Shown here: positions 1-64,000 of the stretch, piece by piece
Numbering within the stretch: position 1 is the first letter of the stretch
Layout of the letters: each line of letters starts with the position of its first letter
Position numbers and translations under genes: made by a program
Notes under the pieces: generated by a model
What the model was told of the DNA's origin: nothing
Database searches by the model: none
What the model saw: the letters and a program-made list of their open reading frames with translations, nothing else
Assembly: GCF_947489565.1 (NCBI RefSeq)
Contig: NZ_CANLEA010000001.1
Location: forward strand, 186,001-250,000
Length of the DNA stretch: 64,000 bases
Reading direction: 5' to 3'
From: an uncultured Kordia sp.
Lineage (GTDB): Bacteria; Bacteroidota; Bacteroidia; Flavobacteriales; Flavobacteriaceae

Positions 1-26
1 AATAATATCTTTTTCATTCTTTGCAT
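1..26 (-). CDS. possible 5' end of a gene running off the left edge
   Basis: On the minus strand an ATG at 26 and a second in-frame ATG at 17 open a frame reading MQRMKKIL, which resembles the start of a lipoprotein or signal-peptide gene. It lies 75 bp downstream of the DUF5916 gene on the same strand. Only eight codons are visible, so this is a weak call. Bases 27-100 show nothing else. Confidence 0.25.
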
Positions 27-100
27 TTTATAACAAGGTACAATTATTTTTTAGTTCGTACTATGAAAATAAGACTAATAAATAGTATGTTATCAGAGAC

Positions 101-2500
101 TTACAGCTTTCGCAACTGATTAAAATCCAAGAAATATGTCATCTTCAACGAAATGGTATTGCTATTGTCTTGTTGTAACGTATTTTTCAAATTGGTGCCG
201 TAACTCGAATTGATTTGATTGTTAAACAAGTTCGCGCCCAACTTATAATTAAAGCTCAACTCGCTGGCTGGTGCAAATTGCCATCGCGCAATATAATCGA
301 TTGTAAAAGAGTTGAAATTATCATCAAAATCGTTTGGATCAATCGTAAAATTATTGCGAACTAAATCTCCTTGCGTATTCAGCGAAAACTGATCGTCATA
401 ATCTACCTGAATCCAGTAATGACGCACGCGAATATTCATGCTCAATTTTGAATAAATTGCATAACTCGCTTCAAATGTATTGGTGAGTTCTTGAACGCTG
501 CGTTTCCCAAAAATCAAGTCATCATCTGCACGTCCCACAAAACCAGCATTACTCGGAATATTGGTTAAATCTTGCCTAAAATTTAAGGAAACATGTTGCC
601 CAAGTTGAGCGCGCAATCCGTAACCTGCAATAAACTCGTTTGAAAAAATATCAGAGTCCAAGGTTTTCACATACACAGCATAACCTGCAAATGAAAAATT
701 CTTGTTGCTATTGGTTTGATATTCTGCAAAATATTCCAACTGCGCAGGTTTGTTAAAATGACGATCTTTGGTACGCGGTTCAAAAAAATCCTTTCGAGGT
801 TCTATATAAGCAAACGAACCAAAAACGACACTATTATTCTTCAATGTTGCATCTCCTTGAAGCTTGAAATAGGCAAATTCTTTTTCAAATAGACTGTAAT
901 AATAGCGCTGCGAATGATCGATGCCAACCGAATACTGATTGAACCATTTTTTAGGATTATTATTTTGATAATTGATGTTGGCACGAACCGAAAACTGATT
1001 GTTTCTAGGGAGAAATCCGAAGTCATTATTGTCAAACTTTTCATCATATAAATTTGCTGAAATTCCGCCTGTCCAATTGCCACTTACTTTTGACAAATAG
1101 GCAAAATACTGATGTCCGAATTCGTTTTTTTGATCGGAGAAATACTTTTGCGAAACGGCTTTTTTAACATACAAAGAATAGGTTCTGTTTTTGGTATATC
1201 CGCGGAACAGTAAGGCTGAAAAATTGCTGTCATAATCCTTTCCGCTTCGCCAAACAGAATTGTTTAAAAAGGTAATGGATGAGTTATTTTTTAAGGTTTG
1301 ATCGAGCACCAAAGCATTATAATTTGTAAACGGATTTGTCTGCACGTTTCGAAATTCATTCGTTTCCGTATTTCGAATCGTAGCTTCACTTTTGTTCGTA
1401 ATACCGTTTAAAACTCCGATAGAAAAACCTTTGGACGATTTCCCAGTGACTTTGACAAGATTAAGGATGTTAGAAGCAATCGGATTGTTTATGATTTCTT
1501 CGTTTTCGCCTAAAGAAATATTATTGATGTTGATAGGAACGCCGCCAATTCTTCGTGTGTACAAATAACCGCCTTTGTCAAAAATCTCGGTGCCTTCAAT
1601 AAAAAACTGTCGGTTTTCATTGAAACGAACTTCAAACGGAGACAAGTTAAAAATTTGATTGTCAGACAAGGCTTGACTAAAGTCTGGAATGAGCGAAACA
1701 TCTAAAGTATACGAATTGTCGTGTACATATTTTACATCCAAACCGCCGTTAAAATTGGTTTTGCTAGTTCCGTCAGGACTTTTTTCGTTCACCACAGAAA
1801 CAAAAGGCAATAACGATAAGTTTAATGGTGGCGTAATTTTTGGCAAACCTTCTAATGTCCCAAATTGGTTTAAATATCCATCAACTTCAGGCTTTATAGG
1901 ACTCCAATATGATTCTTCGTTCAATTTTGTGGAGACTCTTTGAAAATTGATTTTGAAATTGTCCATGGCTTCTTTAGGAAATCGAATACTATTGAACGGA
2001 ATTTTAAATTCTGCAATCCATTTGTCATCATACAATTTTACAGCACTGTTCCAAACTACATTAAAGTTTCCATAGGAATCGTTCTGACTCAATTTTATAT
2101 CGGTTTGCACATTGGCTGCTGTAATGGTAAAATCGTATCCTTCACGCGTTTCGCCAAAAGGATCAATCTGCAAGGCAAAAATATCTGCATTTCCTGTATT
2201 GTCACGCGCGCTTAATTGACTGCTAATTTCATCTTTGCTTTCTACATGCATGATTCCCAAAACATACAAATAGCTTTCATCGTACAATACTGCAATTTCC
2301 GTTTTGCGTGCAGAAGGCTTTCCGTTATCAGGTCGTGTTTGTGTAAAATTGCCAATTTCGGCATACTGTTTCCAATCCGTTTCATCGGCAATACCGTCAA
2401 TAGTAATTGGAGAAGAAACTTTATGAATTTGAATAGATCGTTGTGCGTATAAAGACACGCTACAGAATAAGAAAGTATAAAAAATAATAAAATGTCGCAT
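101..2500 (-). CDS. DUF5916 / CBM9-like outer-membrane protein
   Basis: A 799-residue protein with a signal peptide (MRHFIIFYTFLFCSVSLYAQ). Residues about 25-210 match the carbohydrate-binding family 9-like domain typical of DUF5916 proteins (PITIDGIADETDWKQ, then alternating strands with EIAVLYDESYLYVL). The rest is rich in alternating aromatic strands and ends in MTYFLDFNQLRKL, as expected for a C-terminal beta-barrel in the outer membrane. Substrate is unknown; the family is common in Bacteroidetes and has no firm function. It is transcribed divergently from a histidine kinase/regulator operon, and GTTAA boxes at 11-bp spacing lie just upstream, so I infer that this regulator controls it. 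ATG start chosen because it opens the signal peptide. Confidence 0.85.
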   Translation of the reverse strand: MRHFIIFYTFLFCSVSLYAQRSIQIHKVSSPITIDGIADETDWKQYAEIGNFTQTRPDNGKPSARKTEIAVLYDESYLYVLGIMHVESKDEISSQLSARDNTGNADIFALQIDPFGETREGYDFTITAANVQTDIKLSQNDSYGNFNVVWNSAVKLYDDKWIAEFKIPFNSIRFPKEAMDNFKINFQRVSTKLNEESYWSPIKPEVDGYLNQFGTLEGLPKITPPLNLSLLPFVSVVNEKSPDGTSKTNFNGGLDVKYVHDNSYTLDVSLIPDFSQALSDNQIFNLSPFEVRFNENRQFFIEGTEIFDKGGYLYTRRIGGVPININNISLGENEEIINNPIASNILNLVKVTGKSSKGFSIGVLNGITNKSEATIRNTETNEFRNVQTNPFTNYNALVLDQTLKNNSSITFLNNSVWRSGKDYDSNFSALLFRGYTKNRTYSLYVKKAVSQKYFSDQKNEFGHQYFAYLSKVSGNWTGGISANLYDEKFDNNDFGFLPRNNQFSVRANINYQNNNPKKWFNQYSVGIDHSQRYYYSLFEKEFAYFKLQGDATLKNNSVVFGSFAYIEPRKDFFEPRTKDRHFNKPAQLEYFAEYQTNSNKNFSFAGYAVYVKTLDSDIFSNEFIAGYGLRAQLGQHVSLNFRQDLTNIPSNAGFVGRADDDLIFGKRSVQELTNTFEASYAIYSKLSMNIRVRHYWIQVDYDDQFSLNTQGDLVRNNFTIDPNDFDDNFNSFTIDYIARWQFAPASELSFNYKLGANLFNNQINSSYGTNLKNTLQQDNSNTISLKMTYFLDFNQLRKL

Positions 2501-2556
2501 TTGATTGATGAGTTGATTTTACAATGCAAATGTGAAGAAGTCGCTTAGATAAACAG

Positions 2557-2681
2557 GTTAAACCGAAGTTAACGAGGAGTTAAGGTGTTTTTTAACATAA
2601 AAGGAAGTTCTGTTAACATAGAATGAGAAACTCAGTAAAACCAATAGTTTTCAGCGTTTTTTAGGTTAATGATCGGTTAAC
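2557..2681. promoter_or_regulatory. array of GTTAA boxes at 11-bp spacing (putative OmpR-type operator)
   Basis: GTTAA begins at 2557, 2568 and 2579 (exactly 11 bp apart), TTTAA at 2591, GTTAA at 2612, and GTTAA at 2665 and 2676 (11 bp again). Direct repeats with 10-11 bp period are the usual binding pattern of OmpR/PhoB-family dimers. The left cluster sits upstream of the DUF5916 promoter and the right pair just upstream of the kinase promoter. The likely ligand, by inference, is the regulator at 4170. Confidence 0.6.
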
Positions 2682-2717
2682 GATGTTGTTTTTTATGGCT
2701 ACAAATGCCCGAATGAC

Positions 2718-2725
2718 TACTTTTG
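2718..2725 (+). promoter_or_regulatory. -7 box TACTTTTG of the kinase operon
   Basis: An exact match to the Bacteroidetes TAnnTTTG -7 element, about 48 bp before the kinase start codon. No TTG lies at the expected -33 distance, which fits an activator-dependent promoter with the GTTAA pair at 2665/2676 lying at about -67 and -56. Confidence 0.5.
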
Positions 2726-2772
2726 AAATGTTGAAACTGCAAAATCAGTAAACAACCAACAATAACCATTGA

Positions 2773-4170
2773 ATGAAAAATAAAATTACCATATTAATTA
2801 TTGCGTCCATTGCTACTGTAATTGCTTTATCAGGAATTCAAGCATATTTGGTAGAAAGTGCATATCAACTTAAAAAGACTGCATTTCTACAAGAAACCAA
2901 TGATGCAATTTCGGATATAGACAATCATCCCGAATTGGATTCATTAATGGATGTTTTGGCAGAAGATTTACGTGATAATTTGGGTGATTATAAAAACGAA
3001 CGTATCACCAAACCTGAAGTCATTCAAAAATTACGCATCAAAAGCGATAGTATCAACATACCATACATGCAACGTTATGATAAAGAATTGAAAACTATAG
3101 ATTTAGGTTATAAAATTCGTTACAAGCGAGAAATATCAAGTGTTGTACTATTTAATGGAAAGCAAACGGATACTATTTTTCCAATTCCAACTATAAAAGA
3201 TGGTGCTATTTTGGGAGAAAAATTTGATAATAAAGATTCACACACTATCAAAACATCGCGCACGTTTACAGAGTTTAGTTATTATGTGACTGGTGAAAAT
3301 GATAGTATTTATAGTAAAGCACTCGATGTAGAAATAAAAACGAAAGATATTATTTTAATTACCGATTGGAAAAGTATCGTATTTCGTCGTTTGGCAACCT
3401 TATTAGTCTGTGCAGTATTGCTCTTTTTATTTGTGGTCGGATTGTTCTATTATTCAATTAAAACACTCATTAATCAGAAGAAAATTACGGAAGTCAAAAC
3501 AGATTTCATCAACAATATTACACACGAATTAAAAACGCCGCTGGCAACGTTAGGAGTCGCTTCCAAAAGTTTAAAAAACAAGGAAATTCGAAATTCTGCG
3601 GAAGCGTTTGACCATACTTTAAATATTGTAGACCGACAGAATACGCGTTTGCAAAAACTCATTGATCAAGTGTTGACAAATAGTTTGAGCGCCAATGATA
3701 TTGTATTGTCGAAAGATACTGTGGTAGATAATGAATACTTTGAAGATTTAATTGCCGATTTTAAACTGTCAACACAACAGCGACACTTAAGTATTATTAA
3801 TAATGTATGTGCCGAAGAAGTATTGTTGCGTATTGATACATTTCACTTTACCACTGCGCTTTTCAATATTTTGGAAAATGCGGTAAAATACGGAAACGAT
3901 CAAACAGAAATTATCATAGAAACATCGCTGAAAGGCAATGAATATAAAATTGAAATTACGGATAATGGAGTCGGAATTGCCACCGAAGATATAGCACAGA
4001 TTTTTGATAAATTTTACAGAGTTAGCCACGGAAATGTACACAATGTAAAAGGACTCGGACTCGGATTGTACTATACAAGCCAGATTGTAAATGCACACAA
4101 AGGAAAAATTTCAGTGCAAAGCGAATTAGAAAAAGGAACCACTTTTATCATATTAATACCAATTAACTAA
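2773..4170 (+). CDS. sensor histidine kinase
   Basis: A 465-residue membrane kinase. A transmembrane segment spans residues about 5-27, a periplasmic sensor region runs to about 200, and a second helix (LATLLVCAVLLFLFVVGLFY) follows. The H-box NNITHELKTPLATL near residue 250 carries the phosphorylated His; the ATPase domain shows the N box (NILENAVKYG), G1 (DNGVGI) and G2 (GLGLGLYY). The stop overlaps the ATG of the OmpR-type regulator by one base (TAATG), so the two are translationally coupled. The stimulus is not evident; the DUF5916 gene opposite suggests envelope or nutrient sensing. Confidence 0.93.
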   Translation: MKNKITILIIASIATVIALSGIQAYLVESAYQLKKTAFLQETNDAISDIDNHPELDSLMDVLAEDLRDNLGDYKNERITKPEVIQKLRIKSDSINIPYMQRYDKELKTIDLGYKIRYKREISSVVLFNGKQTDTIFPIPTIKDGAILGEKFDNKDSHTIKTSRTFTEFSYYVTGENDSIYSKALDVEIKTKDIILITDWKSIVFRRLATLLVCAVLLFLFVVGLFYYSIKTLINQKKITEVKTDFINNITHELKTPLATLGVASKSLKNKEIRNSAEAFDHTLNIVDRQNTRLQKLIDQVLTNSLSANDIVLSKDTVVDNEYFEDLIADFKLSTQQRHLSIINNVCAEEVLLRIDTFHFTTALFNILENAVKYGNDQTEIIIETSLKGNEYKIEITDNGVGIATEDIAQIFDKFYRVSHGNVHNVKGLGLGLYYTSQIVNAHKGKISVQSELEKGTTFIILIPIN

Positions 4171-4886
4171 TGCAAAAAACCAAAGTTTTACTCGCAGAAG
4201 ACGATTATGATTTCGGAAGTATTTTAAAACAATACTTAATGATTCACAATTTTGAGGTCACTTGGGCAAAAGACGGTCAAGAAGCTTTTGCGCTTTTTAC
4301 AGCGGATGAACATCAACAAGAACAAGCATTTGATATTTGTGTATTTGATGTGATGATGCCAAAGCTAGACGGTTTTTCATTGGCAGAAAAAGTGATTCAA
4401 CACAACCCAGAAATTCCCTTCATCTTTTTAACCGCTAAGAAGATGAAAGAAGATAAAATACGAGGACTAAAACTCGGAGCCGACGATTATATCGTCAAAC
4501 CATTTGAAGCAGATATTTTAGTATTACGCTTACAAAACATATTGAAACGAGCTCAAAAAATGATCATTTCATCAAAAAACGAACAGCAATATGCCATCGG
4601 GAAATATGTTTTTGACACCGTAAACTATCAATTGAAATTCAATGGAGAAACACAGCGAATTACTGAGAAAGAAGCGCAACTTATTCAGTATTTCTACGAT
4701 CACAAAAACCAAATGATAAAACGAGAAGACGTTCTTGAAAATGTTTGGGGAAATGATGATTTCTTTTCGGGAAGAAGCATGGACGTATTCATTAGCCGAC
4801 TCCGGAAATATTTTAAGAAAGATTCTACAATTGCCATTGAAAGTACACGTGGCGTGGGATTGACTTTTAAAATCATCACAAATTAA
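4170..4886 (+). CDS. OmpR/PhoB-family response regulator
   Basis: A 238-residue protein: receiver domain with acidic pair D11/D12, phosphoacceptor D60 (VFDVMMPKLDG) and the conserved Lys of IVKPFEAD; C-terminal winged helix from about 140 (ITEKEAQLIQYF ... SMDVFISRLRKYF). It is coupled to the preceding kinase by a 1-bp overlap. The winged-helix class binds tandem direct repeats, matching the 11-bp-spaced GTTAA boxes at 2557-2681 and the further pair at 8871-8886. All catalytic residues are present. Confidence 0.93.
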   Translation: MQKTKVLLAEDDYDFGSILKQYLMIHNFEVTWAKDGQEAFALFTADEHQQEQAFDICVFDVMMPKLDGFSLAEKVIQHNPEIPFIFLTAKKMKEDKIRGLKLGADDYIVKPFEADILVLRLQNILKRAQKMIISSKNEQQYAIGKYVFDTVNYQLKFNGETQRITEKEAQLIQYFYDHKNQMIKREDVLENVWGNDDFFSGRSMDVFISRLRKYFKKDSTIAIESTRGVGLTFKIITN

Positions 4887-4917
4887 GAATTAAAAATTCA
4901 TCAAAAAATTAGAAAAC

Positions 4918-6264
4918 ATGCAAAAAATATTCATAACAACCGTTTTTATACTTGCGTTTTTGGTTGGAAATGCACAAACAACACCAGAACCGCCAACGCC
5001 ACCATCTACGAGTTCAAGCTCAAGCTCAAGTTCATCATCGACCTATAGTAGTTCATCAACAAGTAGTGATTCTAATGAAAGCACTTCAATTTCTATTAGT
5101 CATACCGAAGATGATTATAAGCTTCGTGCGCGTTTTCCAAAAAATAGATACCAAAAGCTTAAAAATTTAATTGAAGAAACCTTAGGTGGAAAAAATATGG
5201 ATATCGGATCAGGATATTCTAAATGGAGTAGCGATGAAAAGGTATATTATGTAAAACTTACCAAAAAAAGTTTGCGTATTTCTTTAGATCTGAATGTAGC
5301 TTCTCCTGAATTGGCTGAGAAATTTGAAAATCTAGGAAAAGATATTAAAATTATTGTTTCGGGAAGTTCTGTAAAAGTAGAGAAGGAGCGTATGCAACGT
5401 GAAGCTGATCGTATGCGAACAGAAGCAGAGCGTATGAAGCGTGAAGCAGTACGTTTGGAAAGACAATACCAACGTGAGTCAGAACGTATTGAGCAACAAG
5501 CAAAGCGTGAGTTAGAACGTGCAAAAAGAGAGGAACACCGTAAAAAAGAGCAATTGGAACGCGAGGCAAAACGTATGGAACGTGATGCAAAACGCATTGA
5601 GCGCGAAGCAAAGCGTGTAGAACTCGAAGCAAAACGTTTGGAAGAAAAAGCACGTCACAAAGGTGGCGTGAGTAGCTACATCAAACGCTTATTAGAAGAT
5701 CCAAAAACAAAATATACATCAATTTCTTCTGGTTCAAATCTTAATTGGATTTGGCCAGAAGTGCAAGAAAATTTATTGACTTCGTTGCAAAAAGACAATT
5801 TGATCAAATCTACTTCCGAAGTCATATTTACCAGCGAAAAAGATCATATGTATGTAAACGGAGCAATACTTGCCGAAGCACAATATGAGAAGTATTTACA
5901 GATGTTTCGTAAAGCAGGAATCCAATCGAATGCGGATTTTTCATTTTACAAAAAAGGAGATCATATTGTGGTCATTGGTTTAAATGCTAAAATTAAAAAG
6001 GTATTTAATGATTTGCATAAAAAAGGCTATATCGCTTCTACGGATGAAGCTGTAAAACTATTAATTGATGGAGATAAGATTACTCAAAACGGACAAAAAC
6101 TGACTTCAAATTTGGTAGCTACTTACAATGCAATTCTCCGTGACAACGGAATCATTCCAGCGCCAGGAAAATATATTGAAATGAAAGAAGCAGGAAGCTA
6201 TCGTTTGGGATATAGTTTGGGAAGCAAAGGAATTATAGGAACTTGGATTGAAGAAGATAGATAA
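4918..6264 (+). CDS. secreted protein with Ser-rich linker and long charged helix
   Basis: A 448-residue protein of unknown function. A signal peptide ending in VGNAQ is followed by a Pro/Ser-rich low-complexity stretch (about 22-60), a small globular region (about 65-150), and then about 90 residues of a heptad-like repeat based on REAKRxE (about 155-245), which should form a long charged alpha-helix or coiled coil. A C-terminal globular part (about 250-448) contains a duplicated-looking pattern around YEKYLQMFRKAGI and KVFNDLHKKGYI. It begins 31 bp after the regulator gene and probably shares its transcript, so it may be an output or partner of that system. A perfect palindrome directly after the stop probably ends the operon. 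Confidence 0.75.
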   Translation: MQKIFITTVFILAFLVGNAQTTPEPPTPPSTSSSSSSSSSSTYSSSSTSSDSNESTSISISHTEDDYKLRARFPKNRYQKLKNLIEETLGGKNMDIGSGYSKWSSDEKVYYVKLTKKSLRISLDLNVASPELAEKFENLGKDIKIIVSGSSVKVEKERMQREADRMRTEAERMKREAVRLERQYQRESERIEQQAKRELERAKREEHRKKEQLEREAKRMERDAKRIEREAKRVELEAKRLEEKARHKGGVSSYIKRLLEDPKTKYTSISSGSNLNWIWPEVQENLLTSLQKDNLIKSTSEVIFTSEKDHMYVNGAILAEAQYEKYLQMFRKAGIQSNADFSFYKKGDHIVVIGLNAKIKKVFNDLHKKGYIASTDEAVKLLIDGDKITQNGQKLTSNLVATYNAILRDNGIIPAPGKYIEMKEAGSYRLGYSLGSKGIIGTWIEEDR

Positions 6265-6298
6265 TATAAAGTCAGAAGTAATTACTTCTGACTTTATA
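6265..6298. terminator. 34-nt perfect palindrome, bidirectional terminator
   Basis: TATAAAGTCAGAAGTAA followed by its exact complement (centre between 6281 and 6282) starts at the base after the stop of the coiled-coil protein and lies 13 bp from the stop of the convergent small peptide gene. A/T-rich flanks on both sides fit a two-way terminator. Confidence 0.75.
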
Positions 6299-6311
6299 AA
6301 ATAAAATTTTT

Positions 6312-6488
6312 TTAAGATTGTGGATTGTTATTTAAAGGATCCTCTTTCTTTACCTTACACATCCATGGACATTTTGTTGGAGGTATACTTTGAATTGCAT
6401 TAGCTCCACCAACGAGAGCAATACTAGTCTCTAATTTTGAAACAACTTTTTTGTTAAGTTTTAATGATTTAAGATTTCTTTTTTTCAT
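6312..6488 (-). CDS. GG-leader (class I lanthipeptide-like) precursor peptide
   Basis: A 58-residue ORF that is easily missed: ATG at 6488, stop at 6312. The N-terminus MKKRNLKSLKLNKKVVSKLE is nearly the same as the leaders at 22.0-22.5 kb, followed by a double glycine (VGG, residues 26-28) and a short core with two Cys (KCPWMC, residues 39-44). It fits the Bacteroidetes natural-product precursor/class I lanthipeptide leader family (LxLNKKxVSxLE...GG). No LanB, LanC, radical-SAM or C39 peptidase gene lies in the window, so modification and export must be encoded elsewhere. It is shorter and has fewer Cys than the other copies. Confidence 0.75.
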   Translation of the reverse strand: MKKRNLKSLKLNKKVVSKLETSIALVGGANAIQSIPPTKCPWMCKVKKEDPLNNNPQS

Positions 6489-6587
6489 GTTAAAAGTTTT
6501 AAAATTTATTTTGTTAAAGTAGAAAGAAAGGAAATATTTACAAAAAAACTTATGAAATTTTCTCTTTTAACATGAAAATCAAACACG

Positions 6588-7799
6588 CTATTGAAGCTCC
6601 TCATAATCAGGATACAAAAAGTTGTTGTATGGAAAACGAGTTACATGAATTTCGCGCACTACATTATATACTTTGCGTTTAAATTCATCTAAGTTTTCTT
6701 TATTAATAGCAGAGATAAATAAAACCTTTTCTGCAGATGAGCTCATCCATGTTTTTTTCCAGTCTTCTAATGTATAATGTGCTTTGGTTTTTTCGGTAAT
6801 CAAATCATCACTAGCAATAGTTTCATGCGTATATGCATCAATTTTATTGAAGACCATTACTGTTGGTTTGTCTGCACTTTTAATTTCACTCAAAATCTGG
6901 TTGACAGAAGCAATATGATCTTCAAAATTAGGATGAGAAATATCTACAACATGCAACAATAAATCAGCTTCGCGAACCTCATCAAGTGTACTTTTAAAAG
7001 AATCGACTAATTGTGTAGGCAACTTTCGGATGAATCCTACAGTATCACTTAATAAAAAAGGTAGATTTCCAATCACAACTTTACGAACGGTAGTATCTAG
7101 CGTAGCAAACAATTTGTTTTCGGCAAATACATCACTTTTACTAATTACGTTCATTAAGGTAGATTTCCCAACATTGGTATATCCTACCAAAGCCACACGA
7201 ATCAGTGCGCCTCTATTTCCACGTTGCACGGCCATTTGTTTGTCAATCGTTTTCATCTTTTTTCGAAGCAACGAAATTTTATCACGTACAATACGTCTAT
7301 CGGTTTCAATCTCTGTCTCTCCTGGTCCACGCATTCCAATTCCTCCTCGTTGACGTTCCAAGTGAGTCCATAATCCTGTTAATCGTGGTAACAAATATTG
7401 ATATTGCGCCAGTTCTACCTGTGTACGTGCGTAACTTGTTTGTGCACGTTGCGCAAAAATATCTAAAATCAATCCGGTTCTATCAATAATCTTACATTTC
7501 AGCAAACGTTCAATATTTCGCTGTTGTCCCGGAGACAATTCATCATCAAAAATTACAGAACCAATTTCATTCGCATTCACAAACTGCTCTACTTCTTCCA
7601 TTTTTCCTGTTCCAATAAATGTCTTTGGATTCGGAATATCAATCTTCTGTGTAAAACGTTTTACAACTTCACCGCCTGCAGTATATGTCAAAAACTCAAG
7701 CTCGTCCAAATACTCTGTTGATTTGGCTTCATCCTGATCTTTTGTAATTACTCCTATAAGTACAGTGCGCTCGTAAGCAATAGTTTTCTTCTCTAACAT
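6588..7799 (-). CDS. hflX: GTPase HflX
   Basis: A 403-residue ribosome-associated GTPase; family members split stalled or hibernating ribosomes. N-terminal HflX domain with the glycine-rich loop (RGGIGMRGPGETEIETDRR, about 150-170), coiled coil, then the G domain: G1 GYTNVGKS, G3 DTVGF, G4 NKID, with SAINKEN as G5. Length and order match the family. It is monocistronic by spacing, with a divergent neighbour at 7885. Confidence 0.96.
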   Translation of the reverse strand: MLEKKTIAYERTVLIGVITKDQDEAKSTEYLDELEFLTYTAGGEVVKRFTQKIDIPNPKTFIGTGKMEEVEQFVNANEIGSVIFDDELSPGQQRNIERLLKCKIIDRTGLILDIFAQRAQTSYARTQVELAQYQYLLPRLTGLWTHLERQRGGIGMRGPGETEIETDRRIVRDKISLLRKKMKTIDKQMAVQRGNRGALIRVALVGYTNVGKSTLMNVISKSDVFAENKLFATLDTTVRKVVIGNLPFLLSDTVGFIRKLPTQLVDSFKSTLDEVREADLLLHVVDISHPNFEDHIASVNQILSEIKSADKPTVMVFNKIDAYTHETIASDDLITEKTKAHYTLEDWKKTWMSSSAEKVLFISAINKENLDEFKRKVYNVVREIHVTRFPYNNFLYPDYEELQ

Positions 7800-7884
7800 A
7801 AATAAAATTAAAAGACAAAGTTACACATTTACTTTTTTGATTTTAGTACTTTTATATTTTATTAAATACACTTTTATAGCACTT

Positions 7885-8847
7885 ATGGAGAAAAAAGAGA
7901 CGATTCGAAAATATCACACAGTAGCATTTTATAATCTTGAGAACTTATTTGATACTGAAGATGATAAATACATTCTTGACAATGATTTTTTACCTGAATC
8001 AGATCGTAATTGGACTCCAAAACGTTATGAAAAGAAAATCTACAAGCTTGGTTCTGCTATTTCAAGTTTAGGACCAGAAGATGCGCAAAATGCTCCTGTA
8101 TTAATAGGCGTTGCTGAGGTAGAGAATAAAAAGGTGTTGAGTGATTTGATAGCATCAAAACAACTGGAAGAATACAATTATGATTTTGTGCACTACAACT
8201 CGCCTGACGAACGCGGTATTGATGTCGGTTTATTGTACCAAACGGAGTACTTTGAAGTCATAACGTCAGAATCTATTCCTATCTTATTATATGATGAAGA
8301 AGGAAATCGCGATTTTACACGAGATACATTATATGTAAAAGGATTATTAAACAATGAGCCCATTCACATATTTGTCAATCATTGGTCTTCACGAAGAGAC
8401 GGAGCAGATGAAACGGCTCACAAACGTATCAAAGCAGCAGAAGTAGTACGCGAGAAAATAAATTACATTCAAACAGAAGAAGAAGATCCTCATATCATTA
8501 TTATGGGCGATTTTAATGACGATCCTACTAGTAAAAGTATTCAGCAATATTTAATGGATACGGATTTGTACAATCCGATGGAAAAATTATTGACTATATA
8601 TAAAGGTAGTCTAAACTACAAAGGAGAATGGAATTTGTTTGATCAAATCATTTTCACAACCAATTTCTTCGATTATAAAAAAAATACACACAGTTTTGCG
8701 TCTGCAGATATTTTTGACGATCACTTTTTAACACAGTGGAAAGGAAAGTACAAAGGCAATCCTTTTAGAACCTATGCAGGTAGAAAATATTTGGGTGGTT
8801 ATAGTGATCACTTTCCTGTTTACATAAGATTAAAATTTAACGCCTAA
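7885..8847 (+). CDS. endonuclease/exonuclease/phosphatase (EEP) family protein
   Basis: A 320-residue EEP-fold enzyme with the metal and catalytic motifs FYNLENLFD, GVAEVEN, MGDFNDDP and GYSDHFPV. No signal peptide is visible, so it is probably cytoplasmic; members cleave phosphodiester or phosphomonoester bonds and the substrate cannot be told. An upstream in-frame ATG at 7837 would add a hydrophobic 16-residue extension, but a TTG...TATATTTT promoter-like pair at 7835-7860 overlaps it, and the ATG at 7885 starts just before the conserved domain, so I chose 7885. Confidence 0.85.
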   Translation: MEKKETIRKYHTVAFYNLENLFDTEDDKYILDNDFLPESDRNWTPKRYEKKIYKLGSAISSLGPEDAQNAPVLIGVAEVENKKVLSDLIASKQLEEYNYDFVHYNSPDERGIDVGLLYQTEYFEVITSESIPILLYDEEGNRDFTRDTLYVKGLLNNEPIHIFVNHWSSRRDGADETAHKRIKAAEVVREKINYIQTEEEDPHIIIMGDFNDDPTSKSIQQYLMDTDLYNPMEKLLTIYKGSLNYKGEWNLFDQIIFTTNFFDYKKNTHSFASADIFDDHFLTQWKGKYKGNPFRTYAGRKYLGGYSDHFPVYIRLKFNA

Positions 8848-8870
8848 CCTTTATTTTTTTCAACTAAAGT

Positions 8871-8886
8871 GTTAAAGTAAAGTTAA
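8871..8886 (+). promoter_or_regulatory. paired GTTAA boxes, 11 bp apart, before the adhesin operon
   Basis: GTTAA at 8871 and 8882, about 55-70 bp before the start codon, with the same 11-bp spacing as the array at 2557-2681. This may be a second target of the OmpR-type regulator at 4170. Two boxes alone could occur by chance in AT-rich DNA. Confidence 0.35.
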
Positions 8887-8938
8887 GTTTATATTTTTTT
8901 ACTATTTTTAGGGCTACTAACTATTAACCAACTTTTTT

Positions 8939-11900
8939 ATGAAAAAAATTACCTTGTTGATCATGGTGACATTTTTCAGTGCGTTATCATATTCACAAAC
9001 AGTAGACTGTGCTGTGGGACCTATCAATAATACTGGGTTCTGTTATGGAAATAATGATACTACATCTTTCACCTACACAAGTAGTGATGGATCGCCACTG
9101 GCAGTCATCTTCAACGCCGGACAAGTAGAGAATAACTGGGATGAACTAATCATCACTGACTCTGACGGAACTACTCAAATTTATAACGGTTACGGAGCAG
9201 GAGGAGACTTAACAGGTCTTTCTTTTGAATCTACAGGAGATACCATTACTATTGGAATTACATCTGATGGTTCGGTAAACTGTACTGGAAATGGCTTTAC
9301 GCCATGGGACTTTACAATTTCCTGTGTAGATACTACGCAACCACCTTCCTGTGTTGCCGTTACTGGACCAGCTGGTGGTTCAGTTGATGTGAATGTAGAA
9401 AGTGATATTACTTGGGGATCTGCAACAGGAGGACCAACAGGATATTTAGTTTCTATTGGAACAACACCAGGAGGAACAGATATCGCCAATATGGTTGATG
9501 CTGGATTGGTAAACACGTATGATCCAGGAACACTCCCTTATTCTTCGGACATTTTTGTTACTATTACACCTTACAATGCGAATGGAAATAGTGCAGGATG
9601 TACGGAATCTATGTTTACAACAGAAGACGATCCAAATACACCTGTAGACTGTGCTGTTGGACCTGTAAATAACACAGGATTCTGTTATGGAAACAATGAC
9701 AACACTATGTTTAACTTCGCAAGTACGGATGGTTCAAACTTAGCAGTTGTGTTTAATGCAGGGCAAGTAGAAAATAACTGGGATGAATTAATCATCTTAG
9801 ATTCTGATGGAGTTACTGAATTGTATAATGGATATGGAAATGCTGGTGATTTAACTGGACTTTCTTTTGAATCTTCAGGATCTTCTATTATCGTTATGAT
9901 TCAATCTGACGGAATCTTTGGTTGTCAGTCAGAAGGATATACTCCTTGGGATTTTACAGTATCATGTGTGGACGATTCAGTTCCTCCAACATGTGTGTCT
10001 TTAACTTCTCCAACAGATGGAGCTACTGATATTAACGAAGATGATGATATTAACTGGGGAACTGCAACAGGTGCTCCAACAGGATATTTAGTTTCTATTG
10101 GAACAACTCCAGGAGGAACAGACGTTGCTAACATGGTTGATGTTGGATTAGTAAATACATACGATCCAGGAACATTAGATTTTTCTACTACATATTATGT
10201 AACAATTACACCTTATAATGCAAACGGAAACGCTACAGGTTGTACTGAAGAAAGCTTTACGATTAGAGATGATCCTTTCGAAGTAGTAGATTGTAGTGCT
10301 GCACCAATTAACAATACAGGTTTCTGTTATACAAGTGGTGTAACAACTCGTTTTAGCTACAGAAGTTCTGACGGTACTTCTACACTTGCAGTAAGCTTTA
10401 ATGCAGGACAAGTAGAAAATAACTGGGATGAATTAAATATTTATGACTCTGACGGTGTAACATTATTATACTCAGGTTATGGAAATGCTGGAGATTTAGC
10501 AGGACTTGCTTTTGAATCTACAGGAGATAGCATTATTATTGAAGTAACACCAGATGGTTCTATTAGCTGTCAAACACAAGGATATACTCCTTGGGATTTC
10601 ATCGTAGGATGTATTGATCCATTGGCGCCGCCATCATGTGTATCTTTAACATTCCCAACGAATGGAGCAACTGCTGTTGAAATAGATCAAAATATTACTT
10701 GGGGATCTGCAATTGGATCACCAGCAGGATATATTCTTACTGTAGGAACAACTCCAGGAGGAAATGATATTGTAAACGGAGAAGATGTAGGATTAGTAAA
10801 TACGTATGCATTAGATACGGATTACTCTACAACATACTACGTAACAATTTTACCATATAATGGAAACGGATTGGCAACAGGATGTATTGAAGAAAGCTTT
10901 ACAACAAGACCTGATCCAAATCAAGTATTTAACTTAGTTTGTGCTGACGGACCAATCAACGTAAGTCACTGTTATACAAACAATGACGATAATACATTCT
11001 TATTTACTTCAGATACTGGATTCCCAGTAAGACTTTCATTCCTTACAGGAACAATTGTAGATGATTTTGATACAATTACTATTTATGACGGATCAGATGC
11101 AACAGCACCAGTATTATTTGATGGTAACAACGCAGGAGATTTAACAGGTTTAATAGTTGAATCTTCAGGAGGAAATATCTTTATGGTTATCAACAGTGGA
11201 GGATTTACAAGTTGTGCTTCTGGAAACGGAACTACTTGGGATTGGACTGCAGAATGTTTAACATGTTTCAAACCAACAGCTACGTATACTGTAGTTGAAG
11301 ATTGTGCAGCAGGTGAACAATTCTTAGTTGATGTTGAAATTTTAGCTACAGGAGATGCAATGTCTATCACAATTTCTGATGACTTTGGAAGTGCACCACA
11401 AGTAGTAACTGCAGCTGGAGTATATACTTTTGGACCATATCCAAATACAACACCGGTAGTATTTACAGTAGCTGATACTGATGATACGAACTGTGTATTG
11501 ACAAGTGAACCACAAACGCAAGCGTTCTGTCCAGATCAAGCATGTCGCATTATCAATGCAGGATACGATCAATTACAAACATGTGATGTAACTTCAACAG
11601 ACTTATCTGCTACATTCATGGCAAGTTCTATAACGTCTGATACAAGTACATATACAATTAGTGACTTACAATGTCCTCCAGATAACTTAACAGGGCTGCC
11701 AACGTCTATTACATTAGATGATAGATGGTCTTCTGTGATTAACTTAGACTTTAATTTCCAATACTTTGGAAACGATTATAATAGTGTAATTATTGGAGCA
11801 AACGGATTACTTTCATTCGATATTGCGGATGCTGGGAACTTCTGTCCTTGGAATATAAATGCGGCAGATTTATTACCATCGCCAAACCTTCCTTTGAATG

Positions 11901-13207
11901 CAGTTCATGGAGCATATCACGATATTGATCCTGGTGTAGCTGGAGATCACTATATTGAATATACAACTGTTGGTACTGCACCTTCAAGACAATTTAAAGT
12001 AACGTTCTTCCGAATCCCACAATTTGGATGTAATGAACTCTTAACAACACAGCAGATCATTTTATATGAATCTTCTAATGTTGTAGATGTTCTTTTAATA
12101 GAAAAGCCACTTTGTACAACATGGAATGGAGGTCTTGCTACTACAGGTATCCAAAATATTACTGGAACTGTAGGATATGCACCTACTGGTAGAAATACTG
12201 GAGCATGGGAAGTAACTGAGCAAGAATTATGGAGATTTGTACCAGATGGTAATCCAAACTACACATTTGAGTGGTTAGATGAAGATGGAAACGTAATTAG
12301 TAATGATACTGATATTACGGTTTCTCCAACAGATGATGCAACTTATACAGCGTCTATTACCTATGCTTTAGCTGACGGATCGTTAGTAACCTTAACAGAT
12401 GATGTTACAGTTACTGTACAAAAAAATCCTGAAGTTGGACCTGCAGGCCCAATTGAAGTATGTGATGAAGATCTTGATGGTAGTACGGATTTTGATTTAA
12501 CATCTGTAGAAACTGATTTACTATTACCAAACGATCCTGCTGATCCTATCACAGTTACCTATTATGATTCGATGGCGGATGCAGAAGCAGGAAATAACAT
12601 GCTTGCTGATCCTACAGTATATACAAGCGCAGGAGGAACTGTATATGTTCGTCTACAAAATGATGATACTGGATGTTACGCAACTGGAAGTTTTGAAGTT
12701 GTAGTATTAATGCAAATTGATCCAGCAAACATCGCTTTAGAAGGTGAGTGTATCAATGATGAGTATACAATTACTGTATCTCCTTTAAATAACGGATATG
12801 ATCCAGCAACCGTAACATATGACTGGTCTGGTGGTTCATCATCTGCAAATGATGGTTCGCAATTTATTGCAACTGACGATGGAGAGTATACGGTGACAAT
12901 TACAACTGCTGACGGTTGTTCAAGTTCACAAACATTTACAGTAATCAACTCTATGTGTTCATTCCCACAGGGAATTTCGCCAAATGGAGATAACTTAAAT
13001 GATACTTGGGATTTAAGAGCATTTAGAGTACAAGAATTAGAGATATTTAATTCTCATGGTCGTTCTGTATACCAAAAGAATCAGTATGCAAATGAATGGA
13101 GAGGTCAAACAAATGATAATGATGAATTACCAGTAGGAACTTATTTTTATGTATTGAGACTTGAAAATGGACAAGCTAAAAATGGATGGATTTATCTAAA
13201 CAAATAG
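8939..13207 (+). CDS. giant CUB/FN3-repeat surface protein with gliding-motility C-terminus
   Basis: A 1422-residue secreted protein. A signal peptide (to about residue 20) is followed by three 214-residue repeats, each a CUB-like domain (starting VDC/NNTGFCY, with NAGQVENNWDEL and PWDF) plus an FN3-like domain (GYLVSIGTTPGG ... TITPYNANG), then a fourth CUB-like domain, a nidogen-like region (about 900-1100), Ig-like domains and a CHU_C/type B C-terminus (FPQGISPNGDNLNDTWDL ... GTYFYVLRLENGQAKNGWIYLNK). The DNA repeats start at 9002, 9644 and 10286 (642-bp period), with a shorter one near 10934. CHU_C proteins are exported by the T9SS and often depend on a neighbouring PorP/SprF protein, which is exactly what follows. 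A role in adhesion or gliding is inferred. Confidence 0.9.
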   Translation: MKKITLLIMVTFFSALSYSQTVDCAVGPINNTGFCYGNNDTTSFTYTSSDGSPLAVIFNAGQVENNWDELIITDSDGTTQIYNGYGAGGDLTGLSFESTGDTITIGITSDGSVNCTGNGFTPWDFTISCVDTTQPPSCVAVTGPAGGSVDVNVESDITWGSATGGPTGYLVSIGTTPGGTDIANMVDAGLVNTYDPGTLPYSSDIFVTITPYNANGNSAGCTESMFTTEDDPNTPVDCAVGPVNNTGFCYGNNDNTMFNFASTDGSNLAVVFNAGQVENNWDELIILDSDGVTELYNGYGNAGDLTGLSFESSGSSIIVMIQSDGIFGCQSEGYTPWDFTVSCVDDSVPPTCVSLTSPTDGATDINEDDDINWGTATGAPTGYLVSIGTTPGGTDVANMVDVGLVNTYDPGTLDFSTTYYVTITPYNANGNATGCTEESFTIRDDPFEVVDCSAAPINNTGFCYTSGVTTRFSYRSSDGTSTLAVSFNAGQVENNWDELNIYDSDGVTLLYSGYGNAGDLAGLAFESTGDSIIIEVTPDGSISCQTQGYTPWDFIVGCIDPLAPPSCVSLTFPTNGATAVEIDQNITWGSAIGSPAGYILTVGTTPGGNDIVNGEDVGLVNTYALDTDYSTTYYVTILPYNGNGLATGCIEESFTTRPDPNQVFNLVCADGPINVSHCYTNNDDNTFLFTSDTGFPVRLSFLTGTIVDDFDTITIYDGSDATAPVLFDGNNAGDLTGLIVESSGGNIFMVINSGGFTSCASGNGTTWDWTAECLTCFKPTATYTVVEDCAAGEQFLVDVEILATGDAMSITISDDFGSAPQVVTAAGVYTFGPYPNTTPVVFTVADTDDTNCVLTSEPQTQAFCPDQACRIINAGYDQLQTCDVTSTDLSATFMASSITSDTSTYTISDLQCPPDNLTGLPTSITLDDRWSSVINLDFNFQYFGNDYNSVIIGANGLLSFDIADAGNFCPWNINAADLLPSPNLPLNAVHGAYHDIDPGVAGDHYIEYTTVGTAPSRQFKVTFFRIPQFGCNELLTTQQIILYESSNVVDVLLIEKPLCTTWNGGLATTGIQNITGTVGYAPTGRNTGAWEVTEQELWRFVPDGNPNYTFEWLDEDGNVISNDTDITVSPTDDATYTASITYALADGSLVTLTDDVTVTVQKNPEVGPAGPIEVCDEDLDGSTDFDLTSVETDLLLPNDPADPITVTYYDSMADAEAGNNMLADPTVYTSAGGTVYVRLQNDDTGCYATGSFEVVVLMQIDPANIALEGECINDEYTITVSPLNNGYDPATVTYDWSGGSSSANDGSQFIATDDGEYTVTITTADGCSSSQTFTVINSMCSFPQGISPNGDNLNDTWDLRAFRVQELEIFNSHGRSVYQKNQYANEWRGQTNDNDELPVGTYFYVLRLENGQAKNGWIYLNK

Positions 13208-13261
13208 GCTTCCCTAAAATTAAACATCTAAATTCTTAAAAATAATATTACATCATTTATC

Positions 13262-14179
13262 ATGAAGAACTTATATATCGCACTATTTGTATTACTTTTT
13301 TCACTACCATCTCTTGCACAGCAAGATCCGCAGTACACACAGTACATGTACAATATGGCAGTAATCAATCCTGCATATGCAGGATCTAGAGAAGGAATAT
13401 CTTTAGGAGCATTATACAGAAATCAATGGACCGGATTTGACGGTGCCCCAAGAACGTTTACGTTCTTTGGGCATTCGCCAGTCGGTAAAAACGTTGGATT
13501 AGGATTATCTTTAATTGCAGATCAAATTGGACCTGTAAAAGAGACTAATACGTACGTTGACTTTGCATATACACTAAATTTAGGAGGCGCTCACAAATTG
13601 GCGTTCGGGATTAAAGGAGGACTTACTTTCCACGATATTGGATTGTTATCTCAAGTAAACCCAACACTTATTGATCAAGGAGATGAAGCCTTTTCTAGTG
13701 ATGTAAACGAGACAACTTTTAACATTGGAGCTGGACTTTTTTACTACTCTGACAATTACTACTTAGCATTATCGGTTCCTAACTTTTTGAAAGGAAAACA
13801 CCTAGACGTTAATGGTAGAGCGTATGGTTCAGAAATACAACATTACTTCCTTACGGGTGGTTATGTTTTTCAAGCGAGTCCAAATACCAAAATCAAACCT
13901 TCATTCTTAGTGAAGTCTGCATTTAATGCACCGACGTCATTTGACCTTAACTTGAATGCATTATTCTATGAAAAGTTTGAAATTGGAGCTTCATACCGTT
14001 TGGATGACTCTTTTAGTGGAATGGTCAACTTTGCGATTAACCCGAGATTACGTATAGGTTATGCCTATGATGCCGTAACTTCAGAAATCTCTTCTGTAGC
14101 AAGCGCATCTCACGAAGTATTTTTATTATTTGATCTATACTTCCCAAGAAAAGTTTCTCGTTCGCCTAGATATTTCTAA
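13262..14179 (+). CDS. PorP/SprF family T9SS membrane protein
   Basis: A 305-residue outer-membrane beta-barrel. The signal peptide ends LPSLAQ and is followed by the family hallmark QDPQYTQYMYNMAVINPAYAGSR and later GLGLSLIADQIGP. PorP/SprF proteins are needed for secretion or attachment of partner type-B T9SS substrates such as SprB. It lies 54 bp after the giant adhesin and 21 bp before the OmpA-family gene, so the three form one operon. Confidence 0.95.
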   Translation: MKNLYIALFVLLFSLPSLAQQDPQYTQYMYNMAVINPAYAGSREGISLGALYRNQWTGFDGAPRTFTFFGHSPVGKNVGLGLSLIADQIGPVKETNTYVDFAYTLNLGGAHKLAFGIKGGLTFHDIGLLSQVNPTLIDQGDEAFSSDVNETTFNIGAGLFYYSDNYYLALSVPNFLKGKHLDVNGRAYGSEIQHYFLTGGYVFQASPNTKIKPSFLVKSAFNAPTSFDLNLNALFYEKFEIGASYRLDDSFSGMVNFAINPRLRIGYAYDAVTSEISSVASASHEVFLLFDLYFPRKVSRSPRYF

Positions 14180-14200
14180 CACCTAAACGCCAAAAAAACA

Positions 14201-16081
14201 ATGAAAAAATTATATATATTATTTCTAATTCTAGCGACATCAAATGTGTTTGCTCAGAATGATAAAACCAAAAAAGCAGATAAGCTTTATAACAGACTTG
14301 AATTTGTAAAAGCGGCCGAGGAGTATCAAGAAATTGCCATTGAAGAAGCTGATGCTTATGTATATGAGCAACTAGCGAATTGTTATTACAATCTTTTCAA
14401 AACGAAAGATGCAGAACGTTGGTATAGCCAAACTATTTCTGAAGGGAATACAAAGCCAGATGTGTATTATAAGTATGCTCAAATGTTGAAAGCTAATGGA
14501 AAATACCAACAGCACAACGAATTCATGGCAAAGTTTGCAAAAGCGAAACCAAGAGATAAAAGAGCTATAGCTTTTAATAAAAATCCAAACTATATTCCGC
14601 AAATCTTAGCGAAAGTGACCAAGTTTGAAGTGAAAAACTCTGAGATTAACACAAAGAACTCTGATTTCGGAGCAATCTCAGCAGGAAACACTGTATACTT
14701 TACGTCTACGCGTGATGGTGGAAGAAAATATGGATGGAACGATCAACCATACTTAGACATTTATATGGCTACGTATGATGGTGATGGCGAATTATCAAAT
14801 GCAATCGCTTTATCAAAAGACATCAACACAAAGTTTCATGAAGGAACCGTAAGTTTCTCTCCTGATGGTAAAACAATGTATTTTACGCGTGAGAATTACT
14901 ATGATGGTAAATTCAAGAAAAGTGAAGAAGGACAAGGTACATTAAACTTGTATACAGCAACAATGTCTGGTGGAGAATGGACAAATGTAAAATCCGTTCC
15001 ATTTAACAATGATGAGTATTCTGTAGGACATCCAGCAGTAAGTGCAGATGGTAAAACATTATACTTTGCTTCTGATATGCCAGGAGGTTTAGGTCAGTCT
15101 GACTTATATAAAGTTGCTATTAATAGCGATGGATCTTTTGGAGAACCAGAAAATTTAGGTGGAGATATCAATACAGAAGGAAGAGAATTCTTCCCATACA
15201 TCAGTAGCAATAATACTTTATACTTTTCTTCTGATGGTCATTTAGGTATTGGAGGATTAGATGTATTTGCTGCTAGAGTAAAAGATGCTTCTTATGGAGC
15301 GGTTCGTAACTTAGGAACACCATTAAACAGTAATGCAGATGATTTCTCATTTACATTTAATGAAGAATCTAAAAAAGGATTTGTTGCTTCTAACCGTGAA
15401 GGCGGAAAAGGAGATGACGATATTTACGAAGTAAACTTAGTCAACCCTATTTGTGATGTTGATTTTGTGATTACTGTAACAGACAAAGAAACTGGAGTTA
15501 TCTTAAGTGGAGCAAAAGTTGTATTGGCTGACGATCAAGGAAACAGCGTTGGTACAAAAACTACGGATGCAGAAGGAAAAGTAGTTTTTAAAGTAGAATG
15601 CGATAAGTCTTCTCAATTAGAAGCTAGTATTGATGGATATGTTCCTGAAAAACTAGATGTAAGCAGTGGAGATAATCCAGAAAGATCTATAGGCATTCCA
15701 TTAGCACCAATTGAAGAAATTATCGAAGAAGAAGTAATTGTATTAAATCCAATTTACTTTGACTTTGATAAGCATAACGTTAGACAAGATGCTGCTTTTG
15801 AATTAGATAAAGTTGTTTCTGTAATGACAAAGTATCCAAACATGGTGATTAAAGTAGAAACTCATACAGATTTTAGAGGTCCTGCTTCATACAACCAACG
15901 TTTGTCTGAAAGAAGAGCAAAATCTACAGTACAATACATCATCTCTAAAGGAATTGATGCCTCACGCTTAAGCAGTGAAGGAAAAGGAGAAAGTACTCCA
16001 TTAATTGACTGTAAAAAATGTACGGATGAAGAACACCAGCAAAATCGTCGTTCTGACTTCATTATTGTAAGCAAAGACTAA
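14201..16081 (+). CDS. OmpA-family protein with TPR and PD40 repeats
   Basis: A 626-residue envelope protein. A signal peptide is followed by TPR-like helices (residues about 25-130), PD40/WD40-like beta-propeller repeats (ISAGNTVYFTSTRDGG, VSFSPDGKTMYFTRE, VSADGKTLYFASDMPGG, about 150-420), a small CarboxypepD-like/Ig fold (about 425-490) and a C-terminal OmpA peptidoglycan-binding domain (YFDFDKHNVR ... HTDFRGP ... NQRLSERRA). This composition is the usual third member of PorP/SprF clusters and probably anchors the complex to peptidoglycan. A strong terminator follows. Confidence 0.94.
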   Translation: MKKLYILFLILATSNVFAQNDKTKKADKLYNRLEFVKAAEEYQEIAIEEADAYVYEQLANCYYNLFKTKDAERWYSQTISEGNTKPDVYYKYAQMLKANGKYQQHNEFMAKFAKAKPRDKRAIAFNKNPNYIPQILAKVTKFEVKNSEINTKNSDFGAISAGNTVYFTSTRDGGRKYGWNDQPYLDIYMATYDGDGELSNAIALSKDINTKFHEGTVSFSPDGKTMYFTRENYYDGKFKKSEEGQGTLNLYTATMSGGEWTNVKSVPFNNDEYSVGHPAVSADGKTLYFASDMPGGLGQSDLYKVAINSDGSFGEPENLGGDINTEGREFFPYISSNNTLYFSSDGHLGIGGLDVFAARVKDASYGAVRNLGTPLNSNADDFSFTFNEESKKGFVASNREGGKGDDDIYEVNLVNPICDVDFVITVTDKETGVILSGAKVVLADDQGNSVGTKTTDAEGKVVFKVECDKSSQLEASIDGYVPEKLDVSSGDNPERSIGIPLAPIEEIIEEEVIVLNPIYFDFDKHNVRQDAAFELDKVVSVMTKYPNMVIKVETHTDFRGPASYNQRLSERRAKSTVQYIISKGIDASRLSSEGKGESTPLIDCKKCTDEEHQQNRRSDFIIVSKD

Positions 16082-16103
16082 TTACAATTACTCTTATATA
16101 CAA

Positions 16104-16135
16104 AACCTGCAACTCCCGTAGTTGCAGGTTTTTTT
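16104..16135 (+). terminator. intrinsic terminator of the adhesin-PorP-OmpA operon
   Basis: An 11-bp perfect stem (AACCTGCAACT / AGTTGCAGGTT) with loop CCCGT, followed by seven T. It lies 23 bp after the OmpA stop, separating this operon from the next. Confidence 0.92.
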
Positions 16136-16192
16136 ATGCAATACACTTTCAAGTATAATCCAAAATTAGTAAGTTTATTAAAAATCATTTCT

Positions 16193-16585
16193 ATGACAAT
16201 AACTATTAAGGATGAATCCCTTACGGGCGATATTCTCAATCAAATACAAATTGCTGTCGAAAGTGAAATCGTCACAGTAAAAGATATTATTGAAGCAAGA
16301 GTTACCTCAGAAGTAGAAGCGTATAATAACAAACGTCCAGATTATTTTAAAGGCTTTATTCGTCCCACAGCATCCGAAGAAACACTTAATGGTTACAAAC
16401 TCAAAAAAAACCGTGCTAAAATTGATGCTGAACAACAAACATTCATCGCTTTAAATGCATTTCAGCAAAATGGATATCTCGTTTTAGTAGATGATCAACA
16501 AGCAGAAAATTTAGAACAAGAAGTGCTCGTTACAGCTACCACAACCGTTAGCTTTGTGAAACTTACGCCTTTAGTAGGTGGATAA
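16193..16585 (+). CDS. small protein with C-terminal Gly-Gly, possible ubiquitin-like/sulfur-carrier fold
   Basis: A 130-residue protein of no family I can name. It begins MTITIKDESLTGDIL (strand-turn-strand), then a helix (VTVKDIIEARVTSEVEAYN), a variable part, a second helix (DAEQQTFIALNAF), a strand YLVLVDD and the ending TTTVSFVKLTPLVGG. ThiS and MoaD end in a comparable strand plus GG (MoaD: EVAFFPPVTGG), and this gene is in an operon with an E1-like enzyme, so a beta-grasp carrier is a reasonable inference. At 130 residues it is longer than MoaD/ThiS/ubiquitin (65-80) because of about 45 extra residues in the middle. An upstream ATG at 16136 abuts the terminator T-run and was rejected; 16193 gives a sensible N-terminus. 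The next gene starts 9 bp downstream. Confidence 0.75.
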   Translation: MTITIKDESLTGDILNQIQIAVESEIVTVKDIIEARVTSEVEAYNNKRPDYFKGFIRPTASEETLNGYKLKKNRAKIDAEQQTFIALNAFQQNGYLVLVDDQQAENLEQEVLVTATTTVSFVKLTPLVGG

Positions 16586-16594
16586 AATGATACC

Positions 16595-19183
16595 ATGGGA
16601 TTTACAGACAGTCTAAAACATTTATTTGGCGCTAAAAAAGAAGAGATCACTTCAGAAAATGCTGTGTATGAAGAACAGCTAAGAGAAATTAGAGAAGAAG
16701 CCTTTTTAGAAGGATATACTTATTCAATAGCGTTTTCAAAATTAAAATCGTATAAAGAACTTAAAGCAAAAGAAGCCGCTTTTAAAAAAGAATTTGTCCA
16801 ATACTTAGCCGAAAAAAGCATTGCATTACTCAAGAAAACTACTCGAAAATCACTCACAAATATTGAAACTACCACACGACACGTCTGTGATGATTTATTA
16901 ACTACACTCTTACGTGGAAATCTTGAATATGAACCAACGGAATTTGCCAAATTGATGGATTTCTTTGAAGAATCATCGTCTTCTAAAAAGAATCTTATAC
17001 ATTTTTCAAATTGGCCAATCGGCTATGCAGCACAGCAAATAGAAAAAAGCGTCAAAAAAAATGGATTATCTCCAGAGTGGAAAACGTATATAGAAAAATT
17101 TCTAGCTTCTCCAGCAATGAAAAATAAAAATAATTATTGGGGAGCTGATTTGGACAAAGTGGAAACTAAACTCAAAAAACTACTCTTTGAAGATCAAAAT
17201 GCCGCAGGAAAAATACTTCCGTACACACATATAGACGATCAATTTGGTAAAATATTTAATGCTGAAATCATTACCGTAGAAGAAAATCTTCGCGATCATT
17301 TTTACCAACTTTGTCATCTTTTCACAAAAGCAACCAGCGGAAAGCCTTCACAACGTTTTCTTAAAAACACCAGTAGTATCATTGATGAAATTGGTATTGC
17401 CAAATACAAAGCAGTCATACATCCTTGGTTGGAACATGTAATACAACTTAAAGAAATAGAAACTGTTACAAGAAGTACCTATGCAGGGCAAACGTATGAA
17501 TACACAAATTATGAGTTTTTACAGGAAAAAAGTACCGTATTTCTAAAAGGTTTGGTGTGGAGTTTGACAAAATTTCATGATACAGCAACTTTAGCCTTAG
17601 TAGCGAAACTTGCAGAACGTTGTTATAAAAAAATTCCTGGTGTAGGTCCTGCCGCTGGCGCAGTTGGAAATGCATGCATCTATGTGTTGGGAAATACAAA
17701 AGGATTGGAAGGGATTAGTCATCTATCACGATTAAAACTAAAAATTAAGCAGAACAATACACGAAAACTTGTTGAAAAATATATTGAAGCAGCTTCTGTA
17801 AAACTTGGAATTTCTTCTTCTGAAATAGAAGAACTTTCCATTCCTACGTTCGGATTGGAAGATGGAGCAAAAACATATGTATTTGACGATTATACACTTG
17901 AAATTGCAATTGAGGAACTAGGGAAAGTAAATTTGATTTGGAAAAAACCTGATGGTAAATCGCAAAAAACGACGCCTTCATTTGTTAAAAACACTGCAAA
18001 ACACGCAACAAAGCTTAAAAAAGCAAAAAACGATGTAGCACAAATCAAAAAATACCTGACAGCACAACGTGATCGCATTGATCGTTTATATTTGGATAAT
18101 CGTATTTGGAGTTATGAAAACTTCAAAAAACATTATTTAAATCATGGTTTGGTTAGTTTTATCGCAAAAAGACTCTTATGGCAATTTAAAAAAGGAGAAA
18201 ATTTTGTTACCGCTTTATATATCAATAATCAGTGGACAACTCAAGAAGATACTACACTAGATTGGATTACGGAAGAAACGGAAGTTCGTTTATGGCATCC
18301 AATTCATGAAACAGTGGATGGTGTATTATTTTGGAGAAAAAAGTTAGAAACACTCGAACTCAAACAACCACTTAAACAAGCCTATCGCGAGGTATACATA
18401 TTAACTGATGCTGAGGTCACTACAAAAACGTATAGCAACCGAATGGCGGCGCATATTTTAAAGCAACATCAATTCAATGCATTGACAAGTATTCGTGGAT
18501 GGAAATATTCATTGTTAGGTGCGTATGATGATGGATATGACCGACAACTGGCAACCATTAACGTAAAAGCGCACCACATAGAAGCACAATTTTGGATTAA
18601 CGAATTGAATGCAGATGATCAATTTAATGATGCTGGAATTTGGAATTATGTCGCCACCGATCAAGTACGGTTTATTAAGAATAATGAAGTCATGGATTTG
18701 CTCGATGTGCCCAAACTCGTATTGTCTGAAATTTTACGTGATGTAGATTTATTTGTGGGCGTTTGTAGTGTTGGAAACGATCCGGAATGGAGAGATAATG
18801 GTGGATTGCCACAATATCGCGACTATTGGACTAGCTATTCTTTTGGAGATTTAACGGAAGTTGCAAAAACCAGAAAAGGCATTTTAGAAAAACTATTGCC
18901 ACGATTAAAAATCAACAAAGTAGCTACAATTGACGGGAAGTTTTTACGTATCAAAGGAACCAGACGCACCTACAAAATCCACATTGGAAGTTCTAATATT
19001 TTGATGGAACCCAACGATCAATATTTATGTATTGTTCCTGCGAGAGGGAAAGATAAAAATACAAGCAATATCTTCTTGCCTTTTGAAGGCGATCGTGGAT
19101 TATCATTGGTGTTAAGTAAGGCGTTTTTATTGGCAGAAGATGATAAAATCACAGATAAAACCATTCTAAGTCAAATCAAATAA
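16595..19183 (+). CDS. DUF4132 (MolR/YehI-like) family protein
   Basis: An 862-residue cytoplasmic protein. The C-terminal third matches the DUF4132 domain of E. coli YehI/MolR proteins from memory: QAYREVYILTDAE, YSNRMAAHILKQHQF, SEILRDVDLFVGVCSVGNDP (about residue 705-730), LPRLKI and YKIHIGSSNILMEPNDQYL (about 790-810). The N-terminal two thirds is helical and not recognised. Biochemical function of DUF4132 is not established to my knowledge. It sits 9 bp after the Gly-Gly protein and its stop overlaps the E1-like gene by one base, so the three are translated as a unit. It could be a ligase-like factor, target-recruiting protein or substrate of that module; this is speculation. Confidence 0.85.
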   Translation: MGFTDSLKHLFGAKKEEITSENAVYEEQLREIREEAFLEGYTYSIAFSKLKSYKELKAKEAAFKKEFVQYLAEKSIALLKKTTRKSLTNIETTTRHVCDDLLTTLLRGNLEYEPTEFAKLMDFFEESSSSKKNLIHFSNWPIGYAAQQIEKSVKKNGLSPEWKTYIEKFLASPAMKNKNNYWGADLDKVETKLKKLLFEDQNAAGKILPYTHIDDQFGKIFNAEIITVEENLRDHFYQLCHLFTKATSGKPSQRFLKNTSSIIDEIGIAKYKAVIHPWLEHVIQLKEIETVTRSTYAGQTYEYTNYEFLQEKSTVFLKGLVWSLTKFHDTATLALVAKLAERCYKKIPGVGPAAGAVGNACIYVLGNTKGLEGISHLSRLKLKIKQNNTRKLVEKYIEAASVKLGISSSEIEELSIPTFGLEDGAKTYVFDDYTLEIAIEELGKVNLIWKKPDGKSQKTTPSFVKNTAKHATKLKKAKNDVAQIKKYLTAQRDRIDRLYLDNRIWSYENFKKHYLNHGLVSFIAKRLLWQFKKGENFVTALYINNQWTTQEDTTLDWITEETEVRLWHPIHETVDGVLFWRKKLETLELKQPLKQAYREVYILTDAEVTTKTYSNRMAAHILKQHQFNALTSIRGWKYSLLGAYDDGYDRQLATINVKAHHIEAQFWINELNADDQFNDAGIWNYVATDQVRFIKNNEVMDLLDVPKLVLSEILRDVDLFVGVCSVGNDPEWRDNGGLPQYRDYWTSYSFGDLTEVAKTRKGILEKLLPRLKINKVATIDGKFLRIKGTRRTYKIHIGSSNILMEPNDQYLCIVPARGKDKNTSNIFLPFEGDRGLSLVLSKAFLLAEDDKITDKTILSQIK

Positions 19184-19851
19184 TGAAGGAGGCAGAAGCG
19201 TTTAAAGCAAAATTAGCACAAAGCCATATTGCCGTCATCGGTTGTGGCGGTTTGGGTTGTGGAACGCTTATGTCTTTGGCACTGCTTGGTGTTGGAACTT
19301 TGACACTTATTGATGACGATCTTGTGGAAGAAGACAATTTGCAACGTCAATTATTATATGACTTAAATGCTGTTGGAAAGTACAAATGTGACATCGCGAA
19401 AGCACAACTACAAGCACGCAACACAACGATTGAAATTAGAACATTCAGAGAACGATTAACGTCTAAAAACAGTGAACAATTACTTCAGGAAGTAGATCTT
19501 GTTTTAGATTGTACCGATAATTACGCCGCCCGATTGGTGATTGATGCTTTCTGTAGCAAACATCAAATTCCTATGATATATACAGGCGTAAAAGCTTCTG
19601 AAGGTCATATTTCGGTATTCAATTACAAAGGAGGAAAATCAATGGAGGAAACCTTTATAAACGATCAAAACATTTTCCAAGCAGAAGATTGTAATGATTC
19701 CAGAGTCATGCCGCAAATAGTCGCAATGGCATCTAGTTTTCAGGTCAACGAAGTGATCAAAATTCTGCAAGAAGCTTCAAATGTATTGCAAGGAAAGCTA
19801 CAAGTATTCAATCTTTCTAAAAATGTATTTCGGGTGTTTGATTTAAGATAA
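19183..19851 (+). CDS. E1-like adenylating enzyme (ThiF/MoeB/HesA family)
   Basis: A 222-residue protein with all signature ATP-binding elements of E1-like enzymes: Rossmann loop GCGGLG (20-25), DDD (45-47), the Arg of NLQRQ (residue 55), a Lys in GKYKCDIAK and DCTDN (109-113). These activate the C-terminal Gly of a carrier protein as acyl-adenylate. It lacks the paired CxxC zinc motifs of MoeB and has no rhodanese domain; Cys170 (EDC) is the only evident candidate thiolating Cys in the expected region. The N-terminus is about 15 residues shorter than MoeB and lacks its RYxRQ motif. The start overlaps the DUF4132 stop (TAATG). With the Gly-Gly protein two genes upstream, it probably activates that protein rather than serving thiamin or molybdopterin synthesis, since no thi or moa genes are adjacent. 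Confidence 0.9.
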   Translation: MKEAEAFKAKLAQSHIAVIGCGGLGCGTLMSLALLGVGTLTLIDDDLVEEDNLQRQLLYDLNAVGKYKCDIAKAQLQARNTTIEIRTFRERLTSKNSEQLLQEVDLVLDCTDNYAARLVIDAFCSKHQIPMIYTGVKASEGHISVFNYKGGKSMEETFINDQNIFQAEDCNDSRVMPQIVAMASSFQVNEVIKILQEASNVLQGKLQVFNLSKNVFRVFDLR

Positions 19852-19908
19852 AATTCTTACAAAAAATAATCACGTAGTATCACGCTATTTATAACCAATT
19901 CTCCTTTC

Positions 19909-19916
19909 TATATTTG
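19909..19916 (+). promoter_or_regulatory. -7 box TATATTTG before the PD40 gene
   Basis: An exact TAnnTTTG match, 23 bp before the start codon of the next gene. No good TTG at -33. Confidence 0.35.
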
Positions 19917-19938
19917 GAATAACCAACCATTTCATATT

Positions 19939-20853
19939 ATGAAAGTCATTGATATTATTCCGATAACACAAACTGGCGCCTATGCAAACGAACATTATAT
20001 TGATGGCCGTCCTTGTTTTAGTCCCGATGGAAATACGGTTCTTTTTGAACGCAAAGGAAACGGTATAAACATACAAGAATTTTGGATAGTTGATATAAAC
20101 ACCAATATAGAAAGTGTGTATTATAAAAGCAATACATATGGCTGTTCTAGAGCTTCTTGGTCATGGAACTCAAAACAAAACAAAAACCAAATTGCTTTTA
20201 CAGGCGTTTTCCCGAAAGGTAATTTGCCAAATGGAAGAATCATGCTTTTAGACGAAAATGGAGCAAATAATAGTGCGCAGCAACTCACAGTTACAGGGTA
20301 TGCAAAAGCAGAACTATTTTATCCAGCATGGTATGCCAATGAACCAAAGTTATTAGTTACTGATTACTCAAATCAACAACCAAAACTTTTAAAAGTAAAT
20401 ATCAATTCTTTACAATCTAAAGAGTTAACATATAAAGGGTATTGGTCAGGAATGGGAACTGTAAACCCTGTAGATTCAGACTTAATTGCGTATGCGGGAC
20501 AACCAATAACAAGTGGTGGGTACAATCAGCAAAATAATAAAGTCTATCTTCAAAATGGAAATAATAAACCCATAATATTTTCTTCTCCAGCTAAGAATGT
20601 TAACGGCCGTGCTCCTTGGTTTAGCAGTGATGGTCGTGTCATGGCTTTTGAATCACAATCAGGAAAGACGCCACTTCAAATTTTTCTAAAAAGGGTAGAT
20701 TTAAGCAAGCCGAGCACGCCAATGATTCCTGTAAGCAACCTTAATTTTGCAGCACAACATGCTAAGTTTTCACCAGATAGTTCGCGATTAGTTTGGGCGC
20801 AAAATGATGGAGAAGGTAGATCTCGAATCTTTATGGGAACCATTGTGTACTAA
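19939..20853 (+). CDS. TolB-like PD40 beta-propeller protein
   Basis: A 304-residue protein built of PD40/WD40-like repeats (RPCFSPDGNTVLFER, RAPWFSSDGRVMAFES, HAKFSPDSSRLVWAQ), which fold as a beta-propeller as in the C-terminal part of TolB. No signal peptide is visible, so location is uncertain. It is not clearly in an operon. A binding or scaffolding role is all that can be inferred. Confidence 0.75.
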   Translation: MKVIDIIPITQTGAYANEHYIDGRPCFSPDGNTVLFERKGNGINIQEFWIVDINTNIESVYYKSNTYGCSRASWSWNSKQNKNQIAFTGVFPKGNLPNGRIMLLDENGANNSAQQLTVTGYAKAELFYPAWYANEPKLLVTDYSNQQPKLLKVNINSLQSKELTYKGYWSGMGTVNPVDSDLIAYAGQPITSGGYNQQNNKVYLQNGNNKPIIFSSPAKNVNGRAPWFSSDGRVMAFESQSGKTPLQIFLKRVDLSKPSTPMIPVSNLNFAAQHAKFSPDSSRLVWAQNDGEGRSRIFMGTIVY

Positions 20854-20989
20854 ATTTTAACAGTAAAACGTCAAAATCAAGTATTTCTACCGTATTATTT
20901 TAAAACTTTTAATTCTACATTTGAAATTACCATTTTTGATGTGATTCCCCAATAATACACTATTACATTTTTGAAATATAAATATAGTG

Positions 20990-21850
20990 ATGACAACACA
21001 CGAAAATATACTTATTGGAAGCGATACTTCATCTTCGTTAGCAACTATTTTAAAAAGTTTGCAAACGATGGATCAGTATAGCTTTATTACAGCAACACGT
21101 GTGTCAGACATTGTGCAACTTTCTAAATCCATTCAGCCAGTTTTACTTATTTTGAGTTTTAGAGACCATCAAAATGTAATTAATTCCTTATTGTCGTATA
21201 ATCGTGATTTTTCAATTCCTATTGTGTGTTTGCGTTCTAGAAATGAACGTCGAGACTTGCAATTTCGCGAAAACTTAGTCGTGTTTACTCAATCGTTTGA
21301 ATATGGAATGCAGGCAAACAATCTTATAACTAACATTCTTGGAATTTTAAACTTGATCAAAAAAACACAAGCCGTTTCATTATCAAAAACATTTGTGCCA
21401 AAAGGAAAACTATCTGAAGAGCAAAGTAAAGATTTAACACGCTACACGCTTGAACTTGATCAAAAAAAAGCCGTGTTAGATAAAATTAAAGATCGCATCA
21501 AACAATTGTATAGCAATGTGGATGCTTCTACCAAAACACAATTAATGTCTATTGTCAATACCATCAAAATGACACGCAACGATCGAAAACATTGGGATGA
21601 CTTTAAACATTATTTTGAAAATGTAAATCCTAATTTCCTAAAAGAACTGAGCGCTAAATTTCCGTGTCTTACTTCAAAAGACCTAAAATATTGCTGCTAT
21701 CTTAAAATGAACATGTCCAATGAAGACATTCGTTTAATCTTAGGAATCAATCAAGAAAGTGTACGTACACACAAATATCGCCTAAAGAAAAAAATGGTCT
21801 TAGAAAAAGATCAGGACTTACGCAATTATCTACAAACTTTTGCAAATTAA
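20990..21850 (+). CDS. LuxR-type HTH regulator with degenerate receiver-like N-terminus
   Basis: A 286-residue protein. The C-terminal helix-turn-helix (FPCLTSKDLKYCCYLKMNM ... SNEDIRLILGINQESVRTHKYRLKKKM, about 220-275) is of the type seen in flavobacterial LuxR-like regulators. The first 115 residues look like a receiver fold (ILIGSDTSSSLATIL ... PVLLILSFRDHQ) but the phosphoacceptor Asp position is Ser or Phe, so it is probably not phosphorylated. A GTG at 20987 precedes the ATG at 20990; I use the ATG. It is convergent with two Cys-rich precursor genes, which makes it a candidate regulator of them, without direct proof. Confidence 0.75.
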   Translation: MTTHENILIGSDTSSSLATILKSLQTMDQYSFITATRVSDIVQLSKSIQPVLLILSFRDHQNVINSLLSYNRDFSIPIVCLRSRNERRDLQFRENLVVFTQSFEYGMQANNLITNILGILNLIKKTQAVSLSKTFVPKGKLSEEQSKDLTRYTLELDQKKAVLDKIKDRIKQLYSNVDASTKTQLMSIVNTIKMTRNDRKHWDDFKHYFENVNPNFLKELSAKFPCLTSKDLKYCCYLKMNMSNEDIRLILGINQESVRTHKYRLKKKMVLEKDQDLRNYLQTFAN

Positions 21851-21854
21851 TACT

Positions 21855-21885
21855 CAAAAAAGAAGCTGCCTATTACAGCAGCTCC
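21855..21885 (-). terminator. terminator for the precursor peptide genes
   Basis: On the minus strand GGAGCTGC and GCAGCTTC form an 8-bp stem (one G-T pair) around an 8-nt loop, followed by C and six T. It lies 27 bp after the stop of the 87-residue peptide gene, and also falls just past the convergent regulator gene. Confidence 0.7.
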
Positions 21886-21911
21886 CAAACTATAGTTTTA
21901 TATACTTGTTT

Positions 21912-22175
21912 TTAGAAAGGACAACCTAAAGCAGATTGGCATCCGTCTACTATTGATTGACAACCAGGACCTCCAACAGTTTGAATCGTTCCGCACTCAA
22001 TAATATTCAGTGTTTCGCAATTAAATCTTGTCAAACAAAAACGTGTTGGACAAAACAAAGTCACTGGGCAAGCAGCCGTAAGGAATGTTCCTCCACTCAC
22101 TTGACTCTTTTCTAAATTAGACACAATATTCTTATTCAGTGTCAACTTCTTTAAACTCTTTTTATTTTTTTTCAT
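21912..22175 (-). CDS. GG-leader Cys-rich precursor peptide (class I lanthipeptide-like)
   Basis: An 87-residue peptide. The leader (1-29) reads MKKNKKSLKKLTLNKNIVSN then LEKSQVSGG, matching the Bacteroidetes lanthipeptide/natural-product leader. The 58-residue core holds eight Cys (36, 42, 47, 53, 61, 72, 79, 85) and many Thr/Ser, suited to thioether or disulfide formation, and ends in GCPF exactly like the neighbouring peptide. It lies 24 bp downstream of the CPIDT-repeat peptide on the same strand, so the pair is co-transcribed. No modification enzyme is near. Confidence 0.85.
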   Translation of the reverse strand: MKKNKKSLKKLTLNKNIVSNLEKSQVSGGTFLTAACPVTLFCPTRFCLTRFNCETLNIIECGTIQTVGGPGCQSIVDGCQSALGCPF

Positions 22176-22199
22176 GATTTGAAAATTTTAATGGATTAA

Positions 22200-22472
22200 T
22201 TAAAATGGACAACCAACTGTGTCAATAGGACAAGCGATTGTATCAATAGGACATGCTAAAGTATCAATTGGACAATTCCAACGTGTATCAATAGGACAAA
22301 TCCATGTTTGCGGACAATTTGCAGTCAAAATAGGACAGTTCCAACGTGTTTCAATAGGACAAATCACTACTGTATATGAACCAGTACCTCCATTGGCTTG
22401 TTGTCCTTTCAATTTAGACACTACCTTCTTGTTTAGTGTCAACTTTTTTAAACTTCTCTTGTTTTTTTTCAT
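22200..22472 (-). CDS. GG-leader precursor with CPIDT heptad-repeat core
   Basis: A 90-residue peptide. The leader (1-29) is nearly the same as its neighbour's and ends QQANGG. The core is built of a repeated unit C-P-I-D/E-T-x-x: Cys at 38, 46, 53, 59, 67, 74, 81 and 88, mostly seven residues apart, ending GCPF. The DNA shows a matching 21-nt repeat, strongest at 22210-22290. Such regular spacing suggests a multi-ring RiPP or a repeating metal- or surface-binding peptide. An in-frame TTG at 22481 would add MKT; the ATG at 22472 aligns with the other leaders and was preferred. Confidence 0.85.
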   Translation of the reverse strand: MKKNKRSLKKLTLNKKVVSKLKGQQANGGTGSYTVVICPIETRWNCPILTANCPQTWICPIDTRWNCPIDTLACPIDTIACPIDTVGCPF

Positions 22473-22507
22473 GGTTTTCAAGTTTTTAAAAATTATACTT
22501 CTTTACC

Positions 22508-22517
22508 GTTACGTAAC
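22508..22517. promoter_or_regulatory. palindrome GTTACGTAAC upstream of the precursor pair
   Basis: A perfect 10-bp palindrome, 36 bp upstream of the CPIDT peptide start on the minus strand. It may be an operator; it is short, so chance is possible. Confidence 0.25.
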
Positions 22518-22622
22518 AGTTTTACAAAGGTGATTCTATTTACTAGATTGATAAACAGCTTTCTGGATACTTTTTATGAGTGCTTTTCCTGTTTTTTAAT
22601 TAGGAAAAACACCATGAAAACC

Positions 22623-22652
22623 GTTGCAATAATTTTCATTTTAATATATTTG
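22623..22652 (+). promoter_or_regulatory. promoter of the beta-lactamase-fold gene
   Basis: GTTG at 22623-22626, an 18-bp spacer and TATATTTG at 22645-22652 make a near-consensus Bacteroidetes promoter. The predicted transcript would carry about 60 nt of 5' leader. Confidence 0.65.
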
Positions 22653-22718
22653 AAAGTGAACTCATGTATATTGACAAAAACAATATGTTAGTGTACTAAA
22701 AAAATCAAAGAAGAGAAG

Positions 22719-24062
22719 ATGAAAAAAGCCTTGAAAATTTTAGCGGTTATACTTGTACTTATAGTAATACTAGTTGCATTTAACTATTCTAAATTGAATA
22801 TTATTTCTGGCTATTCGGCAAAAAATATGAGTTCTTCTGTTTTTGTGGCTGGAAGAGCACCTGCGTTTACAGATAGTACAGATAATGGTTTTACACCAAT
22901 CAATATTGCGAGAGATTTTGTAGACATCAAAAAGAAATATGCTTCTGCTTCTGTATATGGTTTGATGGAGCGTAAAGCAATATATCGAAAAGGTTTAGGA
23001 AGTGTACTCATTGATGATGATTATGATGTGACACAAGAAACTCCAGTGCCACATCGTACAAACATTGCACGCATGTCGCCGTATCCATACGGAAACATGA
23101 AACAAAAAGATACTACGTTTTCTAATGTAGATTATGGTAAAGTTGAAAGCGCTGTAAACTATGCATTTTCAAAGGTAGAAGGAGAAGATGTTAAAAAAAC
23201 ACGTGCTGTATTGGTTTTATATAAAGATCAAATCATCTCGGAAAAATATGCAGAAGGCTTCAATAAAGATTCTAAGTTTTTGGGTTGGTCCATGACAAAA
23301 AGTTTATTGAGTACGATGTACGGAATTTTGCAGTACCAAGGAAAACTAAATGTGTGGGACAAAGCACCAGTAGAAGCTTGGAAAAAGGATGAGCGAAACA
23401 ATATTACACTACACAACTTATTACAGATGAATAGTGGTTTGGAATGGGTAGAAGATTATGGTAAAATATCGGATGTTACCAAAATGCTCTTTCTTGAAAA
23501 AGATATGACAACTTCGCAAATAGATAAACCTTTGGTAGGAAAGCCAAACGAAACTTGGAATTATTCGTCAGGAACTTCAAACTTGCTTTCGGGAATTTTG
23601 CGTAAACAATTTAATACGCATCAAGAATACTTAGATTTTCCATATGACAACTTTATTGATAAAATAGGAATGCATTCAATGCTTATAGAAGCTGACATGG
23701 AAGGAAACTATGTAGGTTCTTCCTATGCTTGGGCAACACCACGCGATTGGGCAAAATTCGGATTGCTATACTTACACAGAGGCGATTGGAATGGTACACG
23801 TATTTTTGATGATTCTTGGGTAGATTATATCACAAAATCAACACCAACTTCCAATGGACGTTACGGAGGTCATTTTTGGCTCAATGCTGGCGGATTTCAT
23901 CCAGATGTGCCAAAAGGCATGTATTCTGCCAACGGATATCAAGGACAACGCGTCTACATTATTCCTTCAAAAGATTTAGTAGTCGTGCGTTTCGGATTGG
24001 TTGGAAAAGATGAACTGGACTTCAATAAATTTTTGAGCGAAATCTGTAATTCAATTCAATAA
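22719..24062 (+). CDS. serine hydrolase, beta-lactamase/class C-like family
   Basis: A 447-residue protein with an N-terminal membrane anchor (ALKILAVILVLIVILVAF). The class C beta-lactamase/PBP-type fold shows the SxxK nucleophile motif in GWSMTKSLLS (about residue 192), the Tyr motif in NYSSGTSN and a C-terminal GGHFWLN. Members are esterases, peptidases or D-aminopeptidases more often than antibiotic-resistance enzymes. It is divergent from the precursor peptides; a role in processing them is possible but not supported by any motif. Confidence 0.9.
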   Translation: MKKALKILAVILVLIVILVAFNYSKLNIISGYSAKNMSSSVFVAGRAPAFTDSTDNGFTPINIARDFVDIKKKYASASVYGLMERKAIYRKGLGSVLIDDDYDVTQETPVPHRTNIARMSPYPYGNMKQKDTTFSNVDYGKVESAVNYAFSKVEGEDVKKTRAVLVLYKDQIISEKYAEGFNKDSKFLGWSMTKSLLSTMYGILQYQGKLNVWDKAPVEAWKKDERNNITLHNLLQMNSGLEWVEDYGKISDVTKMLFLEKDMTTSQIDKPLVGKPNETWNYSSGTSNLLSGILRKQFNTHQEYLDFPYDNFIDKIGMHSMLIEADMEGNYVGSSYAWATPRDWAKFGLLYLHRGDWNGTRIFDDSWVDYITKSTPTSNGRYGGHFWLNAGGFHPDVPKGMYSANGYQGQRVYIIPSKDLVVVRFGLVGKDELDFNKFLSEICNSIQ

Positions 24063-24098
24063 AAAAAGCTACTGTAACTACAGTAATCATATACCTAT

Positions 24099-24145
24099 AA
24101 AAGAGATGTATTCTATGCTTTTTGCGTATTTTACATCTCTTTTTT
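24099..24145 (+). terminator. hairpin terminator after the serine hydrolase
   Basis: Arms AAAAGAGATGTA (24099-24110) and TACATCTCTTTT (24132-24143) are perfectly complementary with a 21-nt loop, followed by T. It lies in the 379-bp gap 24063-24441, which otherwise holds only the promoter of the DUF2589 gene and no gene I can support. Confidence 0.6.
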
Positions 24146-24293
24146 GATGCACAAAATCATCAAATTCTTCATAAATACAACACTTTTCTGTGCAACTTTC
24201 TATACACAGGAACATATTGCAACATATTGCTGATATTTTGTATTTTTACAATAAATAATGATGTAATATGTTTTAAATTACAAACATTTGTTG

Positions 24294-24301
24294 TATATTT
24301 G
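24294..24301 (+). promoter_or_regulatory. -7 box TATATTTG of the DUF2589 cassette
   Basis: An exact TAnnTTTG element that would give an unusually long leader of about 130 nt before the ATG at 24442. The leader (about 24308-24441) holds no recognised riboswitch but could carry translation control. Confidence 0.5.
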
Positions 24302-24441
24302 CATTGTAATTCTTTCGGAAGAATATAATTTTAAGCTTAAAACCTTGTAAGAAATTGTTCGCGACTATTTTTTTACAACCCAAGGAGAAAGCCGAAAAGC
24401 CTTTTACAAAGAGTAGGTGAAAAATTTTAAAAATTACAATT

Positions 24442-24978
24442 ATGCCAGTTAGTCCAAATGAAATTGCAAGTATCAATTTCAGTGCAATGTTAGGGAAACC
24501 TTTAACAGCAGTTATCGATGCGCAAGCAGCAGCAGCTTTATCAACAGTAGATTTTATCAATGAAGTAGGATTAAACGATGATGGAACTGTAAAAACAGTT
24601 TCTTTCGATTACCTTAAAGATGTTGGTGGTACCGTTTCTTTAGTGAAGTTGACAACACCTTTGTTAACAATTGTACCAATTCCTTTCTTACGTGTAGCAG
24701 ATACTACGATTGATTTTAACGCAAAAATCTCAAGTGTAACAAAAGTAGAAACAACTGCTTCACACAAGTTAGATTTAAGCGCTGAATTAAGTTTACGTTG
24801 GGCTTTTGGTCGTTTTAATTTCAAAGGAAGTTATTCGTACCAAAAGAAAACCTCATACTCTGATGAAGCTAAGCGTTCATACAGTATGAATGTTAAAATT
24901 CATGCAGTACAAGATGAAATGCCAGCAGGAATGAGTAGAGTATTAGATATGCTTGAAGAGTCTATCAGAGAAGCTTAG
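24442..24978 (+). CDS. DUF2589 family protein
   Basis: A 178-residue protein matching DUF2589 from memory: LGKPLTAVIDAQAAAALSTV followed by DFINEVGL, LTTPLLTIVPIPFLRVADT, TIDFNAKISSV. The family is small, usually found with other short unknown proteins, and has no assigned function. No signal peptide. The middle is beta-rich (SLRWAFGRFNFKGSYSYQKK). It heads a three-gene cassette with the genes at 25044 and 25915. Confidence 0.85.
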   Translation: MPVSPNEIASINFSAMLGKPLTAVIDAQAAAALSTVDFINEVGLNDDGTVKTVSFDYLKDVGGTVSLVKLTTPLLTIVPIPFLRVADTTIDFNAKISSVTKVETTASHKLDLSAELSLRWAFGRFNFKGSYSYQKKTSYSDEAKRSYSMNVKIHAVQDEMPAGMSRVLDMLEESIREA

Positions 24979-25001
24979 ACCTAATTTCACAAAACTAATG
25001 A

Positions 25002-25025
25002 AGGAAACCTCTCCGGAGGTTTCCT
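25002..25025 (+). other. intercistronic hairpin
   Basis: AGGAAACCTC, loop TCCG and GAGGTTTCCT form a perfect 10-bp stem between the first two genes of the DUF2589 cassette. No T-run follows (CGCTAAAA), so it is more likely an mRNA-stabilising or attenuating element that lowers expression of the downstream genes relative to the first. Confidence 0.6.
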
Positions 25026-25043
25026 CGCTAAAAAACAAAAGTA

Positions 25044-25862
25044 ATGATTACATTAAAAGATTATATCGGAAAGATTTATAAAGAAGTCACCAATGCAAAA
25101 GTGCAATCAGATATTGAAACCTTGGCTATTGCGCAAGAATATATTCAAAATCCAATGCTAAAGCATTTTGCAGTTCCCAATATTCGTATCAAAGACATGG
25201 AGCTTACAATTCCAGTGGCGGTAGATACAACGCAAACTGTTACTAGAGAATATACTGAAAGAGAAATTCAAGATGTATACGAAAAAGCATTCTATAAAGT
25301 AATGGATGACATATATCCAAATCAGACAGAAGATCAAGCGGCATACTTACAAAGTATCAAACCACAAGTAATTTCTAAAGCACAAGCACAATCTGAAGAA
25401 GCCGTTGTTGATTTACGTCAAGCAACCGCAGCAGATCAAGCAGTAGCTACACCACAAACTGATACAGCTGCAACTACGGATTCTGCTAGCAGAACAGTAC
25501 AAACAGAAGATGTAAGAACAACAGAACAGGCTTCGGCTGAATCATCATCAAACAATTATTCAGTAGCAGTAAATAAAGCAGCAATCAAATTTGCAGAAGT
25601 ATCTTTTGCTTTTGTAGGTACAGCATATATGGAAGAACAAGCATATAGAGATGCATTAGTGCCAGAAATTGTAGCCAATTTACAGCCTAAATCACCAGAA
25701 ATTGAAGAGCTTCCTGTAATTATAGAAACACAACGATTAAAAGAAATCAACGATCCAGCAAGCTTAATCAGTATTAAAGTCAATATTACAGACGATGCTA
25801 TGGAATGGACAACAGATGTTGATGAAAATGGCAATGCTGTACAAGTGTTAGATTACCAATAA
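25044..25862 (+). CDS. unknown protein of the DUF2589 cassette
   Basis: A 272-residue protein I do not recognise. The N-terminal part (MITLKDYIGKIYKEVTNAKV) and the part from about 170 (NNYSVAVNKAAIKFAEVSFA) are folded-looking, joined by an Ala/Thr/Gln/Glu-rich linker (about 125-170). The phrase FAVPNIRIKDMELTIPVAVD echoes the strand pattern of DUF2589 proteins (VP.IR..D..I.), which suggests a related fold or partner. No signal peptide or membrane segment. Same strand and 65 bp from the DUF2589 gene. Confidence 0.7.
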   Translation: MITLKDYIGKIYKEVTNAKVQSDIETLAIAQEYIQNPMLKHFAVPNIRIKDMELTIPVAVDTTQTVTREYTEREIQDVYEKAFYKVMDDIYPNQTEDQAAYLQSIKPQVISKAQAQSEEAVVDLRQATAADQAVATPQTDTAATTDSASRTVQTEDVRTTEQASAESSSNNYSVAVNKAAIKFAEVSFAFVGTAYMEEQAYRDALVPEIVANLQPKSPEIEELPVIIETQRLKEINDPASLISIKVNITDDAMEWTTDVDENGNAVQVLDYQ

Positions 25863-25914
25863 ACTCACTGTACTTCATGCAAATTGTGTATGAAGCACCA
25901 CAAAACAGAAACAA

Positions 25915-26451
25915 ATGAAAACAAGTATAATAGAAAAAAATACCTTCTTTGAGGCTTCTATTTTTAAAGTAGGCTTGATTTCTGAATTGCTTCGTTCCAA
26001 ATCTTCTCGCTTTTTAGCAGAGATTGAACGTTGGCTTTCAGAAAATCAAGAAGTGTTGAAGCAGTTTGGGTTTGTAGAATCGAGCCGCATGAGTATTTTG
26101 CAAAATCAACTTTTTGTAGCAAAAGCGAAAGATGTTCCGCAAAAAAGAAGACATTTAATGATGGTTGGAGCGCATTGTTTAGAAAATGCACATGAAATGC
26201 TAACAGGTTTACACGAGCCTATTAAAACAAAACTCACACAAGGAAGAGAGACTATTCAGCAAATTTTAGTCATGGTGAAAGAAGATCCTGCATACCAAAA
26301 AGGAACACGAGAAAACTTTAATCAATATGTAAAAAATACCTGGAAACGTTTACGCCAAGACCCGCAATTTAGTTCTGTAGCCATACAATTGCAAACAGTA
26401 CTTCCTGAAGTAGATATTTACAGAATTATTGCGGAAGAAGTACAACTATAA
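25915..26451 (+). CDS. unknown helical protein of the DUF2589 cassette
   Basis: A 178-residue protein, largely alpha-helical, Lys/Gln-rich and without signal peptide. I do not recognise a family. It follows the previous gene by 52 bp on the same strand and completes the three-gene cassette. Confidence 0.65.
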   Translation: MKTSIIEKNTFFEASIFKVGLISELLRSKSSRFLAEIERWLSENQEVLKQFGFVESSRMSILQNQLFVAKAKDVPQKRRHLMMVGAHCLENAHEMLTGLHEPIKTKLTQGRETIQQILVMVKEDPAYQKGTRENFNQYVKNTWKRLRQDPQFSSVAIQLQTVLPEVDIYRIIAEEVQL

Positions 26452-26522
26452 GCTACTTTCAATATAATAATGCGTAGTTATTGAGTTGCTTAATTTTCTA
26501 TGCTATGAAAATGAATGTCAAA

Positions 26523-26583
26523 TCGAGCGCAGTCGAGATGCTATAGAAACAGAAATGTTCTTTAGTTTCCGGACTGCGCTTGA
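26523..26583. repeat. dispersed repeat, inverted arms around TCGAGCGCAGTC
   Basis: TCGAGCGCAGTCGAGAT at 26523-26539 and the near-inverse GACTGCGCTTGA at 26572-26583 form a 61-bp element. The 17-mer recurs at 53477 and 62428 and in decayed form at 33397, so this is an intergenic repeat family. Confidence 0.7.
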
Positions 26584-26606
26584 AGCGGCACCTGTATAAA
26601 ACGCAT

Positions 26607-26639
26607 AAAAAAATCCCAAAGCTTTCACTTCGGGATTTT
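26607..26639 (-). terminator. terminator of the suf operon
   Basis: On the minus strand AAAATCCC and GGGATTTT pair around a loop with further pairing (AAG/CTT), followed by seven T. It lies 21 bp after the sufD stop. Confidence 0.8.
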
Positions 26640-26659
26640 CATTTCTCTTTTTCTTTCCT

Positions 26660-27979
26660 TTATAGATCGAATCCTAAATTTACACCTAATTTTTGTGCAA
26701 TTAACTTGTTGATTCGAGTTTTAATGGCGTTTATCTTCACGCTTTCTAAAACGTTATTAGCAAAAGCATACATTAGTAATGCTTTTGCTTCCTTCTCAGG
26801 AATTCCGCGTGAACGTAGATAGAATAATGCATCTTTATCCAATTGACCAATAGTACAACCGTGCGAACATTTTACATCATCTGCAAAAATTTCCAATTGC
26901 GGTTTGGTATTAATAGTTGCTTTATCGTCTACTAAAATATTGTTGTTTGCTTGAAATGCATTTGTCTTTTGCGCTTCTTTCTCTACGACTACTTTTCCGT
27001 TGAAAACTCCCGTAGAACGATCGCCAAAAATACCTTTATAATCTTGGTGACTTTCACAATTTGGTTCAATATGATGTACCAATGTGTTGTGATCTACATG
27101 TTGCTTATCACCAATAATAGTGATTCCTTTCATCGTAGAATCAATACGTTCTCCTCTTTGGAAAAACTGTAGATTGTTACGTATTAACTTTCCACCAAAA
27201 GAAAATGTATGTACAGACACATTACTGCTTTGCTTTTGTGAAATAAACGTATTATCAATCAAAGAAGCTTCTTGATTGTCATTTTGAATCTTATAATAAT
27301 CAACAATTGCACGTTTATTGGCAAAAACTTCTGTTACTGAATTTGTCAATACTACATTAGATGTTAAACTTTGATGACGCTCAATAATTTGCACATGTGA
27401 GTTTTCATCTACCACAATCAAATTACGTGGTTGCAACATCACTGAAGTTTCATTTCCGGTAGAAAAGTGTACAATTTGTATTGGTTTCTCAACTACTTTA
27501 TTTCTTGGAATATGAATATAAGCACCTTCCGAAGCAAAAGCTGTATTCAAAGAAGTCAAACTATGATCAGCTTTTGCAGCTTTGTTATAGTATGAATCCA
27601 TAATGATCTTGTACTTTGGTTTGTTCAGTGCAGAACTCATCAAACAAACATCAATGCCGTCATGTGTTGTTTCCGAAAGGAACGAACTATATTTTCCATC
27701 AATAAATACAATTTTATAGGTATCAATATCGTGGATAAAATATTTCTTTACATCTTTAAACTCAATAGCAGACTCTTGCTGTGGAGAAATCGTATAATCG
27801 TGCTTCAACAAAGCATTCAACGAAGTATATTTCCAATCTTCATCTTTCTTGGTAGGAAATCCTTTTTGCTGAAAGTTTTTAATCGCAGTATTTCTGATTT
27901 CATTTATGTTTTTTGACTGATGGTTTACACGATCTTCAAAAACCATAAAGGATGACAATAATTTATCTTTTAACTCCAT
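26660..27979 (-). CDS. sufD: Fe-S cluster assembly protein SufD
   Basis: A 439-residue SufB/SufD-family beta-helix protein: N-terminal WKYTSLNALL, core repeats, and the C-terminal FADDVKCSHGCTIGQLD ... YLRSRGIPEKEAKALLMYAFA typical of SufD. It forms the SufBCD scaffold with the genes upstream. The start is 9 bp after sufC. This is the last gene of the operon here; sufS and sufE do not follow. Confidence 0.96.
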   Translation of the reverse strand: MELKDKLLSSFMVFEDRVNHQSKNINEIRNTAIKNFQQKGFPTKKDEDWKYTSLNALLKHDYTISPQQESAIEFKDVKKYFIHDIDTYKIVFIDGKYSSFLSETTHDGIDVCLMSSALNKPKYKIIMDSYYNKAAKADHSLTSLNTAFASEGAYIHIPRNKVVEKPIQIVHFSTGNETSVMLQPRNLIVVDENSHVQIIERHQSLTSNVVLTNSVTEVFANKRAIVDYYKIQNDNQEASLIDNTFISQKQSSNVSVHTFSFGGKLIRNNLQFFQRGERIDSTMKGITIIGDKQHVDHNTLVHHIEPNCESHQDYKGIFGDRSTGVFNGKVVVEKEAQKTNAFQANNNILVDDKATINTKPQLEIFADDVKCSHGCTIGQLDKDALFYLRSRGIPEKEAKALLMYAFANNVLESVKINAIKTRINKLIAQKLGVNLGFDL

Positions 27980-27988
27980 GTATGCTGC

Positions 27989-28741
27989 TTAAATAGTTGC
28001 TTCTTGCTTAATCCAATCGTATCCTTTTTCTTCTAATTCTAAGGCCAATTCTTTGGTTCCTGACTTTACAATTTTTCCGTTGTGTAATACATGAACAAAA
28101 TCTGGTACGATATAATCTAACAAACGTTGGTAGTGTGTAATGACAATAACTGCATTGTCTTTGCTACGTAATTTATTCACGCCATTGGCAACAATTCGCA
28201 AGGCATCAATATCTAGTCCAGAATCAGTTTCATCTAAGATGGCTAATTTTGGCTCTAACATGGCCATTTGGAAAATTTCGTTACGTTTTTTCTCTCCACC
28301 AGAAAATCCTTCGTTTAATGAACGAGATAAAAAGCGTCTGTCAATTTCTAACAATTCAGCTTTCTCGCGAATTTTCTTTAGCATTTCACTTGCAGGCATG
28401 TCTTCCAAACCTTTTGCTTTGCGTGTTTCGTTGATCGCTGTTTTTACAAAGTTGGTTACAGAAACTCCAGGAATTTCTACAGGATATTGAAATGATAAAA
28501 ATACGCCTTCGTGTGCGCGTTCTTCTGGACCTAATTCTTCAATATTTTCTCCATTTAAGAAAATTTCTCCATCAGTAACTTCATACTCTTCTTTTCCTGC
28601 AATAACAGATGATAAAGTACTTTTACCTGATCCGTTTGGTCCCATAATCGCATGTACTTCTCCTGCTTTTACTTCAAGGTTAATTCCTCTCAGAATTCCT
28701 TTTTCTTCAATACCTGCGTGTAGATTTTTTATGTGTAACAT
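27989..28741 (-). CDS. sufC: Fe-S assembly ATPase SufC
   Basis: A 250-residue ABC-type ATPase: Walker A GPNGSGKST, signature FSGGEKKRNEI, Walker B LAILDETDSGLDID and switch His ITHYQR. SufC drives conformational change of the SufBD scaffold. It sits between a lipoprotein gene and sufD on the same strand. Confidence 0.97.
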   Translation of the reverse strand: MLHIKNLHAGIEEKGILRGINLEVKAGEVHAIMGPNGSGKSTLSSVIAGKEEYEVTDGEIFLNGENIEELGPEERAHEGVFLSFQYPVEIPGVSVTNFVKTAINETRKAKGLEDMPASEMLKKIREKAELLEIDRRFLSRSLNEGFSGGEKKRNEIFQMAMLEPKLAILDETDSGLDIDALRIVANGVNKLRSKDNAVIVITHYQRLLDYIVPDFVHVLHNGKIVKSGTKELALELEEKGYDWIKQEATI

Positions 28742-28768
28742 TGTAAATGTGATATTTTTTAAATCGAA

Positions 28769-29218
28769 TTATTGATTGTTTGTGATGATGATAGTACCAT
28801 CTTGTCCGCTTGGTTGTTGTACCGAAAGAATTTCTTTAATTTCAATGACTTCTTTCCAAGCATTTTCTACTGGATTTGGTTTCTTGATGCCTCTAACAAC
28901 AACAGGAACCATATCGTGAGCATTCTTTTTGAATTGTTGACATTGCTTGTTAAGCTCATGCATTTTTTCGTCAATAACCACGCCGTACATAATACTTCCT
29001 GCGGTTTGTAAAACAGCGGCTTTTTCACTGTCTAGATATAAAAACATTCCAGAAAATGTGTCATTGACATCTCCAACAGTACGCGTCGCTGTAATTCCCG
29101 ATTCGTTTTGTGTTTCAGATTTTGTTTCTGTTTCGTTCGCTTTTTCTTCAGATTTAGAATTGTTACCACAACTTACTATGAGTAAGCTAAGTGCGAAGAT
29201 GAAATAGATTTTTTTCAT
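28769..29218 (-). CDS. lipoprotein embedded in the suf operon
   Basis: A 149-residue protein with a lipobox (LLIVSCGNN; Cys17), an acidic linker rich in Glu/Thr/Ser and a folded C-terminus (FSGMFLYLDSEKAAVLQ ... VPVVVRGIKKPNP). I do not recognise a domain. It lies between sufB and sufC with 20-27 bp spacing, so it is co-transcribed, though an outer-envelope lipoprotein is not a known part of the cytoplasmic SUF machine. Confidence 0.8.
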   Translation of the reverse strand: MKKIYFIFALSLLIVSCGNNSKSEEKANETETKSETQNESGITATRTVGDVNDTFSGMFLYLDSEKAAVLQTAGSIMYGVVIDEKMHELNKQCQQFKKNAHDMVPVVVRGIKKPNPVENAWKEVIEIKEILSVQQPSGQDGTIIITNNQ

Positions 29219-29238
29219 TTTGTAATATTTATGATTGA

Positions 29239-30687
29239 TTATCCAACAGAACCTTCTAATGAAATTTCTAGTAATTTTTGTGCTTCTACAGCAAATTCCA
29301 TTGGTAATTTGTTCAACACTTCTTTACTGAAACCGTTTACAATTAAAGCAATTGCTTTTTCAGTATCAATTCCACGTTGGTTGCAATAGAAAATTTGGTC
29401 TTCTCCAATTTTGCTAGTCGTGGCTTCGTGTTCTATTTGTGCAGTTTTATTTTTTGCTTCTATGTATGGAAACGTGTGTGCACCACATTTATTTCCCATT
29501 AAGAGTGAATCACATTGCGAGAAGTTACGTGCATTTTCAGCTTTGGAAGCAATTTGCACCAAACCTCGATAACTGTTTTGTGATTTTCCAGCAGAAATAC
29601 CTTTAGAAATGATCGTACTTCTGGTATTCTTTCCAAGGTGAATCATTTTTGTTCCAGTATCTGCTTGTTGGTAGTTGTTAGTTACTGCAATGGAGTAAAA
29701 TTCTCCAACCGAATGGTCACCTTTCAATACACAACTTGGATATTTCCATGTTACTGCGGAACCTGTTTCAACCTGTGTCCAAGAAATTTTAGAATTGGTT
29801 TCGCACAACCCTCTTTTGGTTACAAAATTGTAAACGCCACCTTTTCCTTCTGCATTTCCTGGGAACCAGTTTTGAACTGTAGAATATTTGATTTCGGCAT
29901 CGTCCATCGCAATCAATTCTACAACAGCAGCATGCAATTGGTTTTCATCACGTGACGGAGCAGTACAACCTTCAAGGTAACTTACATAACTGCCTTCATC
30001 AGCAATTACAAGCGTACGCTCAAACTGTCCAGTTCCAGCTTCATTGATTCGGAAGTATGTTGATAATTCCATCGGGCAACGAACGCCTTTTGGAATATAA
30101 CAGAAAGATCCATCAGTAAATACAGCTGAATTTAAAGCTGCATAGAAGTTGTCTTTTTTAGGAACCACAGTTCCTAAATATTTCTTAACCAATTCTGGAT
30201 GTTCTTGAATGGCTTCAGAAATAGGGCAGAAGATAATGCCTTTTTCGGCCAATGTTTTTTTGAATGTTGTAGCTACAGAAACCGAATCGACTACAATATC
30301 AATCGCAACTCCTTGAAGTTTCTTTTGTTCATCGATAGAGATTCCTAATTTTTTATACATTTCCAACAACTCAGGATCTACATCATCTAAAGTTTTATTT
30401 GGATCTGCTTTTTTGGGAGCTGAATAATACGAAATTGCTTGAAAGTCTGGTTTTTCATAATGTACATTTGCCCATTCTGGCTCTTCCATTTCTGACCAAA
30501 TTTTAAAAGCGTCTAATCGCCATTCGGTCATCCATTCAGGTTCATTCTTCTTCTTTGAAATGGCACGAACTATATCTTCATTGAGACCTTTTGGAAACGT
30601 ATCGCTTTCAATGTCGGTATAAAAACCGTACTCATACTCTTTGGTTTCCAGCTCTTTTTGTAATTCTTCTTCAGTATATTTACTCAT
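29239..30687 (-). CDS. sufB: Fe-S cluster assembly protein SufB
   Basis: A 482-residue SufB of normal length: [13 protein letters not shown] near the N-terminus, [47 protein letters not shown] and [23 protein letters not shown]. SufB is the main scaffold on which clusters are built. It lies downstream of the inserted four-helix-bundle cassette and upstream of a lipoprotein and sufC. Confidence 0.97.
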
Positions 30688-30694
30688 TCTTTTG

Positions 30695-31167
30695 TTTGTT
30701 CAAAGTTTAAAGTTCGATGTTTAAGGTTGTGTGTTTTTGTACTTACTTCCTTTCATGTCACTTTTTGACAAATAATTTATAAATGCGCTTATTTTTTTAC
30801 TTAATACAAGTGTTTTTGTTTTAATTGTTCAAAATTCTCACTTGTAATATATTTTCTGTCTACAATTCTATACAATTGTGATCTTGTTTCTCCGCAAGAT
30901 GCTTTTGCAATTGATAAGAATTGTATAAATTCTCTATTCCCGTTTCGCTCAAATCCTTCAGCAATATTGTCCATAATTGAACCTGAAGAAGCATTTATTT
31001 GATTGTAGAGTTTGTAATCATTTTTTAACCCTGTATTGCTGTTCGCTATTTCAAAAATATCTTGACAAAGTGTTCTAGCTATTTTCCAGATTTCTAAATC
31101 TTCAAACTGTTTTATAGTCGCCATGTGAACTTAACCTTGAATCAAAAACATTGAACTTTGAACAAAC
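30695..31167. mobile_element. small cassette with inverted-repeat ends carrying a four-helix-bundle gene
   Basis: The left end (30695-30728) begins TTTGTTCAAAGTT and continues to ATGTTTAAGGTT; the right end (31133-31167), read on the other strand, also begins TTTGTTCAAAGTT and reaches AATGTTT...AAGGTT. The cassette exactly fills the gap between the A-type carrier stop (31169) and sufB start (30687), so it appears inserted into the suf operon. It encodes no transposase; mobility would need help in trans. Confidence 0.5.
30721..31124 (-). pseudogene. four-helix-bundle (S23/IVS-type) protein gene, frameshifted
   Basis: The open frame (31124 to a stop at 30801, 107 residues) matches the four-helix-bundle family found in rRNA intervening sequences and scattered loci: [58 protein letters not shown]. 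It ends early at QKHLY. Shifting by one base at the A5 run (T5 at 30813-30817 on the plus strand) continues with [19 protein letters not shown] then KGSK, the usual family ending, to a stop at 30721. So one A is missing from the run. It may be a pseudogene, a phase-variable gene or a sequencing error. Confidence 0.75.
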
Positions 31168-31168
31168 A

Positions 31169-31498
31169 TTACAAAGAGAACGACTCTCCGCAACCACAAG
31201 TGCGCTGTGCATTTGGATTGTTAAAAACAAATCCTTTTCCGTTCAATCCACCAGAATATTCTAACGTGGTTCCTACGAGATACAAGAAGCTTTTTTTATC
31301 TACAATAATTTTCACACCATTGTCTTCAAATACTTTGTCTTCTTCTTTTTGACTTTTGTCAAATGTTAAATCATAAGATAGTCCGGAACATCCACCGCTT
31401 TTCACGCCAACACGAACATAATCAGCAACGGCATCAAAACCATCATCGGTCATGAGCTCCACTACTTTTTTACGGGCTGTGTCTGAAACTGTTATCAT
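31169..31498 (-). CDS. A-type Fe-S carrier (IscA/SufA/HesB family)
   Basis: A 109-residue protein with the three conserved Cys of the family (GGCSGLSYDL and TCGCGESF at the C-terminus). It carries nascent clusters to target proteins. It is the first gene of the suf operon, separated from sufB by the inserted cassette. Confidence 0.95.
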   Translation of the reverse strand: MITVSDTARKKVVELMTDDGFDAVADYVRVGVKSGGCSGLSYDLTFDKSQKEEDKVFEDNGVKIIVDKKSFLYLVGTTLEYSGGLNGKGFVFNNPNAQRTCGCGESFSL

Positions 31499-32350
31499 TT
31501 TTTAATTTACATTTAATTTGTACTTGCAAAGATACGCTATTTGCCGCTTTATTTTAAAAAACCTAACATTTATATAATAAATTATCCAATAGAATTTTTT
31601 GATGATGATTTTTTGAGTCTTTTTTTGAAGAGCATTTGCAATTTTGTAGTGCGTTTATTTATGTTGTAATTCAATAACTTTTGCGCCAATAAGTAAGCGT
31701 GTTACAGTTTGTTTTTAGGAATAGAAGCTGCAAATTACACAATGATTTTTGCTTTTTTTTTGACCTTCAATTTTGCTTAAAACCGTTTTGATAATTCAGC
31801 AAATCATTAGATGGTTATTTTATCTTTTTCATGCACGATATAGCTAATACTGTTTGCAATCTTTCATAGTTTCTAAAAGAATGGATCTGTTGTCATTTCT
31901 AAAAAATAAATACATGCTACGACAGAAAACCCTATAAAAACCCTAATATTCAGTGCTTTATGAATAGTTTAAATGTTAAATTTATGTTAATATTGATTCT
32001 AGAAAAGCAGCTGTATTTGTAAGAATATTTTGCTTATAAACTCATGCTTATATTTTAATTAAAATGCTGATTGTGTGACAGTTATGTTTTTAGTTCTATG
32101 GAATTTACATAAAAGATTACGAACTGAATATAAAAATATGTAAAACATGTAGATGAAAGTCGTATTAGAAGTGAAAGAATTGTGCTATGTAATTTTACCT
32201 GTTGTTATCAATTGCGTAATTCTCTGTGTCTCGGTATCCCTTGAAACTACTAGATTTGTCTCGTTCGCAAAATAAAACTACTGCGATAATATTTTTTAAA
32301 AAGACAATTAAATTATTAACCCCTATTATTAATTAAAACATTGTAAACAG
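31499..32350. other. 852-bp AT-rich gap without a supportable gene
   Basis: No ORF with coding character on either strand and no tRNA or hairpin terminator seen. It contains a GTTAA pair at 31975 and 31986 (11 bp apart) and a TAGATTTG -7 box at 32251-32258 upstream of the LamG gene. The suf operon promoter must lie at the left end. Confidence 0.5.
32251..32258 (+). promoter_or_regulatory. -7 box TAGATTTG of the LamG protein gene
   Basis: An exact TAnnTTTG match about 93 bp before the ATG. No TTG at the usual -33 distance. Confidence 0.35.
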
Positions 32351-33379
32351 ATGAAACAACATTACATTTTTTTATTAGCATTTTTAACAGCAGGCATTTT
32401 TAGTGCCAATGCACAAGTCTTGGGATATGCCATCTGCTTTGATGGTGTCAATGACTTTGCTCCAGTATACAGGTCGACAGAGACAGGAATTTTTGGAACC
32501 AACGCTAACAACGATAGTTTTACCATTGAATTTTGGGTAAAAGACAATGGAAACGGAGGAAAGCACATGTATGCTAAACACTATGATAGTGGAACAGCAA
32601 AAGAAGGATACTTTATTGAAAGAGATGCTACTACAGGATTCGTGACTGCTGGAATTGCAAACAATACAAATAATTGGACTACAATTACTGGAACTAGAGC
32701 TATCAATGATGGAAATTGGCATCATGTTGCAGTTACTTTTGATATTACTATAGGTCGATTAATGTTGTATGTTGATGGACATTGGGAAGCTACTGCTAAT
32801 GGAATTACACCTGTATTTGGGAATAATGTAGATGCACGCTTGGCGAGTTCTGAATATGAAAATACGTATTTTGGAGGTGCGTATGATGAAGTAAGAGTAT
32901 GGAATACTATAAGAACAGCTTCAGAAATTAATATTGGAATGAACATGGAAATAGATGTTGCTTCAACAGGTTTAATTCAATACTTCAAGTGTAATGAAGG
33001 AATTCCTGATACAGATAATTGGATATTATATCAGTTAGTAGATCATACAGGAAATTCACGTCCAGGTGATTTATGGAATGTTTTTAGACTAGGACCTTGT
33101 TCAAATTGGGTACATACAGTGGCAGATTCAGTATTATCTACTGAAACGTTTACAGCAGCTACTGAAGGATTAAATTTGTATCCAAACCCAGCAAAGAATT
33201 TTGTTCAAATCAATGGATTAAAAGTTGACGAAGCATATACAATTTACAATACAATTGGTGCTGTTGTAAAAAGAGGAACAGTAGCAAACAATGAAGAAAT
33301 TGCTATTGACAATTTAACAAATGGGATGTATTTCTTAAAGTTAAGCGGTAACAGAACGTTGAAGTTTATTAAGAAATAA
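32351..33379 (+). CDS. LamG-domain protein with T9SS type A sorting domain
   Basis: A 342-residue secreted protein: signal peptide (to SANAQ), a LamG/concanavalin-like domain (about 25-210; SFTIEFWVKDNG, HHVAVTFDI, YVDGHWEA, GAYDEVRVWNT) and a C-terminal type A sorting domain (LNLYPNPAKNFVQI ... NGMYFLKLSGNRTLKFIKK). LamG domains usually bind glycans or proteins; it should be displayed on the surface by the T9SS. A strong terminator follows. Confidence 0.9.
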   Translation: MKQHYIFLLAFLTAGIFSANAQVLGYAICFDGVNDFAPVYRSTETGIFGTNANNDSFTIEFWVKDNGNGGKHMYAKHYDSGTAKEGYFIERDATTGFVTAGIANNTNNWTTITGTRAINDGNWHHVAVTFDITIGRLMLYVDGHWEATANGITPVFGNNVDARLASSEYENTYFGGAYDEVRVWNTIRTASEINIGMNMEIDVASTGLIQYFKCNEGIPDTDNWILYQLVDHTGNSRPGDLWNVFRLGPCSNWVHTVADSVLSTETFTAATEGLNLYPNPAKNFVQINGLKVDEAYTIYNTIGAVVKRGTVANNEEIAIDNLTNGMYFLKLSGNRTLKFIKK

Positions 33380-33396
33380 CCAATTTAAATATCAAA

Positions 33397-33459
33397 TCAT
33401 GCGCAGTTGAGATTCAAAAGAAAAAGATTGTTTAGGTATGTTTCTAGACTGCGTTTGAA
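33397..33459. repeat. decayed copy of the TCGAGCGCAGTC repeat
   Basis: TCATGCGCAGTTGAGAT (33397-33413) and AGACTGCGTTTGAA (33446-33459) keep the same arrangement and spacing as the element at 26523-26583 with several changes. Confidence 0.5.
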
Positions 33460-33495
33460 GTGATTTAAAATTTATCAGACTTATTTACAAGATAG

Positions 33496-33529
33496 TAGCG
33501 AATGACTTCGGTTGTTCGCTATTTTTTTT
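33496..33529 (+). terminator. UUCG-tetraloop terminator after the LamG gene
   Basis: TAGCGAATGAC and GTTGTTCGCTA form an 11-bp stem (two G-T pairs) closed by C(TTCG)G and followed by eight T. Confidence 0.85.
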
Positions 33530-33579
33530 GAATTGTGTTTCTACTTCGCTCAATAGGAATTTAAGTAATGCGAACCTCG

Positions 33580-34650
33580 TTAAAATTCCGAAAAACGCTG
33601 GTCAAAAATAAAATCCGTATCGGTTAAGGTTTTTAAGAAGTCAATAATGCGGGCTTTTTCTTCATCAGTCATCGGAATTCCTAAACTTCCGTCAGTTTGT
33701 TGAAAGATAGGATCTAAGTTTTCAGTATTGTTGATGCCAGTTCGGTAATGTTCCAACACATCTTCTAAACTCGCAAAACGTCCATCATGCATGTATGGAA
33801 ATGTAACTTCAATGTTTCGAAGGTTGGGTACTTTAAATTTGTAATTGTCTGCTGGAAATCCTGTAACACGCGCGCGTCCAATATCGTTGTATTGCGGATC
33901 AATAGCCAATCCATTATTACGATAGGATTGATCTGTAAACAATTCACCAGCATGACAGGAAGCGCATTTCTGATTGAACAATTCCATACCTTGGGTTTCG
34001 TTGGCAGTTAGTGTTACATTTCCTTCATTACGACGGAATTTATCGTATTTACTATTTCCAGTCACCATCATTACCATAAATTGTGATAGCGCTTTTAGGA
34101 TATTTTCTGAGTTGATTTCGCCATTTTCAAAAGCTTCACGGAACAATCGCGGATAATCTGGATGTGCTTGTAGTTTTGCGATAACATTGGTAAATGTTTC
34201 GTTCATTTCCACTTCATTCGTAATTGGAATGATAGGTTGTGTATCTAAATGGATGGCAGCACCATCCCAAGTAAATTCGTTTTGAAAAGCTAAGTTGTGT
34301 AACGGTTGTGCATTTCTGCTTCCCAACGCGCCATCAACGCCGTGACTGATAATATGTGTATGATGTGTAAAGGCAAATTCTTGAATATGGCAAAATCCGC
34401 AGGCAACTACATTATCAGATGCCATACGACCTTCATAAAACAAGCGTCTTCCCAATTCAAAACCAGTTTCTGTCGGCGGATTCGATTCTATATCATACAC
34501 CAAAGGCGGAAAATTAGAAGGCACATTAAAATCCAACGGCACATTTTGGAATTCGCCAGTTTGTTGTCCGGGAATTTCCTCATACGGTTCGTTTTTGCAC
34601 GCCACAAATAGGAGCGCAACAAATACATATATGTAATAGTTGAATTTCAT
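33580..34650 (-). CDS. di-heme cytochrome c peroxidase/MauG family lipoprotein
   Basis: A 356-residue periplasmic lipoprotein (lipobox LLFVACK). Two heme c sites are present: CGFCH (VVACGFCHIQ) and CASCH (NQKCASCHAG), with the family phrases GRRLFYEGRMASD, SRNAQPLHNLAF, VPNLRNIEVTFPYMHDG. CcpA-type enzymes reduce peroxide; MauG/MbnH types oxidise protein side chains. The MbnP-family gene at 44129 makes the MbnH-like role worth considering. A TTG at 34692 would add 14 residues before the signal; the ATG at 34650 is preferred. Confidence 0.92.
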   Translation of the reverse strand: MKFNYYIYVFVALLFVACKNEPYEEIPGQQTGEFQNVPLDFNVPSNFPPLVYDIESNPPTETGFELGRRLFYEGRMASDNVVACGFCHIQEFAFTHHTHIISHGVDGALGSRNAQPLHNLAFQNEFTWDGAAIHLDTQPIIPITNEVEMNETFTNVIAKLQAHPDYPRLFREAFENGEINSENILKALSQFMVMMVTGNSKYDKFRRNEGNVTLTANETQGMELFNQKCASCHAGELFTDQSYRNNGLAIDPQYNDIGRARVTGFPADNYKFKVPNLRNIEVTFPYMHDGRFASLEDVLEHYRTGINNTENLDPIFQQTDGSLGIPMTDEEKARIIDFLKTLTDTDFIFDQRFSEF

Positions 34651-34719
34651 AGCAGTTGCTAAGATACCAAATGTCTTGTGATTGGGCAACAATTCATATT
34701 GTATGAAGCTTTACAATTC

Positions 34720-35505
34720 CTAGTCCATAAACTCTTTTATGAGTTTAATTTGCCCTTCAAGCATTTCAATTCCTGTATGAATGGTACATCCAAGCTCTTT
34801 CGCCTTTTGTAAAGTACAAGTGATTTCAGGATGTGTAATAATGTCGGCAACAAGTGTGTTTGGGTTTAAATTTGTCAATGATAATACAGGTTTATCACTT
34901 ATTTTCATACCAACCGAAGTACTATTAATCAAAACATCAATATCATTTGAAATATGATTGCTGTAAGAAATGTCAATCGAAGGATAAAAGCGTTTTAATT
35001 TCTCAATTAGTAGCAAAGCTTTGGTGTCAGTTCTGTTGTAAATTGTCAACTTTTTAATTCCATTTTCACACAAAGCAAATGCAATTGCGGCAGCAGCACC
35101 GCCAGCACCAAGTAAAAAAATATGTTTTTCTGTAAGTGTATAATTATATTTTTTTAATCCTTCAATAAAACCATTTCCATCTAAAAGTGTTCCTTTTATC
35201 AATCCGTCGGGAGTTCTTTTAATTACATTGCAAGCTCCAATACGAAGTGCTTCTGTTGACACTTCATCCACATATTTGATGATTTCTGTTTTATGTGGCA
35301 TGGTAATTACCGCGCCTTTAAAATTTTGAATATTCTTTAATCCTTCTACAACCGATTGCAATCCGTTATCGTGTACGTGAAATGGAATAAGTACCTTATT
35401 CTCGTTACTTTCCTGAAAAATAGCATTCATCAGTCTGGGAGCTGCAACATGCGCAATAGGATCGCCTAAAATGGCATACATAGCTGTTTTTCCGTCAATT
35501 TTCAT
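34720..35505 (-). CDS. aroE: shikimate dehydrogenase family protein
   Basis: A 261-residue NADP-type dehydrogenase of the aromatic amino-acid pathway (3-dehydroshikimate to shikimate). N-terminal substrate domain: ILGDPIAHVAAPRLMN, catalytic Lys in TMPHKTE, Asp in DGNGF. Rossmann domain: LLGAGGAAAAIAFAL, YNRT, INSTSVGM. The usual HSxSP motif is replaced by HVAAP, so this may be a paralog (quinate or other shikimate-like substrate). A TTG precedes the ATG at 35505, which is preferred. Confidence 0.85.
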   Translation of the reverse strand: MKIDGKTAMYAILGDPIAHVAAPRLMNAIFQESNENKVLIPFHVHDNGLQSVVEGLKNIQNFKGAVITMPHKTEIIKYVDEVSTEALRIGACNVIKRTPDGLIKGTLLDGNGFIEGLKKYNYTLTEKHIFLLGAGGAAAAIAFALCENGIKKLTIYNRTDTKALLLIEKLKRFYPSIDISYSNHISNDIDVLINSTSVGMKISDKPVLSLTNLNPNTLVADIITHPEITCTLQKAKELGCTIHTGIEMLEGQIKLIKEFMD

Positions 35506-35621
35506 CAATGATTTGGTGTCGAAGTTGATTCTTATAAAACTACAGCTAACCGCAGAAATATCAAAATCATAAAAAACATTTTGCCATTATTTTTTGTGAG
35601 AATATGGACTTGGTAAAACCT

Positions 35622-35684
35622 ACTACATTTTGTACTATTTTTCAAGGAAATAGATGGCTTTTGGGAGAATCCTACATTTTGAAC
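35622..35684 (+). promoter_or_regulatory. two copies of the ACTACA-N3-TGTA element upstream of a precursor gene
   Basis: ACTACA-TTT-TGTACT at 35622-35636 and the weaker CCTACA-TTT-TGAACG at about 35671-35685. The first closely matches the palindrome at 39503-39521 (ACTACA-AAT-TGTAGT). The second copy would be centred about -45 from the start inferred from the -7 box at 35709. Confidence 0.5.
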
Positions 35685-35708
35685 GATTCTGCGTTTTGGA
35701 TTCCGAAC

Positions 35709-35716
35709 TAATTTTG
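35709..35716 (+). promoter_or_regulatory. -7 box TAATTTTG of the precursor gene
   Basis: An exact TAnnTTTG element 24 bp before the ATG at 35741; no TTG at -33, consistent with need for an activator. Confidence 0.5.
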
Positions 35717-35740
35717 AATCAAACATAAAATCAAAACATT

Positions 35741-35938
35741 ATGAAAAAACAAGGAATGAAAAACAAATTGAACTTGAAGAGAAATGTCATCTCAAATTTT
35801 GAAAGCAATGAAGTCACAGGAAAAGGTCCTGAAACTTGGACGTGTGATTGTTGGACGCGCAGAAAAGATTGTAAAACGTATGAGCCAACACAAGATGGTT
35901 GTCAAAGTTTCTGGTGTTCAGGAATTGGATGTAGCTAA
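35741..35938 (+). CDS. Cys-rich leader peptide (variant lanthipeptide-like precursor)
   Basis: A 65-residue peptide. The leader MKKQGMKNKLNLKRNVISNF then ESNEVTG is of the same family as those at 6.4 and 22 kb, but the cleavage region is GKG instead of GG. The core has six Cys (WTCDCW, DCKTYE, GCQSFWCSGIGCS). It is divergent in position from, and convergent with, a two-component system whose promoter shares a palindrome with this gene's promoter. No processing enzyme is nearby. Confidence 0.75.
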   Translation: MKKQGMKNKLNLKRNVISNFESNEVTGKGPETWTCDCWTRRKDCKTYEPTQDGCQSFWCSGIGCS

Positions 35939-35977
35939 TATTGAATCTTTATGAGATAATTTTTTAGTTTTACTACT

Positions 35978-36035
35978 AAACTCACAGTTGGCAACACAAA
36001 GTTCTTAGGTTTATTTGTTGCGCTGTGAGTTTTTT
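35978..36035. terminator. long bidirectional hairpin terminator
   Basis: AAACTCACAG (35978-35987) pairs with CTGTGAGTTT (36023-36032), with further inner pairing (GCAACA/TGTTGC), and a T-run on the plus strand. It separates the convergent precursor and response-regulator genes. Confidence 0.75.
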
Positions 36036-36667
36036 CAAATCATTTTCTTTTCGTTTGCCAATTGTATGGCTTCCGCTTTGGAGTTGACATGTAACTTTTG
36101 GTAAATGTTTCGAATATGTGTACGAACGGTAGTTTTAGACACAAACAATTCTTCTGCGATATTGCTATAGGTTTTTCCTTGTGCAAGCAATGTTAATACT
36201 TCTTTTTCACGTTTGGATAAGGTATTGTCTTGATGATTTAGCTGAAAAGATTCCACGACCATTTTTGCAATTTTATTGCTCATCGGAGCGCCGCCTTTTT
36301 CCAAATTTTCCAATGCTTTGTTGAGTTCTGGTAAGCCTAAACTTTTGGTTAAATATCCGCAAGCACCAGCTTTTAACGCTTCAAACACCATATTACTATC
36401 TTCAAAAACGGTTACAATAATCAATTCGGTTTTCGGAAATTGTTGTTTAATGCGCTTGGTACCTTCAATACCATTAATACCAGGCAATCCAATATCCATT
36501 AATACAATATCGGGATGATTTCCTGATTTAAAATCGTTGAAAGCTGTTTCAAAACTTTCATAAGCACCTAGCAAAAAATAATTGTTGAGTTGCTGAATAT
36601 AGGCGACCATATTTTCTCGAAATATGGCATTGTCTTCTATGACTGAGATATACTTTTTTTTCATCAT
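36035..36667 (-). CDS. NarL/LuxR-family response regulator
   Basis: A 210-residue protein: receiver with E11/D12, phosphoacceptor D58 (VLMDIGLPGING) and Lys in YLTKSLG; C-terminal LuxR HTH (LSKREKEVLTLLAQGKTYSN ... VSKTTVRTHIRNIYQKL). It overlaps the kinase gene by 4 bp (ATGA), so the pair is co-translated. NarL dimers bind inverted repeats, fitting the palindromes at 35622 and 39503. Confidence 0.95.
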   Translation of the reverse strand: MMKKKYISVIEDNAIFRENMVAYIQQLNNYFLLGAYESFETAFNDFKSGNHPDIVLMDIGLPGINGIEGTKRIKQQFPKTELIIVTVFEDSNMVFEALKAGACGYLTKSLGLPELNKALENLEKGGAPMSNKIAKMVVESFQLNHQDNTLSKREKEVLTLLAQGKTYSNIAEELFVSKTTVRTHIRNIYQKLHVNSKAEAIQLANEKKMI

Positions 36668-39453
36668 TCGTTTATATTGGTTAATTCTTCCTGTAAGTCT
36701 AAAATAAAGGTGTAAAAAACACCCTCTGATTTTTCAATATGCATTTCGGCATTGATCATTTCCATTCGTTTTTTGATGTTTTTTAAACCATTTCCATGTG
36801 TGGAAATATTATTGTTGAATCCAATTCCGTTATCTTGAATTTGAATCTCGAATTTTGTGTTTTCCAATTGTACTTTAAACACAACTTTTGTGGCCTGTGA
36901 ATGTTTGAGGATATTTGCCAAAATCTCTTTAAAAGCCAAAATAATGTTTCTGCTTTTTATGTATGAAATGTCAATAGGAATGATGTCTATTTCTTGGTAT
37001 AAGAAGTCAATCTCCTCAAAAAGATCAAAGAAATTTTCTCCGTAATCTCTCAGGTATTTACACAAACTATCAATATTATTATTTTTAGGATTTAGTGACC
37101 AAACAAAGTCTTTGGCTGTATGATAAATTTCTTTGGAAAGCGATGCTATTTTATCAATTTTGGGCGAGTTTACTTTTTCGCTGTGTTTGATGTTGTTGGA
37201 TAAGCCAATGACAGAGGCAATTTTGTTTCCAATCTCGTCATGGAAATCGCGCGCAACTTCTTCCCGTAAATTTTCTACTTTATGTTCTAAAAAAATACGT
37301 CGGTTAATTTCGCTTGATAGAGTTTCGTTTCTGCGTTTAATCACGCGTAAGCGATATGCTAGAAATCCGAGTAGAATGATTGTAATTGCGATAAAAATCA
37401 ACACTTTAATCACGGTAATTTGATACCATTTTGGTTCAATGCTAAAGCGAACAGTTTTTGGAATAGACCATTCACTATTGAAATGTTTTCCACGAAAAGA
37501 AAGGGAATAATCGCCAGGTCTTAAATTGCTCATATCTAGCTTTTTTCGTTGAATTCTTCGCCATTGAGAATTGTTGATTTTATATTCAAAGATGACCGCT
37601 TCCGAAAATTCACGTGTAATACTTTTAAAAGCAATACTCACATGATCGTCTTTAATATTTTTTTTATCGACTTCTATTTGTGGCGGAATTGTTACGTCTA
37701 ATAATTGTGGATTAAACTCCATGATTCCGTTTCCGGAAGTAATCCAAATAATGCCTTTTGAATCCTGATAAAACGAATAAATATTGTTGGAATTGGTGCC
37801 ATTTTTTGTGTTGAAATGATATTGAAAATTATTCGTAATCACCCAAAATCCTTTGTTCGTACCAAAGTATATATTGTCGGCAGCATCTATAAAAGTATCG
37901 TTGATATATACATTTTCTTTTGTGAATAATACAGGCGTAACCTCACGTTCATCATACATATAAGCTTCGTAAGGCGTGGTGATGATAAGGTCTTCTTTAT
38001 GTGGAAGTATCTCTCTTATGACACGCTGTTTAAAATTTTGATGCAGCAACGAATCAAAAGTTTTTTCCCAAACATCAACATCATTTTTTATAAACTTTTT
38101 AATGCCATTTTGTGTGCCTATAAATACGTTATTATGATGCTTAACTCCGGTATTTATTTTCTTGTCTTTTTCGTTGTATTCAATGCAGTATACATCTTTC
38201 CGAATTCCTTGATGATACCGAATTAAAAAGTATTTGGAATAATATAGCGTATCATTTTTTTCTGCGTGCACAAAGTTGTTTACACGATTTTTGATAATTT
38301 TTTCTAGCTTGGAATTGAATAGATTTTCATGCGAAGATAAATAGTAATCTTCTTGAAATTCGAAAATAGTATTCAATCGAAATGGATTTTTTTTCTGAAT
38401 AAAAGAATCATTTTCTTTGAGAACATAAGAGATATTTTCGGTAGCAAATACCATATTTCCCGCATTATTTTCATAGCTGAATTTTGTGGTTGGAATTTGG
38501 TGATCTTTGTTTTGATACGATTTTAAAAGTGATGGAAATATTTTATAAATTCCATTCCCATAACTCGCTATATAAATGGTGGAACAGTCTATAAAAATAT
38601 CACTGATTCCATATTTGATATTCAACATAGATTCTATGTTCGTAATCTTAGAATAGGTTTCGTCAAAAGTAAGCATGTACAAACTGTTATATTCAGCACG
38701 ATGCTCTAATTGGACTAACATTTGCCGTTTTTTATACGGAACAATTCTTTTAACTGAGGATGGTTTTTTGAATTGATGTGTATTGATTACTTCAGGATTT
38801 TTTTTAGAAACCCACGATAATGTACCTTGTTTATCTCCAAAAAATAAAAAGTCATCAATACTGTAGATTACTTCGATTTTTTCTTCAGGTTTGTACGGAA
38901 AATCTTGTGTTGGTTTGCCATTCCAATTGTATGTTTTAATTTCTTTTCCTTCGCTGACGTAAATGCGAGATTTATCTATGGCGATACGTCTTTCGGTATT
39001 CACTTCTTCATTCATGTAGATCAAAGTGTCAATTGCTTTGTTTTGATCGAGCACTAAGAGTGTATAACGGCGATATGTATTGTAAATTAAAGATTTGCCT
39101 TCATTTTTTAGAATTCTATTGATGCGAGCAGGATACAAATTTTTGATCTCATGGTCGTCTTTGGTTATAATACCATCGAGCCAAGAACCAATATAAAGAA
39201 TGCTATCGTTTTGGTTGAGAAGCGAAACTGGATATCGAATTTTTTTTCTATTGTGAAGTTTAAAATTGACACCATCAAAAGTAACCAATCCGCCATCGGT
39301 AGCAACATAGATTTCGCCTTTAAATTTTTCAATAGCAAAGGTATAATTGTCGGGCAATCCATTTTCCACATTGAAGTGCTGATTTGTCCAATATTGTGCA
39401 TTTAGGACAAAACAACTCAATAAAAAAATGCTATGTAGTATGGTTTTCTTCAT
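36664..39453 (-). CDS. two-component sensor with propeller repeats, Y_Y_Y domain and histidine kinase
   Basis: A 929-residue hybrid-layout sensor: signal peptide (to LNAQ), periplasmic two-bladed-propeller-like ligand-binding repeats (DNYTFAIEKFKGEIYVATDGG ... ; FYQDSKGIIWITSGNGIMEF), a Y_Y_Y domain (about 620-690; FEYKINNSQWRRI, LRPGDYSLSFRG), one transmembrane helix (VIKVLIFIAITIILLGFLAY) and a HisKA_3-type kinase (H in ARDFHDEIGNKIA, about 725) with HATPase (DNGIGF, GNGLKNIKKRM). It signals to the regulator with which it overlaps. The start codon directly abuts a 22-bp palindrome. Confidence 0.93.
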   Translation of the reverse strand: MKKTILHSIFLLSCFVLNAQYWTNQHFNVENGLPDNYTFAIEKFKGEIYVATDGGLVTFDGVNFKLHNRKKIRYPVSLLNQNDSILYIGSWLDGIITKDDHEIKNLYPARINRILKNEGKSLIYNTYRRYTLLVLDQNKAIDTLIYMNEEVNTERRIAIDKSRIYVSEGKEIKTYNWNGKPTQDFPYKPEEKIEVIYSIDDFLFFGDKQGTLSWVSKKNPEVINTHQFKKPSSVKRIVPYKKRQMLVQLEHRAEYNSLYMLTFDETYSKITNIESMLNIKYGISDIFIDCSTIYIASYGNGIYKIFPSLLKSYQNKDHQIPTTKFSYENNAGNMVFATENISYVLKENDSFIQKKNPFRLNTIFEFQEDYYLSSHENLFNSKLEKIIKNRVNNFVHAEKNDTLYYSKYFLIRYHQGIRKDVYCIEYNEKDKKINTGVKHHNNVFIGTQNGIKKFIKNDVDVWEKTFDSLLHQNFKQRVIREILPHKEDLIITTPYEAYMYDEREVTPVLFTKENVYINDTFIDAADNIYFGTNKGFWVITNNFQYHFNTKNGTNSNNIYSFYQDSKGIIWITSGNGIMEFNPQLLDVTIPPQIEVDKKNIKDDHVSIAFKSITREFSEAVIFEYKINNSQWRRIQRKKLDMSNLRPGDYSLSFRGKHFNSEWSIPKTVRFSIEPKWYQITVIKVLIFIAITIILLGFLAYRLRVIKRRNETLSSEINRRIFLEHKVENLREEVARDFHDEIGNKIASVIGLSNNIKHSEKVNSPKIDKIASLSKEIYHTAKDFVWSLNPKNNNIDSLCKYLRDYGENFFDLFEEIDFLYQEIDIIPIDISYIKSRNIILAFKEILANILKHSQATKVVFKVQLENTKFEIQIQDNGIGFNNNISTHGNGLKNIKKRMEMINAEMHIEKSEGVFYTFILDLQEELTNINE

Positions 39454-39454
39454 G

Positions 39455-39476
39455 TAAGGAAACGTACGTTTCCTTA
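39455..39476. promoter_or_regulatory. 22-bp perfect palindrome abutting the kinase start codon
   Basis: TAAGGAAACGT plus its exact complement ends one base from the ATG at 39453 and would cover the predicted transcript start. It may be a repressor operator or a hairpin that hides the translation start. Confidence 0.55.
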
Positions 39477-39522
39477 AAAGTAAGAATTATGAAACACTTG
39501 CAATACTACAAATTGTAGTATT
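39475..39522 (-). promoter_or_regulatory. promoter and ACTACA-N3-TGTAGT palindrome of the kinase/regulator operon
   Basis: On the minus strand TTG (39501-39503), an 18-bp spacer and TACTTTTA (39475-39482) form a promoter. A 21-nt palindrome (AATACTACAA, A, TTGTAGTATT; 39502-39522) overlaps the -33 element, centred about -44. Confidence 0.55.
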
Positions 39523-39608
39523 TGTGTATACTGAAAATCATACAAAACAAAAAGCAGTTTGTATGTTAACTGCGTTCATTTTTGTTTTTAGAAATGTATA
39601 TATAGTAT

Positions 39609-39643
39609 AAAGGCTAGTTAATCACGATAATTAACTAGCCTTT
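39609..39643. terminator. 14-bp perfect hairpin terminator
   Basis: AAAGGCTAGTTAAT (39609-39622) and its complement (39630-39643) with a 7-nt loop, 30 bp after the stop of the minus-strand gene at 39674. The following U-run is weak. Confidence 0.6.
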
Positions 39644-39673
39644 GAAAAAAAGAACTCAAAATAATACTACTGT

Positions 39674-40687
39674 TTATTTTTTCTCTGCCAATTTTGCTTC
39701 CAAAGCTTTGATGCGCTTTTCTTGTTCTATAGTGTATAAGGTAAGTTCTTCTACTTTTTGTAATAAAATAGTAGTCATTTCTTTGAGTTGCATGCCTTCT
39801 TCTTTTACTTGGGCTGCACTCGGAACGTTTGGCAAATGATGGTTTGTTTTGGTAAAAGCTTCTACTTCTTCAAGTGTTGGCATTTCATAATCTGCTTTTA
39901 GGCTAGAAGAACCTGTGTAATATTTTTGAAATACATAATCAGGTAATACATCTTGTATAACTTCCACTTCTTCACAAAGAATTTTTCCGTTTATTAACAG
40001 TTTCCCATCATCTTGTGTGAAATTTGAGGTTCCAATACCTACTTTTTCTCGGACTAATAAATGACCTTCGCCTAAATCTGGTAAAGCATTATTAGCATAT
40101 TGTCCCATAACAATTCCACCATTCCAAAACATGGTATTTCCATCTCTAGAAATTATTTGTGTTAAAGCTGCACCTGTGTTATTTGTTGGATCATCAAAAT
40201 CTCTTAATCTTAAATATTGACTTAAAGTTGTGCTTCCGTTTTTTACATCAAGTTTAAACTCAGGTGTTGAGGTTCCAATACCAACATTACCTTGAGTGTC
40301 AATTTTCAATCTTTCCTGACCGTTTGTAGAAAAACCTAAATAACCTCCAAAAGTTCCATTACCACGATAAAAGGAAATGAATCCATTGTTTTCATCGGTG
40401 TTGTACTTTAATCCTAGTCTAAACATTTCTGTATTTACAATTCTATCTAAGGTTTTGGTATATAGAGAGAAAGGAGCTTCAGAGCTATTTGCAAGGATGG
40501 CTCCGTAAGAGTGATTTCCGTTAAATATGTGTAGTTTTGCTGTCGGATTTGTGGTTCCAATACCTACATTTCCAGCCGTACTTCCTGTGTCATTCGTAGT
40601 TGTAGTAACAGTACCTTGTGGTGTGCTAATTTGTCCAAAAGACAATCCTGTAATTAGTAATGCTATTGGTAAAAGTATCTTTTTCAT
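39674..40687 (-). CDS. tail-fibre-like surface protein with C-terminal coiled coil
   Basis: A 337-residue secreted protein: signal peptide (to LSFGQ), fibre-like phrases GNVGIGTTNPTAKLHI and GNVGIGTSTPEFKLDV, and a C-terminal region (LPDYVFQKYYTG, LEEVEAFTKTNHHLPNVPSA, then a Leu/Lys/Glu coiled coil) like intramolecular-chaperone/tail-fibre ends found in many flavobacterial surface proteins. No phage genes are nearby, so I read it as a cellular protein, probably trimeric. Confidence 0.75.
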   Translation of the reverse strand: MKKILLPIALLITGLSFGQISTPQGTVTTTTNDTGSTAGNVGIGTTNPTAKLHIFNGNHSYGAILANSSEAPFSLYTKTLDRIVNTEMFRLGLKYNTDENNGFISFYRGNGTFGGYLGFSTNGQERLKIDTQGNVGIGTSTPEFKLDVKNGSTTLSQYLRLRDFDDPTNNTGAALTQIISRDGNTMFWNGGIVMGQYANNALPDLGEGHLLVREKVGIGTSNFTQDDGKLLINGKILCEEVEVIQDVLPDYVFQKYYTGSSSLKADYEMPTLEEVEAFTKTNHHLPNVPSAAQVKEEGMQLKEMTTILLQKVEELTLYTIEQEKRIKALEAKLAEKK

Positions 40688-40784
40688 AATATATCGTTTT
40701 AATTGTTATTGTAAATGCTTAAAGTGTATTACACCTATTTTTAAATTTGAGGAAGCAACGTCATCTTATTTAGTTGGTGTATTT

Positions 40785-41408
40785 CTAATTTTTAATAATG
40801 GATTTAGTGATTTGTTCGCCGTTTTCTAATACTACTTTAAGTAGATAAATACCTTCTTTTAGATGTTTAAAATTGTAACTGTAGCTTAAAGTTGGCTCTA
40901 AGGTTTCTTCTTGAATTTTGATGCCATACATATTGTAAATGCTGTACTTCTGTATTTTGGAAGAACTACTGGAAAATGTAGTGCTACTTTTAGTTGGATT
41001 GGGAGAAATGCTCACAGTAGAGAATATTAATTCATTCTCATTGGTTGGTCTCCCTAAACCTCCATCATTTCCTCCATTTCCGTTGCCGCCTGCTGTTGTT
41101 CTGTGCGCTTCCGCAGTATGTTCTTGTCCATCATTATACTCGGGAATTAGTCTTACTTTGCTGTAGCCTGGAATAATTCTGATACTTCCATTTTCGGAAT
41201 ATATGATTCCTGAGACAACAGTACCTATTGTACCCTCGTCATAAGTTGAAGTTACTACGATATCGTCTTCGCAATTTTGATGTGCATGTCCATATCCGTG
41301 AAAGTCTTCTCCACAACGCGTAGTTAAAATTTGCGAATATGAATTTATGCTATACATGAAGACAAGCATAAAAGTCATTTTAAGTAAAAGAAAGTTAATT
41401 TGTTTCAT
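40785..41408 (-). CDS. T9SS type A sorting-domain protein
   Basis: A 207-residue secreted protein: signal peptide (to SYSQ), a short unknown N-terminal region with His/Cys (CGEDFHGYGHAHQNC), a Gly/Asn-rich linker and a type A sorting domain (VSISPNPTKSSTTF ... LKEGIYLLKVVLENGEQITKSIIKN). It lies upstream of the fibre-like gene on the same strand. Confidence 0.85.
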   Translation of the reverse strand: MKQINFLLLKMTFMLVFMYSINSYSQILTTRCGEDFHGYGHAHQNCEDDIVVTSTYDEGTIGTVVSGIIYSENGSIRIIPGYSKVRLIPEYNDGQEHTAEAHRTTAGGNGNGGNDGGLGRPTNENELIFSTVSISPNPTKSSTTFSSSSSKIQKYSIYNMYGIKIQEETLEPTLSYSYNFKHLKEGIYLLKVVLENGEQITKSIIKN

Positions 41409-41531
41409 CTGTTTGCAATTTTTTAGTGATTACTTGGGAATATTCAAATTTATTATAATCATTATTTTAATAAATTTGGAATATCGTAAAATTGTAAATA
41501 AAAGTAATGTAAAACCATACCGAATTTATGG

Positions 41532-41539
41532 TATTTTTG
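41532..41539 (+). promoter_or_regulatory. -7 box TATTTTTG before the TPR kinase
   Basis: An exact TAnnTTTG match 24 bp before the TTG codon at 41563. It supports that codon over the ATG at 41347 as the start. Confidence 0.35.
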
Positions 41540-41562
41540 TAAAAACACTAAACCTCTCTTTT

Positions 41563-43488
41563 TTGAATACTATTAAATATATATTCACAATTCTCTATTT
41601 TATTGTACAATTCAGTTTCGCTCAGAATGTAGACTCGATCACTAATTTACATGAGCAATTTGAAAAAGCTGTACAAACCGATTTTGAATTGGCTAATTCG
41701 ATTGCGTTAGAAGCTGTGAAAAAAAGTGAATTGCTGCAAGACGATTCTCTACTATTACAATCATATTTTAATCTGAGTACTATTCATTCTATTCAAAAGA
41801 AAAATGATTCAGCAAGTAAGTATGCAAATAAAGCACTAGAATTAGCATCTAGACTAGACAATTTTGAAATGCAAGCTTTTTTGTACAATAGGTTTGGATC
41901 TTTAACGCAAAGAGAGGGTTCTTATACCAAAGCTATTACAAACTATAAAAAGGCATTACGAATTACTGAAGAACATTCGCTCCTTCATCAAAGAAGTACA
42001 ATATATAATGGTTTAGCTTGGTTGTACAAGGAAAAAAGAAATAAGAAAAAGGCTTTCGAAGAAATAGAAAAAGCAATCACAATAGCGAAAAAACATAATT
42101 TTAAAACAGAATTAATTAGGAGTTATAATGTAAAAGGAGTATTGTTTTTTAATACTTCAAAAAAAGAGATTGCTCATGCTAAAGACAGTGCTATGCGTTA
42201 TTATGAAAAAGCACTTTCTCTGTCCAATCAAATTAAACACAAGCATTTACAAGGTGTTGTGCTGTCAAATTTAGGAGATATTTATTTAAATATAGGAAAG
42301 TACGAGTTAGCTTTTGAATGTTTAACAAAGGCTAGAGCTACAGCATTACAAGTGCACGATTATTCAACTTTACATTATGTAGAAGTATCTTTGGGTATTT
42401 ATTATGAAGAAGTAGATAATTTTCCAGAAGCCGTACGTATTTACCAAAAATCATTAAAAGAATATGGACAATATATAAGTGATGCTCAAAAGTTACGAGT
42501 ATATTGGTTGTTGCCTGGAGCATATTCTCATAACAAGCAGTATAAAGAAGCATTTGAATATCAGGAAAAGTATACTGAACTCACTAAAGATTTATTTAAT
42601 ATAAAAAAGTCTAAAGAGTTTGACGAGATACGAACCATATATGAGGTAGAAAAGAAAGATGCTCGAATTACCTTATTAGCCAAAGAAAATGAATTGGCTG
42701 CTACACGCAGAAATTGGATTATCATTTCAAGTATCATCTTAGCAATTCCTTTAATTATTTTGATATTTTTCTATAGACATCGTGTAAAAACGCAGCGAAC
42801 TATACGAGCGCAAGAAGCACAATTGCATCTAAAAGAAAAAGAACGCTTACAGAAAGAGCAAGAGGTGAAGCAGATTCAAGCCTTGATTGACGGACAAGAT
42901 AATGAACGCAATCGCATTGCTAAAGAATTGCATGATGGTATTGGTGGGCAATTGGCAGGAATGAATTTGCGATTAACTCAAATCAATTCCGAAATAAACA
43001 ATTCAGAGATCAAAGGTGTCAATCAATCATTGGCGAATACCTTCAAAGAATTACGCATTTTATCACACAATTTGAGCGCCAACTATTTTAGAGATAAAGA
43101 CATTATTTCGTTGCTTTTGGATTTGAAGCAGCAATATGAAGGCAATGATAGTTTTATCACAGAAATCTCAGTTTTTCCTGAAAAAAATGCATTACTGCTC
43201 GATAGTGAAGTAAAACATCATTTGTATCGTATTGTACAAGAATTGCTCAGCAATGCAGCAAAACATGCCCAAGCACACACCGTTGAAGTATCTATAAATA
43301 TACATGATGACGAATTAATTTTGATGTATGAAGATGATGGAACAGGATTTGATGCTACTATTGCTCATAAAGGCATAGGATTTCAAAACATGAAAGAGCG
43401 CGTTACTATAATTAATGGAAACATTACGTTTGATACGCAATTGGACAAAGGTACGCGAGTTGTGATAGAAATTCCTATGAGTAAATAA
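41563..43488 (+). CDS. TPR-repeat sensor histidine kinase
   Basis: A protein of about 641 residues: signal-like segment (LNTIKYIFTILYFIVQFSFAQ), a periplasmic TPR array (about residues 30-350; YFNLSTIHSIQKK, YTKAITNYKKAL, GDIYLNIGKYELAFECL), a transmembrane helix (WIIISSIILAIPLIILIFFY), a coiled coil and a HisKA_3 kinase (H in AKELHDGIGGQLAGMNLRL) with HATPase (DDGTGF, GIGFQNMKERV). The frame is open back to an ATG at 41347, but that 72-residue extension overlaps the opposite gene, is AT-rich and precedes the promoter, so I chose TTG 41563. It is followed after 7 bp by its regulator. Confidence 0.85.
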   Translation: MNTIKYIFTILYFIVQFSFAQNVDSITNLHEQFEKAVQTDFELANSIALEAVKKSELLQDDSLLLQSYFNLSTIHSIQKKNDSASKYANKALELASRLDNFEMQAFLYNRFGSLTQREGSYTKAITNYKKALRITEEHSLLHQRSTIYNGLAWLYKEKRNKKKAFEEIEKAITIAKKHNFKTELIRSYNVKGVLFFNTSKKEIAHAKDSAMRYYEKALSLSNQIKHKHLQGVVLSNLGDIYLNIGKYELAFECLTKARATALQVHDYSTLHYVEVSLGIYYEEVDNFPEAVRIYQKSLKEYGQYISDAQKLRVYWLLPGAYSHNKQYKEAFEYQEKYTELTKDLFNIKKSKEFDEIRTIYEVEKKDARITLLAKENELAATRRNWIIISSIILAIPLIILIFFYRHRVKTQRTIRAQEAQLHLKEKERLQKEQEVKQIQALIDGQDNERNRIAKELHDGIGGQLAGMNLRLTQINSEINNSEIKGVNQSLANTFKELRILSHNLSANYFRDKDIISLLLDLKQQYEGNDSFITEISVFPEKNALLLDSEVKHHLYRIVQELLSNAAKHAQAHTVEVSINIHDDELILMYEDDGTGFDATIAHKGIGFQNMKERVTIINGNITFDTQLDKGTRVVIEIPMSK

Positions 43489-43495
43489 ACTGTGT

Positions 43496-44104
43496 ATGGC
43501 TAAAATAAGACTCGTTATTGTTGATGATCACCAAATGTTTTTAGATGGAATCTCTAATGTCCTCTCCAAACAAGATGATATGGAAATTTTAAAAGTTGTA
43601 GATAATGCTAATGAAGCTTTACACTTTTTAAAAGACACTATTCCCGATTTATTAATTACAGATATTTCCATGCCAGAAATGAACGGACTGGAATTTGTGA
43701 AAATTGTAAAGCAGCAATATCCAGATGTGAAAATATTGGTTGTTAGTATGTTTCAGCAAATACAATCGTTTAAAGGAATTGATGGATATTTGCTAAAAGA
43801 AACAGGCTTTGACGAACTTATTAAAGCAATTTATCAAATAGTAGTAGATGATAAACCGTATTTCTACAGTGATTACAAAGCGTCGAATCAAGAATTAGAT
43901 TTCAATAAAAAAATAATCACACGCAGAGAAAAAGAAATCATACAATTGATTGCTCGAGAATTGACAACCGATCAAATTGCAGACACTTTATTTATAAGCA
44001 AGCATACGGTGGAAACTCACAAGAAAAATATCTTTTTAAAACTACAAGTCAATAGTGTAGTAGGTTTGATGAAAAAAGCACTTTATTTTGGCTATGTGAG
44101 TTGA
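43496..44104 (+). CDS. NarL/LuxR-family response regulator
   Basis: A 202-residue protein: receiver with D10/D11, phosphoacceptor D56 (LLITDISMPEMNG), Lys in YLLKETG; LuxR HTH (ITRREKEIIQLIARELTTDQ ... ISKHTVETHKKNIFLKL). The receiver is a few residues short between strand 4 and the YLLK motif (SMFQQIQSFKGIDGYLLK), which shortens helix 4 and could alter dimer signalling. It follows its kinase by 7 bp. Confidence 0.94.
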   Translation: MAKIRLVIVDDHQMFLDGISNVLSKQDDMEILKVVDNANEALHFLKDTIPDLLITDISMPEMNGLEFVKIVKQQYPDVKILVVSMFQQIQSFKGIDGYLLKETGFDELIKAIYQIVVDDKPYFYSDYKASNQELDFNKKIITRREKEIIQLIARELTTDQIADTLFISKHTVETHKKNIFLKLQVNSVVGLMKKALYFGYVS

Positions 44105-44128
44105 TAAAAAACGCTAACGAATACTTTT

Positions 44129-44887
44129 TTATAGTGCGCTAAATGTACTCTCTAAATTTTTCGCGATTCTTGGTGCATTTATAGGATCTACCTGAATGTC
44201 ACTAGTATCTTCTAATTTGATTTGATTGGTAGCATCAATAATATTTTTAACATACGCTTCTACATTCACAGAAGCTGTATTCCCTGTAGCTATATTGATG
44301 TTGTTTGCCAATGGAAGTGTTACAAATTTATAATTATCTAAGTTTTGCCCATGACTTCCCACATGAATTACAAATGGACTTTCCGTGCCACCTTGTGGTG
44401 TATACGTTCCTTCAAATTTGATGAATTTATAACCTGCTGCCCAATTCCACAACATGCCCGCTTCTTCTGCTTGAGGAATGAAGTTTAATACGCCACCATC
44501 TAACGGATATTTGGATTGATCAACGCCAATTCCGAACGAGATTTGCGTATAATTTCCAACAGGAATTCCTGTCAAACTCAATGTCAAACTACTTGGATCT
44601 GCTTCATTAATAACAAAGTAAGAGTCTTCTTTTGGATATTCGAAAACAGTTCCGTTATCTTGAATTAAGGCAATGTTTGAAATGATATATTTTAGTTCGT
44701 TTGTAACAACACTTTCGTTATTTTGGTTAACATACACCGTAGTTCCTAAATCTAAATCTTCACCAGCCGAAATACGATTGTCAAACGTAATTTCTACCGC
44801 TGAGGTTTCAATAGCATCAGAATCGTCTTTACACGATGATGCTAATATTAATGTGAATATTGAGAGTGAATATATTATCTTTTTCAT
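44129..44887 (-). CDS. MbnP-family lipoprotein
   Basis: A 252-residue lipoprotein (LILASSCKD) of the MbnP family: VEITFDNRISAGEDLDL, LKYIISNIALI, NYTQISFGIGVDQSKYPL, MLWNWAAGYKFIKFEGTY. MbnP proteins bind copper and in characterised cases are modified by the MauG-type enzyme MbnH (Trp to kynurenine). Conserved Trp (WNW) is visible. It is the last gene of a four-gene minus-strand group; a MauG-type gene lies about 10 kb away on the same strand. Confidence 0.88.
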   Translation of the reverse strand: MKKIIYSLSIFTLILASSCKDDSDAIETSAVEITFDNRISAGEDLDLGTTVYVNQNNESVVTNELKYIISNIALIQDNGTVFEYPKEDSYFVINEADPSSLTLSLTGIPVGNYTQISFGIGVDQSKYPLDGGVLNFIPQAEEAGMLWNWAAGYKFIKFEGTYTPQGGTESPFVIHVGSHGQNLDNYKFVTLPLANNINIATGNTASVNVEAYVKNIIDATNQIKLEDTSDIQVDPINAPRIAKNLESTFSAL

Positions 44888-44889
44888 AC

Positions 44890-46281
44890 TTATTTTATTT
44901 TGATAATGAGTGCATCTTTGATGCCTTTATTTTGCGTGATATCGCCATCGTTGCTTTGTGTACTTCCTGCAATGACAAGTTTTTTATCATTGGTTTCTAC
45001 AATTCCGAAAGCAATATCCAATTGCGATCCGCCAAAGTTTTTCTCCCACGTTAAGTTTCCTGTGTCTGTAATTTTTATCACCCAAAAATCATTCTGTCCG
45101 TAATTAGAATTTACATCAACATTATTGCTTTTTGCGCTTCCTACAATAGCAAATCCACCATCTTGTAACGGAGTAACGCCACGTGCCGATTCAAAATCGC
45201 TTCCGCCATACGTACGTTCCCAAAGCAATGCGCCATCTGTATCGCTAATTTTAAGTACCCAGAAATCTGCAGAGCCTTTCAAATTAGAAACGTTTCCGTC
45301 GGTACTTCTCGTATCACCAACTACAATATAATTTCCATCGTTGGTTTTGGCAATATCATAGCCAATTTCAATTCCAGTACCTCCATATGATTTTTGCCAA
45401 ATCAAATCGCCTGTATTGCTTATTTTTACCACCCAAAAATCATAGCTTCCTTGACTATTGCTTACATCAAAATCATCACTTTCAGACGAACCTGCAATGA
45501 TGAAATTGTTATCGTTGGTTTCTAAAGTCGAGTAGGAGCGATCGTTATTAGTTCCGCCAAAATAGCGACTCCAAACAATGTTTCCATTCGCGTCAAGCTT
45601 ATGGCACCAATATTCGCCTACACCATGTTCAGGATTTGAAAAACTACCATTATTCGCATTTGGTTTTCCAAAACTTCCTTGTCCGCCAGAAGCGGTAATA
45701 TCTAAAAATCCAGTAGTAAAATAACCGCCATCACTCGTTTGCATGATATCAAATGCTTGATCACTTCCAGAGAAACCAAAACTTTTTTCCCACTGAATAT
45801 TTCCGCTAGCATCTAGTTTTACAATCCATTGATCATAAAATCCGCTGTTTGTGCTTACATCTTCATCGGCACTACGACTGTATCCAGTAATGATAAATCC
45901 GCCATCGGCAGTCGTTTTAATGGCTTCACCACGATCGTCCGCAGTTCCGCCATAGGTTTTACTCCAAAGTAAGTTTCCATCGATATCTAAACGCGCAACC
46001 CAATAATTGTTTTGTTCCGAAGTATTGTCGGTAATATCGCCATCAATACTTTCGGTAAAGCCAACAATAGCATAACCACCATCGGCAGTTATGGTAATAT
46101 CTTGTGCGGTGTCTTCTTGTGTGCCACCAAGCGTTTTTACCCAGTCAATTTCTCCTTGAAAAACAATTGGATCTGTAGTATCATTTGTATCGCCTGCATT
46201 TCCATCATCCGAGGAACAACTTACTAAAAAGGCGAACACTATGAATAAAGAAAACGTATAATATGTTTTGTGTTGCATCAT
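44890..46281 (-). CDS. lipoprotein with seven DGGYxIxG beta repeats
   Basis: A 463-residue lipoprotein (FLVSCSSDDG). After an Asp/Thr linker it has about seven repeats of about 57 residues built on TxDGGYxIxGxTxS, D/NxxWVxKxDxxGxxxWxKxxGGS. The pattern suggests a beta-propeller on the cell surface. It is 2 bp upstream of the MbnP gene start, so both are in one operon. Confidence 0.85.
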   Translation of the reverse strand: MMQHKTYYTFSLFIVFAFLVSCSSDDGNAGDTNDTTDPIVFQGEIDWVKTLGGTQEDTAQDITITADGGYAIVGFTESIDGDITDNTSEQNNYWVARLDIDGNLLWSKTYGGTADDRGEAIKTTADGGFIITGYSRSADEDVSTNSGFYDQWIVKLDASGNIQWEKSFGFSGSDQAFDIMQTSDGGYFTTGFLDITASGGQGSFGKPNANNGSFSNPEHGVGEYWCHKLDANGNIVWSRYFGGTNNDRSYSTLETNDNNFIIAGSSESDDFDVSNSQGSYDFWVVKISNTGDLIWQKSYGGTGIEIGYDIAKTNDGNYIVVGDTRSTDGNVSNLKGSADFWVLKISDTDGALLWERTYGGSDFESARGVTPLQDGGFAIVGSAKSNNVDVNSNYGQNDFWVIKITDTGNLTWEKNFGGSQLDIAFGIVETNDKKLVIAGSTQSNDGDITQNKGIKDALIIKIK

Positions 46282-46284
46282 GAA

Positions 46285-47538
46285 TTATTCATTGTTTTTA
46301 CGGATGATAAATAATCCAGAATTGATGTCACTGATAATAATATTTTCACTTTCAAAGTACGGATATACATTCCAAGCACCTCTAAAAATGGCATCGTCAT
46401 TTGCAGGATACGTATCAAAGAATCCTTCTTCCTGAATAACACTACTACCAATACTAGAAATATCTAACACGCGAATTCCCGCAGTGTAGTTTGCTAAGAA
46501 AAAAGTATCGCCTTTTGCATAACCATTATGGTCAATGGCAGCTGTTGGACCTGTATATGTCATTTGTAAGGCTGGATTGTCTAAATCTTCCAAATCAAAT
46601 ACAATACTGCGTGAATTATAACCAAAATTAAGTTCGTCCAATTCATCACCTAAAACAAAATAGCGTTGATCTTCTGTGAACCAACCTTGATGTGTATATC
46701 CGATGTTAGCATAGCCAATTCTAGATATTTGAATTGGATTGGCTTTATCAGAGATGTCAACAATAACAACTTCGTTTGTATTGCTCCCAATTAAAATTTC
46801 TTTTCCAATATGTTCATTGTCAGGACCGTTATAGGTAATGACTTGCGCATCGTGAGAATAGGCATCATCAGGATAACCGCCAGCAGCTACAGGATTTGTT
46901 GGGTTTTGAATGTTTACAAAATGTGGTCCGCCGTCAAAGGAAAAAATAGTATCATCAAGTGTCATGGCGCCAACGGCGTAGGCAAATCCGCTTTCTTCAT
47001 TAATCACAATATTGTGCGCACTTCCAAAACCGTCATACCAAGCATCTGGTGTAAATGTTTCTGGTGGATTTGGAACGTTTCGCAAGCGTGTCAAATCGAA
47101 TACTTGCATTCCGTGACTTGGTGCTTCACTTACAATAAATGCATGATTATTATATACTTTAATATCTCTCCAATTGCTAGATACAGTTTGTGTTGGCAAG
47201 TTCCCTAGGTATATTGGATTTGTAGGATCGGTAATATCTACAAAAGCAGCATTTGCATCTGTTCCAATCAGCGCATATTCACGATTGGTTTGCGGATCGG
47301 TCCAGCCCCAAGAATCATTTCCTCTTAATGCACCAAAGGTATTTAGAGAAATATGTCCCATTAAGTCATAACCATTACAAGGATATGGACCTGCAAAACC
47401 ATTTTCACAAATAGAAGCATCTGGAAATGCTAATGAATTAGGAACTTCACCTGGTTGAATTGGATCTCTGTCATCATCTGCACAAGCGCAAATGGCTAGT
47501 GCTGCCACAAAGAGAAGGCATTTTTTTATCTTTTTCAT
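46285..47538 (-). CDS. choice-of-anchor B (LVIVD-repeat) lipoprotein
   Basis: A 417-residue lipoprotein (LAICACADDD). LVIVD-type repeats (NREYALIGTDANAAFVDITD, KVYNNHAFIVSEAPSHGMQV, NEVVIVDISDKANPIQISRI) match the choice-of-anchor B family, a beta-propeller with unknown ligand. It is close to the next gene upstream throughout the propeller, so the two are paralogs. A TTG at 47544 precedes the ATG at 47538. Confidence 0.88.
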   Translation of the reverse strand: MKKIKKCLLFVAALAICACADDDRDPIQPGEVPNSLAFPDASICENGFAGPYPCNGYDLMGHISLNTFGALRGNDSWGWTDPQTNREYALIGTDANAAFVDITDPTNPIYLGNLPTQTVSSNWRDIKVYNNHAFIVSEAPSHGMQVFDLTRLRNVPNPPETFTPDAWYDGFGSAHNIVINEESGFAYAVGAMTLDDTIFSFDGGPHFVNIQNPTNPVAAGGYPDDAYSHDAQVITYNGPDNEHIGKEILIGSNTNEVVIVDISDKANPIQISRIGYANIGYTHQGWFTEDQRYFVLGDELDELNFGYNSRSIVFDLEDLDNPALQMTYTGPTAAIDHNGYAKGDTFFLANYTAGIRVLDISSIGSSVIQEEGFFDTYPANDDAIFRGAWNVYPYFESENIIISDINSGLFIIRKNNE

Positions 47539-47575
47539 ATTCAATGTTTTTTTGCGTGATACAAAAACTAACTCT

Positions 47576-49003
47576 TTAATTTACAATTAATTTCTGAGAA
47601 GTAGTATCGTTTATTTTTACGACATACATACCTGAAGGAAATTTTGATACAGGTAGTTGAAATAGAATCTCGTTGATATTGGTATGTTCAGCAACTTTTT
47701 TTCCTAAGACATCGCGAACTTCTATTGTTTGGATCAGCATGTTTTCGCCAGCTCTAATCATGGTATGGTTTGAAGCAGGATTTGGATACATCATAAAATC
47801 GAAAGAAGGCGCTTCTACAGTACTTAAAGTGTTACTATCTCGAATTATGATTAAACCTCTGTCAATATCACTAATGATTAAATTTCCACTGGCAAAATAA
47901 GGATACACACTCCAAGCACCAAAAAAAGTGGTATTATTCGATTCTGGATGTGTGTCAAAAAAACCAATTTCAGTAACATTCATAGGATTGGTAATGTCTA
48001 AAATTCGCAATCCAGCAGTATAATTCGCTTGGTATAATTTGTTTCCTTTTACATAATAATTGTGATCAATTGCGCTAGAGTTTCCAGTGAATGAACTGAT
48101 AAATTGTGGATTATCTAAATTCGCAAAATCAAATACTAAACCACGCGAATTGTATCCAAAATCAATTTCATCTTCTTCGTCTCCTAAATAAAAGTAACGA
48201 TGATCTTCTGTAAGCCAACCTTGATGTGTGTATCCAACATCTGTATAATCAACTCTTGACAAGCGTACGACAGAAGATTTGTTTGAAACATCTAAAATGA
48301 CAATTTCATTTTCGTTACTAGCAATCATAATTTCTTTTCCTTGATGCTCTACATCAGGACCATTGTAAACTACAATTTGTGCGTCGTGTGTGTATCCATC
48401 GGTTGAATATCCACCAGCAGAAACAGGATTCGCAGGATCAGAAAGATCTACAAAATGTGGTCCGCCACTAAAAGTATTACAACCCACGAGATACGCAAAA
48501 CCAGTATCTTCATTAATTGCAATATTATGACAACTTCCTACATCGGTTAAAATGTTATCCGGAGTAAATGTTTGTGGAGGACTCGTCACATTGCGCAATC
48601 GTGTTAAATCAAACACTTGCATTCCATGACTTCCCACATTATCTGCTACAATATATGCGTAATTATTATATACTTTAATATCTCTCCAAAAACTTGTACC
48701 TGCATTGGTTGGAATGTTTCCTAAGTAAATTGGATTTACAGGATCGGAAACATCGACAAAGCAAGTTTTATCTTCAAAAGTAATTAGAGCATATTCTTTA
48801 TTTGTGGTGGAATCTGTCCAGCCCCAAATATCACTTCCGTCTTCATTACTGAAGGTTGATTTTGGTACATTGGATAATAAATCATATCCGTCACAAGGAA
48901 ATACACCTGCAAATCCGCCAGTACAAGGAACCATTTGGGCTATGGAAGGGGAAATACTAATAAGTGCAAGAACAAAGAGTAGGTTTCGTGCAATACGTGT
49001 CAT
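47576..49003 (-). CDS. choice-of-anchor B protein with T9SS type A sorting domain
   Basis: A 475-residue paralog of the preceding gene's propeller (NKEYALITFEDKTCFVDVSD, HGMQVFDLTRLRNVTSPPQTF, RYFYLGDEEDEIDFGYNSRG) with an ordinary signal peptide (to SIAQ) and a C-terminal sorting domain (MMYPNPASNHTMIRA ... FPSGMYVVKINDTTSQKLIVN). So the same fold is exported by two routes, lipoprotein and T9SS. First gene of the group. Confidence 0.9.
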   Translation of the reverse strand: MTRIARNLLFVLALISISPSIAQMVPCTGGFAGVFPCDGYDLLSNVPKSTFSNEDGSDIWGWTDSTTNKEYALITFEDKTCFVDVSDPVNPIYLGNIPTNAGTSFWRDIKVYNNYAYIVADNVGSHGMQVFDLTRLRNVTSPPQTFTPDNILTDVGSCHNIAINEDTGFAYLVGCNTFSGGPHFVDLSDPANPVSAGGYSTDGYTHDAQIVVYNGPDVEHQGKEIMIASNENEIVILDVSNKSSVVRLSRVDYTDVGYTHQGWLTEDHRYFYLGDEEDEIDFGYNSRGLVFDFANLDNPQFISSFTGNSSAIDHNYYVKGNKLYQANYTAGLRILDITNPMNVTEIGFFDTHPESNNTTFFGAWSVYPYFASGNLIISDIDRGLIIIRDSNTLSTVEAPSFDFMMYPNPASNHTMIRAGENMLIQTIEVRDVLGKKVAEHTNINEILFQLPVSKFPSGMYVVKINDTTSQKLIVN

Positions 49004-49092
49004 TTTTTTGGCTAATTTTGCGTTTTTATAAGATCGAGGCTAAAAACTGCGGACTAAAATAATAATTTTAACTTAATAAATACTACTACGGC

Positions 49093-50139
49093 ATGTTAAA
49101 AGACAAGGATGAACAGCGAACATCGTTAGCAAGTTTGGGAGAGTTTGGATTGATAGATCATTTGACAGCAAACTTCAAGATTACGCAAAAGTCTACAGTG
49201 AAAGGAATAGGTGATGATGCAGCTGTATTGGATTTTGAATCAAAAAAAGTGGTGGTTTCTACAGATTTACTGGTAGAAGGTGTACATTTTGATTTGAGTT
49301 ATATGCCACTCAAACACTTAGGTTATAAAGCGGTTGTGGTGAATGTCTCTGATATTTATGCCATGAATGCGAAAGCTACGCAAGTCACGATTTCCATTGC
49401 AGTTTCCAATCGTTTTCCTTTGGAAGCTTTGGAAGAATTGTATGCAGGAATTCAACTGGCAGCCAAGATGTATAATGTAGATGTTATTGGTGGCGATACG
49501 ACTTCTTCTACAAAAGGTTTGCTCATTAGTGTAACTGCTATTGGTGAGATTTCGGAAGAGAAAATTGCTTACAGAAATGGCGCTAAAGCGAATGACTTAT
49601 TAGTAGTTACCGGTGATATTGGAGGTGCTTTTTTAGGATTGAAAGTGTTACAACGTGAAAAATCGGTTTTTGAGGTAAATCCGAACAGTCAACCAGATTT
49701 AGACATGTATTCGTATATCATTGAGCGTCAATTAAAGCCTGAAGCTAGAAAAGATATTCCGCCTTTATTGGAAGATTTGGAAGTGCAACCAACCTCTATG
49801 ATTGATATCAGTGATGGTTTGTCGTCTGAAATCATGCATTTGTGCAAGCAATCAGGTGTTGGCTGTAATGTGTATGAAGATAAAATTCCATTAGATCCGC
49901 AAGTAATTTCTACCTGTGAAGAATTCAATTTAGATAGTACGATGGTTGCCTTAAGTGGCGGCGAAGATTATGAATTATTATTCACTATTAGTCAAGAAGA
50001 CTTTCCAAAAATCAAAGCAAATCCAAATCTAACAGTGATTGGACATATGACGCAAGAAAGCGAAGGTATTCATTTGATAACAAGAGCAAACACAAAGATT
50101 CCGTTGCAAGCGCAAGGTTGGAATGCTATGGATCAATAG
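49093..50139 (+). CDS. thiL: thiamine-phosphate kinase ThiL
   Basis: A 348-residue enzyme that phosphorylates thiamine phosphate to the diphosphate. Motifs: GIGDDAAVLD, STDLLVEGVHFDLSYMP, VNVSDIYAMNAKATQVTIS, GGDTTSS, GDIGGAF, MIDISDGLSSE and SGGEDYELLFT. Monocistronic here; no other thi gene or TPP riboswitch seen beside it. Confidence 0.96.
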   Translation: MLKDKDEQRTSLASLGEFGLIDHLTANFKITQKSTVKGIGDDAAVLDFESKKVVVSTDLLVEGVHFDLSYMPLKHLGYKAVVVNVSDIYAMNAKATQVTISIAVSNRFPLEALEELYAGIQLAAKMYNVDVIGGDTTSSTKGLLISVTAIGEISEEKIAYRNGAKANDLLVVTGDIGGAFLGLKVLQREKSVFEVNPNSQPDLDMYSYIIERQLKPEARKDIPPLLEDLEVQPTSMIDISDGLSSEIMHLCKQSGVGCNVYEDKIPLDPQVISTCEEFNLDSTMVALSGGEDYELLFTISQEDFPKIKANPNLTVIGHMTQESEGIHLITRANTKIPLQAQGWNAMDQ

Positions 50140-50211
50140 AAGTTTTGAATTAGAAACATATCAATACCTTAGATATTTCTAATTCAAATTCAATTTCAAT
50201 TTTGAAAATTA

Positions 50212-50451
50212 TTAAAACGCAGGATTTTTCTTTTTATGGAACGAAGTCAACGTTTCGTTGATATCTCTGAGTTGTGGTGTAAGTTGTGTAATTTTTCCTT
50301 TGTCGTCGGTAGTAGCTTCACAGTTACAAAGCATGCATTGGTATTCATTTACGTGTGCAGTAACTTTTTTGGTAACTCTGTAGCGATGACCGAATACGCT
50401 ACAGTACATTTTTCCGAGTGAAAAAGTAGTTTTTATACTCATATTTTCCAT
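50212..50451 (-). CDS. small putative zinc-binding protein
   Basis: A 79-residue protein with a CxxFGHRY ... CMLC layout (KMYCSVFGHRYRVTKK, EYQCMLCNC), resembling short DUF1660-like proteins in which Cys and His bind zinc. Function unknown. The first ATG (50451) is used; another ATG lies nine bases in. Confidence 0.65.
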   Translation of the reverse strand: MENMSIKTTFSLGKMYCSVFGHRYRVTKKVTAHVNEYQCMLCNCEATTDDKGKITQLTPQLRDINETLTSFHKKKNPAF

Positions 50452-50699
50452 TACAATAAGTAGGTTAAGTAAGTTTTCTTTTGGTTACTTCGAATATACA
50501 TATTCCAATTTAAAAGTCCGATGAAAAGCTGCATTTTTTAGATGAAATGCATGTTAAGCTTAGGTGAATGGTATGTTAAAAATGATTTTTATGAAAATCA
50601 GAAGTTAAAATCTTATGTAGCAAAAATGTATTTTCTTACGTGAGTTTATCTAGACAACATATTTTTAAATCTGTTAAGATAAATTTTAGTGGGAATTGT

Positions 50700-51482
50700 C
50701 TAATTTCTTACAAATTTTTCTAGCGAAAATAATAAGTCTTCTTTATTTTCAATATGACTCATATGGCCATCAGGAAAAATATCAACATCGACTTCTGAGT
50801 TTTTTGTTTGATCGAGTAAATCGTCAAAATCCAATACAGGATCATGTTTTCCAATAATCATCATTTTTTTATAGGGCGAAAAATGCAACAATACTTCCCG
50901 ATCTTCTCTAATTTTCATGCCTTCTAAAGCAGCGACAATTCCCTGTAAAGAAGTTGTCAAAGCCTCTTTTTTGACTTCCTTAATTTTTTGAGCAAAGATT
51001 TTTCGGTTTTTAGGCCGAAACAAATTTGCAATAGAAATACGTATAAATTGTTTGTGATTGTGTTTTACAGCTCTAATAGCACGATCGCGATTTACTTTCC
51101 GTACCTCACTATCTGCTCTTGATGTAGAATTGATTAAACATAAAGCTTTTACATAGTCAGGATACATTTCGGCGAAAGCCAATGCTACATAACCGCCCAT
51201 AGAATGACCTATCAAATGCATTTTGCGTAATTTGAGTTCTTTTACGACTGCAAAAACCGTTTCTGCCATTTCTTCCATGGTGTGAATATATCCTAAACAC
51301 GGTGTTTTTCCATGACCCAATAAATCTATTGTGATGACTTTGTGAGTTTTAGAAAAAACATCTATGTATGGCTGCCACATGGTACTGGTTTCTAAAAAAC
51401 CGTGCAAAAAGACCAACGCATTTCCTTTGCCCGAAACTGTGTAGGCAATTTCTATATTTTTATAAGTCACAAACTGTTGCAT
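50700..51482 (-). CDS. alpha/beta hydrolase
   Basis: A 260-residue alpha/beta-hydrolase: oxyanion motif LVFLHGFLETSTMW, DLLGHGKT, nucleophile elbow GHSMGGY, Asp in IIGKHDPVLDF and His in DGHMSHIE. Substrate unknown. The first 13 residues of the longer frame come from a TTG at 51521 in the promoter region; the ATG at 51482 is preferred. Confidence 0.9.
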   Translation of the reverse strand: MQQFVTYKNIEIAYTVSGKGNALVFLHGFLETSTMWQPYIDVFSKTHKVITIDLLGHGKTPCLGYIHTMEEMAETVFAVVKELKLRKMHLIGHSMGGYVALAFAEMYPDYVKALCLINSTSRADSEVRKVNRDRAIRAVKHNHKQFIRISIANLFRPKNRKIFAQKIKEVKKEALTTSLQGIVAALEGMKIREDREVLLHFSPYKKMMIIGKHDPVLDFDDLLDQTKNSEVDVDIFPDGHMSHIENKEDLLFSLEKFVRN

Positions 51483-51530
51483 GTCGCAAAAATATGTATC
51501 TTTCGCTAGCTGTAATACCAAAAATTAAAA

Positions 51531-52091
51531 ATGTTATCATCCATTTTTCAAAAATTATCACCTGCTGCTGAGAAGAAGCTACTCATCTTAGCAATAGCTA
51601 CTTTTATATTGGCAGGAAGTTGTATGGTGCATTTTGATACGTTACTTAAAAATGATGCAGCTCCTTTAGGAATTATTTCGTTCGAACTAGCCAAAACACT
51701 CGATTGTAGTACACAAATTTTAGACTCTTGGAAAACTACCACAGGAGCAATGCAATCGGCGGAATGGAGTTTATGGTTCGATTATATTTTTATCATTACA
51801 TATACAGTTTTATTGTGCTTAGTAATTCATCGTGTGCGAAGAACTGTTTGGACAAATCGAGAAAGTTTAGCGTACAGATTCGGAATTGTCATGATTAGAG
51901 TAGTTGTTTGGGCAGGAATTTTGGACATGGTAGAAAACTTTGCGTTGCTTCAATTATTTTATGGCGATTTAGAACCGCACTGGTCTACACTTGCTTTTGT
52001 AACTGCGATGATCAAATTTATCTGTATCGGTTTAGGAATTTTATATGTTCTTATTGGTTTGCTAACTGCTGGAATTAAAAAAATCACATAA
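51531..52091 (+). CDS. small integral membrane protein
   Basis: A 186-residue protein with about four transmembrane helices (LLILAIATFILAGSCMVHF, WFDYIFIITYTVLLCLVIH, VVVWAGILDMVENFALL, MIKFICIGLGILYVLIGLL). No family recognised. It ends 3 bp before brnQ, so the two are probably co-transcribed. Confidence 0.75.
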   Translation: MLSSIFQKLSPAAEKKLLILAIATFILAGSCMVHFDTLLKNDAAPLGIISFELAKTLDCSTQILDSWKTTTGAMQSAEWSLWFDYIFIITYTVLLCLVIHRVRRTVWTNRESLAYRFGIVMIRVVVWAGILDMVENFALLQLFYGDLEPHWSTLAFVTAMIKFICIGLGILYVLIGLLTAGIKKIT

Positions 52092-52094
52092 TCA

Positions 52095-53411
52095 ATGTCA
52101 AAAAATAAAGAACTTTTTGTTACTGCTTTCGCCTTATTCTCTATGTTTTTTGGTGCGGGAAATCTATTATTACCACCATTATTAGGATATCAAGCAACAG
52201 ATCAATGGTTTTGGGTAACACTCGGGTTTATGATTACGGCGGTCATTATTCCGATTTTTGGAATTCTAGCGCATGCGCGATTGCAAGGAACTATGTACGA
52301 CTTTGGAAAAAAAGTATCTCCCATATTTAGCACCGTATTTTGTATCATCATTTATATCATTTCAGTAGCCATTCCGTCACCGCGAACGGCAGCTGCTACA
52401 CATGAAATTTCTATATTTCCCAATTTTGGAACCAGCGCCTTACTCACAAGTAGTATCTATTTTGCGTTGGTATTGGTTTTTGTGTTGAATCGTTCTAAGA
52501 TTCTCAACTTTATTGGAAAATTTCTAACACCATTAATTGTGCTCATTCTATTGCTCATTATTGCAATTGGTTTGTTTATGCCGCATCAAGAAGTTGCAAC
52601 TTCTATGATAGAAGGTTCGCCCATATTTACTGGATTGTTGGAAGGTTACCAAACTTTTGATGCCATAGGAGCCATTGTGATTGGTGGAGTGATTATTATT
52701 TCATTAAACTTAAAAGGAGACAATTCATTTGAGGAAAAGAAAAAACTCATTGCAAAATCGGGTTGGATTGCGGGTATTGGATTGTTTGTTATGTATGCAG
52801 GTTTGATATTGCTCGGTTCATATTTTAGTAATGAAATAGAAATTGATATGAGTAAGGGAAGCGATTATATTCGTGCAACTTTATTGCGTGGCATAAGTAC
52901 AGAAACCTTAGGAAATATAGGAACTGCCTTTTTAAGTGTATTGGTTGCCTTAGCGTGTTTTACCACTGCTGTGGGAATCACCACAGGAACTGCCGATTAT
53001 TTTAAAGGATTGTTTAAAGGTTCGCAAAACGCGTATATAATTACTGCAAATGTAGCATGTATATTAGGTGTTGGTGTAGGACAATTGGATTTTCACGATA
53101 TCATTGTAATTGCTATTCCAATCTTAAAGTTTATTTACCCAATAGCAATTGTGTTGATCTTTTTAAATGTCATACCGCAAAAATTTGCAACACCATTAGT
53201 ATTTAGAGCAGTCGTGTTGGTAACGTTTCTCTTTGGATTGGTAGACGCCATTAACTTCTTCTATCCAACCAATGAAATCATTGTTACCATACGAGAAAAT
53301 GTTCCTCTAGGAACGGCTGATTTTGGTTGGGTATTACCTGCATTGGTTGTTTTTGTGTTGACAGTATTATTCTCTCAGCAGAAAAATGAGGAATATAAAT
53401 CTTTAAGCTGA
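52095..53411 (+). CDS. brnQ: branched-chain amino acid transporter BrnQ
   Basis: A 438-residue carrier with about 12 membrane helices. The family signature SMFFGAGNLLLPPLLGYQA lies at the N-terminus, followed by IPSPRTAAATHEISI and VALACFTTAVGITTGTADYF. It imports Leu, Ile or Val with Na+ or H+. Located 3 bp after a small membrane protein. Confidence 0.93.
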   Translation: MSKNKELFVTAFALFSMFFGAGNLLLPPLLGYQATDQWFWVTLGFMITAVIIPIFGILAHARLQGTMYDFGKKVSPIFSTVFCIIIYIISVAIPSPRTAAATHEISIFPNFGTSALLTSSIYFALVLVFVLNRSKILNFIGKFLTPLIVLILLLIIAIGLFMPHQEVATSMIEGSPIFTGLLEGYQTFDAIGAIVIGGVIIISLNLKGDNSFEEKKKLIAKSGWIAGIGLFVMYAGLILLGSYFSNEIEIDMSKGSDYIRATLLRGISTETLGNIGTAFLSVLVALACFTTAVGITTGTADYFKGLFKGSQNAYIITANVACILGVGVGQLDFHDIIVIAIPILKFIYPIAIVLIFLNVIPQKFATPLVFRAVVLVTFLFGLVDAINFFYPTNEIIVTIRENVPLGTADFGWVLPALVVFVLTVLFSQQKNEEYKSLS

Positions 53412-53476
53412 AATTTAGATTACTTCATTTTTAAAATAAAATTCTTACAAATTTTATGTAATTTACTATTGTCATA

Positions 53477-53493
53477 TCGAGCGCAGTCGAGAT
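53477..53493. repeat. TCGAGCGCAGTCGAGAT repeat
   Basis: An exact copy of the 17-mer in the gap between brnQ and the AbiH gene; no clear inverted partner. Confidence 0.65.
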
Positions 53494-53541
53494 ATACACA
53501 AAACGTAAAATTTAATAGTATATCATCATAGTTTTAAACTC

Positions 53542-54765
53542 ATGAACAAACTCATCATTGCAGGTAACGGATTTGATTTAGCCCATGGCTTGCCAACATC
53601 GTATAACAATTTTATGGATGCTTTTTGGCGGGATTTACCAGATTGGTATTTGAATGATTTAATTAAAGAGACTGTACATATAGATGAATTATTCAATGAT
53701 TTTCTTTTTGGAATTCCATTTTTGAACTACAAAGAATTTATAAAAAGCATTAATTTTTATATAAATAAAAATGATTTTGAAAAGACAAATGTTGAATATG
53801 AAATTATTTATCCAGAAGACACTACTAATAAACATAAAATAAAAATCTTTGAATTTAAAAATCAATTTTTTAAAGAGTTGAATGAAATACAATCCATTCA
53901 AAACTGGGTAGATGTTGAAAATGAATATTATAAAAAACTTAAAAGTATAGTAAAAGCACCTGTAAGAAGTCGTGATCGTATTAGAATAAGAAGGAATAAT
54001 GTATTAAAACTTCATAAAGAGTTTGAGCAGGTAAAACAATTATTAGAAAGATATTTACAAAAGAATGTAGTAGAGGCTTATGATTTTAGCTATGGAAATG
54101 ATAATTTTATTGAAATTATAGAACCTGTTAATTACGAAGAGATGCATGAAAGTTTTATAAGAGAACTTTCATCAAAAAAAGATAAACTAGATTTTTTAGA
54201 ATTAGAAGCGAAGAGAAGGGATTCTAATAATATATCAAAAAATAAAAGCCAAATTCTTAATTTTAATTATACAAATACTTTGAATAATTATGAATATAAG
54301 AGACTAGATGATAGAGGCAATTCACTAATTAAAATAAACCATATTCATGGGAAACTAGAAGAGAATATCGTATTCGGCTTTGGAGACGAAATGGATGATG
54401 ACTACAAACTAATCGAAGATATGGACGATAATGAATATTTACGCTATTTTAAGTCGTTTCAATATGTGCAAAATTCCAATTACAAAGATGTATTGCGGTA
54501 TATTGATTCAGAAAAGTTTCAAGTCATTATAATGGGACATTCTTGTGGTTTGTCTGATAGAACTTTACTGAATACTATTTTTGAACATGAGAATTGTCGT
54601 TCGATTAAAGTATTCTATTATAAAAATGGTGAGTATGATAATTATACAGAAATCATTCAAAATATTTCTAGACATTTTAACGATAAGAAACTCATGCGTA
54701 CAAAAATCGTAGAGAAAACATTATGTGAACCTATGCCACAGATTCAGTTATCTAAGAAGAAATAG
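53542..54765 (+). CDS. AbiH-family phage abortive-infection protein
   Basis: A 407-residue protein of the AbiH family: N-terminal LIIAGNGFDLAHGLPTSYNN and C-terminal IMGHSCGLSDRTLLNTIFE with NFNYTNTLN before it. Family members are phage-defence proteins that act alone as far as known; the mechanism is unclear. It is richer in A/T, Asn and Lys codons than its neighbours and is bordered by repeats on both sides, which suggests acquisition by transfer. No partner gene is adjacent. Confidence 0.88.
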   Translation: MNKLIIAGNGFDLAHGLPTSYNNFMDAFWRDLPDWYLNDLIKETVHIDELFNDFLFGIPFLNYKEFIKSINFYINKNDFEKTNVEYEIIYPEDTTNKHKIKIFEFKNQFFKELNEIQSIQNWVDVENEYYKKLKSIVKAPVRSRDRIRIRRNNVLKLHKEFEQVKQLLERYLQKNVVEAYDFSYGNDNFIEIIEPVNYEEMHESFIRELSSKKDKLDFLELEAKRRDSNNISKNKSQILNFNYTNTLNNYEYKRLDDRGNSLIKINHIHGKLEENIVFGFGDEMDDDYKLIEDMDDNEYLRYFKSFQYVQNSNYKDVLRYIDSEKFQVIIMGHSCGLSDRTLLNTIFEHENCRSIKVFYYKNGEYDNYTEIIQNISRHFNDKKLMRTKIVEKTLCEPMPQIQLSKKK

Positions 54766-54854
54766 TTTCAAAATGTCAGTTCGATTTTTATGATATCAAC
54801 AAACGATTTAGTAAAAAGTGAAGATAGTACCTTCTGACAAGTACATTAGAAAAT

Positions 54855-54931
54855 ATTCGTGAATTCGTGGTTAAAGGCTTTATAACTGAAAGTCTTTTTT
54901 ATGAACTGTTTTTTGTCACGAATTCACGAAT
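54855..54931. repeat. 15-nt perfect inverted repeat around ATTCGTGAATTCGTG
   Basis: ATTCGTGAATTCGTG (54855-54869) and its exact complement (54917-54931) with a 47-bp spacer. It is in the 479-bp gap 54766-55244, which has no gene. Confidence 0.7.
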
Positions 54932-54973
54932 AGTGTGTAGATAACAATTAATTCTATAAATATTCACACCAAT

Positions 54974-55096
54974 CGTCAGTTCGAGTGTTTTTATGGAGCA
55001 AAGCAAACATAAAAATGTATCGAGAACAGCTATGAATTTCAAATTACTTCTCGATACAATTTTTCTTCACTTCATTACGAAAAACCACTCGAAGTG
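54974..55096. repeat. imperfect inverted repeat, about 120 bp
   Basis: The left arm starts CGTCAGTTCGAGTG and ends GTATCGAGAA; the right arm, read on the other strand, starts CGTCACTTCGAGTG and ends GTATCGAGAA. The two arms of about 52 bp could fold into a long hairpin. Likely a non-autonomous intergenic element. Confidence 0.65.
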
Positions 55097-55244
55097 ACGT
55101 TAGAAAAAATCTAAAAGCGAAACGGTCTTATATCTAAAAGCATTAGCGTTCTAAAAGCATTGCAAATCTAATTTTTTACGTAAATAAACACTAACTTTTA
55201 CGACCAATGTTACATCAATCTAAACTATAAAAGAAAAAATACAA

Positions 55245-56090
55245 ATGGCAGTTCAAGATATTACAAACTATACGTATCAAGATACTTTTTCATTAAGTGT
55301 TGTGCAATTTGAAAAAGCCTGTGTTGTTAGTAAACCTGAACAAGTAGATTCATACACTATTTACTGGATTAAAGAAGGAAAAGGAACGTATCATATCGAT
55401 TTTGAAGAATATACGTTTGAAGGAAATATTATTTTCTTTTTGTCGCCAGGACAAGTCTTTTCGGTAAGCTCAGAGAAAATTAAAGAAGCGTACAAACTTT
55501 CTTTTAAAAAAGATTTTTATTGCATTCAAACACACGACAAAGAGATTTCTTGTAATGGCGTGTTGTTTAATAATGTATACGATTCGCCTTATGTGATTCC
55601 AAAGCAAAAAGATATTCAGCGATTGAGTTTGTTGTTGGAAGACTTGATTGAAGAATTCAATAATGAAAACTCCGGACAGTATGATATGTTGCAAAGCTAT
55701 TTGAAGCAATTCATCATTCATTCGGTACGTGTAAAGACAGCCGATTTTGTAGTGAAAGAAGAAACAGAAACCAAACTCTACAAAGATTTTAGTGTATTGG
55801 TAGAACAGAATTTCAAAAAAACGCATTCGGTTTCAGCGTATGCAGATCGTTTGGGAATTTCGCCAAAATCCATCACCAAGCATTTTCAAAAACTCGGAAC
55901 AATTACACCGAGTGACTTCATTAAAAGTAGAATCATCTTAGAAGCCAAACGTCAATTATTATATTCAGAACATTCTGTAAAAGAGATTGCATTTGATTTA
56001 GGTTTTAACGATCCTGCTTATTTTACACGTTTTTTTACCAAAGCAACTCAGAAATCGCCACTTTCCTTTAAGGCGGAATATAAGAAGTAG
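55245..56090 (+). CDS. AraC-family transcriptional regulator
   Basis: A 281-residue protein: N-terminal cupin-like sensor domain (YTIYWIKEGKGTYHIDFEEY, FLSPGQVFSV) and C-terminal AraC double HTH (VSAYADRLGISPKSITKHFQ, VKEIAFDLGFNDPAYFTRFF). It lies upstream of the AhpD-like, NTF2-like and cupredoxin genes and probably activates them. Confidence 0.92.
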   Translation: MAVQDITNYTYQDTFSLSVVQFEKACVVSKPEQVDSYTIYWIKEGKGTYHIDFEEYTFEGNIIFFLSPGQVFSVSSEKIKEAYKLSFKKDFYCIQTHDKEISCNGVLFNNVYDSPYVIPKQKDIQRLSLLLEDLIEEFNNENSGQYDMLQSYLKQFIIHSVRVKTADFVVKEETETKLYKDFSVLVEQNFKKTHSVSAYADRLGISPKSITKHFQKLGTITPSDFIKSRIILEAKRQLLYSEHSVKEIAFDLGFNDPAYFTRFFTKATQKSPLSFKAEYKK

Positions 56091-56104
56091 ATTTATCTAG
56101 ATTG

Positions 56105-56206
56105 TTAGACCGCTTTCGCTATTAGATATTAGATCGCTTCGCTGTTAGATTTTAGACATGTTAGATACGTCTTTGCGAGAAACATAGTGACGTGCCAATC
56201 TGTTTC
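56105..56206. repeat. cluster of short intergenic repeats
   Basis: TTAGACCGCTTTCGCTATTAGAT and TTAGATCGCTTCGCTGTTAGA are tandem variants (each under 24 bp; the shared part is TTAGAnCGCTT-CGCTnTTAGA), followed by CTTTGCGAGAAACATAGTGA, which resembles a widespread bacterial intergenic repeat. Further right GCACGAGTTTGAAACTCGCG (from about 56294) forms a hairpin. Confidence 0.5.
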
Positions 56207-56650
56207 TTTTGTAATAGCATTTTCTTTGTTTTGCTTTTAAACTTGTTAGAAACCTCTTTTTTATTGTCAATATTACTTTTTTTGTGTTTGTAGGCACGAG
56301 TTTGAAACTCGCGCTACCTATAGATATTACTGTCTTTATTTTTTACAGAAAATATTATGAGAAGTTTCTCAATACTAATGCCTCACTACTCATAACTTTT
56401 TTTCACTTTTAAAATAGGTTTTACGTTTCCAGAAATGACAGTTTGAAACCCAAAACATCTCTAAAAAGTCTAAAAATCTAGCAATCTAACAGTCTCATTC
56501 CCATTTGTCCAATTCTTAGGAACTTTTGTCCATTTTTTGAAATGCCTTTCCGCCGCATCTTTGTACTGTTCAAATGAAACAACGCTTTTAATCAACATAA
56601 AATGACAAAAAGTTGAAGTTTTAAAAATTGAAAATAAAAGACCAAAAATT

Positions 56651-56749
56651 ATGAAAAATATAGAAAACACCGTTTGCCCAAATTGTTGAGGATATCAAGA
56701 ATACGACGAGCAATATCCAGAGAGACAAATCTGTGAATGCAAAAATTAA
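56651..56749 (+). pseudogene. small zinc-ribbon ORF interrupted by TGA
   Basis: Frame from ATG 56651: MKNIENTVCPNC, then TGA (56687-56689), then GYQEYDEQYPERQICECKN and TAA at 56747. The reading resumes in frame and supplies a second Cys pair (CEC), so the whole is a 32-residue CxxC...CxC zinc-binding peptide with a stop where related small flavobacterial peptides have, as I recall, Trp (CPNCWG). TGG to TGA is a one-base change. Could be a pseudogene, a readthrough gene or a sequencing error. It precedes the AhpD-like gene by about 70 bp. Confidence 0.6.
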
Positions 56750-56773
56750 ATTATAAAAAATAAAAACAAATAG

Positions 56774-56793
56774 ATTCCTGCCTTTGCAGGAAT
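56774..56793. repeat. hairpin repeat ATTCCTGC-CTTT-GCAGGAAT
   Basis: A perfect 8-bp stem with a 4-nt loop, of the type of dispersed intergenic hairpins. It overlaps the upstream ATG (56792) of the AhpD-like frame, so that ATG is not used as start. Confidence 0.6.
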
Positions 56794-56818
56794 GACAAAC
56801 AAACAAAAAGACAAAATT

Positions 56819-57376
56819 ATGAGCACAAGAATTGAAACATTAAACCCAGAAACAACTACAGGAGAAGCAAAAGAATTATTTAATGCTGTACAACAAAAAT
56901 TAGGATTTATTCCAAACCTAATTAAAGTATTTGGAAATTCTCCAGCAACGTTAAAATCATACTTAAGTTTAGGCGAATTGACAGCTAGCGGAAACTTTAG
57001 CAACAAATTCAGAGAGCAATTGGCGTTGGCAATCGCAGAAGAAAATACATGTAATTACTGCTTGTCTGCACACACGGCAATCGGAAAAATGAACGGATTG
57101 ACAGAAGAGCAAACAGAAGCAAGTCGTCAAGGATTGGCAAGTGATGCAAAAATTCAAGCTGGTTTACAATTTGCACAAAGCGTTACAAAGAATAGAGGAC
57201 AAGTTACAGGTGAAGAAATTGCAGCAGTAAAAGCAGCAGGATACAACGACGGAGATGTTTTAGAAATTGTATTGAACGTAGTTTCTAACACATTGACAAA
57301 CTATGTAAATCACATTGCAGAGACCGTAGTAGATTTTCCATCTGTAGAAGCTGGAAAGTTTACGGTAGCACAATAG
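56819..57376 (+). CDS. carboxymuconolactone decarboxylase/AhpD-family protein
   Basis: A 185-residue helical protein with the AhpD redox motif CNYCLSAH (ENTCNYCLSAHTAIGK), preceded by FREQLALAIAE. Such proteins are alkylhydroperoxidases or reductants. The frame is open to an ATG at 56792 but that codon lies in a repeat; the ATG at 56819 starts the conserved sequence. It follows the AraC regulator and a broken zinc-ribbon ORF. Confidence 0.9.
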   Translation: MSTRIETLNPETTTGEAKELFNAVQQKLGFIPNLIKVFGNSPATLKSYLSLGELTASGNFSNKFREQLALAIAEENTCNYCLSAHTAIGKMNGLTEEQTEASRQGLASDAKIQAGLQFAQSVTKNRGQVTGEEIAAVKAAGYNDGDVLEIVLNVVSNTLTNYVNHIAETVVDFPSVEAGKFTVAQ

Positions 57377-57386
57377 CAATAATAAA

Positions 57387-57427
57387 GTGAATTTCCTGAG
57401 TTTTTAGGAAAAGATTCAGGAATTCAC
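57387..57427 (+). other. imperfect hairpin between AhpD-like and NTF2-like genes
   Basis: GTGAATTTCCTGA and TCAGGAATTCAC pair with one bulge; no T-run follows. Likely an intercistronic stability element. Confidence 0.4.
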
Positions 57428-57457
57428 ATTTAAATAACCAATAAAAAATGACCAATT

Positions 57458-57814
57458 ATGGAAAACCAAATAAAGAATAATTTAAAACACGTTCACGAAC
57501 TTTTAGCAAAAGGCGCTTTTATTGAAGCAATGGAAACATATTTACATGATGATGTAGAATTGAGAGAAGCCAATGGAACACCGAAAAAAGGAAAAAAGTT
57601 TAATGTAGATTTTGAACATGATTTTATAAACAATCAGTTAGAAGAGTTTGTAAGATATGATGTAAAAAACCTTGCCGTAAATGGAAATCATTCTTTCTAT
57701 ACAGCAGAAATGGAGTTGAAGTTGAAAGATGGAACTACGATGCTTTCAGAGCAAGCAGTTGCTACAGAATGGAAAGACGGGAAAATTTATAGAGAACGTT
57801 ATTACCACGCATAA
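57458..57814 (+). CDS. SnoaL/NTF2-like protein
   Basis: A 118-residue cone-shaped NTF2-like fold: helical start (HVHELLAKGAFIEAMETYLH), YLHDDVELREANG, and terminal strands (ATEWKDGKIYRERYYHA). Probably an isomerase-like or binding protein; substrate unknown. Same strand as the AhpD-like and cupredoxin genes. Confidence 0.8.
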   Translation: MENQIKNNLKHVHELLAKGAFIEAMETYLHDDVELREANGTPKKGKKFNVDFEHDFINNQLEEFVRYDVKNLAVNGNHSFYTAEMELKLKDGTTMLSEQAVATEWKDGKIYRERYYHA

Positions 57815-57883
57815 AAACAGTATTTAAAACTAGAATACAATTCAATAATCACACAAACATAAATTTTAAAAAGAAGAATTACA

Positions 57884-58264
57884 ATGAAAAAATTAATCGC
57901 AATCTTAGTATTATTCGTAGGATTTTCAATGACTACGCAAGCACAAAACAAAATGATGAAGAAAAACGTGAAAACGGTTTCTTTAGAACAAACAAAAGGT
58001 GAATTCACACAAAAATCTATTACACTTTCAGAAGGAACATACGTTTTTGAAATTGCCAATACAGGAGTTGGACATGATGTAGGATTTGTATTAGCACCAA
58101 AAGGAAAAACAGATGCTGCAAACCATATTAAAAACGCATATGTAACAGAAGTAGTAAAAAATAACGCGACAGGACATTCAAAAGAAGTAAAACTTAAAAA
58201 AGGAGAGTACGTATACTTTTGCCCATTGAATCCTACGCCACAATATACCTTAATAGTAGAATAA
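57884..58264 (+). CDS. cupredoxin-like periplasmic protein
   Basis: A 126-residue protein: signal peptide (to TTQAQ) and a plastocyanin/azurin-like fold with His64 (NTGVGHDVGF) and Cys113 (YFCPLNPTPQ). The usual second His and Met after the Cys are absent; Gln120 and Tyr121 occupy the region. Copper binding may be altered (axial Gln as in stellacyanin) or lost. A decayed copy of its 3' end is found at 60446-60549. Confidence 0.85.
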   Translation: MKKLIAILVLFVGFSMTTQAQNKMMKKNVKTVSLEQTKGEFTQKSITLSEGTYVFEIANTGVGHDVGFVLAPKGKTDAANHIKNAYVTEVVKNNATGHSKEVKLKKGEYVYFCPLNPTPQYTLIVE

Positions 58265-58293
58265 CTACTATTGTTTTTTCATGATTGATAGTG

Positions 58294-58322
58294 AAAAGCA
58301 CGCCAATGGGCGTGCTTTTTTT
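58294..58322. terminator. bidirectional terminator
   Basis: AAAAGCACGCC, loop AATG, GGCGTGCTTTT and a T-run on both strands, between the convergent cupredoxin and metalloprotease genes. Confidence 0.9.
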
Positions 58323-58327
58323 GTATT

Positions 58328-60343
58328 CTATATTTTGATCAGCTTTTTAGTTGCCGTTTTTCCGTCTTTTGATTGTATAGTTATGAAATATACGCCACTT
58401 GCTAAATCGTCAATGGAAACATTGTTCTGTACTTGATTTTTTAACTTTACTGTCTTGATCATTTTTCCATTAATATCAACAATTGACATGCGTTCTAGCA
58501 CAACTCTGTTGTTTGAAGCAATTGTAATTTCATTTTGAGCCGGATTTGGATACATGTTAATAAATGCATTCAAATCGGGGAATTCTGTAGTAGATAAAAT
58601 GGTGTTTTCATAGATTTTTACATTTCTATAAAAAGAAGTAGCATCATTATAACTTCCGCCGCCAGGATAACTAAGGTATGTAAACGTATCGTTGAATAAG
58701 TCATTGTCAGCAGCAAAGAATAAATACGGTACATTTCCAGTATACAATTGTCCAATTGGAATGGCATAATGTTTATAGGTATACTTATCGCTATCTGTAT
58801 ATGTGTTAAAATCGAGATTAAAAATTGCCGAGCTTGTTACATTTTCAAAACCATATAATTTATAAGCTAACAATGGATTCAGTGCTAAATCATCATCAAT
58901 TCCTATATAATGTATTTCGCCATCTATAGTACTCATAAAATCAAATTCAATGACTGTATTTGGAGTAATGTTGTAATTAATTTCAACAGCTTTCCATGCA
59001 TTTACAGACAAATGTAAGGTTGCGCCATTATCGTACACAGCAGAAACTCCATTATCTTCTGTAGTATCATAACTTAAAATGGTTTCAGCGCTAAAATCAA
59101 TGATTGGAAGTAAAGTATCACAAGCATCATTTTCATTTGGATTGGCATCTAAGTTTACATCAGGATAACCATTGCACTGATCAAGACTATCACAAACGCC
59201 ATCGCCATCACTATCATTATTGATATCATTTGGACAATCGTCACAAGCATCAGGAATATTGTCTAAATCGGTATCCAATCCAGAAGTACAACCATATAAA
59301 GTAGTCAATACATTGTCAATAGACCACAAGTTATTTCTACTGGCAACGGAAGAGTTTAATGTAGCTTCCATACGTACTTTTTGTCCTTGCGTAAACATAG
59401 CGTATGTTGAAGCTGTATAATCCATCATATTTGTAAGATTGTCTACACTTCCACAATTTGTAACCATTCCAGGACCAGGATAATCATCTAAGTCAAGGAT
59501 AGAGTTTCCTTTTGTGTTTGGAGTATCTCCAACAAAATCGTCAAAATTACAATACACATCATTTCCATTTCCATTAGCATCTGCCCAAATATGAAATACA
59601 TTCAACCAATGTCCAACTTCATGAGCTAAATTATGATACCAAGTTTGGTACATTTCACCATGTTCACCAAAAGCCCAGGCAGACATTACATGGCCATCTA
59701 AATAAGCGTCATTTACAGAATATACATCTGGTGGAAATGTAGCGAAACCTGAAGAGTCTGAATACTCAAGAGCTTGGCGAACTACATAAATATTAAAATA
59801 ATTTTCGCGTGGCCAATGATAATTTAGACGCATGAGTGAATTGTCTCCGCGTACTGTGTAAAAAGCATCTACATGTCTATCAATTCCGTTAGTAGGATTT
59901 CCTTGCGGGTCAAATTTTGCTAAAACAAATCGTAATTTTTTAGTATCAAATGCTCCACGTACGGAAAGAAAGCTATCATCAATATTTTGATCAAAAGCAG
60001 TAGTGCCTGAAAAGAAAATATTCAAAGATTCTATAGCTCTTTCTACAGCGGCATCTGAAATATTTTCAACACCATTGTTATGAATTATGTGTACAACTAC
60101 TGGAATTATATAATCTGTTCCAATAGTAAGTCCTTCAACACCTGAAAAATCTTCGTTTGCTGGACTTGCTTGAAAAGTCTGTGTAAAGTCTTCCAATTCT
60201 TGAAATGCAGGATTGTTTTCTGGTCGTAATTCAGGACGTTCAGCATATAAGCGTTGTCGAACAATATCTTGCCCACACTGTTGTTGTGCATGGGAAAAAA
60301 AGATACTGCCAAGCAGGAAAATGAAGTGTAAATTTTTTTTCAT
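58328..60343 (-). CDS. M43 (pappalysin-type) metalloprotease with T9SS sorting domain
   Basis: A 671-residue secreted zinc protease: signal peptide (to SHAQ), N-terminal region, catalytic motif HEVGHWLNVFH with a Met-turn MMDYTASTYAMFTQGQ, thrombospondin type 3 calcium repeats (DTDLDNIPDACDDCPN ... DSDGDGVCDSLDQC, about 355-400), a beta-sandwich (about 420-580) and a type A sorting domain (FINMYPNPAQNEITI ... ASGVYFITIQSKDGKTATKKLIKI). Surface or secreted protease acting on proteins. Confidence 0.94.
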   Translation of the reverse strand: MKKNLHFIFLLGSIFFSHAQQQCGQDIVRQRLYAERPELRPENNPAFQELEDFTQTFQASPANEDFSGVEGLTIGTDYIIPVVVHIIHNNGVENISDAAVERAIESLNIFFSGTTAFDQNIDDSFLSVRGAFDTKKLRFVLAKFDPQGNPTNGIDRHVDAFYTVRGDNSLMRLNYHWPRENYFNIYVVRQALEYSDSSGFATFPPDVYSVNDAYLDGHVMSAWAFGEHGEMYQTWYHNLAHEVGHWLNVFHIWADANGNGNDVYCNFDDFVGDTPNTKGNSILDLDDYPGPGMVTNCGSVDNLTNMMDYTASTYAMFTQGQKVRMEATLNSSVASRNNLWSIDNVLTTLYGCTSGLDTDLDNIPDACDDCPNDINNDSDGDGVCDSLDQCNGYPDVNLDANPNENDACDTLLPIIDFSAETILSYDTTEDNGVSAVYDNGATLHLSVNAWKAVEINYNITPNTVIEFDFMSTIDGEIHYIGIDDDLALNPLLAYKLYGFENVTSSAIFNLDFNTYTDSDKYTYKHYAIPIGQLYTGNVPYLFFAADNDLFNDTFTYLSYPGGGSYNDATSFYRNVKIYENTILSTTEFPDLNAFINMYPNPAQNEITIASNNRVVLERMSIVDINGKMIKTVKLKNQVQNNVSIDDLASGVYFITIQSKDGKTATKKLIKI

Positions 60344-60445
60344 ATTTATGTGATAAATTCGATCTGCGCAAAAGTAGATTTTAGTAACACTAATTGATAA
60401 ATTCCCTAAAACCGTTTTTGATTAGTGAATGTTTAATTGAATTTT

Positions 60446-60549
60446 AATAACGCAACAGAATATTCTAAAGTGAACTCTTAAAAAAAGGGGAATTCGTATG
60501 TTTTTATCCTTTAAACCTGATGTCTCAATCTACCTTAATAGTAGAATAA
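60446..60549 (+). pseudogene. relic of a second cupredoxin gene (3' end)
   Basis: The frame ending at TAA 60547-60549 reads LLKKGEFVCFYPLNLMSQST then LIVE, against LKKGEYVYFCPLNPTPQYT then LIVE in the intact gene at 57884 (16 of the last 25 residues the same by eye). A 24-nt stretch, beginning TACCTTAATAG at 60531, is identical to 58246-58269. Homology continues left to AATAACGCAACA with a frameshift near 60470. The Cys ligand is Tyr here. It is a decayed fragment in the 543-bp gap 60344-60886, which has no intact gene. Confidence 0.8.
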
Positions 60550-60764
60550 CTACTTATGGTTTGTTCCGCAACATTGCGTTGTTCTGGTTTCTGCGCTACT
60601 ATTTCCTTCTTTTATCTCTGAAGTTAAGATATACTTCTCTTCAAAATATTCGTTTTTATTATTAACGATGCTAAAATCTAACTATTCAAAAACTCTTGCA
60701 ATACAGATTGTAAAAGTGCATGACTCTATTTCATATTCGTTACATCTAAAATATTTTATAACAA

Positions 60765-60792
60765 AAGAAGCTGTCTTTTTAGACAGCTTCTT
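60765..60792. terminator. hairpin terminator after the GyrB-like gene
   Basis: AAGAAGCTGTC and GACAGCTTCTT with a 6-nt loop; an 11-bp stem with a short T-run on the minus strand, about 95 bp after the stop at 60887. Confidence 0.6.
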
Positions 60793-60886
60793 CATAAAAA
60801 TGAAAAGTGATTTTTTTGATTGAAATCAATACACAATACTAAAGAAAAACCTAGGAATTCTACTGTTCTTAAAAAATTATAATGAC

Positions 60887-61504
60887 TTAATTTTCAATAA
60901 AAAGCTGAATGTCAAATCCGTTCAATTTTTTACGAATACCATCAATCTTTTCTTGTAATGTTGTTGGATTGATTGTTAAATCTGGAAATATCGTTGCATC
61001 AGGTTTTACAGTAAGTTTTGTATAATTTTTGTTTTCGTCGCTGCTGCAGATAGTTCTCGTTTCGGTTTTTCCTTCTTTAAATAAAAACTCCCCTTTTTCC
61101 CCGTTGGAATAAGTGTGAAGTGTACACCATTCGGAAGCAGCGTTGATGACCATCATGCCGACTTCACAAAACCTGCTGCCTACCGCTAAATGTTCTTTTA
61201 AATTATGACAAGCACGCATTTGCGTCATGATGATTTCTGCATGAGACATTTCAAACTCTCTCTTTAATGACATTCCTGCATCATATTCAATAGAAAAACG
61301 ATCTGAATACAGTGTAACTTTAAGATAGCTACATTTTTTACTCATGAATTTATCAAAAGCGTGACAAGCAACTTCTAGTGGAAGTCTGTCCAAAGATTTT
61401 TCAGCGTATACTTTTTCAAAATATAGTTGCGGACGCAGGCGAACATGTACACGACTTTCTAATGATTGAATATCTGATTCTGTGTATTTTGGTTTTTCTT
61501 TCAC
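60887..61504 (-). CDS. degenerate GyrB/ParE ATPase-domain protein
   Basis: A 205-residue stand-alone protein matching the N-terminal ATPase domain of GyrB throughout: YTESDIQSLESRVHVRLRPQ (GyrB YxASDIQVLEGLEAVRKRP), VTLYSDRFSIEYDAG, ACHNLKEHLAVGSRFCEVG, INAASEWCTLHTYSNGEKGE. The catalytic features are lost: the DNS of the ATP-binding helix is CHA, DNGRGIP is DAGMSLK, and the K...GGLHGVG lid is VGSRFCEVG. So it is a non-catalytic GHKL-fold paralog, not gyrase. It lies 31 bp after an S1-like gene on the same strand. Confidence 0.8.
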   Translation of the reverse strand: MKEKPKYTESDIQSLESRVHVRLRPQLYFEKVYAEKSLDRLPLEVACHAFDKFMSKKCSYLKVTLYSDRFSIEYDAGMSLKREFEMSHAEIIMTQMRACHNLKEHLAVGSRFCEVGMMVINAASEWCTLHTYSNGEKGEFLFKEGKTETRTICSSDENKNYTKLTVKPDATIFPDLTINPTTLQEKIDGIRKKLNGFDIQLFIEN

Positions 61505-61535
61505 AGGTTAAAAATAAATTAATAAGTATGAAAGA

Positions 61536-61835
61536 TTATGTTTTTGAGATGTAATCTTTCATACTTATCGTTACGTAATTGAATTCAATATTTTTCTGAT
61601 CAATTTGCTCTGAAAAATGAATAATAATTCCAGTAACAATTTCTCCTATCTTAGGATAATCCTCTATAGTAATGCTGCTTTCACTAATATATGGAGCTAG
61701 AACAATACCGTAAAAATCTTTATTAATATCTATATAAATACCATGCGGTTCTATCTTAAAGACTTTTCCAGAAATAATTTCTCCTATGTGTAATTCTTTT
61801 TTTAGTGCATTCCAGCTATTTATATTTCTTATCAT
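61536..61835 (-). CDS. S1/OB-fold small protein
   Basis: A 99-residue protein with one S1-like OB fold: LHIGEIISGKVFKIEPHGIY, IDINKDFYGIVLAPYI, YPKIGEIVTGIIIHF, VTISMKDY. Probably binds RNA or a protein partner. It is 31 bp upstream of the degenerate GyrB-like gene, on the same strand. Confidence 0.75.
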   Translation of the reverse strand: MIRNINSWNALKKELHIGEIISGKVFKIEPHGIYIDINKDFYGIVLAPYISESSITIEDYPKIGEIVTGIIIHFSEQIDQKNIEFNYVTISMKDYISKT

Positions 61836-61838
61836 TAT

Positions 61839-61916
61839 CTAAACAATTTGACACGAAAAACCATTTAATTTTTCTTTAACAAAATCAATCTTCCTTTGCA
61901 ATATTATTGGATGAAT
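61839..61916 (-). pseudogene. relic of a second GyrB-like gene (3' end)
   Basis: The minus-strand frame from 61916 to TAG at 61839 reads IHPIILQRKIDFVKEKLNGF then SCQIV, against INPTTLQEKIDGIRKKLNGF then DIQLF at the end of the intact gene (60887). About 14 of 25 aligned residues are the same by eye. It starts right after the stop of the DUF4440 gene and ends 3 bp before the S1-like gene's start. Confidence 0.7.
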
Positions 61917-61918
61917 GT

Positions 61919-62284
61919 TTATTTTTTACCAAGATGTTCAGATAAAAGAATCCACATGTCCTGCTCTTTGATTAAAACACAAGTTCCTATTCCTTTTCCT
62001 TCCACGGATTTTTCATTGATAATACCTTTCCAAAAGAAATCAAACACATACATAGCCGTGGTTTCTTTTTTAAAAATCCACCTTGCATTTTTGATAGTGT
62101 ATTCTTCATTTTTGATGAGTGAAAAGTTATGCTCAAAGGCTTTTTTTATATTTTTTTTGCCAATATGAACATCGCCATTGGAAAATATAACATTTGCATT
62201 TTCGTGAATTAAAGGCGCTACATTTTTCCAATTTTGTGTGGACAATGCTGTTTCGTAATCCTTAATGAATGCTTCAGGTTTCAT
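61919..62284 (-). CDS. DUF4440/SnoaL-like NTF2-fold protein
   Basis: A 121-residue NTF2-fold protein: FIKDYETALSTQNWKNVAPL, IHENANVIFSNGDVHIGK, NARWIFKKETTAMYVFDFFW, TCVLIKEQDMWILLSEH. No catalytic residues can be assigned; family members include isomerases and polyketide cyclases. Confidence 0.8.
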   Translation of the reverse strand: MKPEAFIKDYETALSTQNWKNVAPLIHENANVIFSNGDVHIGKKNIKKAFEHNFSLIKNEEYTIKNARWIFKKETTAMYVFDFFWKGIINEKSVEGKGIGTCVLIKEQDMWILLSEHLGKK

Positions 62285-62427
62285 TCGAATGTTTATAATT
62301 TATAAAATCGATTCTTGCTGTAAATAGTACTGAGTGATGAGAATTGAGATGTTTCAAAAGAACAAATCAATACTTTGACAAGCTCAGTGTAAAACAAATT
62401 CACAAATCAACAAAAACAGCTATCACA

Positions 62428-62444
62428 TCGAGCGCAGTCGAGAT
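62428..62444. repeat. TCGAGCGCAGTCGAGAT repeat
   Basis: An exact copy of the 17-mer, 4 bp from the stop of the aminopeptidase gene. Confidence 0.65.
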
Positions 62445-62447
62445 GAA

Positions 62448-63740
62448 TTAGCGATTCATCAAATCTTCAATTTCATCAGCTTCAATAGGAATATTACGCA
62501 TCAAGTTAAATGGTTCGCCAGTTTCTTGAATTACTACGTCATCTTCTAAGCGAATTCCGAAACCTTCATCAGGAAGATAAATTCCCGGTTCTACAGTAAA
62601 TACCATGTTTTTGACCATTGGTTCCGTTAAGATTCCGTAATCATGCGTATCCAATCCGATATGATGCGAAGTTCCATGCATAAAGTATTTTTTGTACGCT
62701 GGCCAATCTGGATCTTCATTTTGTACATCTGCTTTGTCAAGCAAACCTAAACCTAGCAATTCAGACGTCATGATTTTTCCAACTTCTACGTGGTAATCTG
62801 CCCAAATAGTTCCCGGAACTAACATTTTTGTCGCTTCGTCTTTTACGCGATTTACAGCATTATAGACTGCTTTTTGACGCTCAGAAAAACGACCAGAAAC
62901 TGGAATAGCACGTGTCATATCGCTTGCATAATTAGCATATTCTGCACCAACATCCATTAAAATTACATCGCCAGCTTTGCATTGCTGATTGTTCTCAATA
63001 TAGTGCAATACATTTGCGTTATTTCCAGAAGCTACAATCGGAGTATAGGCAAACTTTTTTGAGCGATTTCGTAAAAATTCATGCATCAATTCCGCTTCAA
63101 TTTCATATTCCCAAACACCTGGCTTTACAAAGCTTAACAATCTGCGGAACCCTTTTTCGGTAATATCACAAGCTTGTTGCATTAAATCCAATTCAATCTG
63201 GTCTTTTACAGAACGCAAACGCTGTAAAATTGGATTACTCTTGGCAACACTGTGAGCAGGATATTTGTCTTTCAACCATTTTGTAAAACGGTCTTCACGA
63301 GTTTCTGTTTCTACGTTTGCACGGTAATGTTCGTTGGTGTTGATATACACGGTATCACATTGCGTCATGATTTCAAACATGATTTTTTCTAGGTCTTGCA
63401 ACCAATACACCGTTTTAATTCCAGAGGTTGCTAATGCGGCTTCTTTCGTTAACTTTTCACCTTCCCAAATGGCAATATGTTCGTTGGTTTCCTTTAAAAA
63501 TAAAATCTCGCGATGCTTTTCTTTAGGGCAATCTGGAAATAATACCAAAATACTTTCTTCCTGATCTACGCCACTGAGATAAAAAATGTCTCTATGTTGC
63601 TCAAAAGGCATCGTGCTATCTGCACTAATTGGATAAATATCATTCGAATTAAACACAGCCAAACTACTTGGTTTCATCTGTGCCATAAAGTTTTTTCTAT
63701 TCTTGATAAATAAGTTGCGATCTATTGGATGGTATTTCAT
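62448..63740 (-). CDS. aminopeptidase P family (Xaa-Pro) metallopeptidase
   Basis: A 430-residue M24B peptidase that removes N-terminal residues before Pro. N-terminal domain (about 1-170), then the pita-bread catalytic domain with metal ligands in MDVGAEYANYASDMTRAIP, HGTSHHIGLDTHD, VFTVEPGIYLP and GFGIRLEDDVVI. Length matches PepP. Monocistronic here. Confidence 0.94.
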   Translation of the reverse strand: MKYHPIDRNLFIKNRKNFMAQMKPSSLAVFNSNDIYPISADSTMPFEQHRDIFYLSGVDQEESILVLFPDCPKEKHREILFLKETNEHIAIWEGEKLTKEAALATSGIKTVYWLQDLEKIMFEIMTQCDTVYINTNEHYRANVETETREDRFTKWLKDKYPAHSVAKSNPILQRLRSVKDQIELDLMQQACDITEKGFRRLLSFVKPGVWEYEIEAELMHEFLRNRSKKFAYTPIVASGNNANVLHYIENNQQCKAGDVILMDVGAEYANYASDMTRAIPVSGRFSERQKAVYNAVNRVKDEATKMLVPGTIWADYHVEVGKIMTSELLGLGLLDKADVQNEDPDWPAYKKYFMHGTSHHIGLDTHDYGILTEPMVKNMVFTVEPGIYLPDEGFGIRLEDDVVIQETGEPFNLMRNIPIEADEIEDLMNR

Positions 63741-63868
63741 TTTGGTAATTTTAATTGATTTACCTCAAAAATAATCAAACCAAAAAGGAATCAAGTAGCC
63801 AAATGGCGTTTTTTTTGATTTGAAGATGTATCAATATGGTAATTTGGAAATGTAGTTATTTATATCTT

Positions 63869-64000
63869 TTATAGTGGTAATGTATACTCTGTAAAAGTTA
63901 TTTTTATCATTAAGAAACACATCGCCGAAATCACTAAGACAATCATAATTAACATAGCTAGTCTAATTTTTGTAGGCGTTTCTTTATATTCTTTATAAAA
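63869..64000 (-). CDS. partial membrane protein at the right edge (3' end)
   Basis: A minus-strand frame open from the window edge to TAA at 63869: FYKEYKETPTKIRLAMLIMI, then VLVISAMCFLMIKITFTEYT, LPL. One clear transmembrane helix near the C-terminus. No family can be named from 43 residues. Confidence 0.45.
   Translation of the reverse strand, partial: FYKEYKETPTKIRLAMLIMIVLVISAMCFLMIKITFTEYTLPL

Follow-up and report, generated by a model that had tools for sequence, protein, structure and literature searches.

Several described systems resemble the locus presented here. Eukaryotic Urm1-Uba4 is composed of a MoaD-like protein ending in Gly-Gly (GG) and a MoeB-like E1, and it employs neither E2 nor E3; Uba4 possesses a rhodanese domain, which the E1 of our locus lacks. 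Archaeal SAMP-UbaA similarly combines MoaD/ThiS-like modifiers with a single E1 and no E2. To our knowledge, neither Urm1-Uba4 nor the SAMPs have a DUF4132 partner, and the SAMPs are without the insert of the small protein described below. The Bil and CBASS Cap2 defence systems (E1-E2-JAB) share with our locus a bacterial E1 and a protein of ubiquitin-like fold. DUF4132 itself is present in MolR/YehI of E. coli and in other proteins, and we know of no established biochemical function of DUF4132 (MolR) apart from a connection with the use of molybdate made long ago. E. coli carries two adjacent DUF4132 copies, one of them bearing WGR, and no ubiquitin-like gene was found beside them.

The locus occupies positions 16193-19851 of the window, the 64,000-nucleotide stretch of Kordia-like DNA that was analysed. 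Its three neighbouring genes code for a ubiquitin-like protein (UBL), a DUF4132 protein and an E1 (Table 1). We propose, as a proposition with evenly balanced prospects, that these genes make up a small activation system of the ubiquitin-like kind, in which the UBL would pass from the E1 to Cys812 of the DUF4132 protein.

Table 1. Coordinates of the genes, domains and residues of the cassette in the window
Feature	Position	Strand	Evidence
UBL, ubiquitin-like (beta-grasp) GG protein, 130 aa	16193..16585	+	ORF; AlphaFold2; Foldseek
Terminal Gly129-Gly130 codons of UBL	16577..16582	+	invariant in A1; GG in 38/57 complete-tail loci
DUF4132 protein, 862 aa: helical N-terminal part, DUF4132, DUF7737	16595..19183	+	Pfam; AlphaFold2
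DUF4132 domain (PF13569)	17954..18502	+	Pfam
DUF7737 domain (PF24879), residues 757-861	18863..19177	+	Pfam
Cys812 codon, candidate acceptor cysteine, co-varies with GG tail	19028..19030	+	36/36 GG vs 0/18 capped partners
Predicted dedicated E1 (MoeB/ThiF type), 222 aa	19183..19851	+	ThiF match; residues conserved in 18 operon E1s; own branch 96/96
E1 Cys170 codon, aligned with cysteine of MoeB LTC motif	19690..19692	+	18/18 operon E1s; alignment to MoeB 1jw9

The gene trio and the fold of its smallest product

The initial annotation described three tightly packed genes for proteins of 130, 862 and 222 residues, the first ending in VGG and the last bearing GCGGLG, NLQRQ and DCTDN, and the open reading frames bear out all of this. 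The UBL frame spans 16136..16585 and gives 149 aa from its first ATG; homologues begin at the in-frame ATG 16193, which yields 130 aa with the tail LTPLVGG. A gap of 9 bp separates the UBL and DUF4132 genes, and the DUF4132 and E1 genes overlap by 1 bp. Chance assembly is ruled out, because the order UBL, DUF4132, E1 recurs at 17 loci, the window among them. Flanking genes vary among the loci compared; within Kordia, a PD40 gene is also located downstream of the operon in L002 and L003. In L029 one gene sits in between, making the adjacency imperfect, and the E1 of L004 is intact in stop-to-stop frames.

The AlphaFold2 model of the UBL (pLDDT 81.6, pTM 0.76) has the order of strands and helices of a beta-grasp and carries an insert. 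Its Foldseek matches include ubiquitin, MOCS2A (probability 0.99) and the URM1-like structure 1wgk, with MOCS2A among the best of those listed by probability and TM-score; E-values among the 50 matches listed range from 0.01 to 0.1, and the top match is not a ubiquitin. Structure prediction of residues 1-130, the fold check put forward with the initial annotation, points to a beta-grasp-like fold with moderate confidence, because the Foldseek E-values are weak and the insert is present. Sequence comparisons of the UBL gave less. Nothing better than E 0.047 was obtained in Pfam and NCBIfam, and PADLOC gave no match; for 12 UBL members, ThiS was absent from the Pfam matches, none of which was better than E 0.02. 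Comparison with 12 MoaD/ThiS by hhalign produced a weak match with GG in register (P 4.8e-4, probability 32%), weaker still with alignment A1 (P 0.021). Sequence searches of the PDB placed Urm1 third (E 1.9), with two unrelated chains ranked above it; a search of phage records led nowhere.

The DUF4132 partner, the UBL tail and Cys812

In Pfam, the middle protein matches DUF4132 (E 3e-36; 125.5 bits against a curated cut-off of 27) and DUF7737 (E 1.3e-39). A PDB sequence search with it led nowhere; its AlphaFold2 model is of low confidence (pLDDT 69.6), and the best Foldseek match, at E 0.019, is to importin-like helical repeats. DUF4132 above cut-off was found in 10 of 395 Bacteroidota genomes, with the UBL at the same locus in all 10, and the partnership already supposed from the window is thus almost invariable in this phylum. 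Beyond Bacteroidota the two do not generally go together: in the plasmid collection, only 7 of the 17 records with a DUF4132 match hold a UBL match. The pair as such is present in Bacteroidota, in Deinococcota with the radiation-resistant Deinococcus, in an alphaproteobacterium and in an actinomycete.

Both Gly129 and Gly130 are invariant in alignment A1 (13 sequences, the window included). A first set of relatives comprised 14 loci, of which L011 is cut by a contig end and its tail was not counted. Conservation of the terminal GG holds for all 13 relatives of this set with a complete tail and fails in the wider family, where 38 of 57 complete-tail loci have GG and 19 are capped (GxYW, GGW or GRLW). 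Besides L011, this count leaves out the broken L062, L078 and L082 as well as L164, whose end is altered and which has no DUF4132 within 8 kb; duplicate rows were dropped (L061 repeats L004, L060 repeats L003).

Cys812, located in DUF7737, follows the tail: it is present in 28/28 GG partners and 0/18 capped ones, the sole such column in the last 440 residues, and in 8/8 GG partners fetched afterwards, making 36/36 in all. The comparison omits L010 (no DUF4132), L063 (split DUF4132), L068 (remnant) and L128, a short Streptomyces DUF4132 protein without a UBL nearby. L121, a DUF4132 paralogue without a UBL nearby, has the cysteine too, and MolR/YehI-type proteins of E. coli have no residue aligned with it. 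Around Cys812 the pLDDT of the AlphaFold model is under 50, so that this residue cannot be placed in the model. Another candidate acceptor, Cys361 of DUF4132, was rejected because its presence is not coupled to the tail type: S, V, A and L occupy its position in the GG partners L028, L079, L119 and L120, and A in two Deinococcus.

The change from GG to capped tails and the loss of the cysteine may have been a single event on one branch, the Bacteroidota long type, so that p-values overstate independence, including that for the distribution of cis E1 (17/38 GG loci vs 0/19 capped loci, Fisher p 4e-4). More GG loci lack a cis E1 (21) than have one (17), although L015, one of the 21, ends too early to tell. 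Co-occurrence of E1 and GG genes at one locus, on which the earlier reading leaned, is therefore partial: it is found at the 17 loci, and was seen neither at the other 21 GG loci nor at any capped one.

The capped branch makes up a large part of the same UBL family. It has no adjacent E1 and keeps its pairing with DUF4132, so pairing does not require covalent chemistry; 18 of the 19 capped UBLs adjoin a long DUF4132 protein. A rule that capped tails go with long DUF4132 proteins is wrong, as Deinococcus combines long proteins with GG tails. Together with the restriction of cis E1 to 17 of the 38 GG loci, the E1-free capped branch marks UBL and DUF4132 as the core unit, and activation would be a feature of the GG branch.

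The operon E1 and competing readings

The third protein matches ThiF (Pfam, E 2.9e-58). Adenylation by MoeB/ThiF-type E1s depends on GxGGLG, an Arg finger, Lys and Asp. GxGG.G, Arg55, Lys68, Asp109, Asp112 and Cys170 are invariant in all 18 operon E1s, and Asp46 is present in 17 of them. MoeB and ThiF are the nearest relatives of the E1, with NCBIfam scores far under the equivalog cut-offs (ThiF 171 vs 275 bits, MoeB 140 vs 377). It is also matched by the archaeal model SAMPActivE1UbaA (E 2.1e-36, below its cut-off) and by the E1-E2 and BilD models of PADLOC, profiles much longer than the E1 itself. E1 loci were obtained for 30 of 38 matches, and 5 of the 30, with matched stretches of <=180 residues, were left out of the trees. 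Operon E1s form their own branch (support 96/96), apart from 18 trans E1s. Two separate recruitments, suggested by a first tree, were discarded: one group was not rejected (p-AU 0.257), and five more rows gave one branch.

Profile searches of this genome (G000), G634 and G626 yielded no ThiS/MoaD or MoaE match and no full-length ThiG (partial matches at E 6.5e-7 or weaker, some above Pfam's low cut-off). The operon E1 is the only full-length MoeB/ThiF-type E1 in these three genomes, and the GG protein is thus its only visible substrate. The idea that the E1 activates the GG protein gains support here, as the enzyme can hardly serve anything else; very probably, it charges the UBL tail. Pfam, NCBIfam and PADLOC scans revealed no E2-like gene among the three operon proteins, and Prok-JAB was found in 0/7 cis-E1 genomes, including this one (2/18 genomes over cut-off in all). 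Both traits differ from Bil and CBASS Cap2. The lack of a JAB peptidase, first noted for the window, holds genome-wide here and rules out a Bil-type operon.

According to the proposed mechanism, the E1 would adenylate the beta-grasp protein at its C-terminal Gly, the well supported step. The activated Gly might then be handed, directly or via E1 Cys170, to Cys812 in DUF7737, forming a thioester or similar acyl link, a step suggested by co-variation. Neither E2 nor JAB would take part. DUF4132 may subsequently forward the UBL to targets, replacing E2/E3, or may itself be switched when the UBL is attached. The capped-tail branch would have lost the covalent step and retained only the UBL-DUF4132 complex.

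Alternatively, the UBL could be a sulfur carrier. The E1 would make its thiocarboxylate and DUF4132 would use the sulfur for a thio-compound or thio-tRNA, like MoaE, ThiG or Ncs6, with Cys812 as a sulfur-handling residue. The structural resemblance to MOCS2A and the nearness of the E1 to MoeB and ThiF agree with this, as does Urm1, which PMC7911844 presents as a sulfur donor that also forms conjugates; PMC11323500 offers archaeal carriers as a precedent. We nevertheless consider it rather unlikely: the three operon proteins match no desulfurase or rhodanese model, the E1, 222 aa long, lacks a rhodanese domain, and the capped branch retains the pair without a terminal GG, impossible for a sulfur carrier.

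An unlikely reading is that the UBL is a non-covalent subunit regulating DUF4132, its tail bound in a DUF7737 pocket. GG/Cys and capped/Ser would then be versions of one contact and the E1 an optional regulator, as the E1-free capped loci and the 21 GG loci without a cis E1 would permit; against it, 38 loci from several phyla retain a terminal Gly-Gly, and the dedicated E1 branch persists next to 17 of them, also in genomes where nothing else for it to serve is visible. That a standard E1 of the Moco or thiamine pathway lies here by accident is highly improbable; this would account for the family-level similarity to MoeB/ThiF and is contradicted by the lack of ThiS/MoaD, MoaE and full-length ThiG matches in the three genomes, the separate branch and the low equivalog scores.

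Likely stress regulation in Deinococcus and wider meaning

DR_A0165 of Deinococcus radiodurans is a homologous UBL with the tail LTALAGG, adjoining a DUF4132 protein of 1626 aa; no E1 was found near DR_A0165-DR_A0166 in the 13 kb read. This pair belongs to the DNA-damage regulon, with an operator site and DdrO/IrrE control (PMC8533742, PMC9650054). Loss of DR_A0165 leads to higher peroxide resistance, and its authors call it MoaD-like and present it as a stress peptide confined to Deinococcus, without mentioning ubiquitin (PMC9650054). Their co-IP employed tags at the C-terminus in addition to N-terminal ones. Induction by DNA damage, together with the reduced peroxide resistance that the UBL causes, makes it likely that the pair regulates stress in Deinococcus. 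According to PMC7911844, Urm1 conjugates appear under oxidative stress, and flies losing Urm1 or Uba4 become more resistant to paraquat, a gain in oxidant resistance parallel to that upon DR_A0165 loss; yeast without URM1 is more, not less, oxidant-sensitive, and urmylation is viewed there as possibly a side reaction in the main.

These results link one part of the DUF4132 family to a UBL in several phyla and also to a dedicated E1; they single out a cysteine and a glycine for mutation. Membership of DR_A0165-DR_A0166 in the DNA-damage regulon makes the idea of activation and acceptor directly testable. We tentatively raise the possibility that DUF4132/DUF7737 proteins are cysteine acceptors of a new class, receiving a UBL activated by an E1 and combining the tasks of E2 and E3 in a single polypeptide; the bacterial system would have no E2, occur in several phyla and be placed under DNA-damage control in Deinococcus. 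If this is true, bacteria would gain an E2-free ubiquitin-like system, and the DR_A0165-DR_A0166 operon would gain a role in the response to damage that can be tested.

The cassette and its core pair

Reading of the open frames in the window confirmed the three-gene arrangement proposed by the initial annotation. The first gene codes for a small, probably ubiquitin-like GG protein (UBL) of 130 amino acids, counted from the ATG at 16193, the start used by its homologues. The third product is a MoeB/ThiF-type E1 according to Pfam, and a Pfam scan found no rhodanese domain in it. The DUF4132 protein between them carries DUF7737 at its C-terminus (Pfam), a domain absent from that annotation. Among the loci compared, two Kordia records are the closest relatives (92 and 85% identity), which suggests that the window comes from Kordia or a near relative. 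Elsewhere in the window, two small ORFs begin alike, with a leader-like KKLTLNKxxVSxL...GG, and continue into cores rich in Cys and Thr, in one case with repeated CPIDT; we presume a resemblance to RiPP-type leader peptides of the double-glycine class.

Coordinates of the features discussed (L-numbers denote compared loci)
Record	Positions	Strand	Feature
window	16193-19851		UBL, DUF4132 protein and E1
window	21912-22175	-	small ORF with leader-like start
window	22200-22481	-	small ORF with leader-like start
window	24442-26451		DUF2589 protein (E 1.4e-27), then two proteins without convincing family match, tandem-packed
L010	8001-8390		UBL with intact GG; next gene opposite in direction
L122	3362-8879		capped UBL (end LSGRLW) and long DUF4132 protein; record labelled Bacteroides finegoldii plasmid 89
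L125	1654-1673		20-base DdrO operator

The core of the cassette is the pair of UBL and DUF4132. Among 395 Bacteroidota genomes, the UBL profile was matched in 11 and PF13569 exceeded its cut-off in 10, all ten with UBL at the same locus, which supports DUF4132 as an almost constant partner in this phylum. If the two were independent, the chance of all ten falling within the eleven would be ~5e-19, a value overstated since the genomes are related. In the remaining one of the 11 UBL genomes, G461, DUF4132 is reduced to a remnant frame; in another genome, G076, the DUF4132 match is below threshold and contains three stops, and there is no UBL. UBL occurs in 26/397 genomes of the family sample and 14/395 of the class sample. 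DUF4132 sequence lies within the fetched stretch at 58 of the 62 UBL loci; the other four are L011 (contig end), L082 and L164 (fragments) and L010, where UBL stands alone, with no DUF4132 or E1 in the 16-kb stretch retrieved. Gene order varies: one gene separates the pair at L029, and UBL lies 3' of DUF4132 in several loci with capped tails, that is, GxYW, GGW or GRLW instead of terminal GG. Several loci (L062, L063, L013, L078, L082, L164) are broken or altered by a stop in UBL, a split or shortened DUF4132, an out-of-frame or changed tail, or reduction to a fragment, which suggests that loss of the cassette is fairly common.

Outside Bacteroidota the pairing is not general. Pairs were found in Novosphingobium (L119), Nonomuraea (L120) and four Deinococcus loci (L124-L127). 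A plasmid collection gave 17 records matching DUF4132, and 7 of these matched UBL as well; at the DUF4132 loci read from Acetobacter, Streptomyces, Burkholderia and E. coli, and at a second Nonomuraea locus, no neighbouring UBL was found.

Predicted fold of the small protein

The small protein probably has a ubiquitin-like fold, judging by its AlphaFold2 model (13 sequences; pLDDT 81.6, pTM 0.76). The predicted order is strand, strand, short strand, helix, an insert with a helix, and three strands; the last four residues score under 50. Foldseek returned 587 PDB matches, none reaching E 0.001. The top one is a cathepsin G/S. aureus EapH1 complex, and the best 50 are mostly ubiquitins, together with MOCS2A (probability 0.99) and 1wgk. 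The beta-grasp proposal of the initial annotation is supported, with moderate confidence, by fold order and by the ubiquitin and MOCS2A matches; E-values among these best 50 are 0.01 to 0.1. Against 12 MoaD/ThiS proteins of related genomes, the last 44 residues of the UBL profile align with GG in register (P 4.8e-4, probability 32%); with only 13 close UBL sequences the match is weaker (P 0.021). No Pfam model matched 12 UBL members better than E 0.02. As an independent result, the structural neighbours that PMC9650054 gives for the Deinococcus homologue include 5MPO (MOCS2A), 3PO0 (SAMP1) and 1WGK.

The tail, Cys812 and the E1

Terminal GG is conserved in part: 38 of the 62 loci end in GG, 19 are capped relatives (GxYW 16, GGW two, GRLW one) and 5 are cut or broken. 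All capped UBLs come from Bacteroidota and adjoin long DUF4132 proteins or a remnant (L068); both such long proteins that were Pfam-scanned contain DUF5724. Long DUF4132 proteins occur together with GG tails in Deinococcus. Genome G627 has both types: at L079 a GG UBL (LTQLQGG) accompanies a DUF4132 protein of 1161 aa, and at L071 a capped UBL accompanies one of 1666 aa.

Over the last 440 residues of the DUF4132 proteins, a single column, Cys812 in DUF7737, is invariant in 28/28 GG partners and found in 0/18 capped partners, which have Ser (14), Asn (2), His (1) or Ala (1); a further 31 columns do not vary in either set. Protein length does not explain this pattern, since four long Deinococcus proteins are among the 28. 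Cys812 is also present in 8/8 later-found GG loci from other families of the class. Among five aligned DUF4132 proteins without nearby UBL it is missing in four; the exception (L121) belongs to a Nonomuraea record with a GG UBL elsewhere on it.

An E1 gene lies directly 3' at 17/38 GG loci vs 0/19 capped loci (Fisher p 4e-4). As the capped tail and the loss of Cys812 may both stem from a single change in evolution, statistics on these groups do not reflect independent trials. An adjacent E1 was not seen at the other 21 GG loci, one of which (L015) ends before an E1 could show. The broken locus L078 also has an E1. Adenylation residues and Cys170 are kept in 18 operon E1s, with Asp46 replaced by Gly in one. 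A branch with 96/96 support places all operon E1s on the same side in a tree that also includes 18 E1s encoded at other loci of UBL-bearing genomes; in an earlier tree, built with 13 operon rows, they formed two groups, a single group not being rejected.

In the genome of the window (G000) and in G634 and G626, the operon E1 is the sole full-length MoeB/ThiF-type E1; G000 and G634 each have one further, partial match, which we take to be probably TcdA-like. No ThiS/MoaD or MoaE match was found in the three. Their ThiG matches are partial (E 6.5e-7 or weaker, in frames 248 to 332 aa long), although some pass Pfam's cut-off; G715 and G644 gave 1e-105 or better. We read the partial matches as other barrel proteins. 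Seven genomes of the searched set lack an E1 at the locus; GG is intact in G072, G219, G376, G379, G627 and G631, and G669 has a stop in UBL. As all seven have another E1 plus ThiS/MoaD, UBL may be activated there in trans. Some E1 also occurs in 16/17 capped genomes, so E1 presence alone does not separate GG from capped; the other, G198, has no E1 or ThiS/MoaD match.

The Deinococcus pair and a putative mechanism

According to the available text of PMC8533742, DdrO has DRA0165 among its targets, through an operator at -83, and this gene putatively shares an operon with DRA0166; mitomycin C makes DRA0166-V5 increase in wild type, a response that an irrE mutant does not show. In L125, the identical 20-base operator is found 82 bases 5' of the annotated UBL start, which identifies this pair as DRA0165-DRA0166 and contradicts the statement in the available text of PMC9650054 that DR_A0165 is without such a motif. 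The palindromic core precedes UBL in 3/4 Deinococcus loci and is missing in L124. PMC9650054 also describes the protein as Deinococcus-only, contradicted by the UBL profile matches at the loci read and by a Bacteroides match (E 2e-12). It reports better survival of peroxide when DR_A0165 is deleted, greater sensitivity of the strain that is complemented and overexpresses it, and binding of the protein to thioredoxin Trx1; its main text nowhere speaks of ubiquitin.

Among the open-access matches listed, DUF4132/MolR is nowhere joined with a bacterial ubiquitin-like protein or E1, subscription papers lying outside this search. DUF4132 itself is named in 3 of the open-access papers searched, DUF5724 and DUF7737 in none of them. 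Later E1 surveys by the group behind a 2006 survey of prokaryotic ubiquitin-like systems, which are subscription papers, could mention such a link. MolR is absent from the available text of the 2006 survey (PMC1779556).

To the established anatomy, conservation, co-occurrence, dedicated E1 branch and cysteine co-variation we would add a mechanism of two steps: UBL would be adenylated, which we consider likely, and then transferred to Cys812 of the DUF4132 protein, for which the chances appear about even. The closest known mechanism is that of Urm1-Uba4, which, according to the available text of PMC7911844, also works without E2 and E3 and is tied to oxidative stress, although the phenotypes of flies and yeast point in opposite directions.
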